Shown here: one piece after another, positions 1 through 64,000 of the stretch
Position numbering within the stretch: position 1 is the first letter of the stretch
How the letters are laid out: every line of letters begins with the position of its first letter
From: Phlebopus portentosus
Lineage: Eukaryota > Basidiomycota > Agaricomycetes > Boletales > Boletinellaceae
Direction: 5' to 3'
DNA length: 64,000 nt
NCBI GenBank assembly: GCA_037892935.1
Contig: JAYXKI010000007.1
Coordinates: forward strand, 1,922,001-1,986,000
Made by a program: the position numbers and the translations under genes
The notes under the pieces: generated by a model
Database searches by the model: none
Seen by the model: only the letters and a program-made list of their open reading frames with translations
What the model was told of the DNA's origin: nothing

Positions 1-577
1 GAGAGGCATAACCCCGCTACGTTCTACAATCGTCGTGATCTGCCTAGGCGTCGTGTTCACCGTCAGAGGGAACTTTGCCCAAATCTCCGGGGAAGAGAGC
101 AACACGGATCGGAATCGGGTACATACTTCACATAGCTGGACGGCTTCGGACAACGTCAAGGCAGCGTGCCAAAGTATGCGAGATAGCAATTCGTCTGGCA
201 ATCTAGCCAGTCCAAGATGCATTGCGATTGTTTCTATGCTCTTTTCTGTGTGCTCGGTTGCTTCTTCCAGGGAATCAGCGAGAGTACGAAGAGTGCATAA
301 GATGCCTTTGAACCTCCTGGACTGACTTCGTGAAGCTCTGAATGACTCCAGAAAGTCTTCGCAGGAAACGATATGAGGAAGGTCACCACTGCAGAAGCAT
401 ATGAGTCAAACAAAGAAAACGGAAGTTGTAAACTAATCACTTGGTGTTATAAACCGAGTTCCAGATATCGTTGGTATCCAGCGTACTTCTGCCGCTTCCC
501 GTCAGAATCCCATTCAAAAAACCAAGCAGCGTTTGAATATCGTCTCTGTGTAATTTAATGGACCGGATTGTTGGCAT
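1..577 (-). CDS. F-box protein, N-terminal part (runs off the left edge)
   Basis: This is the first part of an F-box protein, the substrate-recognition subunit of SCF ubiquitin ligases. Exon 1 is 577-441 and starts with MPTIRSIKLHRDD. A 52-nt intron (440-389, GTGATT...CTGCAG) is spliced in phase 2. Exon 2 runs from 388 to the window edge. The F-box helices are visible in exon 2 around LARLPDELLSRILWHAA, followed by a run resembling VCTRFRSVLLSSPEIW. The C-terminal leucine-rich part lies outside the window. The complete paralogue at 50526-52204 has the same exon 1 length class, intron position and phase, which is what fixes this model. In both places a hydrolase gene on the same strand lies just upstream. 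The substrate is unknown. Confidence 0.75.
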
Positions 578-991
578 GACTGTGCTCGTTTCTGTATTAA
601 AAGGTGAAGCAAAAAGTCTGCACATTGACAGAAATGAAGCTGCGGACAGACAGCATTTGCGACATGTTGATCTAAAGGCTGAGCAGCTAGCTTTTAAGTT
701 TGTTCATTGAGGTGGTAGAGACGAGCGGTGATCAAGGCCTTCTCGGAGACCGAGGTTCCTCGGCAAATTCAAACAAGCGGATACCAGCAGTTTCTCAACT
801 TTTTGGTCTTGCAACACACCGACATCATTGATCGGAGACGTCTCCATGGCTGTGATTTACGTGATGGTTGAAATCCGTGAGGTACCTCAATTTGCGATAC
901 CGTAGCGATCTTTTTCGACACCACGGACGGACGACAAGAGCCAAGAATTGTACGGAATCAGAATAAAATTAATTCGGTTGAGAGCAATCGG
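578..991. other. Intergenic, nothing recognised
   Basis: This is the spacer between the F-box start and the 3' end of the hydrolase pseudogene. I see no conserved reading frame, repeat or RNA gene in it. It should contain the promoter of the F-box gene on the minus strand. Confidence 0.4.
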
Positions 992-2118
992 CTACACGGA
1001 CTGCTCAACAAAGCACTTGATGACATCTACAGTCTCTGACCGCTCCGCTTCGTCGCTGAAAACAGCTACACAATCGTGCCAGGCGTCCTTCCCCTCGTAA
1101 TAAATCACCTTGTCTTCACCCATCGAAATCTTCATCCTCCGGTAAAGTTCCTGCATTGATCTAGAAGAACCTCGACATCGCCCGCATTAATAAATGTCCG
1201 TGGAAAACCCTCAAATCTCACGTTTTCGAGGTACAAACTTGCAGGTGAAATGTAAGGGGTTTGAGATGCGATATCTGGCCCAAATGGTTCAATGAATCCA
1301 GGTGGTGCGTCAACCGCATGAGGTGTTCGGAACAGCGTGATCGTATCATGCTTCGCGTTCGTGTAAAAGGATGAACCTTCGTACCAGTGCGAGCCACTCA
1401 TGTCAGCCCATGGAGAGAGCAGGACCAGAGCCGAGGGCACGTCTGGCAGATTCGTGGTTCTCTTGTATTCGAGTAGGTAACGTGTTAGGGCCAGGGCAAG
1501 ATTTGCGCCTGCAGAATTACCTGCAACGATGATCTGATTGGAAGAGAATCCCGGCTTATTTATCAAGTAGTTGTAACCTGAAATTGCATCGATTAATGCA
1601 GAAGGGAACTGTCCTCTCGTCGGTTCGGGAGGGATAGATGTAAGTCTGTACTCGAGGTTGAACGTCCGTTTCACAGACGGGCACGAATCGAGGAATGCAT
1701 GGCAGATATTCGAGCACGGATGATTCGGGTGTGCAGAAGCCATTGTGTAACCTCCGCCATGAAGGAAATAGACAATTTTCTCGTCCTTGTCGGGCTTTTG
1801 TTCAACAACGATGTTCGCGTCCTTTTTGTGCATCCAGTAGCCAGTAATCCTTTCTGCACCTACGCCTGCCGTCTCCGCCCATTCTTTGATTTTTCCAGTA
1901 ACGAGATGTGGTGCGCCGTCCACGTAGACTCCATTCGCTGCCTCGCTGCCGTCAAAGTTCTGGTCTGAGGTCGGGGCAGAGATCAGTTTCATCGATCCGC
2001 ATATTACATAATTAGGTCAGAGCCAGAACGAGAGCCGGAGATTATCACTCACGATCGTTCTAAGCCAACCAACCATGCTCGAATGAATTGTAGAAACACG
2101 GCTTTCTTTAATGTCCAT
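992..2118 (-). pseudogene. HSL-type alpha/beta hydrolase (Abhydrolase_3), broken copy
   Basis: The main open stretch (1992-1132, 286 codons) is a hormone-sensitive-lipase-family hydrolase. It has the oxyanion motif HGGG at residues 78-81, the nucleophile elbow GNSAG at 158-162 (Ser160) and the acid region GDVEVLLDQ near 271. Two defects are visible. Upstream, the same frame extends to an ATG at 2118 with family-like residues but is interrupted by TGA at 2019-2017. Near 1156 a one-base loss moves the frame. After it the expected C-terminus resumes (RRMKISMGEDKV, then the catalytic-His region DAWHD at 1087-1073) and ends at TAG 994-992. In the frame that stays open, the protein would lack the catalytic His. 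These enzymes hydrolyse short-chain esters or lipids. The substrate here is unknown. A truncated expressed form cannot be excluded. A far more decayed copy lies at 52486-53390. Confidence 0.75.
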
Positions 2119-2726
2119 GACTCACCGCGTGTCAGGTCCATCTAGACGGGGGGTACGCAGATGCAAACAGATAACCTATTTTAACCTATAACAGCATGTA
2201 CTAGGTGATCTCGATGTATACAAGCAAAGGCAGACGAACGCTCACAAAAACTACCTTGTCAAGGTCTCATGAAGATAATCTAGCATACCCATAGGAAAGG
2301 TGTGAGTATATTGTATAGGAACATCTATTGAACGTCTCAAAACATACCATCTGTTCAGATCTCTTTCAGCTTGCTCAGGTTTATGTAAAACAATTCAAGG
2401 CCCGACTTTTATGTAAGAAGAGAATTCAAGGTCCGCTAGGATTGCAAATAAATACTGTTTTTATTGTATACAGATAAAACAAAAATAATATTAATACTAT
2501 CTGAGACCCGTATTAGGCAGGTCGTTGATCCAGAGGGAAAGTCGTCCTCGAGAACGAGAGAGAGTTGCGTGAGGGTACGACGTCGTGGACGCACAGTCGG
2601 CGGCTCTCCAAACATAGAATTCTGCTAGGGATTGGAGAGTCAGCGACGACGAAAAGCGGAAGTTCGGACGCAAAATTTACACACCTGCATCTCGCCGCCA
2701 GCAGTCAAGAAATTGGGTACCTGCCC
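2119..2726. other. Intergenic, nothing recognised
   Basis: This stretch is AT-rich between about 2160 and 2510. I find no supported gene. It separates the hydrolase pseudogene from the 3' end of the HMG-box gene. Confidence 0.4.
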
Positions 2727-3960
2727 TTATATACCAAAGGCCATCGGTTGCTGCGCTTGCGCATGTGAACTCGGGAACTGGAACGTATTCATCGCGTTGT
2801 ATTCGCCTCCTCTTTGCTGAGCTGCGACCTGTCCGTTCACTTGCGCCTGTTGTTCACCCGCTGCACTAGCTTTCTCCATCGTGGGTGATCTCAAGAAGAA
2901 GTTGTTATTCGAGCCCGTGTTTGTCTCCAGGAGCTTCGGAAGCTTGATCGCAGGAGGCGCTGGTGGGTAGAGATCCGTTTGCTGAGCCGAAGCTCCCAGA
3001 GCGCTTGTCGAGCGACGGCTCTGTGGGAGTACGAAGCTAAGAGGTCCCGGAACAATACTCTGCACAGTCTGTGCTGAAATTTGCACAGGCAGTGAATGAC
3101 CGTGTCCATGCCCATGTCCTCCATGGTGCGAATAGGATGACGAGATTGGACCCGATTCCAGCGAGAAGCTTGCGAGCGCATTCCAGGTGTCAATTGCGTG
3201 ACTCCCACCTGATCCAGACATCAAAAAGCCCAGCGGAAGTGAGAGCGGCTGCGCCTGACCTTGTGACTGAGGTCCTTCGGATTCGCTCATATCGAAGTCC
3301 GTAAGGTCTGCAACCTCCACTTCGGGCACACTTCCACAAGTCCCGTTCGCATACCCATAGGTGCTGTAAAGCGATCCATCGCCGGACATCGAATTGAGCT
3401 CGCTAAAGTCCTCCGAGTCCACGGTCGATGCAGAAGAAGACATGCTCGTCGTGCTAACTGTGCTACCTATCGAACACGCAGAGCTGTTCCGTGCTCGCGC
3501 ACCAGTACCGCGGACGCGACTTGTCGACTTCATATGATCTCGCTTCCCCCGCCCTTCCTCTTCTTCTTCGCCTTCCCACCACTATCGACTCACCCTTCTT
3601 CTTTTTTCTTATCGGAGTGGCTAGATTGATAGACGTACCATGGGTACATCTCCTCGTGCTCCTCCTTTCTTTGCTTCGCCAAGTCATCCCAGTATTTGCG
3701 CTCTTCCGCAGACAACGAATGCCATTGTTGCGAGATCACCTTTGAAAGATCTGCTTGGCGCTGTCGTCGCATTACCAGGTCTCCCTCCTGCGCTGCCACT
3801 GCCTCTGCCTCGTTCTTTTCTTTCGCAGGCAGCACTCGGGATGGAACAAGATGAACGCATTCTCCAGTCGCTTGATATAGTCCTCGTCTCCGCACTTTGA
3901 CCGTCGCTCCGTACCAGCGAGCTGGAGTGTATGTGCATGCAGGTTTGGAGGAAGTGGAGG
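2727..3960 (-). pseudogene. HMG-box DNA-binding protein, frame disrupted
   Basis: Parts of one HMG-box protein lie in consecutive minus-strand frames. The start of the box (RLENAFILFHPECC) lies in one frame near 3870-3830. The rest of the box (QADLSKVISQQWHSLSAEER through EMYPWYVYQ) lies in another, about 3770-3640. A long Ser/Gly/His/Gln-rich tail with an acidic stretch (DLTDFDMSESEG) lies in 3533-2727 and ends QQPMAFGI. The first change of frame falls within a few codons of ILFHPECC, too tight for an intron, so it looks like a one-base loss. The second, near 3590, could be an intron, because GTGAGT is present. HMG-box proteins of this layout are fungal transcription factors, some of which act in mating or pheromone response. 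I cannot tell which this is. The upstream start is unresolved. A sequencing error is the main alternative to true decay. Confidence 0.6.
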
Positions 3961-5392
3961 AGGAACTTGCTAGCCTTGAGACGCAGGTTGGACCGTGGGT
4001 TGGCTAAAGTTGAGTGTATGCAAATGCGTGGACAGAGCAAGAGGAAATGGAATTTTTTTTTCTTGTGAAAAGAAGAGCTGCTGCAGTCTGTTACTGACCT
4101 ACTTTGCTCTTGACGCAGTCAACAATAGCAGTGGCACATATGTGCTCAACCCATCCATTGACTGCGACATAGCAAGTGGAAAGTGAATCAGGTGTGCATC
4201 TATCATCAATCATTATATCTTGTTTTTAAAAAAGTGGCAGATGCTTGGGACCACAAAGAGGCAAGGTGGAGGACGACACGACATGGTGGTTCAGGGTTAA
4301 GGAGGAATGTGGGGATCTGTGAGAACACGAAGTCCATTTCTTCATCAACTTCTAGTGGAACAGATAACTGCAGATCATCTGGAGTGCATTGCATAGATCA
4401 CAATAGATTATCTGGTTCTACCTTTTTGAATGTTCTAAACAGATTATCTATGAGTAAGACCTTATAGGTATACAAAGGGCTTCTGATTTTGTCTTTCCAG
4501 GTAATCGACTTAGAGAATCTGGAACAAGACTTTCATAGGTAATAAAAAGATCATATATTTTCATCTATGCATTGACTTATCTAGATCATCTACTGCCATA
4601 CTAGGAAATATACTTCCAGCTGATCTTCATCTATCTAGAGGGGTACAAATAGATAGGCCCGACACGCAGTGACTTGCGCGGACGTTGCGTGGGTGTCAGG
4701 TTTGTGATTACCCACCATGGCAGGCGGAGAACCATTGTCCCAAGCCAAAACCAAGCGTAGGGCTGCTGTAGAAAGGGGGCGACTCTGGTGCGGTAAGACA
4801 TGAGCAGTGCTACTCTTGGTTGAAAATAAAGCTGATGCCGGTTCTGGGTGACAGGGGGAATTATACTCCTTTATATGAGATTATTTGAAAGCTAAGATTG
4901 TACATGCAGCTCGCATCATCCCACAAGCTGGCTTCCAACCCCATTTCGAAGATAGCGTGTTCTACTTCTCCCTCGCGCATGAAGTGCATCACATAGGACA
5001 TACGAAAAGCTTCCGCCGGTGAAGATGTGATTTCTTCGGGTTCTCTCTCAGCATCAGCGGGCTATTCGGCAACCGAGGACCACCTCTCCGTTCTTCAGAT
5101 TTGCAAAGGTGCTGTTTCTTTTTCATATTTTTCGATCAAATGCTTATCATTTTCAAATTCCTGAGTACATATCGTTTTATGGCTTGTGGTCAAACCTCAT
5201 TAGTTGTCTCTGATGGAGTATTTGAGCTAAATACCCATTTCTCTCTACTCCGGTACCAACGTAAGTTCAATTCGACACCCCACTCACAGTCTGTGCTCCG
5301 CAAAAATGGCATCCGCAAGCGGCATATCTGTGTCCCAAGTCCATTCAACAGTGAGCCCCTCACGCATCTTCATCTTTTAACGCTAACATGGC
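3961..5392. other. Intergenic, no supported gene
   Basis: Only short unconvincing frames occur here. Between 4330 and 4650 the sequence is rich in short AGATNATCT-like and TCTAGA-like words. At 5311 an ATG follows CTCCGCAAAA and is followed by a GTGAGC donor-like site at about 5359. This could be the displaced first exon of the DUF6534 gene that resumes beyond the retrotransposon, but that is a guess. Confidence 0.35.
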
Positions 5393-5397
5393 TATGG
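5393..5397. repeat. Target-site duplication TATGG, left
   Basis: These five bases before the left LTR equal the five bases after the right LTR (11997-12001), as expected from Ty3/Gypsy integrase. Confidence 0.9.
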
Positions 5398-5815
5398 TGT
5401 TAGGCGGCGAGACTAACAGGCGTTGATCTCGAGGCGGCCAACACAACAACAAACAACTGGCTAACGCGAGTTGCCGGGCTATACGCACGCTATGTTGCAG
5501 TGAAGGTAAGTAGAATTCAACAAACTAATAATACAAGAGTAGATACCTATGTCGCAGTGAAGGTAAGTAGAATAGAAAGACAAGGAACGAAAGAGTCAAA
5601 CTATCTACTTATATAGACTTTGAGCACGGGAAAGGTCTACTCTAATAGGAAGTCACATGATAAGGAATGAGATAATTAGTGAGCGTGATAGAATGTTGTG
5701 GAATGTTCCAGCAATTGGATGAATAAGCGCATAAGAAAAATAAAAGACAAGGAAAAAGAATATTAAAATGAATGATGACATAAGAAAAGAAAAGGAAAAT
5801 GTTCGAGTCCTTACA
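5398..5815 (-). repeat. 3' LTR of the Ty3/Gypsy element
   Basis: This 418-bp LTR matches 11579-11996 at all but seven positions. Inside it a word of about 25 bp (TATGT[T/C]GCAGTGAAGGTA...) occurs twice, about 60 bp apart. On the element's strand a TATATAAG box is present. The polypurine tract abuts its inner edge. Confidence 0.93.
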
Positions 5816-5829
5816 TCACCCCCCTCTCA
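5816..5829 (-). other. Polypurine tract of the retrotransposon
   Basis: Read on the minus strand, the bases directly next to the 3' LTR are GAGAGGGGGGTGA. This purine run is where plus-strand DNA synthesis is primed. It overlaps the last codons and TGA stop of pol. Confidence 0.8.
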
Positions 5830-8800
5830 AGGTTGGGCGTCCCGACCAACCACATAATCCTTCTGACGACATGAACCTATACAGTGCTCGCATGCTTTGT
5901 CGAGGTATTGTTAACTTTCGCGGAGCTCCAGGATGTTTGCGATAGAATTCTTGAATTGATTCCTGTGCATTATCCTTGACGTCAGATTCCGGCTGCCATG
6001 TCGCTTCCTCATATCCGACCCACTTGACTAAGAACTGGAGCCTTCCTCGATGTAGACGTGAGTCGAGTATTTCTTCAACCTCGTACTCTTCTTGTTCGTC
6101 AATGATCACTGGCGGGGGTGGAGGCGGCTTCTTTTGTGATTCGAAAGACGGTTGAACGGCCGGTTTGAGCAGGATCTCGTTAAAGACGGGATGAATGTGT
6201 TTCCATGTCTTCAGGATCTTTAGCTTATATGCGCTCGTGCCCACCTTTTCCATAACCTCGAATGGGCTAAACCATTTGTCGTCCATCTTCTTTGTCGGTC
6301 AGATCGTCTTAATGTTTCGACCATCCAAGAAGACCTTTTGTCCCATCTCATAGACTACCGACTTTCCAGCGTGACAATCATAAAAGCATTTCATGTCTTC
6401 ATTGGCCTGAGTCAGATTGGCCTGAGCGAGTTCGTGTATTCCCTTGACATGTTTGGCAAACTCTTCTGCTGATAGATTGGATGAAGTCGTTCCAACGCCC
6501 GTGAAGCCTGAAGGGTGTTGTCCCGTGTTGACGAAGAAGGGTGATAGTTTGGTCGCTGAATGTTCACGATTGTTGTGCGCAAACTCTGCGAGAGCTAGCC
6601 AGTCCGCCCAGTCTGATTGTCAATGATTGACATATAGTCGAAGGTACTGTTCGAGTTCTTGATTAACTCGTTCTGTCTGTCCGTCCGTTTGAGGGTGGTA
6701 CGCCGTTGACGGATTGCCTTCGATGTGAAGGAGTTTGTACAACTCCCTCATCATCTTCACATTGAACTGTACTCCTCGGTCGTGGATGATCTTTCGAGGT
6801 AAGCCGTGCAACCGGAAGACATGGTCCCTGTAAATCCTGGCCATTCCTTCTGCCGTCAATTTTGTTGTTGTTGGTATCACATGGATTTGTTTGCTAAAGC
6901 GATCGACTACCACACAAATCGCGTTAAATCCATTTGACTCCGGCAACTCTCCGATCAGGTCGACCGTGACAACTTGCCATGGCGCCTCCAGTACCTTGTT
7001 AGGGTGCAAAACTTTTGCCCTTGTTGTTCTGAGGGCCTTTGTTCGCTGACAACGATCGCATCCTCACATGTAATTCCTGACATCGACGTACATGTTAGGC
7101 CACCAGAAACTTCTGTTTGCTAGTGCAACGGTCTTGTTCGCTCCTGGGTGGCCTGCCAACATCGAGTCGTGACACTCCCTCATCACTTCCTCCCTCACAC
7201 TCGTCGGTATGAAAACATTTTGAAACTTCTTCGTCTTCATCATCGAGAGCTTAACCGTCACCTCCTTTTTCCACAACCCATCTACGAACACTAAGTTCGT
7301 CGGTCTCTCTTCCTCATTCACCTCCGCTTGTGCCTTTTGAATCTTTTCAATCAGCACATCCCTTGACATCTCCACCGTTCCTCTGACCAGCCATTCATCT
7401 CTAATGAATGTAACGTCTTCATTATCCCGTTCGCCCTTGTTGTAGTCTGCTCGTCGCGACAATATGTCTGCCTTGCCTAGCGTCTTCCCTGGCTTGTGCA
7501 CCAGCGTGAAGTCAAACTCGGCTAAATCGAGCCACCAACGAGCTTGTCGACGATTCAGCTTCTGAGGAGATTGGAAGTATGTCAGGTTCGCGTGATCAGT
7601 CCATACTTCAAAGGGTTTCTTGGCTCCTTGAAGGTACTGCCGCCATTCCTTGAGGGCTTGTACGATTGCGAGCATCTCTTTGTCATAGATCTCATAATTC
7701 CGTTCGGCCTCCAAGAAGGTCGACGATCGATAGGCTATCACTTTCCACTTGTCGTCTTGTTTCTGAAGGAGCACTCCTCCAGACGCAAAGTCCGATGCAT
7801 CTGCTTCGACTCAGAAAGGACCCTCCTCGTTCGGGATGGCTAGAACCGGGGGACTACTCAACCGACCCTTCAACTCTTCGAAAGCTCGTTGTTCCTCCTC
7901 TCCCCACTTCCATTCCACCTTACCCGTCAGCGTCGTCAGGGGTTTAACGACAGAGCTATAGTCCCTTACGAATCGTCACAACCAATTCCCTAGTCCCAGG
8001 AATTGTTGCAGTTCGTGAACGTTTCGCGGGATTGGCCACTCCTGAACCGCTGTTGTCTTTTTCGGGTCCATTCGAACCTTGCCATTACCGATGATGTGTC
8101 CGAGATATTTAACTGTATCAACCTCGAACTCACATTTCTGTGGCTTCAGGAAAAGTCCATTTTGATGCAGGATCTCAAAGACTCGTTTGGTGCGTTGGTG
8201 ATGTTCCTCCAAATCATTCGAGAAAATGAGGATATCATCGAGGTAAATGATGACGATACCCTCATGGATCATTTCTCGAAAGATATCGTTCATGAAACCT
8301 TGGAATGTCGCCGGCGCATTGCATAGTCCGAAAAACATGACCGTTGGTTCGAATAAGCCTAAATTTGTCCTAAACACTGCCTTCCATTCATCTCCCTCGC
8401 GAATCCGAATGTTGTAATATCCCCAATGAACGTCGAGCTTCGTGATGTATTTCGCATCCTTGACCCTATCGATGAGCTCATTTATCAATGGCAATGGGTA
8501 TTTGTTCTTAACCGTTCCTTCGTTAAGCTTTCGATAGTCTTGGATCGCTCGTAGGCTCCCATCTTCCTTCTTAATAAAGAAGAACGGAGATGCCATTGGG
8601 GATTTCAACTGTCGGATGCGTCCAGATGCTAGGTTCTCTTCGATGAACTCCTTCATTGCCTCTTGTTCTTTCGGCGACAATGGGTAAACCTTGCAATCGC
8701 TAGGCTTAAAATCTGGCTTCAAGTCGATAGCATAGTCCCACATTCGATGGTTTGGTAGGCGTTCAAACGATTCTTCACTAAAGACATCCGCATATTCCTC

Positions 8801-9785
8801 CAGATAAGGTGGCCACTTCACCACCTCCTTCATCCGCACATTCCTCACAAATTCTTCGTCTATCTCCTCGCTCGGTAGTGACAACTCACATTCATCAGGG
8901 CAACGCGTGAACTTGACTGTTCCCGACCTCCAGTCAATCTCAGGATTGTACTTTGTCAACCAGTCATGTCCGAGGAAGATGTTGCTCGATGCTAAGGATG
9001 TCACCGCCAGTCGTATCTCCTCTTCATGTTTCCCAAAGAACATTCGTACGACTACATATTCCTTGATCAATCCCGCCTCATTGCTTGTTCCGTCAGTATT
9101 GAAGACTGGTCTAGGCCGAATGTACCTTTGGGTGGGGAAACTGTATCATTTGACAAAACCCTCGTCGATACATGAACCCGTGCATCCTGAGTCGATTAGC
9201 GCATGGGCATCGATGAAGTTTTCCTCTTCGAGTAGAGGGTTTGACAAATCTACTTCATCATCGCCCGCTATCTTTGGGTGTACGATGCTAACGAAGGCGT
9301 CCAACTCTTTTCCTCCCGCCCTCCTGACAAATTGATCTGCGTCCACTATGCCCTCGCGCCATACCTCAGCTGCGCGTCTGCCAACCACATCCCATACTGC
9401 TTCAGTATCGTTCGCCTGAGCAACAACGTTCTCGCGGTAAGGTGCTTCCGCCTCAACCTCATTTTTTATAGCGGTTTGATTCCGCTCTTCCACACTAAGC
9501 TCATTTGAATCGCCTGCTTGCGCATTCACTTTTCTAACCAACAAATCTGTGTAGACGTCGAAGTCATCGTCGTCCGCTTCAGGTTCGTCAGGTATTACGT
9601 CGGTAAGGAGTTTTCGAAGGGTGAAACCATCACTGATATTCGCATCTTGGTATTGTACAACAGGACGATTATATTTTAACGAGTCTGACGAAAAGAATCC
9701 TTTAGGTGATCGACCAGTTGTTTCGACGTCTACGTCTGGTCTTCCGGAAAACCCTCGCCTTCTACGAGTTCTTCCAAATCAGCAG
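5816..9785 (-). pseudogene. pol: Pol polyprotein (protease, RT, RNase H, integrase, chromodomain) with six internal TGA codons
   Basis: This is one long frame on the minus strand. Protease shows ALIDSGCTGS near 9190. Reverse transcriptase shows [14 protein letters not shown] and the catalytic [11 protein letters not shown], then LGHIIG. RNase H shows VWTDHANLTYF. Integrase shows the His/Cys-like zinc region (H...H...GCDRC), VTVDLIGELP and HPQTDGQTERVN. A chromodomain follows at about 6090-5930 (EEILDSRLHRGRLQFLVKWVGY). Internal stops are TGA at 9148-9146, 7978-7976, 7813-7811, 7066-7064, 6622-6620 and 6301-6299. At each of these Arg fits the family, so a CGA codon probably became TGA. The frame opens just before the end of gag and lies -1 relative to it, which suggests expression by -1 frameshifting in an active relative. 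Confidence 0.9.
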
Positions 9786-11181
9786 GTACCGCTCGTACAT
9801 CGACGTCGTCGACCTCTTCGAAGGAGGATTCCTTTGCTTGGCCGAGTTCCTCGAAGAGCACCTTTCTGTCTGCTGGGACGAAGGCCGCAATGATTGCACG
9901 TATTGTTTCACAGCCTCGGGGGCATTCCTGGATGTAGTGGCCTACCTGACCACACTTATAGCAAGCACGTGTACGGCGCGCCTGGTTCATCATCATGTCC
10001 ATCGGCTGACCTAAGCCTCCATATGTTACTCCAGTGGCGTCACGACGATCTTGGATGGGTGGAGCAAAGGGGCGAGCTGCTTGTTGAGGTGGTGCCAGAC
10101 ATTTCAATGGTTGCGGCGCTGGTTTCATAATCGTCGAGCTGATCGTCTTCCTCCGGCATTCGGCCATCAGATCTCTGATCTGGCGCTCAACCCTGTCAAC
10201 CTTGACCACCGCCTTCTTGAATTCTTCATACGTTGTTGGCTCGTTGGGTAAACGCATGATACCTTCGACCACCTTCGGGTTCAGAGCCCTCTTGAGGCGA
10301 CTCATCAGCCATTTGTCATGAGCCTCCGTGGCCAGTCCAGCATCCACTCAGCAAATGTCAAACTTGTTGAAGAATTCATCTGCATTGAGATCGCTCTGAT
10401 ACATCGCGTCGAGTCGTTCAAATGCTTTTTGAGACCGGGCCGGGTCATCGAACGAGGTATCAAGCTTCTTTAGGAAAGCGTCCCAAGTATCCTTGAATGC
10501 TATCCTACTATGTTTGTCGATTGCACCACTCGTGTAGCTTTCTGCCCAGCTCGCAGCAGTACCGCTCTTCATATATGACAGAGCGAACATGATCTTCGCT
10601 TTGCTTGTCCTAAACTCCGATTCTGATGCATAAACATACAGGCGCAGCTCTCGTTTGAAGTCGACATATCCGTGCTTGCCATCGAAGTCTCGGGGCTTGG
10701 CGACATGAACCTTGTTTGACTTTGATCCTTGGCCCGTGCCTTCTCCTGCTGCCTGGAGCGCTAGCGCAATCGCCGTAGCAAGGTCCGTTATTGACTCTTT
10801 CGACAGCGACATCTCTTGCTCTTCTTCTTCATCCTCCTCTTCTTCGTCTGTTGGTATGAGCGGAGCAGGCTCTCGTGGTTCAGTGAAAGACAACGAAGGT
10901 GCTATAGGTGGAGCTGTCGTCTGGCCTGTCGATGTTGATGGCCCTGGTAAAGGAGCCGTTGATCGCGTGGGGGTAGGGGGTGCAGGATCATCTATGTCTC
11001 CCTCTCGCTTCGCTCGCCAATAAAGTGACTTTCCTTCTCTGTCAGAGTACCACTTCTTCGCATTCTCGTCCCACCAAGCAGTAAAGATTTGATCACCTGA
11101 CTTGACAATGTGATGTCCTCGTGACGCACTCCACCTACAGTTTGTTGGGAGAGCCGCCCGCTGGTCGTCAGTTAGATCCAC
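9730..11181 (-). pseudogene. gag: Gag with CCHC zinc knuckle, one internal TGA
   Basis: This nucleocapsid-type protein has an acidic and Pro/Ser/Thr-rich N-terminal part, a capsid-like helical region ending LNADEFFNKFDIC, and the knuckle CYKCGQVGHYIQEC (CX2CX4HX4C) near 9965. A TGA at 10350-10348 splits the frame, again at a site explicable as CGA to TGA. The frame ends at TAG 9732-9730. The true start is unclear. The frame continues upstream of 11181 to about 11255 without an ATG, and an in-frame TAG lies just beyond it. Confidence 0.85.
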
Positions 11182-11578
11182 CTTGATAGGCCGGGGGTGG
11201 AACGGGGATCGGTACAGTGTTCGGACGGGACTGACTTCAGATGACCAGCTCGTCTTTGAAATTGACGACTAGTTGGAAGGCACCAAGGTAGATGATGAAC
11301 GAGATGCTCGATGATGATTGGACTCTATGAGTCACCCAAGAGAACGTCTGATGCGAGTTCCACAGAAGAGTGATTCGGAGCGCCACAATTGGAGGGTTGA
11401 TTGATTGTTTCGGGAACTATCGGGACACGTCAAAGTCAGTCGGACCTTGACGGGCAAGATAGGGGTTGCTCGGATAACTCTGGGATGGGCGCGGTCGTTG
11501 ACCGTCGATGTGTCTCCTGCGTGGAGTAGCGACAAATGAGTGGTTAACCCATGGGTTCAAGAGTAGGTCTTTCTATTA

Positions 11579-11996
11579 TGTTAGGCGGCGAGACTAACAG
11601 GCGTCGATCTCAAGGCAGCCAACACAACAACAAACAACTGGCTAACGCGAGTTGCCGGGCTATACGCATGCTATGTTGCAGTGAAGGTAAGTAGAATTCA
11701 ACAAACTAATAATACAAGAGTAGATACCTATGTCACAGTGAAGGTAAGTAGAATAGAAAGACAAGGAACGAAAGAGTCAAACTATCTACTTATATAGACT
11801 TTGAGCACGGGAAAGGTCTACTCTAATAGGAAGTCACATGATAAGGAATGAGATGATTAGTGAGCGTGATAGAATGTTGTGGAATGTTCCAGCAATTGGA
11901 TGAATAAGCGCATAAGAAAAATAAAAGAAAAGGAAAAAGAATATTAAAATGAATGATGACATAAGAAAAGAAAAGGAAAATGTTCGAGTCCTTACA
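11579..11996 (-). repeat. 5' LTR of the Ty3/Gypsy element
   Basis: This 418-bp LTR lies at the transcriptional start side of the element. Compared with the 3' LTR there are seven substitutions. Five are CpG versus TpG/CpA. The other two are A/G in GATAATTAG and C/A in AAGACAAGG. Confidence 0.93.
11789..11796 (-). promoter_or_regulatory. TATA box in the 5' LTR
   Basis: On the element's coding strand the LTR contains TATATAAG within AGTCTATATAAGTAG, suitably placed to drive the retroelement transcript. Confidence 0.5.
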
Positions 11997-12001
11997 TATG
12001 G
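11997..12001. repeat. Target-site duplication TATGG, right
   Basis: This is identical to 5393-5397 on the other side of the element. Confidence 0.9.
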
Positions 12002-12107
12002 TAGTTTGGTTGTTTATTCCTTTCAGTCGTGTATGTTCCTAAGGTGCAAATGGTTAACAAGATGCCTTGTAGCTTTACCTCTGTGGAAGCCAATCTGATC
12101 ATTCTAC

Positions 12108-13356
12108 ATGACAAATGCTGGCTCAAACCGAGTCTTCAGCCTATGGGGCGTCGGGTGCCTTTAGTTATTCTTATATTATGAAGTAAGTATCATGAACTAG
12201 TGATCTAGTCAGGATATATTCACATTGCAATTTGTAACAGAAGTACTGGAAAATAGATAAGGACTGGCTCAAGGTGTACCTACTCGTAATATGGATACTG
12301 GATACGGCTCATCAAATTATGCTTCTGCATGCGGATTATTTGCTGCTTGTAAGGAGTCTCGCTGATGCAGCATACCTAAGCCATTTGCCGAAGTCAGTAT
12401 TCCTTTTTATGAGAAGTCTATTGTTTATCCCTTTACAGTTCAGGAACAAGTACTGCCATAGTTACTACCATTATCGATGCTCTAGTCCAAGCTATGTTCG
12501 TTTGGCGCAGTTGGCATTGTGAGTGACTCAGGTTTATCTTCACAACAAAATTCACGGCCCGGAAGTAAGCAATAGAAACCTCATGCTTGCTGGGATCCTC
12601 TCCACTGCCGTTCTGGGACAATTTGTAGTCAACCTGTGGTACTTCAGTCAGATCATCATCTTGACCAAACTATCGCAGCTATCAACTGTCGTTCATGTAG
12701 ACATGGCTCTAAACAGTACCATGGCCTTCACGGACACACTACTTGCTGTTGCGCTCATGTGGCTGCTATGGAGATCACACTCAGGGATGAAACGGACTGC
12801 ACCCATTTTAAATCGCCTCATCGCGTATACTGTTGGAACTGGGCTTGTCACTTCTCTGTGTGCAATTATGGGCCTGATTGGTGCTATAGTTTTACCGAAT
12901 ACCCTTATCTACTTGCTTATGAATTTGATTCTTCCCAAACGTGAGTGTTCCGCTATTCTGTGACATAAATGAGTGGAGCTGATCCATCTCTCCCAGTGTA
13001 CTTCAATTGTTTGCTTGCTTCATTCGTTGACTTTACCCCATAAACTGCAATCGAGACTGACTTTACTTAGATTGAATGCTTGTTCTCACCTCCGTGGTGC
13101 TCTGAGCAACGATGCAGATGGTCTAAGCATCCACCTTGATAATTACCCATCAGCATCAAATGGAAGTTCGAACATCACGTCATGCTCGTTTAATAAGGTA
13201 TTTATGCTTCCTTTTCCGTCTTACCAATTCCTCCCACACATCAAGTTGCAGGTTTCAAGCTCGAGGGTGATCGAATGCAGAGTAGATATTGACATAGAGC
13301 CTGAGAGCGACCCACATTCAGTGAGTCATTTGATCCTGTGGAAAGAGCTGAACTGA
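12108..13356 (+). pseudogene. DUF6534 multi-pass membrane protein, probably decayed
   Basis: This protein type is a family of hydrophobic, multi-pass membrane proteins, common in mushrooms and of unknown function. The exons fit by phase: up to 12182 (ending LFLYYE), 12241-12392 (KYWKIDKDWLK, IWILDTAHQIMLLHA), 12439-12518 (ALVQAMFVWRSWH), 12566-12940 (LSNRNLMLAG, FSQIIILTKLSQLS, NRLIAYTVGTGLVTSLCAI, LPNTLIYLL) and from 12997 (LYFNCLLAS). Introns are 45-60 nt. In the first exon, TAG at 12162-12164 stands where Gln is usual before LFLYYE. The tail after 13030 (LNACSHLRG) is family-like but lacks a usable donor before it. Both defects point to decay. The Ty3/Gypsy element sits directly 5'. A different 5' exon that bypasses the TAG remains possible. 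Confidence 0.7.
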
Positions 13357-14499
13357 TATCATCATCTCTCAGAAGCCCACAAGCAAAGCTTCGTTGTCTG
13401 ACAATGGTTCAGCAGGTATCCATTGCTTATGTGCTTAGGTTCATATTATTGTATGGTTCTAAATCTCTGCAACTGTGCTGCTCAACCATGCAGTCGCATT
13501 TCATGACCAAATTTCAGTAGAAGACAGATGATTGTACTAAAGGACATACGAAGCAGCAACTTATGATTTCACCTTCCTTGCAGGATGCTGGTGGGTCCTA
13601 AAATTATTGGAATTGTAGCAATTGGCCTGACTATGGATGCTGTATGGATGTATGTGTAACACTTGAATGAACTTGATGATTGAAACTGCGGAAGCATAAC
13701 TTGAATGCTTGTTGATCTGATTATTTATCTTTCAAACAGAGACACTGGTATGCTGCCCAAGCTTACTACGGGCACATTCTACTTCAAAATAATTCAAGTT
13801 ATAATCAACTGCTGTGGACGACAGTATTCTCTACTCATTTGAAATAACTATTGATCCATCGCTTTCTGTCTAATTTCAAATTACTGTAACCTTACTTTTA
13901 CTATTGACAAGTGAGGTGCTGAATGGCTGCCTATTTACCATTATGAATGGTCCAGGAATGAAATGGTCCAGATGCTTTAGACACAAGATTTTGAGAGCTG
14001 AAATTCATCAATCTTGCTCAGAGATGTGGTCTTCTCTTCACTGGGACAATCTTGTGATCACCACTCAGATGCTGCACACCTCACACATGATGCATTTACT
14101 AGGCTTCTCACCCGAGAAAAGAGCACACAAGTCAGCACAGTAGGTATACAAGCAATGTCAAAGTCACATACAGCTTCGTCTCATTGAGTGGGAATGAAGT
14201 AAAAGACAAAGACTTCTTGTGGACATCTATAAGCAACTTTGAGTGATTTCTTTCACTGACTGACCAAAAATCCCTAGCCCAGGGGGAAGAGAATAATTAT
14301 TATGATTAGGTCACCTAGTTTCAACTGCTCTACATAGTCTTGGGATGGGAGATTATAGGTTTCATTATGAAGTATTGAGCTAAGGACTTTTATGGATGTC
14401 TATATCTGACACATACATACAGTATCTATGTCTATTATGCAGCGTCCTCCTAATAGATCTACAGTACAGAACAGAAAAAGTTGAGTTGAGTTGGATGGA
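13357..14499. other. Intergenic, nothing recognised
   Basis: Frames here are short and AT-rich, with no recognisable motif. Between 13900 and 14140 a 79-codon frame is open but shows nothing I can identify. Confidence 0.35.
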
Positions 14500-14559
14500 T
14501 CACCCATGTCTGACTTCTAGGCATAGTAGCTCCTTATGGGTGACGACATCAGACAAATA

Positions 14560-15078
14560 CATTGCTAAACAATAAAAGCACCCACATAATTTGATCTCAC
14601 TTCTGCTTGCGGTTGCAAACATCCCCCCCTTAGGATTAAAATTGACAGAAATGACCTGATTGTTATGTTCTGTAGGGGTCCTTGCTAGCTGTCCATACTT
14701 CAACGTCCATATCTGCACTGAACCACCCTTCGAGCTGCTCACAATTCCATTTTGTGTCCTTTTCCAGGGCGATGCTAGTGAATTTGACTGTATGACTGGT
14801 GAAGTCTACTGGAGGAATACAGTCCACTGTGATATGCCATCATTGATCAAATTTCCACCACAACCAACTATCCTTTTGCTGCTGGGAGAAAAAACAAGGG
14901 ATTTTATGAGCTCAGAAAGTCCATCGAGTCTTCGGGTGAGTGACATTGTGTGCTCATCCCAGATTCTTACGATGGAGTCTCTGCTGCCGGTGGCGATAGT
15001 CTGCAAATAAGGAGAGACCACTAAATTATTTAATATATGAAAAAAATCCAGATGACCTTCTCTCTTTTGTTCTTTCAA
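14560..15078 (-). pseudogene. WD40-repeat fragment with one in-frame stop
   Basis: One minus-strand frame encodes about 170 residues of WD40 repeats. Recognisable pieces are LQTIATGSRDSIVRIWDE, LVFSPSSKRIVGCGG, GSVQIWTLKYGQLA and VISVNFNPKGGMFATAS. A TAG at 14808-14806 interrupts it. It has no start region or flanking domain, so it looks like a remnant of a larger WD40 gene, perhaps a NACHT- or F-box-WD40 protein. The parent type is not visible. Confidence 0.55.
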
Positions 15079-17154
15079 GTAACAACAAACACTGAGTGTC
15101 TAAGTATTCACCGCTTGTCTGGTGTCAAACAGGTGTGATCCAAGAAACCCAATTTTTTTTGTCCGCTGAGATATAAATGCTCCTCCTTTCAAAGAGGGAG
15201 GTACAATCCACCTCCAATGAAAACTTGCTCTATCCTAGTGTACGTATTCACGATTCCATACCAGTCGCGAGTCAATGTTGTTGGCTAATGCTTAGATTAT
15301 TGTTCGGTGTTTATACTGCGTAAATGTATGCCCTGCTGTATGAATCCATGATTCTGTATCGTTCTCGAGATAATGTTGGCTAATGTTGACCATAGATGCA
15401 AAGATTTTTGCAAAAGGTGTCCGACTCCATTGTCTCATCTAACGGGTGGAAGAAGCTTGCTTGCTCTAGCATCAGTCGAGGCTTAACAGCTTACCCCAAG
15501 GGTTCCAGTGAGCAGCAAAGGCTCGGCGTCCACCATGAGTATGACAGCAAGATGAGTGGGAAGAACGGCACCATCTACCACAAGTTCTAGATGCAGCCTA
15601 ACACAGGCAATGACATCCCCTCGACTATAAAGAACTGGAGGGATGCAAACAGCGGCACTTACGCCATCATAGCGAATATGCTTGTAAAGAAAGACGGTAC
15701 TAAGGAGGATGTTAGCGGAGGCTCACAAGGGGATTTATGGGCAAGTAGAGGTCTTCCTCTCCTTTAGCTCCAGATTCTGCACCGTGCTTATTGTTTTCTC
15801 AAAGGTCTTTTGTTAGTTACGTCGATATGTGTACATGTATCGAAATTGCCTTTGCCTCGTTCTGAATTTACTGTAATATCTGTATTACTTGTCTTTGGAC
15901 AGTCTTAAGTAGAAGTTGAGACAAGTGGAGGATATGCAGGGAGCGTCGACGTCCTCTGTCTTGCTCTATTGTCACCCCATTTGCGGCGTGCTTCAAAGTT
16001 GAGGTTGAGCATCAACAAGACGACTCTGTGAGCTGATCTCGGGCTTGAGCATGAGCACTGTGTGATAAAGTAACTATCACATCACTATAATTTCTAATTG
16101 TTTTGTTACACCCTGCTGTCTCTATACTTATAGTGGTGACTGGCAATCCCCATGTAAAAATGTTTATTCCCACGGGCCCCAGCATCACATGCCGATGAGA
16201 TGCCGCGACTCGCTTATTCTCCACTTTTTGAATCTGACTTACCATGCATACAAAGACCTGTACCACACATAGTTATGGCTAGAAAAATTCTGATTTGTGC
16301 ATTTCTGAGCTAGTGGTATATATTGTATTAAAAATATCAGAAATTTTCTGAAAAATGAGCAAGATACAGCATAGTCACAAGCAATATTGAAAGAACCAAG
16401 CAAATCCTTGAAAATTTTTTTTCAACAATTTAAAGATTAGGACCATAAAATACCAATGAAGCATTTTTGGTGATGATTCTTGGTTGTGATCGAGCGAAGG
16501 AGAATTATCTTCTTGAGGGATGAAGAGTTAGAAAAGGAAATTATTGGTCATGTGACTTGAACTTTCATGGTGAAAGTACTTGAATTGACATATACTGGAC
16601 AAGAAACAATTTCTTCTGACATAAATATAGTACATATATACATACAATAAGGTTTCTGGGAAAGATGAAACTGGTTTCAGGTACTTTTTGCAATGAAATA
16701 TTGAGTTTTGGAAAGACAAAAAGCTGACTCTCACTACAATTTTTTGATGCTGCAAAAGTCTTCCAGAACCATTTCATGTGCTCATATTGAGGCATGAGAG
16801 TCCTAATTTTTCTCCTAAAGGTCTGACCATTCAAATTCAGAGAAATATAGCTTCAGTATGATCACCAGTCATAATATCTTTCATATTGGTCATGTATTTT
16901 AATGAGATGTTTGGGAGCATTGAGCACTGTGCATCCATCATTCAAGAAAGTGGACGACTGAGATCGACATTTGCACCTTATATGGAAAATATAAAAGCTC
17001 CGACACAAATTTCTCGGCGCACATGTGATATAGAGAATGCCAGTCACCACTTATAGTAAGTAAGATCTAACTTATTATCGATTAGGTATGTGGCCCGCTA
17101 AGAAAACGCTGTGCAGCAGCCTCTCTGCTCACCTCCGAGTCCATATACATTGGC
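15079..17154. other. Mostly AT-rich intergenic DNA with an unidentified frame
   Basis: Between 15396 and 15770 a plus-strand frame is open except for one TAG at 15588-15590. It contains KMSGKNGTIYHKF and then NDIPSTIKNWRDANSGTYA. It looks protein-like but I do not recognise it. From 16270 to 17070 the sequence is strongly AT-rich and I see no gene. Confidence 0.3.
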
Positions 17155-19011
17155 ATGCCCTGCCTTGGGAGCGCGAGGTTCGTCTTCAACTCGCCGAAAG
17201 CTTCAGTCTCACGGCGCTCGTTATACTCTTCCTTCACGAGCTCCATCTCCACCACGACACGTTTGGTGCCGCGTCGCGCCTTCTCCATCATGGCAAATTC
17301 TCATAACGACCTTTTCGACTACACGTCAGGGCGCTGGGCGTAAGTCTCATACATGTTGTTCTATAATGTATATTTCTGACCCGTAATCCAACTTGTTCAG
17401 ATTTAACGATGCTCTTCGCCACGCAGAGCGGAGGCGCGTTTTCGACGTCGAGGGGCTACGTCGACTTGCAGCGCAGTCCGTTGGTCGAAGTCCTGCTGAT
17501 GTCGTCAGCTTATCAAAGCTCGCCGAGGGCGGATTCAACCGTACCTTCCTCATCACCTTGCGCGACGACTTCCAAATGGTCGCTCGTATTCCGTACCCGG
17601 CTACGGTCCCCAAGTACTACGCTGTGGCCAGCGAAGTGGCCACAATGGAGTTCCTCCGTTCCTCTGGGCTGCCTGTTCCCCAGGTATACGGATACTCGCC
17701 TGCGTCGGACAACGCGGCGAAGACCGAATACATCTTTATGGAATTTATGAGAGGTACGAAACTCAGCGATGTATGGCTGGAGCTGGGGGAATGGGATATT
17801 GTCTCAATCTTGCGCCAACTTGTTCAACTCGAGTCTCAAATGATGCCGATTTCTTTCCCCGCTGGCGGAAGCCTCTACTACACCCACGACCTGGAGAAGG
17901 TTGCCGGGAGGGCAGCCATCCCACTCAAGGACGAGCGTTTCTGCGTTGGTCCAGATACGAGACTGCCCATGTGGTACGGCAGGAGATCACAGCTCGACGT
18001 AGACCGGGGACCGTGTACGCCGCTTTCTGACTTTTTTCTGTTACGCCCTTGAATCAACCGATTACTAAAGACGAAAGCGCCGAAGCAGCGCTCGTAGCAG
18101 GAGCCCGCAAGGAGCTGGCTTATCTCGAGCAGTTTGGTCAACCGCTCTTGCCGTTTCGCCGCGAGAGGAGGGATGGTTACCAGTACCAGGAGCAGTCGCC
18201 GTCGGCCCACATCGAGAACTTGAAGCGCTATCTCCTCATCGCATCGTCACTTGTCCCTAGGGACCCGGCCCTCGGTCATTTCTGCATCCGCCATCCAGAC
18301 CTCCAGCAGAACAATATCGTCGTTCGGAGGTCGTCCGAGTCTGGCTGGCAAGTCGTCAGTCTGCTCGACTGGCAACACGCCTCCATTCTGCCCCTGTTTC
18401 TTCTTGCCGGCATACCCCAACGCCTCCAGAACCACAATGATCCTGTCTCGCAATCTATGACGCCGCCTTCGTTACCGGAGAACTTCGACGAATTGGACGA
18501 AACCGAGCGAACCGAAGCGGAGGAAGTCTATGGTCGTCGCCTCGTCCATTACCACTACGTCAAGAACACGGAGGAGTGCAACAAGTCCCATTACGATGCC
18601 ATGACGGACCCCATGTGCGTGCTCCGCGGCCGCCTCTTCGACCACGCCGGTAACCCGTGGGAGGGCGAGACTCTCGAGCTGAAGACTGCGCTCATGCGAG
18701 CAACGGAGAGGTGGGAGACGCTTGCGGGGGAAGGCGCGCCGTGTCCAATCGTGTTCGACGGCGAGGACGTACGCGAGACGACGAAGCTGAATGAAGTACA
18801 GGGAAAAGCAGACAAGGCTTTCGAGGTGTGGCAGAACATGCTCGGTCTCGGGCCGGAGGGCTGGGTGCCCACCCAGCACTACGAGGAGGCCGTGGCACTC
18901 TGCAAGCAGATGAAGGAGGAGGCGTTGACGGAGGCCACGTCGGAGGAGGAACGTGCGGAGATCATGACGCACTGGCCCTGGGATGACATGGACGAAGGGA
19001 AATATATGTAA
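17155..19011 (+). CDS. AIM9-like mitochondrial APH-fold phosphotransferase family protein
   Basis: Three exons, 17155-17339, 17401-18014 and 18071-19011, give 579 residues. Both introns (61 and 56 nt) are GT-AG, and the joins restore TSGRWAFNDALRHAE and RGPYESAEAALVAG. Family marks are LAEGGFNRTFLI (nucleotide loop), MVARIPYP, the catalytic loop IRHPDLQQNNIVV (residues 339-351, Asp343 and Asn348) and the metal-binding LLDWQ (Asp366). The fold is that of aminoglycoside/choline phosphotransferases. The closest functional name is AIM9 (altered inheritance of mitochondria). I chose ATG 17155 over 17290 because the added 45 residues are rich in Ser, Arg and Thr with no acidic residue and end LVPRRAFS, as expected of a mitochondrial presequence. 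The true substrate is unknown. Base composition is more GC-rich than the flanks, and the gene looks intact. Confidence 0.88.
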
Positions 19012-21485
19012 CCGAATCGAGCTAGATATTCCGCGATGCTGTATCTTGTCTGCTGTTATATTTATGGCCAGCCTTTAGCTTTCTATCAGGCATATTCATT
19101 TCTGATCGCACGCATTTTCATTTTGTAATCAGTCGCGCTGGTCGTAGCGTTATGGCACCGTTCGTAAAAGACGGCATAATATAAGGCAGAATAGAAGTAC
19201 ATGATGCATGGGCGACTTTCCTCTCCACTTGATCTCTCGACGCAGGAGCTGCCCTCTAGAAGAAGAAGAAAAAGACGCGGCACACCATGGAGGCATATAT
19301 TCTCGGTCCAGGGCAAACGCCGTCGATCAGGTTTCTATCATAAGTATAAACCCAAACCCTTCCGCTGCTTAAACGACTGGGCTGTTCTCCTCCCGAATCC
19401 CACTACCCACTCACTAGACAGATCAAGACTTCTCTCGGTATGTCGCTGACCGACCTTCTTCACAATAGTGCGTCGTAACTCGTTTCGTCGCTCTTGTTGT
19501 TGACTCTTATGAACCGTTTTATTAGTGTCCATTGGCCCAGCCTCCGAGCGTCAGGAATACACATCAACAAGAATTCGAGCATCTGCGGGCGAACGAGTGC
19601 TAACAGGCTTAATACAAGCTCAAAATGCAAGAAGCACCGGACGCTAAACTTTTGTCGTATTTGTCACCTCATTGCCCTCCGAAACGTCTGTTCCTTGAAT
19701 GCGATGTGTGAATACATGGGAAGCAGTGATGACAATAGTATCTGGGTAACGTGAGTTAGGTCACATTTCAATTGACTCTATAAGCGCACCACAAATTCCA
19801 GCTATGCAGAAATGGGGTTGCATCGGAGAAGACCATAGATAAGACAGTTTGCAGAGCTAGTCTGGTTGATCGATGAGGTACTCCACACAAAATCGCTATA
19901 TTCCAAAGGGTGTTGCATAAGAAGACTATGGACAGCGGCAGCTTCTCTGCTGATGTGAAAGATGAGAAAGTGGGATGCTGTTAACGATAGGCGCTGTCGG
20001 AAAACAGTGGATGAACAAACATTGGCATTAATATTTGCTTCCTTGCGCAAATGCACCACACATGGGAACAAAGAACGCATGATCTAGGTACAGATGTAAA
20101 GCGCTCAGAGAATGGGTCAGTGCTAGTAGCATGAAGCACCGAACTTGTTCACCCTCCAATTCGTTAAAACAACAAAGCAACAACCACCGGCAGAAGCCAC
20201 AGTTTCAGCCGTTCGAGTCCTGATCGTGTTCGAGTACGTGGACGGCATTGATTCTATCCTCTCGACATGTCCGTGTGAGAACTTGACTATGAAGAAGCTC
20301 GAAGGAGGCGATAGTCAATTGGAAACCGCCGCTATGCGTATGTACCAGCGTCCATGGTAAACGGGATGCATGAACGTGAATGAATTCGGGTAGGACATAG
20401 ATGCTGGTTTTCCTCATAAGCTCTCGGCAATCGCGGGGGCCGTAGTAGTACTAGTAGCAGTAGTAGGGGCCATACGTGTGACACTCTGCTTTCCTAAGTA
20501 GGGTTCCGCAGCGTATCGCAGACGTTACGCGCGGAACCCTATGACTAAGTATCTTACCAATAGCTTATGTGAGCGCGACTCTATGCATTTAGTTAGCTTT
20601 TGTTTTCACGTTTTCCCCATGTGTAGTTTAGTTTATATAGCTGGTAGATAGCGAATGTAAGAGGGATTCTTTTCTCTCGACTATCACACTAATACTACGG
20701 TTAATCCAGTCAGTAACGGTGTGATCTGAGTGCCAGAGGAATCTCTCGTGTGACCGAATCTTACCATTCGTCGCAATACGGTGGCACTTTCGATGTTGGA
20801 GACCTAATAGGTGAGCGCGGTGTCGACGCGGTGTAGATCCGTTTTGAACTAAACCTCCCAGGAGCTCCCGTAGATATCCAAGAGGTTGCTGCTCTCGATT
20901 TTGAATATGAACTTGATGTTTGCCTCGAGAGGGGTTTTTATAATCTATACCGTGCGACGCCCAATTATGGGTCGGGTAAAATCGTGAGAACTTCGTCACG
21001 AGATTAGTTTCCAGCTGCGATCGTCGAGTTTTGTTTTGTAGAACTACTAGACGAGACAGCATTCTTTCATTGTTGCTGATTCGTCTTGTCTACCCCATAG
21101 CCTCTTATAGAGGTGATTTTCGCATCATGATTGTCGTTCAAATCCTCGGCAACACTTCATGTTCGATAGTGTTTCCGACTAACGGGTTCTCCACTTGTAC
21201 AATCTTCGGCGCACGTAAAAGTCTCCTCGTGCTCATGGTCATCATCAAGTAACGTGCACAACACTTCGGATGGGACGGATCCCGATTTGAAGTGAGTGAG
21301 TGAAACATGGATTGGATTGATGCGTGGGTCCAATGACGGTTTGGATGACATCAGTCACTTGGCTCATGGCGTGAGCCTCGGCGAGGTATAAAGACCGTAT
21401 TACTTTCAACTTGGACCACATTCAACTTTTCCTTCCCTCCGTTGCATTCCCTCTTGGCTTGAAATTTCATCCGTGAAAGAAAGAC
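19012..21485. other. Long stretch without a supported gene
   Basis: No convincing coding frame is present. Features seen are a GTA/AGT-rich microsatellite at about 20441-20466, a strong hairpin at 20499-20541, and a 144-codon minus-strand frame (21062-20628) with no motif I know. The 20.47-21.06 kb part has the look of old transposon or LTR sequence, but I could not find paired termini. Confidence 0.35.
20499..20541. repeat. Long, nearly perfect inverted repeat (hairpin)
   Basis: The arms TAGGGTTCCGC (20499-20509) and GCGGAACCCTA (20531-20541) are perfectly complementary. Inside them GCGTA pairs with TACGC. This gives 16 base pairs with one bulged A and a 10-base loop. Confidence 0.75.
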
Positions 21486-22599
21486 ATGGCGGACGATTCC
21501 TGGAAAGATGGTATTCTCCTAAAAGTATGTCTTCCTTTTGGGCCTCCTGATCGAACAACACGTGCTCACAACTTGACTTTCTTTCGGCAATAGATCATCA
21601 ACGTCATTGTATATTTCCTCTTCCTGGGCTCCAACATTTACTCTGTCGCAGGACCTGAAGGGGGTTACTGGTCCGGCAAGGAAACATACTTTACGCCTGC
21701 GTCATATGCCTTCTCAATATGGTACGTGTATGTCTCTCTCTGTGCTTTCACATGTTCACCATCTACACGCAGGTCCCTCATTCATCTTCTGCTCCTCGGT
21801 GCAATCATATATCAGTTCTTCCCAGCTGGGAAGCGTGTCATCATTGATGGAATTTCCTACCGATTCCCGCTCCTGGGTGTCCTCAATGCAATTTACGTGG
21901 GTATTTCACAACTTCCTCCGAATATAACGACACATGTATGAATTGACTTTGGCTCCATCAGATCAATGTCTGGATAAAGCAGTATTACATCGTTGGTAAG
22001 CTTCTGTTCACTCCCGGCGTGAAATAATCCTTTCAACATGGTTCCATATAGCTTTCATCTTCGCCTTGCTCGTGTCGTCGACTGTCACACACATTTATTA
22101 CATAGTCCGGCGTTATCATGCCTCCGAGTCTTGGGCTGACGAGCTTTTCATCCACCTGCCTTTCTCCCTCTATCATGGTTGGACGACTGTCCTCGTTGTA
22201 ATCTCTGCGTTCGAGGCTTTCGGAGTAAACGCCCGTAAGTGAACCATTTGACAACAAAATGACTTAGCTAAGTTCATGCAATTCAAATAAGTCAATCATC
22301 ATCCCGGAGCTTGGACAAAGGCTTTCGTCTTCCTAGGTCTATTCTTCCTCGAGGCCACGGCAGCGACGTATGCGTTCTCTGCTCCGGAGGGAGACCTGGG
22401 AGGTTCCATTGCAATCGCGTGGTCCTTGTTTGCAATATTCGAGCATCAGCGTTCCAGTGCGTTCATCCATTGGAGTGCTCTCGCTTTTGCGTGCTTGAGT
22501 TTGTTCTGGATCGCGAAGAGTCTGTTCGGACACTTCACGGCCCACAGAGGTCATTCGGTGTTGCATGATGAGGAGCGTGCTCCACTCATTGGCTCTTGA
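21486..22599 (+). CDS. Multi-pass membrane protein, TspO/MBR-like
   Basis: Six exons fit in phase: 21486-21524, 21594-21721, 21773-21896, 21962-21995, 22052-22234 and 22292-22599. They give 271 residues starting [13 protein letters not shown]. Several hydrophobic segments are visible. One contains [20 protein letters not shown], which resembles the Pro/Trp-rich second helix of tryptophan-rich TspO/MBR proteins. Trp recurs in other segments ([29 protein letters not shown]). The protein ends in a short hydrophilic tail ([11 protein letters not shown]). TspO proteins bind tetrapyrroles or sterols in membranes, but that role here is only inferred from the helix pattern. The exon model is strong, since every join is in phase. 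The family name is less sure. Confidence 0.75.
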
Positions 22600-23229
22600 A
22601 TACGCCACGGTACTTTTTCGGTCCTGTGTGATACTATGGAATGCTCTCTTGCATCCGGACACTATGATTCATTTCACTCCGCGCTGTAATCTTCGAATTA
22701 TGTACAGTACAAGAAAAGACTGTTAGGAAGTGGCCTTGTCACTGACGTATCATAATGATTTTTCCCGAAAGCCACATTTTGGACTACGAAAGCACAGTCG
22801 TGTAATCGTGTAAATCATTTATCCTCCTTTTCTGGTGATATCTATGCACATGAACCCTTCTAATACACGCCACAATATGGACGGCGTATCTTTGCTCGAG
22901 AAGAATTGCAAAAATGGACAGCTTTGCTTCGTAGAGTGAATAATGATCGTGCTTCAGAGCAATCCTTCAACTACTTTGCTTTTGCGAAAGCTCTCATGAA
23001 TCCCAAAAGGAGTGTCCTGTTCTTTGTTCCTGATTGATCATCTGAAGATACTTTGCAAAGATGCGCGAAACTTTGCAATTCATCTAGCAAAGCAATTTCT
23101 GTATAGCTTTGGTTTATGTAGCAAAGGGAGGAAAAGGTATTTAGTTCAAATGCTGTTCACCGTTATTTGCTCACCAGACCGTCATCGAGTCCTTCTATTA
23201 GCGCTTAAGAACACACAGTTCATCAAAAA
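22600..23229. other. Intergenic, nothing recognised
   Basis: This holds the 3' flank of the TspO-like gene and the promoter region of the small SxIP gene. It contains no supported frame. Confidence 0.4.
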
Positions 23230-23600
23230 ATGTCAGGTAAGGGTAGATTCAAACAAGATGATTATGGCCGCTCTAACTAGTTACAGATTCCACGAATCAG
23301 AATCAGGTCAAGGAGAATGGGGAGAAAAAATCTAGGATACCAGTCCCAATCAAAGGAGTTAAACTTCAGCCCAAGGAGTCTGATGTGATGATTCAACATT
23401 CCTTATACAGCGCATCGATTCTGATTATTATTTGTTTTATAGAACGCAGAGAGCCAGGAACAGACTGAGAGGACGAAAAGCAAGTCCAGGATTCCAGTAC
23501 CTGTCAAGAATGACTCTGGAAAGCAGGTAAGCTGACATCTATTTTCTGAGTACTTTAGATACTACTGCGCTGGCTACTGTTCATTTTCTAGACTAAATGA
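23230..23600 (+). CDS. 65-residue protein with two SxIP motifs (four tiny exons)
   Basis: Exons are 23230-23236, 23287-23384, 23443-23526 and 23592-23600. The introns begin GTAAGG, GTGATG and GTAAGC and end in CAG, TAG and TAG, and the lengths sum to 66 codons including TGA. The first exon holds only ATGTCAG. The protein is hydrophilic, has no Cys, and is rich in Lys, Gln, Glu and Ser. It carries the same phrase twice: KSRIPVPIK (Ser18-Pro21) and KSRIPVPVK (Ser50-Pro53). S-x-I-P in a basic setting is the motif by which microtubule plus-end proteins bind EB1. Binding is an inference from the motif only. Clean splicing and the internal repeat argue for a real gene. The second donor is weak. Confidence 0.62.
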
Positions 23601-24151
23601 TGCGTGGTCGCGACAAAGTGGTTGGTTGGAGGTGTAGTAATCATCTACTGTACATACATGGCCAAATCTTATGTAAAGTTTAATAAAGTCGAGTTTGACG
23701 AGAGATCTGTTTGTGTGCTGAGTGTTTAACGGGGGATTCCATGAATATCGTCCTCAAGTTGAATCACACAGACACGCCCACCCATATAAACGATCAAGCG
23801 AGTTTAGGATCGTTTGGGCAAATCATGAACAATAGATGATATTCTTTGTGAAGGCTGAACACCACTCACTGGGTTTTAGTTCTCGAATATGTTTGCCGCT
23901 CTGTGTGATAAGATGTCGGTGATCATGAACCTAAAATTCTCAGTCAGCGCACCGTAATGATCTCTTTCCTTTTGGTAGCTCAACAGACACTCTGCTAACA
24001 ACACTTAGGTGAATCTCGCATTATATACTATAATCGCCTGTCTATTTATGCAATCAAAGAAAGCATGCTCTCACCTCAAGGATAAAGGCAAAATGCCACA
24101 GAATGATGAGAAGGTAGAGAATTCTGGCGCAAACTCGTAATATGACTGGTT
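23601..24151. other. Intergenic, nothing recognised
   Basis: This is the spacer between the SxIP gene and the 3' end of the minus-strand F-box gene. No frame or repeat stands out. Confidence 0.4.
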
Positions 24152-25552
24152 TTAGCAAAGGCTTCTATATGCCCCGGCTTCATACCGATCCCTAAGGAGG
24201 TGCCATGTTTCGGCAACGCCTTCGTGGACATTGCAATCAGAAATATATAGGCCTTTCAATGCCGAAATCCTCCAGACTAGACCAGAGACCACCAGTGATT
24301 GGAAGAGATATTGAGCATTAAACACCGAACATCTGACCAGGCCGAGTATCTGTACATTCCCGAGTGTAGACTGCGCAGCTTCGACAAGAGGATGTCCCCC
24401 GTCAGTGAAATCGTTCACGAGGCGTTCCTCGATAGAACAATCTTCAAGCCAGAGACGTTCGAGATTGCTGCACCTTGCGAGAGAGCCGAGTAGATCCATA
24501 TCAGCGCACCGAAGTTTGTACAAGTCGAGCGCTCGAAGGGGAGGTGTAGAGCGAACGAGAAATTGACGAGGAGAATCCCATAGCTGTCCAATCGCGACAT
24601 TTGCAGGCATTTTCCCGTCCAACTCCAAGTTCTGAAGGGCAGGAGCTGACAGAAGATCGAGCACCAAGGAAGGATCACCCTCGTCGCACCAACTGATAGC
24701 TAACGTCTTCAGATGTGATAGCACGCACGGTTCTCCGCCATCTCCCGCGTATGCCAGGCGAAATGCAAGGTGGCGGAGGTTCGGAAAGACCCTGAGTATA
24801 TCCAACACTTCCTCCATCGTTAAGCACAAAGATTCCTCTTCGTCTCGCAAATCCAGATGAACGAGATAAGGCCCGAAGTCTCTATGTCCATCCATCCCTA
24901 GCAATACGCATGGCTTCGTTGCCACACGTAGTTGCAGGCTGTTAGGAGCAAAGTGCCTCGGGTCCTCATCACCATCGTTTGTCCAGTAATATTCCTCGGA
25001 AACATAAGGGAACACAACAGGAACAGAGGGTTGAACTGAAACAGTCAGCGACATCTCACCAGGACTTGGTGGACCCTTCAGATCAGCAGCAAGTTCAGTA
25101 AGCTCCAGAACCGTCGGAAGAATAGCATCAGGTGCCTTGAACGCCGCGAACTTGGTGAAGTCGGCATCAACGACGAGAGGACAGGTCTTCGAGTTGGCAA
25201 TCCAGAGTAGCATGAGCTCTGTCGCGGACTCACAATCATGGCGTGGCGCACCGAGACTAGTGTAGGTCCATAAGGCAGGTGTAGAGAATGCAACTTTCCG
25301 CCAGCGCTGACAGACGTGACTGAGGTTGAGAGAAGACATCGGCGGCGCGCAAAAGCGGTCATTGAAAGTTGGACAGCACCAGTTGAAGATTTCGCTCAGA
25401 ACTTCGTTTGGTATGAGCGAAATGAGCTCCCCGAGTCTTTTGCTCGCGGACATGTTGATTGATGAAGTATCGTTGTGTGGAGAACCGACGATGGAATTAT
25501 CCTCGTCATTCCTAACGCTCTTGATTTTCTTAGGATCGACTCCAGTGCTCAT
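24152..25552 (-). CDS. F-box protein with leucine-rich C-terminal part
   Basis: A single exon encodes 466 residues from ATG 25552 (MSTGVDPKKIKS). An F-box follows a 40-residue lead: LIPNEVLSEIFNWCCPTFND, then LNLSHVCQRWRKVAFSTPALW. The rest has irregular leucine-rich segments (LSHLKTLAISWCDEGD, ALDLYKLRCADMDLLGSLAR, NLERLWLEDC). Such proteins recruit substrates to SCF ubiquitin ligases. The substrate is unknown. The gene is transcribed away from its paralogue at 26295-27743, which shares the CCPTFND signature and the same domain plan. Confidence 0.85.
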   Translation of the reverse strand: MSTGVDPKKIKSVRNDEDNSIVGSPHNDTSSINMSASKRLGELISLIPNEVLSEIFNWCCPTFNDRFCAPPMSSLNLSHVCQRWRKVAFSTPALWTYTSLGAPRHDCESATELMLLWIANSKTCPLVVDADFTKFAAFKAPDAILPTVLELTELAADLKGPPSPGEMSLTVSVQPSVPVVFPYVSEEYYWTNDGDEDPRHFAPNSLQLRVATKPCVLLGMDGHRDFGPYLVHLDLRDEEESLCLTMEEVLDILRVFPNLRHLAFRLAYAGDGGEPCVLSHLKTLAISWCDEGDPSLVLDLLSAPALQNLELDGKMPANVAIGQLWDSPRQFLVRSTPPLRALDLYKLRCADMDLLGSLARCSNLERLWLEDCSIEERLVNDFTDGGHPLVEAAQSTLGNVQILGLVRCSVFNAQYLFQSLVVSGLVWRISALKGLYISDCNVHEGVAETWHLLRDRYEAGAYRSLC

Positions 25553-26294
25553 ACACCAGGAAGGATTGGATTGAAGGCCGGCCACAAAACTTGTATAGAA
25601 AGTCAGGATTAGCTAACATCTCTATTGATGAGCGGAACTCGTTTTACCTCTGAGAAAGTTTCTATAGGTAAGGAGCGTAGACAAGAAAGGAGCGTGAGCA
25701 GGCCGAAGACTTCGGCGTGGAGAAAAGTTGTCCAAGTAGGAAGAAACTGAGTGCGACTCGGTGCACATTTTGTTGATTTTCCCTGAAGAATCGTGCCAGA
25801 CAAGTTTGCCGGTCAGATGTGGACGTGTGAGCCTGAGGTTCAGTCCCGTTACGAGGGCGCAAAGGGAGTGCAATCCAAAGCTGAGTCAGCAACCATAGAT
25901 CACGTTAGGTCCGGACAACTGGACAGACGAACGACTGCTATGTAGGCTCTCCACCCTCATAGTATCGGTTGAGTTTTCACACTCTCATGACCGAAACCTG
26001 GGGAACGACAAGCAGCCAACCCGATGAATGTAAATGAAGATGGTTCAAGGAACTTTGCTGGTTCCTGAACCTGCAATGCTCGCATCCATGCTGGCTTAGT
26101 TCTCAAATGACGAAACGCCGCGACCGAAAAGAGGAGCCATATTTCTCCACAGATTTACATCGACTGCCCTGTCACAACGCTTTCCTTTCGTTCATTCGTT
26201 CATCACGCTCGTTTGGTGAGTAACCTAGAATCATGTCCTTTTGGACCTCACTAAGAAAAGCATAGAAATAATTTGTCCCTCTTTTCAACTCTGT
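25553..26294. promoter_or_regulatory. Shared intergenic region of the divergent F-box pair
   Basis: About 740 bp separate the two divergent start codons, so both promoters must lie here. No conserved frame is seen. I could not pick out a clear TATA box for either gene. Confidence 0.4.
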
Positions 26295-27743
26295 ATGAGT
26301 CTCAGTGACTCTGATGATAGTCGTGCACAATATCTAGAATCAGGAATCATCAATGTACACAAAAATGATCCCCCATCACATCAGGGAGGCTACTTATCCG
26401 ACGTCAGAGCCTCGCTTTTCGGACACTCCAGACCGATCGACAAGCTGCCATTCGAGGTTCTTGCTGCAATTTTCTCATGGTGTTGTCCGACATTCAATGA
26501 CCATTATCGTGGGCCACCCCTCTCTCCGGTGATGCTTAGTCATGTCTGCCGTTCATGGCGTCAGGCGGCACTCGATAATCCAAGTCTCTGGACCTATTTG
26601 AATCTGACGGTTGCGTACTCGAGTGTCGGTGGAATGGAGAAAGCCTGCGACCAGCTTAGACTATGGGTTGAGAGAGCCAATAACTGCCCGCTTCTCGTCG
26701 AGGTGGAGTTCGTTGAAAGCTCGCAACGTTGGCCGGCTGCGAACGTCTTCTACGACATGGAGAGGCTTGTCAACGTTGCTCTAACGTATAAACCATCGCT
26801 ATTCTCGGAAGGTATGGAGCTAAGGGCAGCACTTGATGCTACTTCCGTCTCTCCTCCCTCTCCTGGGAACTATCCGCAAGTTATGGAGCAGTACACTTGG
26901 GCAAAGGCGGGAATCCGCCCGGATCGCCCTCTTCGGGGATCTGTACAGATTCACTCAAATAGGCATTCGGAAATTATGTTCGGGCTCGAGGGTCATTATA
27001 CAATCGGAAAACACCTGATACATCTCGACCTGCGTGATCCGGGTGATAAAATCCGCCTTTCCGTTGAGGAGTGCCAGATTGCATTGTCGGACTTCCCGGA
27101 TCTGGAATTCTGTGCTCTTCGCATAGGCGAGTCGACAGACGAAGTTGCCGAACGGCTCGTGCTTTGGCGACTACAAACGCTGTCTCTATCTTGGAGCGAC
27201 CGAGTCGAAGTCGGGGATCTATTGGATTCAATCACTGCGCCCTCGCTAAGTGAATTGGAACTAAGAGGACCACTCTTCCCAAGGGAGTTCTATCCCGGAA
27301 ACCGATGGACTCATCTTCCGGTGTTACTACGCCGGTCCTCACCGAGCCTGAAGCTTCTTACATTGGCTAACATGGATGGTACCACCGTCGAACTCCTTCG
27401 TTGCCTAGCACTGTGCCAAGGGCTTCAACATTTGTCTCTGGAGAGCTGTCGTCTGGATGAAGAGATAATGAATTCCATTGAGTTTGGTGAAGGCCTAACA
27501 CACGAACGTGCTCGGCGCACGATCTTGGGTCTCGACTACCTCGGCTTGATCTCTTGTGAAGTCTTTGGACTGAATGACTTCTTGCGCGTGAGCCTGGAGA
27601 CCCCATTCTGGGAGGAGGCGAATCTAAGCAAGCTCTACATCATTAACTCTGGATTTATATCGGAGGATGTTTTGTCTGCTATTACTCGGCTACCTCTGGA
27701 CGAATTCGAGACAGATCCTGCTTTGCTGGAAGACTTGGTTTAG
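26295..27743 (+). CDS. F-box protein, divergent paralogue
   Basis: A single exon from ATG 26295 (MSLSDSDDSRAQYL) encodes 482 residues. The frame is open further upstream but without an ATG. The F-box reads IDKLPFEVLAAIFSWCCPTF followed by VMLSHVCRSWRQAALDNPSLW. The leucine-rich remainder matches the neighbour in layout (LQTLSLSWSD, LKLLTLANMDGTTVELLRCL, LQHLSLESCRLDEE). It is head-to-head with its paralogue, so the pair probably arose by an inverted local duplication. The predicted role is substrate choice for an SCF ubiquitin ligase. Confidence 0.87.
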   Translation: MSLSDSDDSRAQYLESGIINVHKNDPPSHQGGYLSDVRASLFGHSRPIDKLPFEVLAAIFSWCCPTFNDHYRGPPLSPVMLSHVCRSWRQAALDNPSLWTYLNLTVAYSSVGGMEKACDQLRLWVERANNCPLLVEVEFVESSQRWPAANVFYDMERLVNVALTYKPSLFSEGMELRAALDATSVSPPSPGNYPQVMEQYTWAKAGIRPDRPLRGSVQIHSNRHSEIMFGLEGHYTIGKHLIHLDLRDPGDKIRLSVEECQIALSDFPDLEFCALRIGESTDEVAERLVLWRLQTLSLSWSDRVEVGDLLDSITAPSLSELELRGPLFPREFYPGNRWTHLPVLLRRSSPSLKLLTLANMDGTTVELLRCLALCQGLQHLSLESCRLDEEIMNSIEFGEGLTHERARRTILGLDYLGLISCEVFGLNDFLRVSLETPFWEEANLSKLYIINSGFISEDVLSAITRLPLDEFETDPALLEDLV

Positions 27744-28450
27744 TTGTTGATTGTTAATCCAATAGTCGATCAGGCATTTCTACTTGCCGCAATCGATTTG
27801 CTTCAGCTCTTGAAATTCGATGTGAATGGGCCCAGCCACAGTATATTATCCTTTCTGCGTGAAGTATCCCTTCAGCTGGGATAGGTTGCTTGCAAAATAA
27901 TGTTGTATGCTTCCGAGTTTTCCTTGTGTAGCCCTGCATTCCTGAGAGCGCCCATAAACTTCCGAAAGGATATAATGCCTCTGTAGCTGTGCGACGTGGG
28001 GAATGCAAAGTGCCTAAACTTCAGTGATTAGGTAATTGGAAAGACCAACTTTGCTTATGGGTTCGAACAAAGAGATTGTGCTGGATAAAGGACGTCTACA
28101 ATCTAAACCAAGGCATGAATCAGCAGGAGCCAACGCTTCTAAGGCAGTTTTGTGTTGCAGAGAATTCACAGACGAGACAAGAGGATTAGTATAAAGTACG
28201 CAATAAAAAGTGACAGGAACGTAAGGAGAATGCTGCAAAGTGGTTGTAAGGTAAACCGGGGAGAAGCGGCGCAAAACCATACCACCTCCAGAAACGTGCG
28301 AGGAACCATTGCTGAATTGGGACTTTGTCGTTCTGTTTCCCAACGCCATCTGGGTGCAAAGAGCGTGTTGTATTTTATTTCCAAGTCTTCCAGCTCAAAC
28401 CTCACTGACACTTTTCTTTTGCATCCAGCGGATCCAATCCATCAGAAACG
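27744..28450. other. Intergenic, nothing recognised
   Basis: This is the 3' flank of the F-box gene and the 5' flank of the small gene at 28451. The open frames of 110-125 codons here look like chance frames. Confidence 0.35.
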
Positions 28451-28772
28451 ATGGATGAAACGACAGGTCGATATTCAGTTCCGGAGCCTCCAAAGAGCAA
28501 AGTTGACTCTAGAAAAGATCAGGTTGCGGTAGTCCTTCGAGAGGATCCTATAACAAGGACAGATAGGGCAAGAGCAGAGGAAGCCCTGAGCAAGAGAGTA
28601 TCGTACACTCGAAGGAGTTCGGCCTTGAATCCTAGTTCCGCCATTGATGATGCAGACAAGGTATTGTATAAAGATCGGATATGACTCACATGGTCATAAT
28701 TAACCGCAGTTTTTTCCTTAACAATAGGGCATAAGCGACTTGCGTTGCTCAGGAGAAATGTGCGGAAGTTGA
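28451..28772 (+). CDS. Small protein of unknown function (two exons)
   Basis: Exon 1 is 28451-28660 and exon 2 is 28728-28772. The 67-nt intron is GTATTG...AATAG and splices in phase 0, giving 84 residues. The protein is charged, with Arg/Lys/Asp/Glu-rich segments (RYSVPEPPKSKVDSRKDQ, TDRARAEEALSKRVSYTRRS) and a tail reading DDADKGISDLR, followed by a short Cys-containing end. I do not recognise it. The start at the first ATG and the smooth join make it plausible. It lies about 280 bp before the HCNGP gene on the same strand. Confidence 0.45.
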
Positions 28773-29049
28773 ACCCTCCAAGTGTCGGTCTCGGGATAGG
28801 TCATTGATATTATCAGTACGTTGTTTGCCAGACGAGAGGTGACGATGTCGCATATGTATCACTGTTTCCGCAATATACGATACCTGCAACAGCTCTTGAT
28901 GAAGTGCGCACTTGAGATAGTTTCTCGCAATGAAGCTTTCGAGTCGAGTGAGGATACGCCGGCTGAGTTCAAATTGTCGGCTTAGTCATGCGCGTGCTTG
29001 AGTGCGGTTCTTACACTATACTTCACTTCGTTGCCCACAGCTTCATAGT

Positions 29050-30192
29050 ATGCAAGGTAAGGTCGTTCATGTTCGACCCACTGTGGACTCACTCAATCGG
29101 AAAGCAGGCCTTGTAGCTTATGATGGCGACTCTGCAAGCGATTCTGAGCAAAGAAACATGAATAATGTGAGACTGCCATTCGTTCGTTTCATGCTACATC
29201 TGTTTCCCTCTTTCTCTGCTTTTCTTTTTGGTCTATGCGATAGGAACGCAAACTGAAGGAGCGTGTTGATGTTACTCCAGAAAGTGCGCCGTATCTTTTT
29301 CTTCGTTTACTCATGCTTACTGACTGTGGTTGGTTTTGTAGAAGGAAGGAAAAGCTCGACGCAGGCATCGGGACGACCTGCCGGCATAGAATCGCGGAAG
29401 ACACCTCGCATTTCAACGAATGATCCTGATCGTGGCCAACCAGCTCTTTCCACCTCAGATGAGGAAGGTGCCCACGCTGAGCCCATAGCAGGCCCATCGC
29501 GAGGGACATCCCCCTCCACAAGTCATACATCCTCCGGGATGCAGGTTGATGAGCTGACCCGTATAAGGACTCTCCTGTGGCCCCCACCAATTCCAGGATT
29601 GGATGATTGCGGTATCCCGCCTTTGTCTAACGAAGACGATGATGATTGTGACCCGGCGCTTGTCGCAAAGTTGAGCCAATTCCACGAGCTCAAGCGGAAT
29701 CCATCGAACCCGAGGCACTTCAACGACTCACTCATGTCGAATCGCTCGTTTCGAAACCCGCACTTGTACGCCCAGCTGGTGGAGTTTGTGGATGTGGATG
29801 AGTGCACGACTAATTTTCCGGCGGATATCTGGGATCCGAGGGACGTCAGGGAGGAGTGGTTTGCGGAGCGGATAGGTACGTCCCATGACCTTGGATATGT
29901 ATGTCAATACGTCAGTTCATTGTGGTGCCATGCTTGTTTCATAGCGGAGGAGCAGAAAAGACGGGAAGAGAGACAAGCTGCGAAGCAAGCTGCGGGTAAA
30001 CGATCGCATATCGATTTCACCTCTTCTTCGCACTCTTCTTCGGCTCGGTTGACCTCTGGCACGGCAAGATACGGCACTGGTCTGCACCACTCAGGCTCAG
30101 GCGGATACATGAACCGTAGGGGTCGATTTGCGCCATACTCATCGCACACGAGTACATTTGGGAAGGACAGGACAGATGGTCGTTGGGGGTAG
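29050..30192 (+). CDS. HCNGP/SAP30BP family nuclear protein
   Basis: Five exons fit in phase: 29050-29056 (ATGCAAG), 29105-29166, 29244-29283, 29342-29875 and 29945-30192, giving 296 residues. The N-terminus [15 protein letters not shown] and the core [20 protein letters not shown], then [18 protein letters not shown] and [11 protein letters not shown], are the hallmark of the HCNGP family. The last intron restores [12 protein letters not shown]. The human relative SAP30BP is a nuclear regulator that binds SAP30 and takes part in splicing of short introns with RBM17. Yeast-type fungi often lack it. The C-terminus is basic, rich in Ser and Gly, with an RG-type patch (MNRRGRF). The family call is firm. 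The exact first exon is likely but less certain. Confidence 0.88.
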
Positions 30193-30834
30193 TATTTTTT
30201 TCACCGCTGAACTTGCTTTGCGATTTGTTTTATATTCATCAATGCAGTAAATGCGGCACCAGAATGGGCGTTACGTGCAAAGGGACGATTGTCGAGGACA
30301 AGCGTTCTAGATGTCCCGAATCCGTGACAACTAGCGATTCGAGAACAAAGACCGATGGGACACAAAACATCATATCAATATTACGTTGTCTCAAATACTA
30401 TACAAGTCTGATATAGATTATCGTTGTCCTTTGATAGATTTCTTCCGATGCGCGAGTTCTCCGTGTATGCTCCTTTCGCAATTCCACTCCTAGTCATACA
30501 CTGCTCCATCTTCGCAAGAAAAGGCGAATCTTCGCTATTTGTTGAGGGTACACGTATACATGGATTAGAGCGAACTTGGTTAATCTGTTGACCGTTCATT
30601 CATTCATTGAAGAAATCGAGAGGCGTGTCGAAAGATTGGATCGCATCCCATGAACGGGGATGACCGTCCTCATCGCGGTTGCCTTCGTCGGTGAAAATAG
30701 AGTGGAAAATTACGTCGCTTTCGCCCTTGAATATCGATCGATTGGATTGACAGCTTGGATGAAACACGAAAGACTTACTCTGTTCGGAGGGTCGTGGACT
30801 CTGTATATACGAATATACAATGATGAGCGTTCCG
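30193..30834. other. Intergenic, nothing recognised
   Basis: This is the 3' flank of HCNGP. It contains only short frames without motifs. Confidence 0.4.
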
Positions 30835-31210
30835 TCAAGTGGATATGAATGCATAGAAATGAGTTATACCGCACCTAACATGTATGAACCCCTCCCCGCC
30901 TTCTTTGATCGCGGGGATCCTGACCTTCCCGAAAATAATCGTTCCGTAAGCAGTCGCACCGCTCCTCACGAGCACCAGATCCTTCTCAACATCAAAGTTC
31001 GTAAGCTCGGTGTCCGATAGGCCCGCAGCGCGTCGGAACATCTGGGGTTCGTGCTTGTCCCAGTGGTGACGCAGTCTGGCGAGCTCATGCTTGATCTTGT
31101 CTTCAACGACCTTGAAGGCTTCGATGGCCTTTGGGAGAGGCGCGTGGGCCTCGTTGAGCTCGATTGTTTCACGGGTTGCTGGATGGATGAGAGTCAGCCA
31201 TCTAGAATAT
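30835..31210 (-). CDS. Unrecognised protein fragment
   Basis: One minus-strand frame runs from about 31210 (WLTLIHPATRETIELNEAH) to TAG at 30835. It is helical and charged in its first half (IEAFKVVEDKIKHELARLRH) and strand-like in its second (DLVLVRSGATAYGTIIFGKV, EGGEGFIHVR). No ATG opens it. An upstream exon behind an AG near 31208 is likely. The ending loosely recalls cystatin-type sequences, but too weakly to name. It may be a partial or decayed gene. Confidence 0.35.
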
Positions 31211-32700
31211 TCTGTATTTTATCCGGAATATACTGACCCATTACTCGTTGGATGAAAGATGAGGTGAAGCTTAAGATGGCGATGAGATATGGGTTATGAC
31301 GTCGTTCGTTATGTAAGCATAGCAATACAAATACAAAAAGTTTTTCTTTCTTTCTTTCTCTTAATCTGCCACTCGTCCTTTGCATCGCCAGCTCTTGTAA
31401 CAGCTGTATATGAGCCGACTGCTCTGTAACGATCCTTGAATAGTCCGCAAATGATAAATCGCTGTATCCTCTTTTGCGAAGTAGGAGAAGATTTCAGGTC
31501 GATTAAGTGCTGACAGTCAAGGTCCCTCCGGTATCTGTTCTGGTTCCTTAGTACTACGGGCTTCACAAGACTCCATCCGATGCTCCAAATGATAGAAATG
31601 ACTTTGTGCGTGTCGCCATTGATCTTCAGTCAGACGTTTTGTTAACGAACTTCCGTTCCTCGCCATCTTCCATGTTGTTCCTGACTCGATGTCCTGAAAG
31701 ATGGGAAGCGAATGAGTGGCCATAATGGCATCTTCCGGGCAAGAACTGCATCACGAATGCGTGCTACATATTCGTCCTTACCTCATGATAATCGACCCTC
31801 TACGCCAGTGGTTGCTGTGCAGAGCGGTCGACTGCTCTTCCATCCATATCGTTAGCTGTGAGCCTCGTTACATGAATGGCCCGACGTTCTCAGCTTACGA
31901 GCGGTAAGCACCAGTCTTCCCATGGCGTTTCATACAAAATGCTCTGAAACCTGCAAGTCGGTATTTTACCTGATTTACTCGCATATACTAGTTGAAGCGA
32001 CAGACAGCTCAACCATGAGCCAGATCTCGAGAGCATCGGCAAGCCCCGGACTGTAGCGGAGCGTACAACAAGGGAAAACACACCAAGGAATCGTCTCATC
32101 TCAATCCTCTGACTATTCGAGTCGTCAACGCGTAAAAATAGTGAACAGTAAATGCTCTATCTATTATTGTGAGAAGCGGATAAACCCGAATTCCCCACAT
32201 ATGTACGTAAACACATATTCCATCGAGAAACAGAGACCGACTCTGACTTGTTTCATATAGATACCCCCATGATTGGAAGTTGAGATGTTACGAATCTCGA
32301 CAGATAACCGTTCGACGCTGTGTCACGCACTCCTCGGAAATTGCTTGATATTGGATGCAGAAGACGAATTCCGTAGTACCAAGTCTGCTCGGACCTTCAC
32401 ATTTGGGACCTTTCCATCTTACTATCCATAGGAGGTGAAGATGCGGTGGCACCTTGGGAACATCAGTGTAATAACCAATTTTAAAATAACATATCTTGGA
32501 AGATTCGGGTAGCGCTAGAATGGATGTCTGCTGACATGGGAAGCTCAGTAGTCCCAAGTTTTCATGTTTCAGATGGTTGGTCAAAGAAGAAAAATACGAT
32601 TAATAACGGGTTCAACCAAGTCCTTGGAGGAGGTCTCTTGTTCTCTCCTGCTTCAGCCATCACCCTGCATAGTTAAACAGATCTGCCTTTGTCAAGTAAC
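31211..32700. other. Repeat-rich region without an intact gene
   Basis: It holds one copy (about 31560-31700) of a decayed minus-strand sequence that recurs at 33430-33670 and 33840-33965, and a TTTC microsatellite at about 31340. No intact frame was found. Confidence 0.35.
31560..31700 (-). repeat. Decayed repeat unit 1 (EERKF-type)
   Basis: On the minus strand the unit reads EERKFVNKT, and in a shifted frame VISIIWSIGWSLVKP. It matches 33840-33965 in DNA over about 120 bp, with shifts of frame. Confidence 0.5.
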
Positions 32701-32768
32701 CTGCGTTGTCAGTCTTGTTCATCGTCTTCTCCCACATTTTGCTCACCTACACTGTTTGCATAGACACG

Positions 32769-33090
32769 ATGTCAGAGAACACAGCTACCGGCGTTGTACT
32801 TGGGACCAGTCATGACGAAATGGTCAGGTACTTTATTGTCGGTTGACGTTCCCCCCAATCGGCTCCTCCATACTGTTGTTTGTGGCAGATGCCACTCTTT
32901 CGTGCGACTCGGCGTCCGACTTGACGGACAAACGCACCCTCTCGGTCGACCTCACCCCGACGAATATCATCAGCACATTTGACAATGGACCTAAATTCAC
33001 AGGTGCCATAAAGATTTCGCCTACCACAGCGGAATGCAAGTCCGACGAGCCTGCCGTATGGTCTCAGCCACAGGTGCGAGTCCTTCTTCT
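32769..33090 (+). pseudogene. Third, degenerate copy of the 110-residue protein gene
   Basis: It starts MSENTATGVVLGTS, parallel to MSADSTATGVLATAS of the copies at 37220 and 43824. It then hits a stop after YFIVG and resumes in another frame (FVADATLSCDSASDLTDKRT, then ISTFDNGPKFTG). About 50 bp matching the middle of the intact genes is missing. The 5' untranslated part, including the GTCAAGTAACC donor and the CATAGACACGATG acceptor/start region, is still recognisable, so this was once a complete gene. Confidence 0.75.
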
Positions 33091-33429
33091 GCATCCATCA
33101 CAGAATTTAACCATTATTTATAATATTTTAGTACTAAACAGATCAGAAAGGAATAAAGATAAAAATACGTGTTGTCATGATCTGATGGCTATTGAGTACT
33201 CAACTCCGATATCCGCAACACTTGTGGCATATAGGAGCATCTGAGATTCATACGTGTCCCAGACTCTAAGAGCAATGTCGACGAGTGAATTGTATAATTA
33301 CATCTCTTTGTCATTCATTAACAATAACTCTTACTTGTCTCATCCTCAGCTCGACGTGGTCTGATTTCGAATTCGGCATTGGAATTCGTGGAATGCAAAG
33401 TTCACACCTGTTGTTGTTGTTGTTGGTGG

Positions 33430-33670
33430 TGGTGGTGGGAGACCATTCGATGCACTTTAAGTGAAGATGGTTTCCGTTCTTCTTCATCCGCGTGTACTTT
33501 GTTCTGTACTTCAATATTTGCTTGCTTTGCACGGTTTCCCCAGACTGAAGAAAATCGCCCTTGCTGATGAACTTTCGTTCCTCTGTCATCTCTCCTTACA
33601 GAGAGCCTTGTACAGGAGGATGTCATAGAACCGGTATCCTGAAAAGAACTTCTCGGTAAGTAATTTTGCA
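33430..33670 (-). repeat. Decayed repeat unit 2 (EERKF-type)
   Basis: On the minus strand it reads MTEERKFISKGDFLQ and later HLKCIEWSP. It is related to units 1 and 3 around the EERKF start, and more divergent after that. Confidence 0.4.
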
Positions 33671-33839
33671 TATCATCGATTCTCTTAATTATATCTGAAA
33701 GAGAGAGATGAAGAAGACAACGACATGGGTTGATGATGTATTTATTATGTAAGCATACTATTTCTCTTTTTTTTTCCCCACCCCCGCCCTCCGATATTTT
33801 GGCCTGATCCTTGATCCTTGATCTTCTGCGTTTTCACGA

Positions 33840-33965
33840 GGCTCCATTCGATGCTCCAATTGATATGCATGACTTCGTACGTATTGCCATAAAACCTCCA
33901 GTTAAATGTTTTGTTAACAAGTTTTCGCTCCTCAATACCTTTCAGAACGGATCTTTGCATTCAGA
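33840..33965 (-). repeat. Decayed repeat unit 3 (EERKF-type)
   Basis: On the minus strand it reads IEERKLVNKT, then VMHINWSIEWSLVKT. The DNA words TTTTGTTAAC(G/A)A and CCAT(C/T)CGATGCTCCAA are shared with unit 1. Confidence 0.5.
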
Positions 33966-34461
33966 CATCATGAGACTCGTGCTGTGACACGAGGGGATAT
34001 ACAGGTACAGGCTCAGAGGGCCAAGGCAATTCCCCCGTCCCTGCTGAATGGGCATTAATGTCGAAATGACGACACAAGAGTTGAGTGTTACGGACTGCTT
34101 TCTGTAGACGGACGATGGTCCCGACGCTCACGTGAAGCAATAGCCGGTACATCTACAGCTGCCATCGTTGGCATCAGCTTCTGCTTGCCATATGGGTTCC
34201 TCTGAAGTACTCCGGTCGGGACGTTGTCTGCGAAAGTGGTTCTTCAAACGACCGCGGAGTTCGGCGGCGCCAATCACAGAAGGGGATGAATATCTGGAGC
34301 TCTCGTAAAATACTCCTGACTCGAAGTCGAGATGGATGAGAAGTAAACGGGCGCTTATTTTGACATCTTCCAGGCAAGGACTGCACACCTAGCCAGTTTT
34401 AACTATCCGTGTTTCGCTCAAGGTAAGTGATCCCTCTACATCTGGGGTTGCTGCTCAAGTG

Positions 34462-35460
34462 ATATCTCCGACTCTTTACATCGCAGGAGACTCGACAGCT
34501 GCGAAGGACGATGGCTCACCCGAGCTCTTAGGCTGGGGAGAGAAAATCGGGCAATATATCAGCATTCCAGTCGTGAACGACGCTATTTCTGGAGCAAGGA
34601 CGCGCACGTACACGGAACAAGGCTATTGTGCGTATCTTTCCTTTTTCTGCGAAGCGGTTCGCCCAGAATTTGTCCAGTCGTGGAAATTGTCAATGCTGTC
34701 TAAGTTCAAGATATTGTCATCATCGAATTTGGCCACAATGATAATCGATCCCCGGCTGATAATCCTACGACTGGTGACTGTCCTGGGTCGGAACTGACAA
34801 CAACCTGCAACATGTGAGTTCGCGATGAGACGAAGAAGATAAGACTGACAATACTTCCTTCAGAAACGGAACTATCATTTATACATACAACAAGTGGGTC
34901 GTGCTAGTCAGATTCTCCTGCTCAAGGTGCTGATAGAACTAGCGAAGGTATATGCAGGGTGCGATCACGTCACTCAAGGAGAAACGCGCGAAAGTGATTG
35001 TCTCTTCGCAAACCCCTGACAATCCGTTCGCCATTACGACGGATCCCGTCTTCGATCCGTCTTCGTTCAGTACGCGGAGGTCCTTGTACGAACAAACCGT
35101 GTAGGCTATGTCGACCATTTCCATCTTCTGCGACGGCACGGAGACCTAGAGGAGAAATGCGATGATTGCACTTTTCCCGCTTGGTCTGTATGTCCATCCG
35201 AGACCCGAAGGCGACTAATCATTTCGAAACTTGCAAAATTCTCACAGACGAGTGTCAGATATATATACACAGGGGGCAAAAACCTATTTCCGAACCTGAA
35301 ATTTTTGATCCGGAACTGAAATCCAGCCAATCAGAGGCGAGCTTTCCAATTCTGTTTCCTATATAAGCGGCTCAGAAACGTAATTTTGTCCCCTGTGATA
35401 CTACAGCTGCACAGGCAATAATACGCAGAGTGCTGTGCGATAGTCGGAACCGGCTTTTCC
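34462..35460 (+). pseudogene. Rhamnogalacturonan acetylesterase-like gene, broken copy in unit A
   Basis: It matches the gene at 41133-42145 from TLYIAGDSTAAKDDG onward but lacks the signal-peptide region, because the repeat begins inside that exon. The DNA at 35046-35066 carries an 11-bp tandem duplication (CGTCTTCGATC repeated) that breaks the frame. More changes follow, including an in-frame stop after NRV. The MITE-like insert at 35269-35396 splits the C-terminal part. No functional product is expected. Confidence 0.85.
35269..35396. mobile_element. MITE-like insertion, 128 bp
   Basis: The ends are inverted: ACAGGGGGCAAAA at the left and TTTTGTCCCCTGT at the right, with one mismatch. The insert is absent from the matching place in unit B (near 42000). 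The CAGGG termini recall hAT-type non-autonomous elements, but I see no clean 8-bp target duplication. Confidence 0.65.
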
Positions 35461-35776
35461 ATTTCGTTACTAATAAACGAATTGTTCCTAGCGAGGAAAG
35501 CATCTCAGATCCATCTAATGGTTCTAATTCCTGTTGATAGCCGATTGCGTATGAAGTTGAAAACTCTTTTCGCGGTCTTAGACTTCATGGGTTGTCGAAC
35601 TCACTCATCGCGATGCAGGACAGCTGAACGATGGCGTGAGTGACCTGGATTGTGATAGAATAGAACGTGTCGAGTCGTTGGCGTCATAGATGGACGAAAC
35701 ATCAGGTATCTAAATACAGATGTAAAGTTGTTCCGTCCGGCTCATATCTCAATTCTCTCACAAATTTGCTATCTTT

Positions 35777-35965
35777 GTGGACATAACGGATTTTATCGCG
35801 TTTCTGGTTGCGAGCCTTTTGCTCTTGTCAACGGATTCGTGCTCGTCATCATCTTTCGGAGCGAGTCTCTCCACACGAGCGCACTGCTACTGTGACCCGA
35901 AGGAATCCCTAAGTACAGGTTCAAGAGGCCGAGACACTTGTCGAAAATTTCGTGCTGTCGTATAA
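35777..35965 (+). pseudogene. Small secreted Cys-containing peptide, copy A (start codon lost)
   Basis: The frame DFIAFLVASLLLLSTDSCSS is a typical signal peptide followed by Ser- and Cys-rich sequence (HCYCDPKES, RDTCRKF) and TAA at 35963-35965. At 35786-35788 the codon is ACG, where copy B has ATG. No other ATG serves. The sequence upstream is TATA-bearing in both copies (GATGTAAAG here, GATATAAAC in B). The function is unknown. Confidence 0.5.
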
Positions 35966-37081
35966 GCGTCAATGTCGCGATCCGTGCCTTCTAAATGGAA
36001 ATAAGCTTAAGGACGCTAGGAATCCGCGCTCGATAGAAGAACTGTCTCCCGAAATCAGGAAGTTGTATCGGCGTTCATATGCGCATCTATGGTCCTCTCT
36101 GCTGCATCTCAGGCTTTGCTTCCAGCTTATATTTGTTGTTTGCGTTCCAGATACCGGGTCTGCGACGCGACTGTATGTGACCGTCCAACGTGGAGTTCAT
36201 CTGCCTGCCAATTCGAACAGTGCAACTTGACCGTGAATTACTTCCCGCAAGATGGGCGCGTAACCTGTCAGCCTTTGGTCTTGCGAGTATCAGAAGTCAA
36301 CAACGGGACGCATTAGCTTCGATTTCGTGACCGTGGCGGTGGTTTCTCCTTCTCCGCACTGGTCAGTAGGCGCTTTAGAATCTGATGATGAATGTCAATA
36401 TGGATAATGTGAGGCCAATTCACTTTCGCCTACGATGCCTGTCACTTACCATCTACACCACTATTGCAGCTCCGATCGAATGTCTATGTCAATCTCTTCT
36501 CCTACCTTGCACAGTCCGGTATTAGTGATGCTCCGATGAAAGTGGTGAATTTGTGGGCTGGGAGGATTGACTTCTGCGGAGACACGAGAGAGGAAGAAAT
36601 TCCTTTAGCGCTGGAATAATAGGCGCGCATCATATGATTGTTCGCGTTTGTCTCTCTAACTTCCTATTCAGAGTTTTCTGTCAAACTCGTAAACCTTGCA
36701 CCCTGCATCTATGCCACGACGCGTTTCAATTTCAATCTTCTTCACACGCCAGCTGTTAAAAGCATTTCGCAGATAGCCATTATTGCGGTGCGGAATTCTC
36801 GCTTTGAGGGAAGTTTTCCTCCATGGACATTTGCAATGTCTTCTTGGAGGAATATAGTCATTGTCGAGCCGCAAAAGTGAGCCATTTATCAAATGGGTTT
36901 TCGATGGGCGTCTATGAATTTGCAAGCCCATTCATTTCTGCCTTTCGGGGCTGTCACCATTACGGTGAGCATTCTCTCAGAAGATGCGGGAAGTGCCAGA
37001 TGAGCATGTGGTGCAGTTCAAGTTGGATTTGAAAGAACGGGTTATGAGCAATCATAAGTACAAACAAGCCCTCAGAAAAGG

Positions 37082-37088
37082 TATAAAT
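37082..37088 (+). promoter_or_regulatory. TATA box of the 110-residue gene, copy A
   Basis: TATAAAT lies 132 bp before the ATG. Between them is a 5' untranslated intron, GTAACC (37145) to CACAG (37214), so the spliced leader is short. The same arrangement is present in copy B. Confidence 0.6.
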
Positions 37089-37219
37089 GCCTGCTGTTCT
37101 TCAGACATTGCCCTGCACACTTAAACGTTTTCAACCTTCGTCAAGTAACCTTTACCGTCAGTCCCACTCATTGTCTCCTCCCACAATTTGCTTATGAGTT
37201 TTTTATTGGCACAGATACG

Positions 37220-37552
37220 ATGTCAGCAGACAGCACGGCTACCGGTGTTCTCGCGACCGCCAGCAACAAAGAGATCGTTGGCTATTTCGTGGTCGGAAAT
37301 GGCATGGTGCAGCTTAAGATGACGGCCTCCGCCACGGGCACCGACGCTGTACCGTTGTTTGTGGCAAACGCCACTCTTAGTTACCGCAGCGAGAATGATT
37401 TGACGGAGACGCGCAACTTCGACGTTAACCTCGGCACAAAGGACATCACCAGCAAATTCGACAATGGACCGTCAGTCAAAGCTAAAGTGATGAGTGGATT
37501 TATTACGAAGGAAACCAAACTCACAGGGACCGCCGAATGGTCTAAGCTGTAA
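37220..37552 (+). CDS. 110-residue protein of unknown family, copy A
   Basis: A single coding exon encodes 110 residues, starting MSADSTATGVLATASNKE and ending GTAEWSKL. There is no signal peptide, membrane segment or Cys. The alternation of polar and hydrophobic residues (IVGYFVVGNGMVQLKMTASA, PLFVANATLSYRS) suggests an all-beta fold. It differs from copy B at only about five residues (AKVMSG here versus AEVMSG, and KETKLTG versus KQIKLSG). The 5' untranslated intron and TATA box support expression. I do not recognise the family. Small beta proteins in mushrooms are often lectins or defence proteins, but nothing here proves that. Confidence 0.72.
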   Translation: MSADSTATGVLATASNKEIVGYFVVGNGMVQLKMTASATGTDAVPLFVANATLSYRSENDLTETRNFDVNLGTKDITSKFDNGPSVKAKVMSGFITKETKLTGTAEWSKL

Positions 37553-38241
37553 TCCGCCGATCGTTCCCGCCGTCCATCGTAGGTCCGAGTCCTTCCTCTG
37601 CATCCGTCACAGAACTATACTTCAACTTACAATATTCTAGAACGGAAACGGAATGGATAGAAAGGAATAAAGGGAAAGGTTTCGGTGATCAGATGATAGG
37701 AAAATGTTGCTTCTTGCTGATGTAGATGTTTAAACGTCATAATAGAGCTGGCGAAAGAGATACATCTTGAACGAATTATTCAGTAATATCGTGTGAACGC
37801 GCATCCTCCACGGTTCAATTGCTCTTATGATTTTGATATTCTGCGCATTTTAGTTGTCGAAAACGAAGATATTTGTAGGCGGATGAAATTATGAAGCGAA
37901 TTCGAAGCAGACTTCTTTATTGTGTAAGAAAATAACCAGATCGGTGCTCCATTTTCCGCATCGATGACGGGCTTCTGCTTCGAGTCGCCCTGGATGGTCG
38001 TCACGGCATAGAATGAGATCGACATGCGTTATTTTTCATTGCAGTCAGTGCTGATTGCAAATCATTTCTTGCAACAAAGCGTCCGAGAGTGTGGTCCGTT
38101 GGACATCCTTATGGAGCACACACCGGTCTGACTTTGTATCAAAGCGGCCTTTTCAGAATAATAAGGTGTCAAATGGTTCTAATTTGAGTTGCTTGGGTAA
38201 GTTTTCAGGAGACAAATTTCGTCAGTTCATCACACCTATTC

Positions 38242-39730
38242 ACGAGGAGCTGATTGTATCTATCTACCATGCTCACGGTTACTCTTATAACAGCCTTAAT
38301 CATATCTCCATCCCTTCTTGAAGTTAAGATTTTCTGGCTAGCGAGCTCTGAGTCTTGCAACTTTGTTCAGTACTGTACCACTAAGAATGTGCAATTGGAA
38401 GTCGATTACGATTACAATAGGTAGATCATATAACAGAAGTAATCTTGAATCCTGTTGGATTTAGCATCTCCAGGCATAGGAAATTCGCTACCAGTACTGG
38501 CTGGAACTGTGATACCTACTGTTTTCTCTTTTCTCTTGAGAAAAGAACAATAGAGAGTATCTAATGGATTCTAAGGACAAAGCGCATGGTATGTTTGACC
38601 TATTACTAACATCAATATCCCCTGGTCCCAAAACATACAATGAAATCAATTTGAATTTCTCAAAAATAGCATAGGATTTTCTAAGCAGACCTATAACTTT
38701 TAGCACAATAGCTAATGCTATCATCTTCTGGTTACTCTCAGGTCATTCTTTGAACAGCTTTTTGGTGTTCTGCAATCCCTCGATCATAAAAACCCAGCAT
38801 TGCAGGTTCCATACTTACAAGATCTGGTCTGCCACTGCTTTGGCCTTGCTGAACACTTGCATTGGTGAGAACTGCAAAATAATGTAGAGGTCTGTTGAAA
38901 GTGGGGAAGAAGTAGTGCATAAGGATCTTCTCAATGCTATTTTGTTTGTTCTTAAAATAGGCCATTTATAGGGACATTTGAACCACATAAGGGAAGCTTG
39001 CTACTTGGATTGATCATTTTAGAGTGTAACAAATCTAGTATATCCTTTCTCTTATTCCTAAAAGGTGCATAAAATGGGATCAGACATTAATTGCAAGTAT
39101 GCGACTGTACACTCGATCAAAACATGATTCTCAAGTTCTACCATGCCTGCTTACTTTTGTCACAAAAGAAGATCTCTGGAGCAACAGCACCTTTTCTGTT
39201 CGTAACGCAAATCATTCTCCGCTACACAATGCACAATGCATCCTGGGAAGTATTACAAATTACATGGATGGATGGATACTTCTAGAAATCATATATGCAA
39301 GAATCCAATGCGGCAATTAATTCTTTTTGCACTCTGGTAGTAATTGGGCCGCCTTATTGATGAAAATAGGCCATCCGAAGAGGCCTTTGCACACGTATTA
39401 CCATCCAGAATGGAGATGTACAGAAAAGTGGGCCAATGCACGGGAAGTGAGTGTAGGCGAAAGAGGGCGCAGATGATAGTCTGGGCAGCATGGTTTGAGT
39501 AAGAGAAACAGGGCATGACTGATGAAGCTCACTTCGTGGCCAAGGATTTCAGACCTTCAGAGAACAACACTCGACAAGTCCAAGAAAGCTATCATCCTCT
39601 CTTACTCGGAGTCCACATCCATCTAGAGCACCCAAACCATTTTAACGAGAGATGTTAGGGAAAAAGTGGTGATAATACCTACCGGAATGTCATGGTCTGA
39701 AGTACTTTCTTCCTGTAGAGATGAATAGAG
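38242..39730. other. Unique DNA between the duplicated units, no supported gene
   Basis: This AT-rich stretch has only short frames. It is not part of the duplication. Confidence 0.35.
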
Positions 39731-40009
39731 TCATAAATGCACCAGGATACCAGAAAAATCAGGTACCAGATGTTTCTGCACCACATCAAACCACCGACGC
39801 CTTTCAGCAATGGCAAACTCTAAATGCTGCCGTCGCTCCTCGAGCATACCAACAACAACGTTCCGGGCCCTTTGCAAAGCCAAACAGAACTGGCCTAACT
39901 CCGGACAAGGTCCTGGATATTTGTCGGCAAGCTCAAACAGGTGTGCGTTAAGCACATCGAGCATCTGCAGGAGGACTTGGAAGTCGATATAAAGGCGCGA
40001 GAGGGACAT
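39731..40009 (-). CDS. Small helical protein, unknown
   Basis: A 92-residue frame starts at ATG 40009 (MSLSRLYIDFQVLLQMLDVL). The sequence is amphipathic and helix-like throughout (ELGQFCLALQRARNVVVGML, RRQHLEFAIAERRRWFDVV). TATAAAG lies 48 bp upstream on the same strand. I know no family for it. It may be an entire small gene or the first exon of a longer one. Confidence 0.42.
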   Translation of the reverse strand: MSLSRLYIDFQVLLQMLDVLNAHLFELADKYPGPCPELGQFCLALQRARNVVVGMLEERRQHLEFAIAERRRWFDVVQKHLVPDFSGILVHL

Positions 40010-40056
40010 GATTTTGGATGTGGTTTGTGGTTGAAAAAAAGTGTGGGATTGTTGGT

Positions 40057-40063
40057 CTTTATA
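40057..40063 (-). promoter_or_regulatory. TATA box upstream of the 92-residue frame
   Basis: The minus strand reads TATAAAG here, 48 bp before the ATG at 40009. Confidence 0.4.
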
Positions 40064-41132
40064 TTAACAAGCGCATCACCGAGTGACGACTATTTGTGGA
40101 AAACCTGTCCCATTTAGATCATCGTAAAAATAACTTCATCAAGCCGCCAAGAAGCAGAGGGCAAGTTGAAAATAGCTGAGGTATCACTATGACTTGCTAG
40201 CCGATAGTCGCCTTGAGCAAGAGGTACAGTAGAGACTCGGATCAAGTCACCAATAGCATTTTGGATGTGGGAACACGTCAAAGGTATTTGAACGTGGACA
40301 GCATCGAGAATCAATCCCTTATATGGTCGTGGGTAAAACTTGGTAATCAGGGCATTACAAAGTATTTACATATTCTGTAATCCCAGCGTCTTTTTCGCAA
40401 CGAACATCTCGACAAACAAGTCTGAGTTCTCGCCTTAAAAATCGACAAGCTCATGTCACAACGGCAGATATACCGAAGGAAGGCCGCGTATGAATAAAGG
40501 GATGAATATCTCGTAGAGAATGACCGAGTACTGGTGGAAAGACGGGGTGCTCGAAGTCCGAGTGTCAGATCAGAAGACTAGTACTGCGGGTACGTCTAGG
40601 GACGGCCATATAGCGTATTTAACTTCTCAGAGATATGAGAGGATATGAGCCGGAGGGAGGATGAGCGAGGTGAGGCGAGGTATAGCGATGGAAAGGTCTG
40701 CGTCTCATTATACAGTATATATGGGATCGGGCATAATTTAGCCCTGTTCGAATGACCCTTACCAGCCCTAGCCACGAATGATGATGCCATCCACATCTCA
40801 AACATTTATATTGCTACGGACTTACTTCTGGTGGTCACGTCAATCACTCTTGTCGCATGCTCGGCCCGGCGCACATTCACGGGACCAGATCGTAGAAATA
40901 TTTTTGGTGCAGACTTGCGTTTCTCACGGCTACGGTTCGTCCTTCCTGAATTCTTTTCCTCCATATTTCTGACGATAACTGCCAGCAGCGTCGATTCCAG
41001 GGCTCCATATTGATCACGAGCAACAATTCATGCCCACGCGGGACGCGGTAAAATACGTGTGATGTATGTCTCTTGGGCATATAAAACGGCTCGGGCCCGA
41101 TCACCACGTACCTGCATAAAACAAATTTCACA
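40064..41132. other. Intergenic, nothing recognised
   Basis: No supported frame or repeat. The last part is the promoter region of the acetylesterase-like gene. Confidence 0.4.
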
Positions 41133-42145
41133 ATGTGTGTGGAATCCCGGGTGCTCTGCATCGGCGTAATACTTACGCTCTGTACACCATCGCTCTTCGC
41201 TTTGAACTCGAGATCTCCGACGCTTTACATCGCAGGAGACTCGACAGCTGCGAAGGACGATGGCTCACCCGAGCTCTTAGGCTGGGGAGAGAAAATCGGG
41301 CAATATATCAGCATTCCAGTCGTGAATGACGCTGTTTCTGGAGCAACGACGCGCACGTACACGGAACAAGGCTATTGTGCGTATCTTTTCTTCTTTCAGC
41401 GAAGCGGTTCGCTCAGAATTTGTCCAGTCGTGGAAATTGTCAATGCCGTCCACGCTCAAGATATTGTCATCATCGAATTTGGCCACAATGATAATCGATC
41501 CCTGGCTGATAATCCTACGACTGGTGACTGTCCTGGGTCGGAACTGACAACAACCTGCAACATGTGAGTTCGCGGTGAGACGAAGAAGATAAGACTGACA
41601 ATACTTCCTTCAGAAATGGAACTATCGTTTATACGTACAACAAGTGGGTCGTGCTAATCAGATTCTCCTACTCAAGGTGCTGATAGAACTAGCGAAGGTA
41701 TATGCAGGATGCGATCGCGTCACTCAAGGAGAAACGCGCGAAAGTGATTGTCTCTTCGCAAACCCCTGACAATCCGTTCGCCATTACGACGGATCCCGTC
41801 TTCGTTCAGTATGCAGAGGACCTTGCGCGATCCAATCATCTGAGCTACGTCGACCATTTCCATCTCCTTTTGCGAGAGTACGAAAACCTAGGGGAGAATG
41901 CGACGAATGCGCTTTTCCCACTTGGACAGTATGTCCATACGAGTCCCGAAGGCGAGTGTTCGGTTCAAAATTTTAAACGTCCGATCATCGAATATTTTAC
42001 AGGTGCGGATATAGCTGCGCAGGCCATCATACGCGGTGTGCTGTGCGATGTCAGGAACCCGCTTTCTCCATTCGTTACCAATGCATCCGTTGTTCCAAGT
42101 AAGGAAAGCAACTCAAGTCCGTTCGGTGGTTCTAATTCTTGCTGA
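41133..42145 (+). CDS. Secreted rhamnogalacturonan acetylesterase-like SGNH hydrolase (CE12 type)
   Basis: Exons 41133-41563, 41614-41643 and 41698-42145 give 302 residues. Introns begin GTGAGT and GTGGGT. A signal peptide (MCVESRVLCIGVILTLC) precedes the SGNH blocks: TLYIAGDST with nucleophile Ser37, NDAVSGATTRTYTEQG, and VIIEFGHND. A third region reads IVSSQTPDNPF. The C-terminal catalytic region reads FPLGQYVHTSPEG. The usual family form is D-x-x-H, so Gln stands at the expected Asp. The enzyme type removes acetyl groups from pectic rhamnogalacturonan outside the cell. A 36-bp in-frame segment after EQGYC could be a very short intron or coding. This is the only copy with a complete 5' end. 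Copy A at 34462 is broken. Confidence 0.8.
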
Positions 42146-42395
42146 CAGTCAATTGCGTATGAAGTCGGGGACTTTTTTCCGGTCTTTAGACCTTGCGAGA
42201 TGTTGTATTCGCTCATCGCGACGCAGGACAGCTGAACGATGGCGTGAGCGATCTGAATTGTACTAGGATAGATCGTGTCGAGTCGTTGGCGTCATACATG
42301 GACAAAAGCATCAGGTTTCTGAATGCAGATATAAACGTGGTTCCGTCCGACTGATATCTCAATTCTCTCACAAATTTGCTATCTTTGTGGACATA

Positions 42396-42579
42396 ATGGA
42401 TTTTATCGCGTTTCTGGTCGTGAGCCTTTTGCTCTTGTCGACGGATTCGTGCTCGTCATCATCTTTCGGAGCGAGTCTTCACACATGAGCGCACTGCTAC
42501 TGTGACCCGAAGGAATCCGTAAGCACAGGTTCAAGAGGCCGAGACACTTGTCGAAAATTTCGTGCTGTCGTATAAGCGT
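42396..42579 (+). pseudogene. Small secreted Cys-containing peptide, copy B (premature TGA)
   Basis: ATG is present at 42396 and the signal peptide is intact (MDFIAFLVVSLLLLSTDSC), but TGA at 42486-42488 ends the frame after 30 codons. Copy A has CGA at that position. Downstream the Cys-containing part is conserved in DNA. The two copies are thus broken in different ways. Confidence 0.55.
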
Positions 42580-43686
42580 CAATGTCGCGATCCGTGCCTT
42601 CTAAATGGAAATAAGCTTAAGGACGCTAGGAATCCGCGCTCGATAGAAGAACTGTCTCCCGAAATCAGGAAGTTGTATCGGCGTTCATATGCGCATCTAT
42701 GGTCCTCTCTGCTGCATCTCAGGCTTTGCTTCCAGCTTATATTTGTTGTTTGCGTTCCAGATACCGGGTCTGCGACGCGACTGTATGTGACCGTCCAACC
42801 TGGAGTTCATCTGCCTGCCAATTCGAACAGTGCAACTTGACCATGAATTGCTTCCCGCAAGATGGGCGCGTAAACTGTCAGCCTTTGGTCTTGAGAGTAT
42901 CAGAAGTCAACAACGGGACGCATTAGCTTCGATTTCGTGACCGTGGCGATGGTTGCTCCACACTGGTCAGTAGGCGCTTTAGAATCTGATGATGAATGTC
43001 AATATGGAGAATGTGAGGCCAATTCACTTTCGCCTGCGATGCCTGTCACTTACCATCTACACCACTATTGCAGCTCCAATCGAATGTTCGTGTCAATTCT
43101 CTTCTCCTACCTTGCACAGTCCGGTATTAGTGATGCTCCGATGAAAGTGGTGAATTTGTGGGCTGGGAGGATTGACTTCTGCGGAGACACGAGAGAGGAA
43201 GAAATTCCTTTAGCGCTGGAATAATAGGCGCGCATCATATGATTGTTCGCGTTTGTCTCTCTAACTTCCTATTCAGAGTTTTCTGTCAAACTCGTAAACC
43301 TTGCACCCTGCATCTATGCCACGACGCGTTTCAATTTCAATCTTCTTCACACGCCAGCTGTTAAAAGCATTTCGCAGATAGCCATTATTGCGGTGCGGAA
43401 TTCTCGCTTTGAGGGAAGTTTTCCTCCATGGACATTTGCAATGTCTTCTTGGAGGAATATAGTCATTGTCGAGCCGCAAAAGTGAGCCAGTTTTCATATG
43501 GGTTTTCGATGGGCGTCTATGAATTTGCAAGCCCATTCATTTCTGCCTTTCGGGGCTGTCACCATTACGGTGAGCATTCTCTCAGAAGATGCGGGAAGTG
43601 CCAGATGAGCATGTGGTGCAGTTCAAGTTGGATTTGAAAGAACGGGTTATGAGCAATCATAAGTACAAACAAGCCCTCAGAAAAGG

Positions 43687-43693
43687 TATAAAT
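43687..43693 (+). promoter_or_regulatory. TATA box of the 110-residue gene, copy B
   Basis: TATAAAT sits in the same position relative to the 5' untranslated intron and ATG as in copy A. Confidence 0.6.
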
Positions 43694-43823
43694 ACCTGCT
43701 GTTCTTTAGACATTTCCCTGCACAGTTAAACGTTTTCAACCTTCGTCAAGTAACCTTTACTGTCAGTCCACTCATTGCCTCGTCCCACAATTTGCTTATG
43801 CGTTTTTTATTGGCACAGATACG

Positions 43824-44156
43824 ATGTCAGCAGACAGCACGGCTACCGGCGTTCTCGCGACCGCCAGCAACAAAGAGATCGTTGGCTATTTCGTGGTCGG
43901 AAATGGCATGGTACAGCTCAAGATGACGGCCTCCGCCACGGGTACCGACGCTGTACCGTTGTTTGTAGCAAATGCCACTCTTAGTTACCGCAGCGAGAAT
44001 GATTTGACGGAGACACGCAACTTCGACGTTAACCTCGGCACAAAGGACATCACCAGCAAATTCGACAATGGACCGTCAGTCAAAGCTGAAGTGATGAGTG
44101 GCTTTATCACGAAGCAAATCAAACTCTCGGGGACCGCCGAATGGTCTAAGCTGTAA
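43824..44156 (+). CDS. 110-residue protein of unknown family, copy B
   Basis: This is the near-identical partner of 37220-37552, with the same length, start and end, TATA box and 5' untranslated intron. The few changes are AEVMSG and KQIKLSG in the last quarter. Synonymous changes are scattered through the gene, so purifying selection on the protein is plausible. It contains FDNGP and NLGTKDITSKF, segments also kept in the degenerate copy at 32769. No signal peptide or known motif is seen. Confidence 0.72.
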   Translation: MSADSTATGVLATASNKEIVGYFVVGNGMVQLKMTASATGTDAVPLFVANATLSYRSENDLTETRNFDVNLGTKDITSKFDNGPSVKAEVMSGFITKQIKLSGTAEWSKL

Positions 44157-44816
44157 TCCGCCGATCGTTCCCGCCGTCCATCGTAGGTCCGAGTCCTTCC
44201 TCTGCATCCGTCACAGAACTATACTTCAACTTACAATATTCTAGAACGGAAACGGAATGGATAGAAAGGAATAAAGGGAAAGGTTTCGGTGATCAGATGA
44301 TAGGAAAATGTTGCTTCTTGCTGATGTAGATGTTTAATCGTCAATAGAGTCGGCGAAAGAGATATATCTTGAACGAATTATTCAGTAATATCGTCTGAAC
44401 GCGCATCCTCCACGGTTCAATTGGTCTTATTTTGCACATTTTAATTGTCGAAAACGAAGATATTTGTAGGCGGATGAAATTATGAAACGAATTCGAAGCA
44501 AACTTCTTTATTGTATAAGAAAATAACCAGATCGGTGCTCCATTTTCCGCATCGATGACGGGGCCTCTGCTTCAAGTCGCCCTAGATGGTCGTCACGGCA
44601 TAGAATGAGATCGACATGCGTTATTTTTCATTGCCGTCCGTACTGATTGCAAATCAGACCGTCCGAGAGTGTGATCCGTTGGACATCCTTATGGAGCACA
44701 CACTGGTCTGAGTTTGTATCAAAGCGGCCTTTTCGGAATAATAAGGTGTCAAATGGTTCTAATTTGAGTTGCTTGGGTAACTTTTCGGGAGACAAATTTG
44801 GTCAGTTCATCACACT

Positions 44817-45502
44817 GACTCTGTCCGAACAAGTTCCAAGAGTTGCTCATACACGATTCGTTTCGTCTCGCCTTCTCTCGGAAGTCCAATCTGATGCACT
44901 TGTCATTCAGGTATGATGTCTTATATGTCACTTCGGCTCACCTCTTGTACATAGCGACAAAGTGTCATTGCAATTGCTGCACCCCGCGAGTACGAGACAA
45001 TGGTGATCTCACCAGGTTTATCTACAGTCATAGCTTTATTATTAGCAGACACCACACGATATGTACTATCACTCGCATTTCTTCCTGATCTTGTCAATCA
45101 CCTTTGCGACGATCCACAAGAGACTACCTCCACGTACTGCGTCAAGCCATCCTAAAGGAGTGTTTGCAGCGCCGACTCCCCGCTGAGAAAGGAAACTCTT
45201 TCAGATACCAGAAAACCATAGGATATGAATCTCGGTATACCTCGTATAGAATCGTCTGCTTTGACGTTGCAGATTTGTCGAGGGCCGTATAGATCCGCCC
45301 AACATGCGAAAGTGGCTTTCTAGTTTCTCTGGTGCGGCAACTCAGAAAGCAAACAGGAAGCACGGAAGTGGTTTGGGCATACGTATGGCGCGTACCGTCT
45401 AATAAGTGAACGCCGAAGACTTTTAATGACACAATATTCGTTCATCAAAAAAAGCTTACCGAATTCTCTCTCCTGCTAGCAAGAAGCCCATGCCGACCGA
45501 TA
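44817..45502. other. Intergenic, nothing recognised
   Basis: This lies immediately after the end of duplication unit B. It has no supported frame. Confidence 0.4.
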
Positions 45503-45622
45503 CACGTGTGTGACAACGCACAGCGTGCACTTGGAAGAAGAAGAAGTAGTAGAAAGCGCGCCGGTGTTAGGCTTGTCACAAGTGCACGTGGGACTCCGAA
45601 GTAGGCATCACGTGATCACGTG
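45503..45622. promoter_or_regulatory. Cluster of four CACGTG (E-box) sites
   Basis: CACGTG occurs at 45503-45508, 45585-45590, 45609-45614 and 45617-45622. The last two form a tight TCACGTGATCACGTGT pair. The cluster ends 42 bp before the ATG at 45664. In fungi CACGTG is bound by bHLH factors of the Cbf1/Pho4 class. Confidence 0.6.
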
Positions 45623-45663
45623 TGACAAGTCAAATTGGATACCGTGTCGTTCATTCACCAGCC

Positions 45664-46577
45664 ATGAAATTCCACAAAGAGCCCTACAAAAACATGTACC
45701 AACTGTATGGTCTCGGCGATGTCAACCAGGGAAAGAATATCCCTGCACGTGGTACTCAGCACATCGTGTTATTTGATTGTTCTGAAGCCAGTGGAGGAGG
45801 CGCTGTAGCAGAGGGTCGGAAAGAATTACAAGGCAAAGTCACTGAATCGACAGTGGTTAGTCCTGCTCTCGCTGGATTTCTGGAGAGGCTGCCCCCAAGC
45901 GATAATGTGCACGTCCATGTAGTGGTAAAATCAGTTTACGGTACGAAGATGACGTCGGGCTCATTTGAATTTTTTTCAGCCCTGGGTAGACCCAGATGCA
46001 GAGGAATCTAAGAAAGCCTCTCATGTGTCTCGTCTCTTGCGAGTACTGAAGTCCGAGAAACGGCGATGTGTTGAAAGCCAGATTCATCGTCAATACGAGC
46101 ATCTCGTCAAGAACTGTGAGTCACACCTTTTTTCCATAGTTATCTGATCGACGCATTCAATCACCAGACAAAGTCAATTCGCGAGTTGGTCGGAACGGAA
46201 CAAGGGATGGAATATATCTGTTCGGGGATGCAGAAGGTGCTCTTGCTGTCATTGCCGTCACTCGCATTGTGGCCAACGTGAGTAATGCAATACTGTCTCT
46301 GGAGGAACGCATTCATGTCTTACCATCCCAGGTGGGAATTCTCCAACCCGCATACCGGGAAGATGAAGTTGACAAAGCGATCGATATTGGCCAGCGTGGT
46401 CCACGTGAAGAATGGGAGGATTATATGAGTTGGCCCATGCTTATCGTACAGTTACTTCTCATCGTCCTTCGTAGTCAATTATTCGGTGTTTCGATTCCCG
46501 AGTCGAACTACTTGGACTCTGGACTAATGATAAAATACTACATTCTCTGGAACCTGTCCGAGAAGCTTCTGGTATAG
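45664..46577 (+). CDS. Protein of unknown function, at least four exons
   Basis: The exons are 45664-45933, 45980-46115, 46168-46277 and 46332-46577, in phases 0, 1 and 0, with introns of 46-54 nt. They give about 253 residues starting MKFHKEPYKNMYQLYGLGDV. Recognisable but unnamed segments are IPARGTQHIVLFDCSEASGG, RVGRNGTRDGIYLFGDAEGA and VGILQPAYREDEVDKAIDIG. The last 50 codons are hydrophobic (MLIVQLLLIVLRSQLFGVS) and could include an unspliced intron, so the end is uncertain. There is no signal peptide. The cluster of CACGTG sites just upstream suggests bHLH control. I do not know the family. Confidence 0.55.
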
Positions 46578-48661
46578 CAAACGTCTTCCAGTATTCCAGA
46601 TCCCCGTGTATGTTTCACTGAATACTTCCGCACGCGTGGTGATTAGCTGACAGAAACTAATTTTCAACAGGTGAGCGTTGTGGTCAGTATTTTAGTGATG
46701 TAAGTGACAGAACATGCCGTGGAAAGTGCGCCTCGCAGACGATGGCTCGCAAGCTTCGGGAGTTGTTCAGCGTCGCAGATGACGGAGCTATTCTGACGAC
46801 AAAAGGCAACATCGGAAAATAATGCGTCCCGCCTTCCCCCATCAAAGAAAATGCTACGCGAAGCAATCCCGGTGCGAGTTCAACTTTGTCCAATACTGAT
46901 GTCGGCAGAGTAGGGAAGGCCGCTTGCGAAGCGATTATTGAACAGGAGAAAAAGCGAACCCCTGGTTTGAAAACGTTTCTTCGTCTGGGCGGCAGTTCAA
47001 TTCTCGACACACTGAACGAGTGCGCGTCCGTTCTTAGTTATTGCGGGATAAAATCGAATTTCACGTGTTCGGTAATAAAAGATGGTTCGAAGCTCAGGCG
47101 CGAGAGGTGACAAAGGACGCGCTGCCTCTGCATTTTGGTAGGACGTTTACTGGAGTGAAGTACCACGGTAATTTTTACAATACTTGACCCAAAACAGTAA
47201 GAGGAGAATGTTATTAAACAAGTAACTAGACCTGCATAACCAACAGTTTTGGGAAGATGCGTGAAAGCACGTAAGGCTGAGCTTGAATCTACATAATTGA
47301 ACATTCTTGGCGACGCTACTCTAGTGATAAGTACAGTACATAGACATTTGCCATATCCTTAACTGACTGATAAGTAAAGATTTCGTATATGAGCCATGCC
47401 CATCCCCAACGAGCCTTTCTCCTCGCGGCTCGAACAGCGTCGTCCTCTGCATCATGCTCGTCTTCCATATACTTATCAACAAGCAAGTCAACTGTTTTAA
47501 TGACGACTAATTCCTTCTAATCGTGCTTCACAGCAATTGGATGGGAAGACGAAACACCAGAAGGTTCCGCAGCTTCTGAGGCGTAGATATTATTATTGGA
47601 AGACTCGGATACGCCAAACCAATGCTGGTGAATCAGGAAATGGAGGGAGGTGTCTCACAAGGAACCAGAACAAAGTCATGAAGGCCATAACGGGAAGCTC
47701 GAGGTACGGTACAGTGAGTGAGACAAAGTCGACTGGGAAGAACGTGTGATAGAATGAAGTCCATCCTTGGACTGCCACATAAAATGAAAAATCACATGGG
47801 CATCAACATTTCGACTGCGCATATTTATGTGAATAGAGAAGAACGTACGATGAAGGATACCGAAATGACACCGGAAAGGGCACTCCAAGTCCATGTCCAA
47901 CTGGCTCTGAACTTCATTTCGGACAAGGCCTTACGGAAACGCCACGAGGCTATATATGCCGATGGACGACCAAGCGAGCTACGATGTCAGAAATGTGACG
48001 TTCAGCAAGACACACATGCAGTATTGATAACGCAAAGTTGTGCCAACCTGATTGGACACGCCGATAATGTTCTGCAGCCATCCCCAGGGCTCACCGAAAC
48101 CTACAAAAGAACTCGCGAAGCACAATGCACTGATGTTTGTCGTACCAAGGAGGGTCCATAGAGGAACTCCTCTCGAAGTCGTATAGGAAAAGAATTGAGG
48201 TGCAAGTCGAGGCGAAGAAGTTGAAAGAGAGTTGAGAATGGCTGGTAGGCACTAGCCAGTTCCGCAGGATTATCCTCTGTCTTTCCGTACAAAATGCTGT
48301 ACAGATCCGGTGCACATAGAACCAACCTCTGAGCATTCAGATAACAGGCCGAAAAAGAAAAGGGCTAAGATTATTCGATCATCCGATAAGTTTTAGGTGT
48401 TCACAGAGATCCTACGCGGATTCAGGCTTCGAAGTTATGATAGGCCTCGCCTGGAGTTTAACCGCAGCGTCTTTGGATATGCGGTGTCGGAACTCGGTGC
48501 CTAAGGCAGTGTGGTTGGCCATGTGTTGTTATCATGATTCGTGCGGTGCGTGCGTGAAGCAAAACGCGTGTCGCAACTACAGTAGATGGTGTGATGTGAG
48601 TATTTTGCTTCCGTGAGAATTGACTGGATGAGGTAATCATCCAAGTTACTTTTCGCAACTT
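46578..48661. other. No supported gene
   Basis: A 147-codon plus-strand frame (47718-48161) has a pair of Cys (LRCQKCDVQ) but no recognisable domain and no clear splice context. The rest holds only short frames. The last part is the promoter region of GPI8. Confidence 0.3.
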
Positions 48662-50180
48662 ATGCTTCTACCACGGTTATTCGTCAACTCGCTCGTTCTT
48701 CTGGCTTGCTTGTCATGCTGCTTGGCTAGCGTAAAGGACCAACGGAACAGCGTTGCGGTGGAAGAATTCTTCCGACTGCAAAATGCGGATGGACTGCCGA
48801 CGTCGACATCGTTGAATCACACAAATAACTGGGCAGTCCTCGTCAGCGCATCCCGTTACTGGTTCAATTACAGAGTGCGTACACTTTTCCTTCGAGTCTG
48901 AATGGGAAACATAACTCAGTCATGACATCAGCACATGTCCAATGCCCTTGGAATGTGAGTGTCACATCATAGCTACTCGACCTTCATCGTTAGGTTAGAG
49001 CTTGTTCTGTGCAGGTATCGAACGGTGAAACGCCTAGGCATTCCAGATTCAAATATCATCCTCATGCTCGCCGATGATACTGCATGTAACGCGCGTAATC
49101 ATTTTCCTGGTGCAGTATACGCTGGATCAGGGCGCAAGATTGATTTGTATGGTGACAATATCGAGGTGGACTATAGAGGCTATGAAGTGACCGTAGAGAA
49201 TCTGATTCGTCTCCTGACAGGTGCGTTGATGTCCTTCTGGTTTCAACGGAAACCTTCTAACTAGATATACGTATCCAGGCAGGTTGGACGAGTCTGTACC
49301 GAGAAGTAAGCGGTTACTCACCGACACTCGCTCAAATGTTTTCGTCTACCTGACTGGTCATGGTGGAAATGAGTTCCTGAAGTTCCAGGATAACGAAGAG
49401 ATCAGTGCGTTTGACATCGCAGATGCGTTTGAGCAAATGTGGCAGAAGAAGAGGTACTTTAGTAGCCATGCATGATTAGGAAGACTCAGGCCTTGACAAT
49501 GCTTTCCAAAGGTATAACGAGCTATTCTTCATGATCGACACGTGTCAAGCAAATACAATGTACTCGAAAATCTATTCTCCAAACATCCTCGCGACGGGAT
49601 CATCTGAATTAGCAGAAAACTCGTATTCGGTACGCCACACGATCTCATTGCCGGCTGTCGACTGAACTTTGCTCCGTAGCATGAAAACGATAATGATATT
49701 GGTGTTGCGGTGATTGACAGCTTCACGCATCACATCCTTCAGTTCATGGAAGGGATAAACAAGACCAGCCACGCATCCATGCAAGACCTTGTACGCTCCT
49801 TAATGTCATGATGGCTCATTCCGTTTCGCTCATCTTCTCAAAAGTTCTCTACATTTGACCATCGGCTAATCAAGTCGCATGCCGGCGTGCGCGCAGATCT
49901 TTTTCGTCGTCCGCTGAATGAAGTCCGAATTACGGATTTCCTTGGAGGCGTTGCGCACGTGGGTATTCTGCCTGAAGACGACGAGAGTGAAGAAACTGTA
50001 AACTCTGCAGAAGAACTGGGCGGACATAGACCTATTCTACCTCAATCCGCTTCATTATGGACCACCATGAATTCAACAGAGCCACTAGGGGGACAGAGCG
50101 TGGAATGGCGGGCCACAAGATCATGGACCGCGGTCGCACTCCTCGGTGGACTTGCCGGATGGGCTCTGATGAGCGGGTAG
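48662..50180 (+). CDS. GPI8: GPI-anchor transamidase catalytic subunit (peptidase C13)
   Basis: Seven exons fit in phase: 48662-48874, 48932-48954, 49015-49220, 49279-49453, 49512-49629, 49680-49790 and 49845-50180. They give 393 residues. The protein has a signal peptide ([18 protein letters not shown]), the start of the caspase-like fold ([20 protein letters not shown]), catalytic His175 in [14 protein letters not shown] and catalytic Cys217 in [12 protein letters not shown]. It ends with a hydrophobic anchor ([18 protein letters not shown]). GPI8 works in the ER lumen with Gaa1, Gpi16, Gpi17 and Gab1, cleaving the C-terminal signal and attaching the GPI anchor. The length and residue spacing fit the family. 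It is convergent with the F-box gene, 345 bp away. Confidence 0.95.
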
Positions 50181-50525
50181 CGACCGAGGGCAAAATACCT
50201 CTGTGCATATACATCTATTGTCTTCACTACATTAATGGATGTATTTCCATTTCTCCGCGATATTACCTCATATATGACTTCTCGGACTCTCTGCTGAGCT
50301 TTATCCATTTGTACTGCAACTGTCCGTGCTTTCCCAAATCAACCTCCAAGCTCGTTCTCCTACACGCCGATGCCCTTTTCAGATGCGGGTCTCGGATAAC
50401 GAGGGATCGGCCTAGTCTTGCTGTACGGATTACTGTTGGAGAACGGATGAAGCGAAGGTTAAAGGGGGCATGCATTTCATTGGGAGCGCATGTAAACGCG
50501 GATACAAAAATCGAATAAGACAAGT

Positions 50526-52204
50526 CTAAGCCCTGGTCTTCCATAAAACACCGCAACGAGTGAACAAAGCTCGGATTTCGTCACCCTGCTCTGGAGTGCA
50601 TTGATCTACAACAATTCTCCTCGGTCCACGACCCCGATCAGTGACAACGTCTCTGAAAATCTCCAAGAGTCCTAGTGTACACGGATTTGAATCGGTCACA
50701 TATATGCAATCAATAAGCCGAGGTGCGATGCAGTCAGTTTGTTTCGTATCCCAATGGACGGAAACGCAACGGGAAAGCACAAGGGTCTCCAGGCTACTCG
50801 GAATATTTGACAGAATATCACGGAGGGATTCGACAGCGAACGGAGGTAAGGATGTGCTGCCTATTCTCCTTTGCGTCACATCGACTCCAACGCTCAGCGA
50901 TCGCACGCGCCCTTGCCATTGCATAAACCTGACAGCTTCCCTTCTCCACCCCGTGAAATCCGCGTCCTTCATGGGGTGTGTAGTCTCCTGGTACGTGTCA
51001 AAGGCAGAATGGTAATCCTCGTCCATCTGTGAACGCCCGATCATATTGAAAGAGAATTCCGCAACATTTTCGCAGGCAAGACTCGATAATATGCGACTTA
51101 AAAGTGACGACGATGTCTTCCCGGAGATTTGGATCGATAAAGCGCGGAGATTTGGTAACTCGACATTTGCGTCCGGCTTGTCATCATACCACGCGGAGGT
51201 ATGCGCGAACGAAATACTGAGCTTCCTTAAGAAGGGCGTGGAGCCAAGGAAAACAAGCAGCTCGTTTACATAGATAGAGTCTTCGCCAAAAGTTAGCTCG
51301 CATTGGACGATGCCTATCCCAGGCAGAGGATGTGGAACGAAGTTTGCCTCCAGGAAACGCAATTGAGGCGTCGACCAAGTTTCGTATATATGCGGATTTG
51401 CTTGTCCGACGCGCTGGATCTGAACTGACTGTTGACTGGAAATATATTTTGATCTACTCATACTTAGACTCCTGAGTGAAGGGAGTTGGATTGCGTCGAA
51501 TTGAGGGTGTAAACTTGGATCGTTGACAGGAGAAATGACGAGTTCTTGAAGCCGTGCACTGTGATCAAGTACTCCGCTCGCTTTCATGGAGAAGTATGGG
51601 ATCGGTTCGATGCGAGCCCTGAGAGGCATGTTCCCGCTTCGCTCTACTATAGTCATAATCTGTGTGGGCGTCGACTTCAGCATTAGAGGGAACTTCGCCC
51701 AGATTTCCGGGGAAGCAAGCATTATGGTTCTGAATCGACTGCATACTTGACATAACTGGATAGCATCAGCGAGAGCCGAGGCAGCGTGCCAGAATATGAG
51801 AGACAGCAGTTCGGAGGGTAATCTAGCGAGTCCATGATGCATGGCTACCGCGGCTATGCACTTCTCTGTGTGATCAATCGCTTGTTCCAGAGAATTTGTT
51901 AGTGCGGACAGTGTTCTGAACACGCCCTTGAACCTCCTGACCTGGTCTCGTGAACCTTTGAATGTCCCTGAAAAGTCAGAGGAGGAAAACATCTCAGGAC
52001 AGCTACCAATAATGATAGTTATGAATTTAACGAGGGAAACATGTTATGAAACACGACTCACCGTTCATTCATGAGCGCATCCCACATAGCACCGGTTTCC
52101 ACCATCGTCTTGCTACAGGATGCTCCTGTCAGAACATCGCTCAGGAGATCAAACAGTGCTTGGATGTCGCTTCTGTATAGTTCAGGGACTACAGTTGCAG
52201 GCAT
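50526..52204 (-). CDS. F-box protein, complete paralogue of the left-edge gene
   Basis: Exon 1 is 52204-52062 (MPATVVPELYRSDIQALFDL), the intron is 52061-52003 (59 nt, GTGAGT...GGTAG), and exon 2 is 52002-50526. The joined protein has 539 residues. The F-box is near residue 110 (HGLARLPSELLSLIFWHAAS, then QVCSRFRTIMLASPEIWAKF). The remainder has leucine-rich stretches (LRSLSMSRS, NLRALSIQIS, LETLVLSRC) and a C-terminal part RRIVVDQCTPEQGDEI. The left-edge gene (1-577) shares the intron position and phase. It is a predicted SCF substrate receptor with unknown target. Confidence 0.87.
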
Positions 52205-52485
52205 TGCGAGTCTAGTCGAGTACTGTGTTTGAGAACGGAGCAGAGAGCTTGTCTACGAGATAGCGTCAATAAGAGACGGCATAAGAATGAATTGGGGTAA
52301 AACTGACTTAGAAAGGGTCGAAGCCGTCTCAGGCCGTTTCGAAAGTTAAATTTATGTAAGTTCGGCCCTGTTCAACATGGGCGGAGCTTGAAAGTATCGC
52401 ATCATTTGTCTGGACCTTTGGTGAGCACAGGCACACGCAGATTCATCAATAAAGTATCCGATCAAAATGCAGGGCAGGAAGGATC

Positions 52486-53390
52486 TCAAAGGATCTGTGA
52501 TTGATCTGCGGTTCCCTTGAATTCCCTGAGACCGTTTAATGCGAATTCAGGCCGTCCGACCTTACAAAGCACTGCGGATGTGGTACAGGACTGGGACTGT
52601 TTGACAACTTGTAAGCAGCGTCTACCCCCCCCTCCCCGCGCGGCGACAAGACCCTCAGCATCGCCTGCGATGGTGAGTGTGCGAGGGAATCCCTCCAAGC
52701 TCACGTTTTCGAGGTGCAAGCATACGGGTGAATTGTAAGGGGTCTGAGAGGCTATAACTAGTCCCAAGGCTCGATGAACGCAGGTTGCGCATCAACTGCA
52801 TGAGGGGCTCTAAACGGCATGGAATATTGTGTTTGGCAATCATGTTAAGAGATGTCCCTTCAAACCAGTGAGAGCCGCTCAAATCGACCCAAGGAGAGAG
52901 TAGGACGAGGGCTGATGGCACGCCCGGCAAGTTTGGAATGGTCCCTTCGAATTCGATCAGGTAGCGCAGCAGTGCTTGCGCGAGATATGCGCCTGCGGAG
53001 TTACTGGCAACGATCAGCTGGGACGGAGAGAAAATCCCAACTTATTGATTAAATAGTTGTTATCCTTAGATTGCATCGATCAATATGCAAGGTATCTGTC
53101 CTCTCGTCGGTTCGGGATGACAACCTGTGCTTCACATTGAATGAACGTTCGACAGATAGGCAGGAATCGAGGAATCCACAAGCAGCGTTCGAGCACTGAT
53201 CACTTGGATGTGCAGAAGCCGTCGTGTAACCTCCGCCGTGAAGGAAATTAACTTTCTCGTGCCTTGCTAGACCGCGATGGTTGTACCGTCTCTGTGCATC
53301 CAATGACTAGGAATCTGAGCTGCATCCGTTCTTGTTTTATCCGCTCATGCACTGAATTTTCCTGTGATTAGGGCGCCGTCGACGTCGACG
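52486..53390 (-). pseudogene. Heavily decayed HSL-type hydrolase copy
   Basis: Pieces of the hydrolase at 992-2118 appear in the same order in different frames: NFLHGGGYTTASAHPSDQCS near 53240, PGVPSALVLLSPWVDLSGSH near 52900, and NVSLEGFPRTLTIAGDAEGL near 52690. The region of the nucleophile elbow (about 53010) no longer keeps the GxSxG frame. Its place behind the F-box gene mirrors the left edge of the window. Confidence 0.85.
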
Positions 53391-54258
53391 TCTTTGGAAT
53401 CGACGTTTTAATCTGAATGCGCCAGGATTTATCCAGCCAGCATCGATCTGCATTCACGTAATCATGTTACGTAACACAGAGAATCAGAGTCGGGGGATCT
53501 TCACGTTCTTTCGGACTTTCGGACCGTGAACGAGTGCACTGCCATTGTAACTACCCACCCAAAGAAAGCGTATTATAATGGTCCCAATCCAGAACCGAGG
53601 CCTCTGGAGGGATGGAGCCGCTTTAGTACAATGAGACATATTTATTTATCTCGTCAACGAACGAGGCTGCTGGTACTGGTACCTGGCGGAGGTAAGTACC
53701 TCTCTCGCTTCAACTGCTGCTCGATTTCTCACTCATATGATGTCCCCTTTTCACAATGCCCTCTGCGGTCCGTGTCGCAGATTGTATAGCAGCCAACTCC
53801 ATAGACCCCGTAACTTTCCAAGATGATCGAGAGATATCATTCTGGCTACTTATTCCACTCAGCAACGCGAGTCCACGAGACCCGTCTTGCGGCTCAATGA
53901 CGATCTCTTGTAGTGGACTCGACTCAACCGTTAATCACGTTTCCAAATACACGAACGAGGTTGGTATATATTCGGATTGAATGCCCTTCCCATGATCGTA
54001 GAGAACTACGCAACGATGTGGAAACCCATTTTCATGCCTCGAGAAGACCGTAGGGTTGAGGTCAGAACCACGGGTATATATTTACGGTGAGTACGCGTTA
54101 CACAGGAGGTCTGGAAACAAGCCGAACCAGTTCAATGATTACAACATTACAGGGACCAAAATGAACATCAACGACATCTCAGAAGCAAGAACCTTTGTAA
54201 ACTCATCAACACATTCTTTGATACATTAAGAACAAGGAATATAAATATCCGACGCCCA
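53391..54258. other. Intergenic, nothing recognised
   Basis: This holds the 3' flank of TUP1. A repeat of GTCGACGTCGACGTC lies at 53378-53400. No supported gene. Confidence 0.4.
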
Positions 54259-56988
54259 CTAAATCGTCGTATAACTCCCTGTAAATAGAGATGAGCGTCC
54301 GCAGCTTTAGAAACCCAAGAAACAGAACAACGTACAAAGCCTTGCCTGCATATCACCACTTCCAGTAGCGAGTATACCTCCTGTTGGACTGAGGTCAATC
54401 GAAATGACTGAGTTCTTGTGCCCTTGCAACATAGCCTGCACTTGTGCTGTACGCGCTTCCCAGAACTGGACACCTCGATCTTTCGACCCGGAGACAATCC
54501 ACTGTCCATCATGGCTTACCGCAACGCTGAGAACGTAATCTTTATGACCAGTAAAATTGAGTGTGTTGACACTACCCCGTTCCCCGCCTCCCCCATTCTC
54601 TTTAGGACGTGCCGCCGCACCGCTGTTATTTCCGGCTCCGAAACCAGAGGCAGAAGCGGAAGAAGAGCCTGTTGGAGTAGTTGGAGGAGGAAGAGGGTCT
54701 TTTCGGGAGCCATTGACAATCGCACTGATGTCCCAGTGCTTAAGCGTCTTGTCGAGACTGCCGCTGACAATTCCCTTTCCATCGGGAGTAAATGCAACAG
54801 AGTACACGGAGTCCCGATGTCCTTTTAACCTTTCCACCAAAATCCCGGATTGCACTTCCCAGATACGCACGACTGTATCGAGAGAACCGGCTGCGACAAA
54901 CCGACCATCCGGCGATATCGCGACGCTCGTCACACCCGCATCGACGCCATCTGGCTCGTTGATCTCCAGCACCTTCTGCATACCTGTTTCCATATCCCAA
55001 ATCCGTGTTGTCCTGTCCCCGGAGCCAGATACAATAAGTCTCCCATTCTTCGAAAAATCAAGGGAATATATTTCTTGCGTATGCCCTTCAAACACGCGCT
55101 TGACACGTTTCTTCGCGATCTCCCAAATCTAGAAGGCGATCATGCGGATAACAAGCGAATCGCCGTAGAAAGCCGATAGTAGTAATAATAACCGGAGGTT
55201 AGATTGCCGAAGATCAGTGTCAGAAAGTGATCCCCGACTGTAATGTAACGGAAACTGATACCCACCCTGATCGTCTTATCTTCAGCTCCTGTAGCCAGCA
55301 GTTTGCCATCTGGACTGAAGCAGACACTTCGGATGTATAAATCACCGACTGGATTCGCGCTCTCGTCGTTCAAGACACTGAAATTGAAGCAGTTAAGTAC
55401 TACGGTCTGAACGCACTCATTGACGCAACGCACCAGATCTTCTGTCCAGTCTTCGTATCGTAGATTTGAGCGGTCCTATTGCACCCGGTCGCGAGGTACT
55501 TCCCGTCTGCGGAGAAGCGCACACAACATACGACGCTACACACATGATTAGCATGCCTATCTACATTTCATTAAGAGCTGCAAGACATACCTCTCGTGGT
55601 TCAGCGTGTTGGTAAGGTTGACATCGAGTACCCGCTTGACTTTAGGATTGAAGACTGCAAACCAGTCAGGACCTTCCTTTTTCAAATCCGGCGGGAGCGT
55701 CTCTGGGTTGATGTCGTCGAGGAAAGCTCCACCCGATGCAGGAGGGGCAGACGGAGGATAAGGCGTCGGCCCTGCAACAGGAGGAGGCGGCAAGGAGGAT
55801 GAGGATGAGACGACAGCCGCTTGAGAGCTGGACTCTGGGTAGGATTTGTGGGCAGCAGACGGTGTAAAACGAGAAAAATGAGTTAAAAATGGTCACTACT
55901 GCCGAAGGAGAACCTACCCTTCGGTCTCTCGGTCTTTATGCGTTTTACCTCCCGCGAGTCCCTGTCACGCAACTCCCTTTCTCGTTCCCTTGCCTCCCGA
56001 TCGCGCAGATCGCGATCCCGAACATCACGATCACGCAGCTCTCGAGTGTCGCGGAGGTCTCTGTCACGCACATCTCGGTCGCGCACATCACGGACATCCC
56101 TGGAATCGCGCACGTCCCGCAAGTCACGTTCTCGGACGTCATCGCGACCACGATAACCATATGGCGGTTCCCCATAGGCAGGTCCAGGGTGTCCCATACC
56201 TGCATGTGCAGTATGAGGACTTGCATTTGCAGGAGGGAGAGACCCTGGAGGAGGAAGTCCCGTGGCAGGAGTGCCCGCTGTTGCAGGATGGGGAGGAAGA
56301 GTTGGTGGCTGAGCTTGCGCCTGTGCTTGGGCAGCTTGAGCCTGCTGGATCGTCTGACGAGCTTGAGCCAATTCCGCGCGCAGACGATTCACGTCATCCT
56401 CATACTGCTGCCGCGCCTTCGTATGCTGGTTCTCGAGTTCGTAGACCATTTGCTTGATATGGTTGAGCTCGTTGATCTGGGCGTGAACTTCGAATTAGGT
56501 CAGATTGGATTCGACACACGAAGATATAACATTCAACCAAAATCTGAATTCCAAAGGCAGGATGGAGTATACCATCCGCGCTGCCGCTTCATGTTCGGAA
56601 AGAAGTGGACGTATATTTAAAACCAGCAGACTCACTTCTGTTCTCAAAATCATCCTTTTGACCACGAAGCAAGACGACATCTTGAGCGGAGAGTTCAAAC
56701 TCCTGGCGGAGAATATCCAGCGCTTCTGTGACTCGTGCTGGAGAATGAGCTGGGGGAGGCACAGGAGGTGGGCCCTGAGGCTGCAAAGACCGGTGCTAGA
56801 AGAGGAAAGGGAAGTTGATTGGTGTTAGCGCCGCACGAACGGACGAGACGACAGAATGGAATGATAGCCAGAACACTGCGTCCTCTGCCACGACAATGAG
56901 CTGGTATGCGAGATCGACGGGAGCGACGACGACGAAAAATGCAGGAAAAAAGGGAATAAATACGTACGTTGTAGATTGAGGAGCTCAT
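54259..56988 (-). CDS. TUP1: Tup1-like general transcriptional co-repressor
   Basis: Eight exons fit in phase: 56988-56968, 56795-56636, 56487-55918, 55834-55591, 55535-55434, 55377-55266, 55128-54336 and 54278-54259. They give 673 residues. The N-terminal coiled coil is the tetramer and Ssn6-binding region ([37 protein letters not shown]). A Gln/Pro-rich linker is followed by an unusual Arg-Asp run of about 70 residues. The WD40 propeller starts with [20 protein letters not shown] and [20 protein letters not shown] and ends GDMQARLWSYTTI. A Ser/Gly/Ala-rich loop interrupts the blades after [14 protein letters not shown]. With Ssn6/Cyc8, Tup1 is recruited by DNA-binding repressors and represses many genes through histones and Mediator. 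The exon 7 donor (CTTT|GTACG) was chosen because it restores the invariant Trp. Confidence 0.93.
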
Positions 56989-57334
56989 GGTGGGTGTTGA
57001 TGAGAAAGAGACAACACAGAACCTCTCGGTATCAGCCGTCCATTTCAAGCATCTTGCTCCCACGTACAGCCACATTCAGGGTCCGGTGTCATCCGGCCCG
57101 ACACGTGGCGCTTCCGAACAATTATGTAACTTTGAAATCTAAATCTAATTCCATTCCGCGTAGATACGATACACGAATATAAACCGCCTCGGAACCAATC
57201 AGACGAGTTCAGCTGAACACTCAACATTGTTCTAGAGAGCATAAAAATCAAGAATCGCAGTCATCGTCATCGCTACCTTCTGGACACAGGGGAATTTGTG
57301 TCGGTCTCCCACCTTTAAATACGACGCCCAAGTG

Positions 57335-58890
57335 TCAGCGGCGGAATGAGGGAACATTTGGAAAAAAACTATACTCGCCATCAGCACCAACACGAGGGAA
57401 TGGCAACGGGCATGCTTGCTCAATGTCAGCGTAGTTCTTCCCAGCGGGCAGTCTAGTGGAAACGACATAATCAGCTAGTACAATATGGAAGTCGAGAAAC
57501 TAGCGCAACTCACGTCGCATGTTTCTTTTCCAAAGGGACATTCGCCTCTGGGACAACATCCGAGCAATCAACAAGGTTGTTTGGATTATGACCAATTACT
57601 GCAAGTTTCGACACGGCCGCTTTAAACTTGACCACCATCTTATCCTGGTTATCGATCAAACTTTGCCATTCACATGCCGTACGCTGTTGTTTCCACAATG
57701 ATCAGAAGGATACCTCGAAGCCACACAAGGGCAGAATCAACGCACGTTATCCCGCGATAGCACAAAATCAGATTGAAGACGCATCTCTCCTGCCTCTGGA
57801 AGCGGCGAGTCGATCTCTGCACCGGGAGTACTGCTGTTTACGCCAAAGGACAGGTCAACCCCCTTGGGCATAACCTCAAGGAAGAATCTAAGAGAAAAGG
57901 TTAGTTTATCTCATTGAACACGAACGATTTAGAAAGTTATAAAACAGCATTAAAAATAGAAAGAAAACAAAAAGCGCAAAAATGCCACATAAAAACGCCA
58001 CAAAATGCCTCACTGAGAGTCGAACGAAAATTGGGTAGAATCGAACGGAGGGCTGTGCCCGGGTACCAAAGTGTCACTATCATAATTGTTATTAAAACTT
58101 GAATTCCCGTCATGCTCTGAAAACTCACCTATGGAATGAGAGGCTTTCGCGAGATTAGATATTCGCCATTCCGCGATCCCGAATACTGTTGGTCTCATAC
58201 CTAGTAGATGTACTACTTCTGCTGGTGAGAAGCCTCCTCCATCGGCCATACGTTCAAGGATGGTCGACGCATCGTTTTGTGGAAGAGGAACGGTACCGTC
58301 TTCTGCAGGAAATGTCGCATTCGGACGGCCTGTAAGGAACTGCAGGCGGGTGGCACCAGGACAGTTGGAGCTACGGATGTATCAGTACCAGTTTCATTGC
58401 GAATGGAGCGAAACACTTACAACCCAACGGCACTTGCGAACTGAATGAGGTCTCCAGCAGTCACGTTGTGACGCGTAAGGAATGGAGCCAGCTCCTCGAC
58501 AAACTCATCGATACCGGCATTTGCGGCATACTTAGTCCCAATATCGCGGAAGATGACCATGGAACCATCCGCTCCAGTTCCTTTGAACTTGCCGGACCTA
58601 GAGAACCCGATCGCGTCGTGAAACGCGAGACGAACGGAGACCTGGGCGTCCATTCCGCACTCTTTATCAAAGAGGTTGTTCTGTAGATTATCTCGTAGCA
58701 AAAAGAAAGGACAGCACTACAAGCTAGTAAACGTTGCATCAGCCAAACCATTGACCAGCATTAACCGCAAGAGACGAACCGCTTCATCGCTGGCAAAGTT
58801 ACCATCCGGGCAGCGAATGTTCTTGATATTTACAGCACCAGCGATAGTAGCGAATGTGATGGAGGAGACTGAGAGCTTGAAGAACATCAT
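57335..58890 (-). CDS. Secreted class II-type haem peroxidase lacking the Mn site
   Basis: Seven exons fit in phase: 58890-58780, 58716-58421, 58370-58201, 58143-58014, 57887-57746, 57683-57514 and 57452-57335. They give 378 residues. A signal peptide (MMFFKLSVSSITFATIAGA) is followed by the catalytic distal site VRLAFHDAIGFS (Arg66, His70), the calcium-type region GADGSMVIF, the segment ITAGD-like NVTAGDLIQFASAVGFSNCP, and the proximal haem ligand His195 in HLLASHSIG. The C-terminal part carries RTACEWQSLIDNQDKM and LVDCSDVVP. Where manganese peroxidases have two Glu before the distal Arg, this protein has Met59 and Val63, so it should not oxidise Mn(II) at that site. It fits the generic or low-redox peroxidase group. 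After ASHSIG there is a long polar, Asn-rich loop. Confidence 0.9.
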
Positions 58891-60159
58891 GACTCTGCGA
58901 GAGACTAAAACGAACGGACTCGAGGAGTGCAGTTAAGACGACGAGTCTCTGGCCCTTTAAATAACCTGTCTATGTCCCTTTTTTCAACCTTGAATGATCT
59001 GGTATTCCATGCGGATGGAGCTGCGGTTCACAGACGTCGCAGAACTGCATCTCGTGGACCCAGTAAAATTGAAGCGAGATGGTAATCATATGGCGCGTGG
59101 ACGAAAACCTAGCTTTCTGAGGGAGCGAAAGACCGCCAAGCCGAGTGGCCGGTACTATCCCGAGGACGCTTATCGTAGTAGGTACTTGAAGGATCCCGGT
59201 ACTCAGAAGAATCGAAACCGATGGCATTCTTCTAGGAAATTTAAGAGGTGGAATAAGGACTTTATGTGAGAAATTGTAGGCATCTTACTCTTCGTGCTGT
59301 ACGTTCCGAGAAGGCCAGGCCACCGAAAATGCCGAGGACTCGTGCTATTGTGTGCGCGAGGGCGCGAACTCGTGTTCTGGAGGCTATTCGGTTACCATCG
59401 AATCGACAAGGCCCGTTGACGGTACATGAGGAACCGGCTCACCTAACTCTGCGCCTTCCATTCCCGGAATATTCCGAATGGATTGCATCTTAGTTCGACA
59501 ATGCAAAAGTTGGTCGGCCACGTAGACTGCGATACCCATCAGAGGTGAGTATACGTATACTAGTACAGGATCTAATGGTTTGAGAGCATCTTGATGGAGT
59601 ATTTGGGTGGTGCTCAATGTCTATACCGGACTATTCGATAGGCGTCCCAAATTTTCGATCTGTTGTAGTAGCTTTCACCGTGCAGCAGACGTTGATAGAG
59701 CCCGTAAAGAGCACGTATTTCCGACGCAGGTACTCGAGGGCAAAAGGAACACCAATATACAACCTGGAATTGAGGACTTCGAGAGACGATGAACTTATGG
59801 ATCTCTTTCCCAAGCACGTAATTACTTGCTGAGAGAGGTTGGCAGCAACGAGTCCTGTCCCGACTCCCAAGGAGGACATGTTGAAACAAAGCAGATTCAA
59901 GTTCAGCCGATGGTAATCATAATCAGAAGTAGACGTTCTTCACGTGATTTGCTGTACACGTGCCGTGATGAAAACAGGCCAGACGGTTCAATATTCTCGT
60001 AATTATTCGACTTGAAAGCAATATTAGTCGGTTCTTGCTGAGATTTCAATCCTTTCCTTGGTAAGTTCCGTACGACCGAACGTTCAAGTCCCACATTACT
60101 CATTTTCTTTGCGATTCAGATCTTGCTATTTGCTGTAGCATCCAGGCTCTGTTCGCGGC
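58891..60159. other. No supported gene
   Basis: On the minus strand between 59900 and 59614 two overlapping frames of about 90 codons are open, one of them reading EIRALYGLYQRLLHGESYY. Neither shows a known domain. The remainder is ordinary intergenic DNA. Confidence 0.3.
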
Positions 60160-63100
60160 ATGTCCGGCATGTCGGGTCAAGCTGACGGCCACTATGAGTC
60201 CATAGAAGATCGAGCTCACTCTTCATGGAAGCGATTCGAACAATCCGGAAACCGAGGAGACCTTGACTTAACTATTAAGTTAGAACAACATATATTGGAT
60301 AACTGTCCTCATGGGCATCCAAACCGCTGGAGCTCACTGCGCGACCTTTCAATCTCGCTCCATTCACGCCATGATGGTTGGCGGGAAAAGACGGATCTGG
60401 ATAAAGCGATCTCACTTCAACGAGATGCCTTGGACCTTCGTCCCGAGGACCCCAAATCATTGAGCAACCTCGCGAATTCTCTTTTGACTCGTTTCGAAGA
60501 ATACGGAATGGAAAGGGATCTCGACGATTCAATACAACTGCATCGTGATCTCTTAGCTCAACAGACCGATGATGACCCTTCGCGTACCAGCTCGATGAAC
60601 GACCTCGCGAATTCGCTTCTGACCCGGTTCGAGAAATACGGAAATAACGATGATCTCAATGAGTCGATTGCGTTACACCGTGCTGCATTGGATCTTCGCC
60701 TTGAAGATCATCCTTTCCGTGCCTCGTCATTGAGTAATCTTTCAAATTGCTTGAGAACTCGCTTTCAAAGAACAGGAAGTACGAAAGATTTGGACGAATC
60801 CATCACAATGAACCGTGAAGCCCTCGATCTTCGATCTGAGGGCCATCCAGATCGTTCAATATCACTGAACAACACTTCAAATTCCGTGCTTCTTCGATTT
60901 AACTACTTCGGAAAAGTCGATGATCTTGACGAGGCGATTGTGTTGTATCGGGCCTCGCTAGCCCTTCGTCATGAAGGACATCCATTGCGCCCATCTTCTC
61001 TCAGCAATCTTGCAAATTCTCTGAGAATTCGTTTTGAAGAAAGTGGAAGAGCTGCAGACTTAGACGAATCGATCGAACTGGCCCGCGCTGCCCTAGCACT
61101 TCGCCCGGACGGACACCACGATAGACTTGCTTCTCTGGTAAACTTGTCAGGCGCTGTTCTCACCCGCTTTAGGCGAGGAGGGAGGAGAGAGGACCTAGAC
61201 GAGTCGATTGCACTAAACCGTGCCGCCATGGTGCTCCAGCCAGACAGCCACCCTGGGCGTTTCATGACAGCAAACAATCTCGCCAGTTCTCTGTTGACTC
61301 GTTTTGATCAAGACGGTAGGCAGGACGACCTTGATGAGTCGATATCTCTGCATCGTGCCTCCTTAACCCATCTCTCCGATGAACACCCGGATCGTTCTAT
61401 CTTGGTGAATAACCTTGCAAATTCCCTATCCGCGCGCTTTCAACACGAAGGAAGACCAGAGGACCTGGACGAATCAATCGCACTGAGTCGTATCGCTCTT
61501 TCTCTTCGTCCCGGGAGTCACCCTCATCGTCCTGCATCATTGAATAATCTTGCGAGTTCTCTGCTGACTCGTTTTGAGCAAGATGGAAAGGTCGATGATC
61601 TTGACGAGTCAATTGCATTGCAACGGGACGGCCTCACTCTTCAGCCTAAGTTGACTCCGGAGCGATCTAAGCCGATGAATAATCTTGCAAGCTCTCTTAT
61701 ATCTCGCTTTCAACAGACGGGAGTTGCCAAAGATCTAGAAGAATCGATTGCTCTTGACCGTGCTGCGTTGTCTTTGCTCCCAGAGAACCATCCTGACCGA
61801 ACCATGTCAATGATCAATCTCGCGAATTCTCTAGCAGTTCGCTTCAAGGACGCAAACAAGGCCGAGGACCTTGATGAATCCATCTCATTGCTTCATACCA
61901 GTCTGGAACTTTGTCCGGATGGCCATCCTCGTCGATCTATTGCACTGGTCTGCCTCGCAAACTCTCTTTATCTTCGTTCAAAAAGTGGAGAAAATGGAGA
62001 AGATTTGGAGAACTCTACTCACGCTCTAGAAAATGCATCCAATCACACGCCGTCTAGTTTATTTACGCGCTTAAAGGCAGCACAGCGATGGTTGGTCCTG
62101 GCGCGAATGTATGATCATCGCACCACACTTAACGCCTACAGGTCCGCTACCTCTCTCCTTCAACACATCTTATCAATCAGACCCAATCTATCCTCGCAAC
62201 ACATTCTCTTACGTAGCAGTCATCGTTATCAGCCACTGACATTAGACGCGGCCTCTTTCGCCATAAACAAAGGCAATTTCACTGAAGCTATCGAGCTTCT
62301 TGAACAGGGGAGAGCACTGCTTTGGTCTCAGTTACATGGTATCAGGATGCCCCTTGATCAACTTTCGGAAAGAGACAAAGCGCTCGCTGATAGATTTCGG
62401 GATTGTAGCCGTCGCCTTGAAGCATTCATGACATCGATGGAGCCGCACATACCTCATACGAACATCAATGAAAGCTCTACGATGCCAGACAAACCTTCGG
62501 TCGACGAGGTACTGTCACGCATCCGACGGCTTTTGGAGGAACAAGAAGCAATAGTTGCTAGAATTCGACGCTTGCCGGGATTTGAAAACTTTCTAGGGGT
62601 CGTGCCTTTCGAGGTATTGCAGGAAGCAGCCTCAGAGGGACCAATCATCGTGATAAACCATTGCGAGTTCCGATCCGATGCACTCATTGTTCTTTCTCGG
62701 AAAGAGTCGCCATGCGTTTGCGTTCCGCTAGATAAAGGCTGGTATTTGGAAGCCTTCGATCTGTGTAATGAGCTCCTACGCGTCCGCCGAGATCGCGGTG
62801 TCTACTCTGCCAAGTATGACGAGTCGCTCCGACGAGTTATGAAAGTGGTGTGGGACAGGGTTGTTTCCAATGTTGTTGGTAAACTCAAAGAACTCGGTAT
62901 CAATGAGGGGCGTATTTGGTGGTGCCTAACTTCAGTATTACCCGCGCTTCCTTTCCACGCAGCGGGACCTTACGAGAGTCCAGGGGGCAGCATGAAATAC
63001 CTGATGGACGACTATATCTCATCATACACACCATCTCTAAAGTCACTCATAAACGCTCGTACCGGCGCCCAATGTGGAAGTCACAGGCTCCTCTTTGTCG

Positions 63101-63687
63101 GTGACACAAAACTGCCCGCAGCCAGCAAGGAGAGAGATATCATCCGAAGGTATAAAAACATCGATAAATTTCTCCTCGATGATCGTGCAACTCCAGACTC
63201 TGTGCTAAAATGGCTTCAGAAGGTGCAGTGGGTGCATTTTGCCTGCCATGGGATTCTGAAGCGGGAACCCTTCGCTTCTTCGTTGAAACTTCGTGGAGGA
63301 AGACTGACTCTTCTCGATATTGCTCGGCTTCATCTTCCAAATGCGGAGTTTGCCTTCCTTTCGGCTTGTCATACTGCGGAACAAGGCCCCACCTTTGCGC
63401 TCAATGAATCACTTCATTTGGCAGCAGCAATCCAATTTTGCGGGTTCCGAAGTGCCGTCGGTACGATGTGGCAGCTACTTGATCGAGACGGTCCTTTCCT
63501 TGCTGGAGTGGTTTATGCACAAATGATGGCTCAACTGGGAGATGACGAATTCAGATTCAAGAAGGCGGCGGCGGCGGTTCGCGAAGCTGCGTTGAGGCTG
63601 AGAGATCGGAAAGACGAAGGTCCAGATGGATACAAAACGGACATGATGGTAGAGAGGTGGGTTAACCTGGTGCACATAGGCGCTTGA
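60160..63687 (+). CDS. TPR-CHAT protein (caspase-like protease domain)
   Basis: One uninterrupted exon encodes 1175 residues from ATG 60160 (MSGMSGQADGHYES). Residues about 25-640 are tandem helical repeats of exactly 45 residues, about twelve full units plus partial ones at the ends. A typical unit reads NLANSLLTRFEQ, then DLDESIALHRAAL, then HPDR. This is the TPR pattern of mushroom CHAT proteins. After a helical linker, the C-terminal CHAT domain has the strand and His motif WVHFACHG (His1030) and the Cys motif AFLSACHTAE (Cys1070), followed by GFRSAVGTMWQL. CHAT is a clan CD cysteine peptidase related to caspases and separase. TPRs probably sense a partner. Known TPR-CHAT relatives act in regulated proteolysis and, in bacteria, in defence. 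The role and substrate here are unknown. The catalytic pair is complete. Confidence 0.95.
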   Translation: MSGMSGQADGHYESIEDRAHSSWKRFEQSGNRGDLDLTIKLEQHILDNCPHGHPNRWSSLRDLSISLHSRHDGWREKTDLDKAISLQRDALDLRPEDPKSLSNLANSLLTRFEEYGMERDLDDSIQLHRDLLAQQTDDDPSRTSSMNDLANSLLTRFEKYGNNDDLNESIALHRAALDLRLEDHPFRASSLSNLSNCLRTRFQRTGSTKDLDESITMNREALDLRSEGHPDRSISLNNTSNSVLLRFNYFGKVDDLDEAIVLYRASLALRHEGHPLRPSSLSNLANSLRIRFEESGRAADLDESIELARAALALRPDGHHDRLASLVNLSGAVLTRFRRGGRREDLDESIALNRAAMVLQPDSHPGRFMTANNLASSLLTRFDQDGRQDDLDESISLHRASLTHLSDEHPDRSILVNNLANSLSARFQHEGRPEDLDESIALSRIALSLRPGSHPHRPASLNNLASSLLTRFEQDGKVDDLDESIALQRDGLTLQPKLTPERSKPMNNLASSLISRFQQTGVAKDLEESIALDRAALSLLPENHPDRTMSMINLANSLAVRFKDANKAEDLDESISLLHTSLELCPDGHPRRSIALVCLANSLYLRSKSGENGEDLENSTHALENASNHTPSSLFTRLKAAQRWLVLARMYDHRTTLNAYRSATSLLQHILSIRPNLSSQHILLRSSHRYQPLTLDAASFAINKGNFTEAIELLEQGRALLWSQLHGIRMPLDQLSERDKALADRFRDCSRRLEAFMTSMEPHIPHTNINESSTMPDKPSVDEVLSRIRRLLEEQEAIVARIRRLPGFENFLGVVPFEVLQEAASEGPIIVINHCEFRSDALIVLSRKESPCVCVPLDKGWYLEAFDLCNELLRVRRDRGVYSAKYDESLRRVMKVVWDRVVSNVVGKLKELGINEGRIWWCLTSVLPALPFHAAGPYESPGGSMKYLMDDYISSYTPSLKSLINARTGAQCGSHRLLFVGDTKLPAASKERDIIRRYKNIDKFLLDDRATPDSVLKWLQKVQWVHFACHGILKREPFASSLKLRGGRLTLLDIARLHLPNAEFAFLSACHTAEQGPTFALNESLHLAAAIQFCGFRSAVGTMWQLLDRDGPFLAGVVYAQMMAQLGDDEFRFKKAAAAVREAALRLRDRKDEGPDGYKTDMMVERWVNLVHIGA

Positions 63688-64000
63688 CAGATTCGAACTT
63701 TTATGTTATGATATTCGCATATCGTCCTTCCCAAGGTATGTATGTATATGCTAGAAGGGACTCGGAATAGAAAAGCATTATCTCATTCACGCAAGCGTCT
63801 CTACAGCAGAAGATAGTAGGCAAAGAGCGTCATGTTGTCTTCGAACCTAGTAGTGGGTAGCCTATACCTAGGAAACGTCAGATCTGTCCGTTGATCGGAA
63901 TACTTTGTCAACAGCATTTTCTGCACGAGCTTCAACTTGGATGAGAATACCTCACAGTCGTTTATAAGAATGATTTTGCGATTTTGCTACGCAGTCCTTG
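63688..64000. other. 3' flank, nothing recognised
   Basis: These 313 bases follow the TPR-CHAT stop codon. I see no frame or repeat. Confidence 0.4.

What the first reader, a model, noticed from the sequence alone, without database searches (positions are those of the whole stretch)
60160..63687. Intronless 1175-residue TPR-CHAT protease with very regular 45-residue repeats
Seen: about twelve TPR-like units of exactly 45 residues lead into a CHAT domain with an intact His1030/Cys1070 pair. In an intron-rich genome, a 3.5-kb gene without introns is unusual. Known: TPR-CHAT is the architecture of the protease partner in type III-E CRISPR (Craspase), and CHAT proteins are caspase relatives. Inference: a candidate cell-death or allorecognition effector.
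Basis: partly seen in the sequence, partly recalled or inferred. Interest (0 to 1): 0.75.

Follow-up and report, generated by a model that had tools for sequence, protein, structure and literature searches.

The report
Mushroom repeat-armed caspase-like protease gene
An intact gene in a wood-decay mushroom encodes a caspase-like protein cutter joined to a long repeat arm; it is one member of a large, fast-changing gene family that looks like an internal alarm system, although what it senses and what it cuts are unknown.

Summary
60160-63687 (+) is one 1175-codon frame: TPR-like units in 45-residue register, a helical linker, and a CHAT domain with His1030 and Cys1070. Its C-terminal half models nearest to Csx29 of Craspase, then separase, but it misses the Csx29 cutoff (38 bits of 300) and has no NOD domain. 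S. sanghuang ACEPAF_1660 is near-identical with equal repeat number.

The repeats here are diverged (mean identity 49%).

The family, 44 CHAT loci here, evolves like a receptor repertoire: genus-level expansions, whole-unit array indels in relatives, broken copies, and two paralogue pairs with conversion-like homogenised CHAT. No close homologue is listed in S. weigelae, S. vaninii or S. baumii, although a neighbouring gene is kept in each.

Best reading: an autoinhibited receptor-protease of fungal defence or cell death. Ligand and substrate are unknown.

The parts
60160..63687 (+). Intronless TPR-CHAT gene, 1175 codons plus stop; the S. sanghuang counterpart is annotated from Met4 (60169)
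60220..60489 (+). Weaker N-terminal TPR-like units (residues 21-110)
   Evidence: helices 32-47, 56-74, 77-93 in the model
60490..61974 (+). Eleven TPR-like units in exact 45-residue register (residues 111-605), two helices each, mean pairwise aa identity 49%, maximum 67%
61975..62835 (+). Last helical repeats, helical linker and small beta element before CHAT (residues 606-892); together with CHAT it aligns to the C-terminal part of Csx29
62836..63681 (+). CHAT caspase-like protease domain (residues 893-1174)
   Evidence: PF12770 E 1.7e-32; fold
63247..63249 (+). Predicted catalytic His1030, just after a core strand
   Evidence: 129 of 134 aligned sequences; model
63367..63369 (+). Predicted catalytic Cys1070, just after a core strand in the domain model (at the end of a helix in the full-length model)
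   Evidence: 131 of 134 aligned sequences; models

Best explanation
It is a TPR-CHAT cysteine protease: a superhelical TPR arm joined through a helical linker to a caspase/separase-like CHAT domain. It most likely works as an autoinhibited intracellular receptor-protease. The arm binds a protein or peptide ligand (foreign, or a self protein that has changed or differs between individuals); binding shifts the linker and lets His1030 and Cys1070 form an active site; the enzyme then cuts a substrate encoded elsewhere in the genome and starts a defence or cell-death response. Shown here by computation: the architecture, the predicted fold, the conserved dyad, an intact reading frame in two genomes, and a large family in which the repeat arm changes faster than the protease end. 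Inferred: the ligand, the switch (by analogy with Craspase and separase), the substrate and the death outcome.
Against: No activity, expression or phenotype data. The window gene shows no recent array change: same repeat number and 16 differences spread over the protein between two genomes. It takes no part in the detected conversion, which rests on two pairs, the second only just past the Bonferroni limit. In Phellopilus CHAT is not more alike than the linker on average, and pairs with P0085 go the other way (linker 0.89-0.93, CHAT 0.76-0.79). No PF04598 gasdermin match in the genome and, one local cluster apart, no recurring neighbour gene in the stretches read. A faster-changing arm is also what weaker constraint would give: dN/dS is far below 1 in all eight pairs (0.16-0.28 in arrays, 0.08-0.13 in CHAT; dS is saturated in the two pairs with the window gene). 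Many of the 96 pairs are related Phellopilus paralogues, so they are not independent.
Confidence: 0.55

Rival explanations
1. It is an allorecognition determinant in the strict sense: a presence/absence (idiomorph-like) locus whose protein triggers death when hyphae of different individuals fuse.
For: A CHAT gene is one idiomorph of A. fumigatus hetB. No listed homologue above 63% in S. weigelae or S. baumii and 42% in S. vaninii, although the downstream neighbour is kept at 83% and 88% in S. weigelae and S. vaninii and TUP1 at 90% in S. baumii. The gene is a deep lineage within the genus in the tree, so loss in the others is more likely than recent gain (inference).
Against: Two S. sanghuang-like genomes carry near-identical copies with no sign of divergent alleles. 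Absence rests on protein lists, not on reading the other species' loci. Most members of fungal receptor families do not control allorecognition (PMC12881547, passages).
Confidence: 0.15
2. It directly activates a gasdermin-like pore former, as in the Podospora CHAT/gasdermin pair.
For: About 19% of fungal gasdermins lie within 10 kb of a CHAT protease gene (PMC10197012, passages); a TPR-bearing CHAT protease activates one in Podospora.
Against: PF04598 finds nothing in the genome, though that search found only one sub-cutoff hit in its 14 control genomes and may miss fungal gasdermins. No neighbour family recurs in the stretches read except one local cluster. Fungal gasdermins are clearly more abundant in Ascomycota (PMC10197012, passages).
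Confidence: 0.1
3. It has a housekeeping or cell-cycle role, like separase or the animal TPR-CHAT protein TTC28/TPRBK.
For: Separases are the next structures after Csx29 in the fold comparison; human TTC28/TPRBK has the same architecture and is reported to act in cytokinesis (PMC12314368, passages).
Against: 44 loci, dense clusters, broken copies and no close homologue listed in three related species do not fit an essential single-copy role.
Confidence: 0.08
4. The family is largely a neutrally turning-over, decaying repertoire and this copy does little.
For: Of 21 own copies read, 7 have frame changes or breaks and 3 short frames; 9 of 14 own sequences have no counterpart above about 78% among the 120 listed proteins.
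Against: This copy is intact over 1175 codons in two genomes; dN/dS in CHAT is 0.08-0.13 in the eight pairs tested; the dyad is almost invariant.
Confidence: 0.12

Closest known systems
Csx29 / TPR-CHAT of type III-E CRISPR (Craspase)
   Different: 38 bits against a cutoff of 300 for the Csx29 model; long regular 45-residue array; fungal gene; a CRISPR partner was not searched for
Fungal CHAT cell-death proteases: A. fumigatus hetB product and the Podospora gasdermin-activating TPR-CHAT
   Same: Fungal CHAT proteins linked to incompatibility or gasdermin activation
   Different: Those are ascomycete genes; no gasdermin partner found here; sequences were not compared directly
Expanded coral TPR-CHAT proteins and human TTC28/TPRBK
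   Same: Long N-terminal TPR array, one C-terminal CHAT, tandem expansion with variable array length in corals (PMC12314368, passages)
   Different: Animal genes; not compared by sequence here
Fungal NLRs with ANK/TPR/WD repeats
   Same: Expanded, unstable families with repeat arms; highly conserved TPR units mostly 42 aa in the NLR survey (PMC4986451, passages)
   Different: No NACHT or NB-ARC in this protein; its repeats are not highly conserved
Separase
   Different: No separase family among the Pfam hits; one of 44 CHAT loci, whereas separase is normally a single gene (recalled)

Membership tests
CHAT peptidases (Pfam PF12770) | Profile match over the curated cutoff | tested here: met
   113.5 bits against 24, positions 3-288 of 289
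CHAT peptidases (Pfam PF12770) | Histidine and cysteine of the catalytic pair | tested here: met
   His1030 and Cys1070, in 129 and 131 of 134 aligned sequences
CHAT peptidases (Pfam PF12770) | Proteolytic activity | not testable with these tools
   needs biochemistry
Csx29 (type III-E CRISPR) | NCBIfam NF041237 over its cutoff | tested here: not met
   38 bits against 300
Csx29 (type III-E CRISPR) | Cas7-11/gRAMP partner | not tested
   no search for a CRISPR partner was made
Fungal NLR | NACHT or NB-ARC domain | tested here: not met
   12 Pfam families listed at E up to 1, none a NOD domain
Highly conserved repeat class of fungal receptors (over 85% identity over at least 100 aa) | High internal repeat conservation | tested here: not met
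   mean 49%, maximum 67% among 11 units
Highly conserved repeat class of fungal receptors (over 85% identity over at least 100 aa) | Repeat-number polymorphism between strains | tested here: inconclusive
   one comparison only: equal number in P0001
Gasdermin-activating fungal protease pair | Gasdermin gene nearby | tested here: inconclusive
   no PF04598 match in the genome (the search also found almost nothing in its controls), no recurring neighbour except one local cluster
Heterokaryon-incompatibility (het) genes | Allelic difference triggers death on fusion; balanced alleles | not testable with these tools
   needs crosses, pairings or population data
Separase | Separase (peptidase C50) profile match | tested here: not met
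   not among the 12 Pfam families listed at E up to 1; profile name recalled

The most novel reading that the evidence does not exclude
Mushroom-forming fungi keep a NOD-less receptor repertoire parallel to NLRs: TPR-CHAT proteins in which sensor arm and effector are fused in one mostly intronless gene. Ectopic gene conversion keeps CHAT effectors alike across some paralogues while the arms diverge by whole-unit gain and loss, and old lineages such as the window gene persist as presence/absence variants among related fungi.
Probability: 0.3. Interest if true: 0.7.

Novelty: new member of a known kind. Interest (0 to 1): 0.45.

Why it matters
Somatic incompatibility is described as poorly understood in basidiomycetes (PMC8229728, start of abstract). 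A family of 44 loci in one genome, pairing a changeable repeat arm with a caspase-like protease that is homogenised in places, is a concrete, testable candidate for part of that missing layer, and would give a basidiomycete counterpart to bacterial TPR-CHAT defence. The single gene is ordinary within its family; the family pattern is the interesting part.

Tried and rejected
Rejected: membership of Csx29 and of the NLRs. Rejected: intronlessness as a special feature of this gene, since 11 of 21 own copies run in one frame through array and CHAT. Two of those 11 (L013, L024) have counterparts whose first 90 and 45 residues lie upstream in another frame, so a short 5' intron or frame change there is possible. 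An intron reading of the frame changes in L011, L014, L020 and L026 was looked at: the two frames abut or overlap, which leaves no room for one. Assembly errors cannot be excluded. Rejected for this gene: recent repeat homogenisation and recent CHAT conversion (0 of 12 window pairs pass Bonferroni; the two lowest are p 0.023 and 0.039).

Led nowhere: gasdermin search by PF04598; PADLOC (no hit); recurring neighbour genes (recurring ORFs lie inside the CHAT genes or close to their ends, except a cerato-platanin gene in the two C4 stretches; introns break genes into pieces, so the test is not sensitive). Literature: 'CHAT domain' with 'Agaricomycetes' gave 0 papers, with 'mushroom' and 'genome' 1 paper, on a cyanobacterium, with 'Basidiomycota' 2 papers. 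The listings (10 or 20 shown of 22 to 117,171) showed no title on basidiomycete TPR-CHAT genes; most were not opened. The library lacks most subscription papers, and the primary paper on fungal gasdermin cleavage was not held.

Results against a general conversion claim: in Phellopilus the CHAT and linker means are 0.817 and 0.809 over 171 pairs; the claim rests on two own-genome pairs.

Full report
Observation. The frame 60160-63687 (+) is open for 1175 codons. Between residues 66 and 605 identity at lag 45 is 0.475, against at most 0.141 at any lag from 20 to 100 in 1000 shuffles. Eleven units, residues 111-605, are in exact register, with weaker units before them. Pfam gives CHAT at 893-1174 (E 1.7e-32) and TPR_10/TPR_12 in the array. 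In an alignment of 134 sequences (14 own, chosen because their CHAT end is in one frame, and the 120 listed), His1030 is kept in 129 and Cys1070 in 131; none of the exceptions is an own sequence.

Source. The nearest named protein is S. sanghuang ACEPAF_1660, 1156 of 1172 residues identical with no gap. Approximate translations of two neighbours are 99% (TUP1, upstream) and 94% (ACEPAF_1661, downstream) identical to S. sanghuang. So the window comes from a Sanghuangporus close to or within S. sanghuang (inference). It maps to contig C7 of a 38.4 Mb assembly.

The family. The genome has 48 CHAT matches (some partial), 44 loci after merging within 1.5 kb; 14 lie within 271 kb on C9 and 7 within 113 kb on C7, while 2000 random placements never put more than 7 in 275 kb. 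The window gene is apart from both clusters. I read 20 of the 40 stretches I asked for, mostly around the best matches. They and the window hold 21 CHAT copies, small fragments aside: 11 run in one frame through array and CHAT; L012, L025 and L028 have shorter frames; L011, L014, L015, L020, L026, a second copy in L013 and a first copy in L023 show frame changes or breaks. One broken copy, L012, has an unbroken 98-99% identical counterpart in S. sanghuang, so breakage is either polymorphic or an assembly error. Two of the 11 (L013, L024) have counterparts whose first residues lie upstream in another frame. Intronlessness is thus common in the family and is no evidence that this gene is special.

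Evolution of the arm. The 11 units in the window gene are 49% identical on average and 67% at most, below the 85% used to define highly conserved repeats in fungal NLRs (PMC4986451, passages). In the same test, 16 of 106 family proteins with at least four placed units have at least one unit pair at 85% or more, and two Phellopilus proteins have 37 and 20 such pairs. The 45-residue register is shared by most Sanghuangporus and Fomitiporia rows tabulated; Lactarius-type rows place only 0-2 units. Among 96 pairs with at least 75% C-terminal identity over at least 480 residues and at least 8 repeats each (all others dropped), the N-terminal part is less conserved in 92; 60 pairs have internal gaps of 15 aa or more, and 45 of the 111 gaps are multiples of 45 within one residue. 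Many of these pairs are related Phellopilus paralogues. Between the window gene and P0001 the 16 differences fall 1 in the N-terminus, 6 in the repeats, 5 in the linker and 4 in CHAT: no excess in the arm.

Gene conversion. In the neighbouring pair L023/L027, dS is 1.18 in the array, 0.62 in the linker and 0.061 in CHAT. In 100-base steps DNA identity is 96-100% from about 100 bases before the CHAT start to near the stop, 53-84% before that, and, after a 92% step that holds the stop, 33-86%. In L021/L022, 0.43 Mb apart, CHAT dS is 0.34 against 1.15 in the linker, with no similarity after the stop. Fourfold-degenerate sites confirm both, the second narrowly (p 2.1e-7 and 4.4e-4; Bonferroni limit 6.4e-4). 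They are 2 of 78 pairs among 13 own sequences (L028 left out), and the averages over all pairs barely differ (0.415 linker, 0.447 CHAT), so it is not a general codon effect. The array dS may be inflated by misaligned units; the linker comparison is free of that. At protein level CHAT is more alike than the linker on average in own (0.720 and 0.565, 91 pairs) and Fomitiporia sequences (0.695 and 0.597, 435 pairs), but not in Phellopilus (0.817 and 0.809, 171 pairs), where P0085 pairs go the other way. The window gene shows no such tract.

Turnover. The tree of a chosen 88 of the 134 C-terminal regions (quick search, SH-aLRT only; conversion may distort it) puts all 11 Phellopilus rows in one clade and 26 of 27 Fomitiporia rows in another; 44 rows (own, S. 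sanghuang, S. weigelae, S. baumii, environmental) form one group (99). The window gene plus P0001 is a deep lineage in it with a stem of 0.39 and no close partner. Five of 14 own sequences have a counterpart at about 94% or more among the 120 listed proteins; nine have none above about 78%. The list is clustered at 90%, limited to the best 120, and annotation may miss genes. Two of the five counterparts (P0006, P0026) bear the name S. baumii, so some species names may be off. At the window's locus, the downstream neighbour is kept in S. vaninii (88%) and S. weigelae (83%), and TUP1 in S. baumii (90%) and S. weigelae (73%). The best CHAT homologues are 63% in S. weigelae and S. baumii and 42% in S. 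vaninii. This suggests loss or presence/absence variation, but I could not read those loci.

Partners. Neighbours of paralogues scanned with Pfam are varied (GH79, BAG, C2, AMP-binding, NAD nucleotidase, cerato-platanin, GNAT, NST1), with no family recurring outside one local cluster. PF04598 gasdermin has no match, but that search showed little power in its controls. If the family kills cells, the substrate is probably unlinked (inference).

Function. Fungal precedents make an immune or death role the best reading: hetB in A. fumigatus has a CHAT idiomorph (PMC11138114, passages), and a TPR-bearing CHAT protease activates a gasdermin in Podospora (PMC12881547, passages). Corals show a TPR-CHAT expansion with variable arms (PMC12314368, passages). 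What the window gene senses and cuts remains unknown.

Verdict. It is a new member of a known kind. I found no description of the basidiomycete family in the searches, which cover an open-licence library only and were seen mostly as listings.

Noticed in passing
L023 2018-6352 and 8751-11942 of the joined stretch L023+L027 (C9:1320094-1324428 and 1326827-1330018): Neighbouring TPR-CHAT paralogues with CHAT nearly identical (dS 0.061) but diverged linker and array: bounded gene-conversion-like tract.
   Followed up: yes
L021 and L022 (C9 about 1.36 and 1.80 Mb): Second pair, 0.43 Mb apart, with CHAT homogenised and no 3' flank similarity.
   Followed up: yes
P0085 against P0089, P0096 and P0099 (Phellopilus): Mosaic in the opposite direction: linker 89-93% alike, CHAT 76-79%; recombination or a gene-model effect.
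   Followed up: no
P0090, P0083 (Phellopilus), P0007 (S. weigelae): Relatives with highly conserved internal repeats (37, 20 and 13 unit pairs at 85% or more), the pattern reported for fungal allorecognition receptors.
   Followed up: partly
L012 about 5216: TPR-CHAT copy with a frame change where a 98-99% identical S. sanghuang protein (P0008) runs through: strain difference or assembly error.
   Followed up: partly
C9:1086746-1357559: Cluster of 14 CHAT loci in 271 kb, the densest in the genome by the matches.
   Followed up: partly
window 58417-58701 (-): Exon with a marginal heme-peroxidase match (PF00141, 27.7 bits, cutoff 27), upstream of the TPR-CHAT gene.
   Followed up: partly
L009 848-1177 and 2847-3116 (-): Two similar small, possibly secreted cysteine-containing ORFs downstream of the gene, hydrophobin-like by eye; no Pfam match for the one scanned.
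   Followed up: partly
L009 8253-9764 (-): Copia-like reverse transcriptase/RNase H ORFs, about 8 kb downstream (recognised by eye).
   Followed up: no
L024 679-1104, L026 382-876 and 7022-7546 (-): Three similar ORFs near two TPR-CHAT genes on C4; the one scanned is a cerato-platanin.
   Followed up: partly
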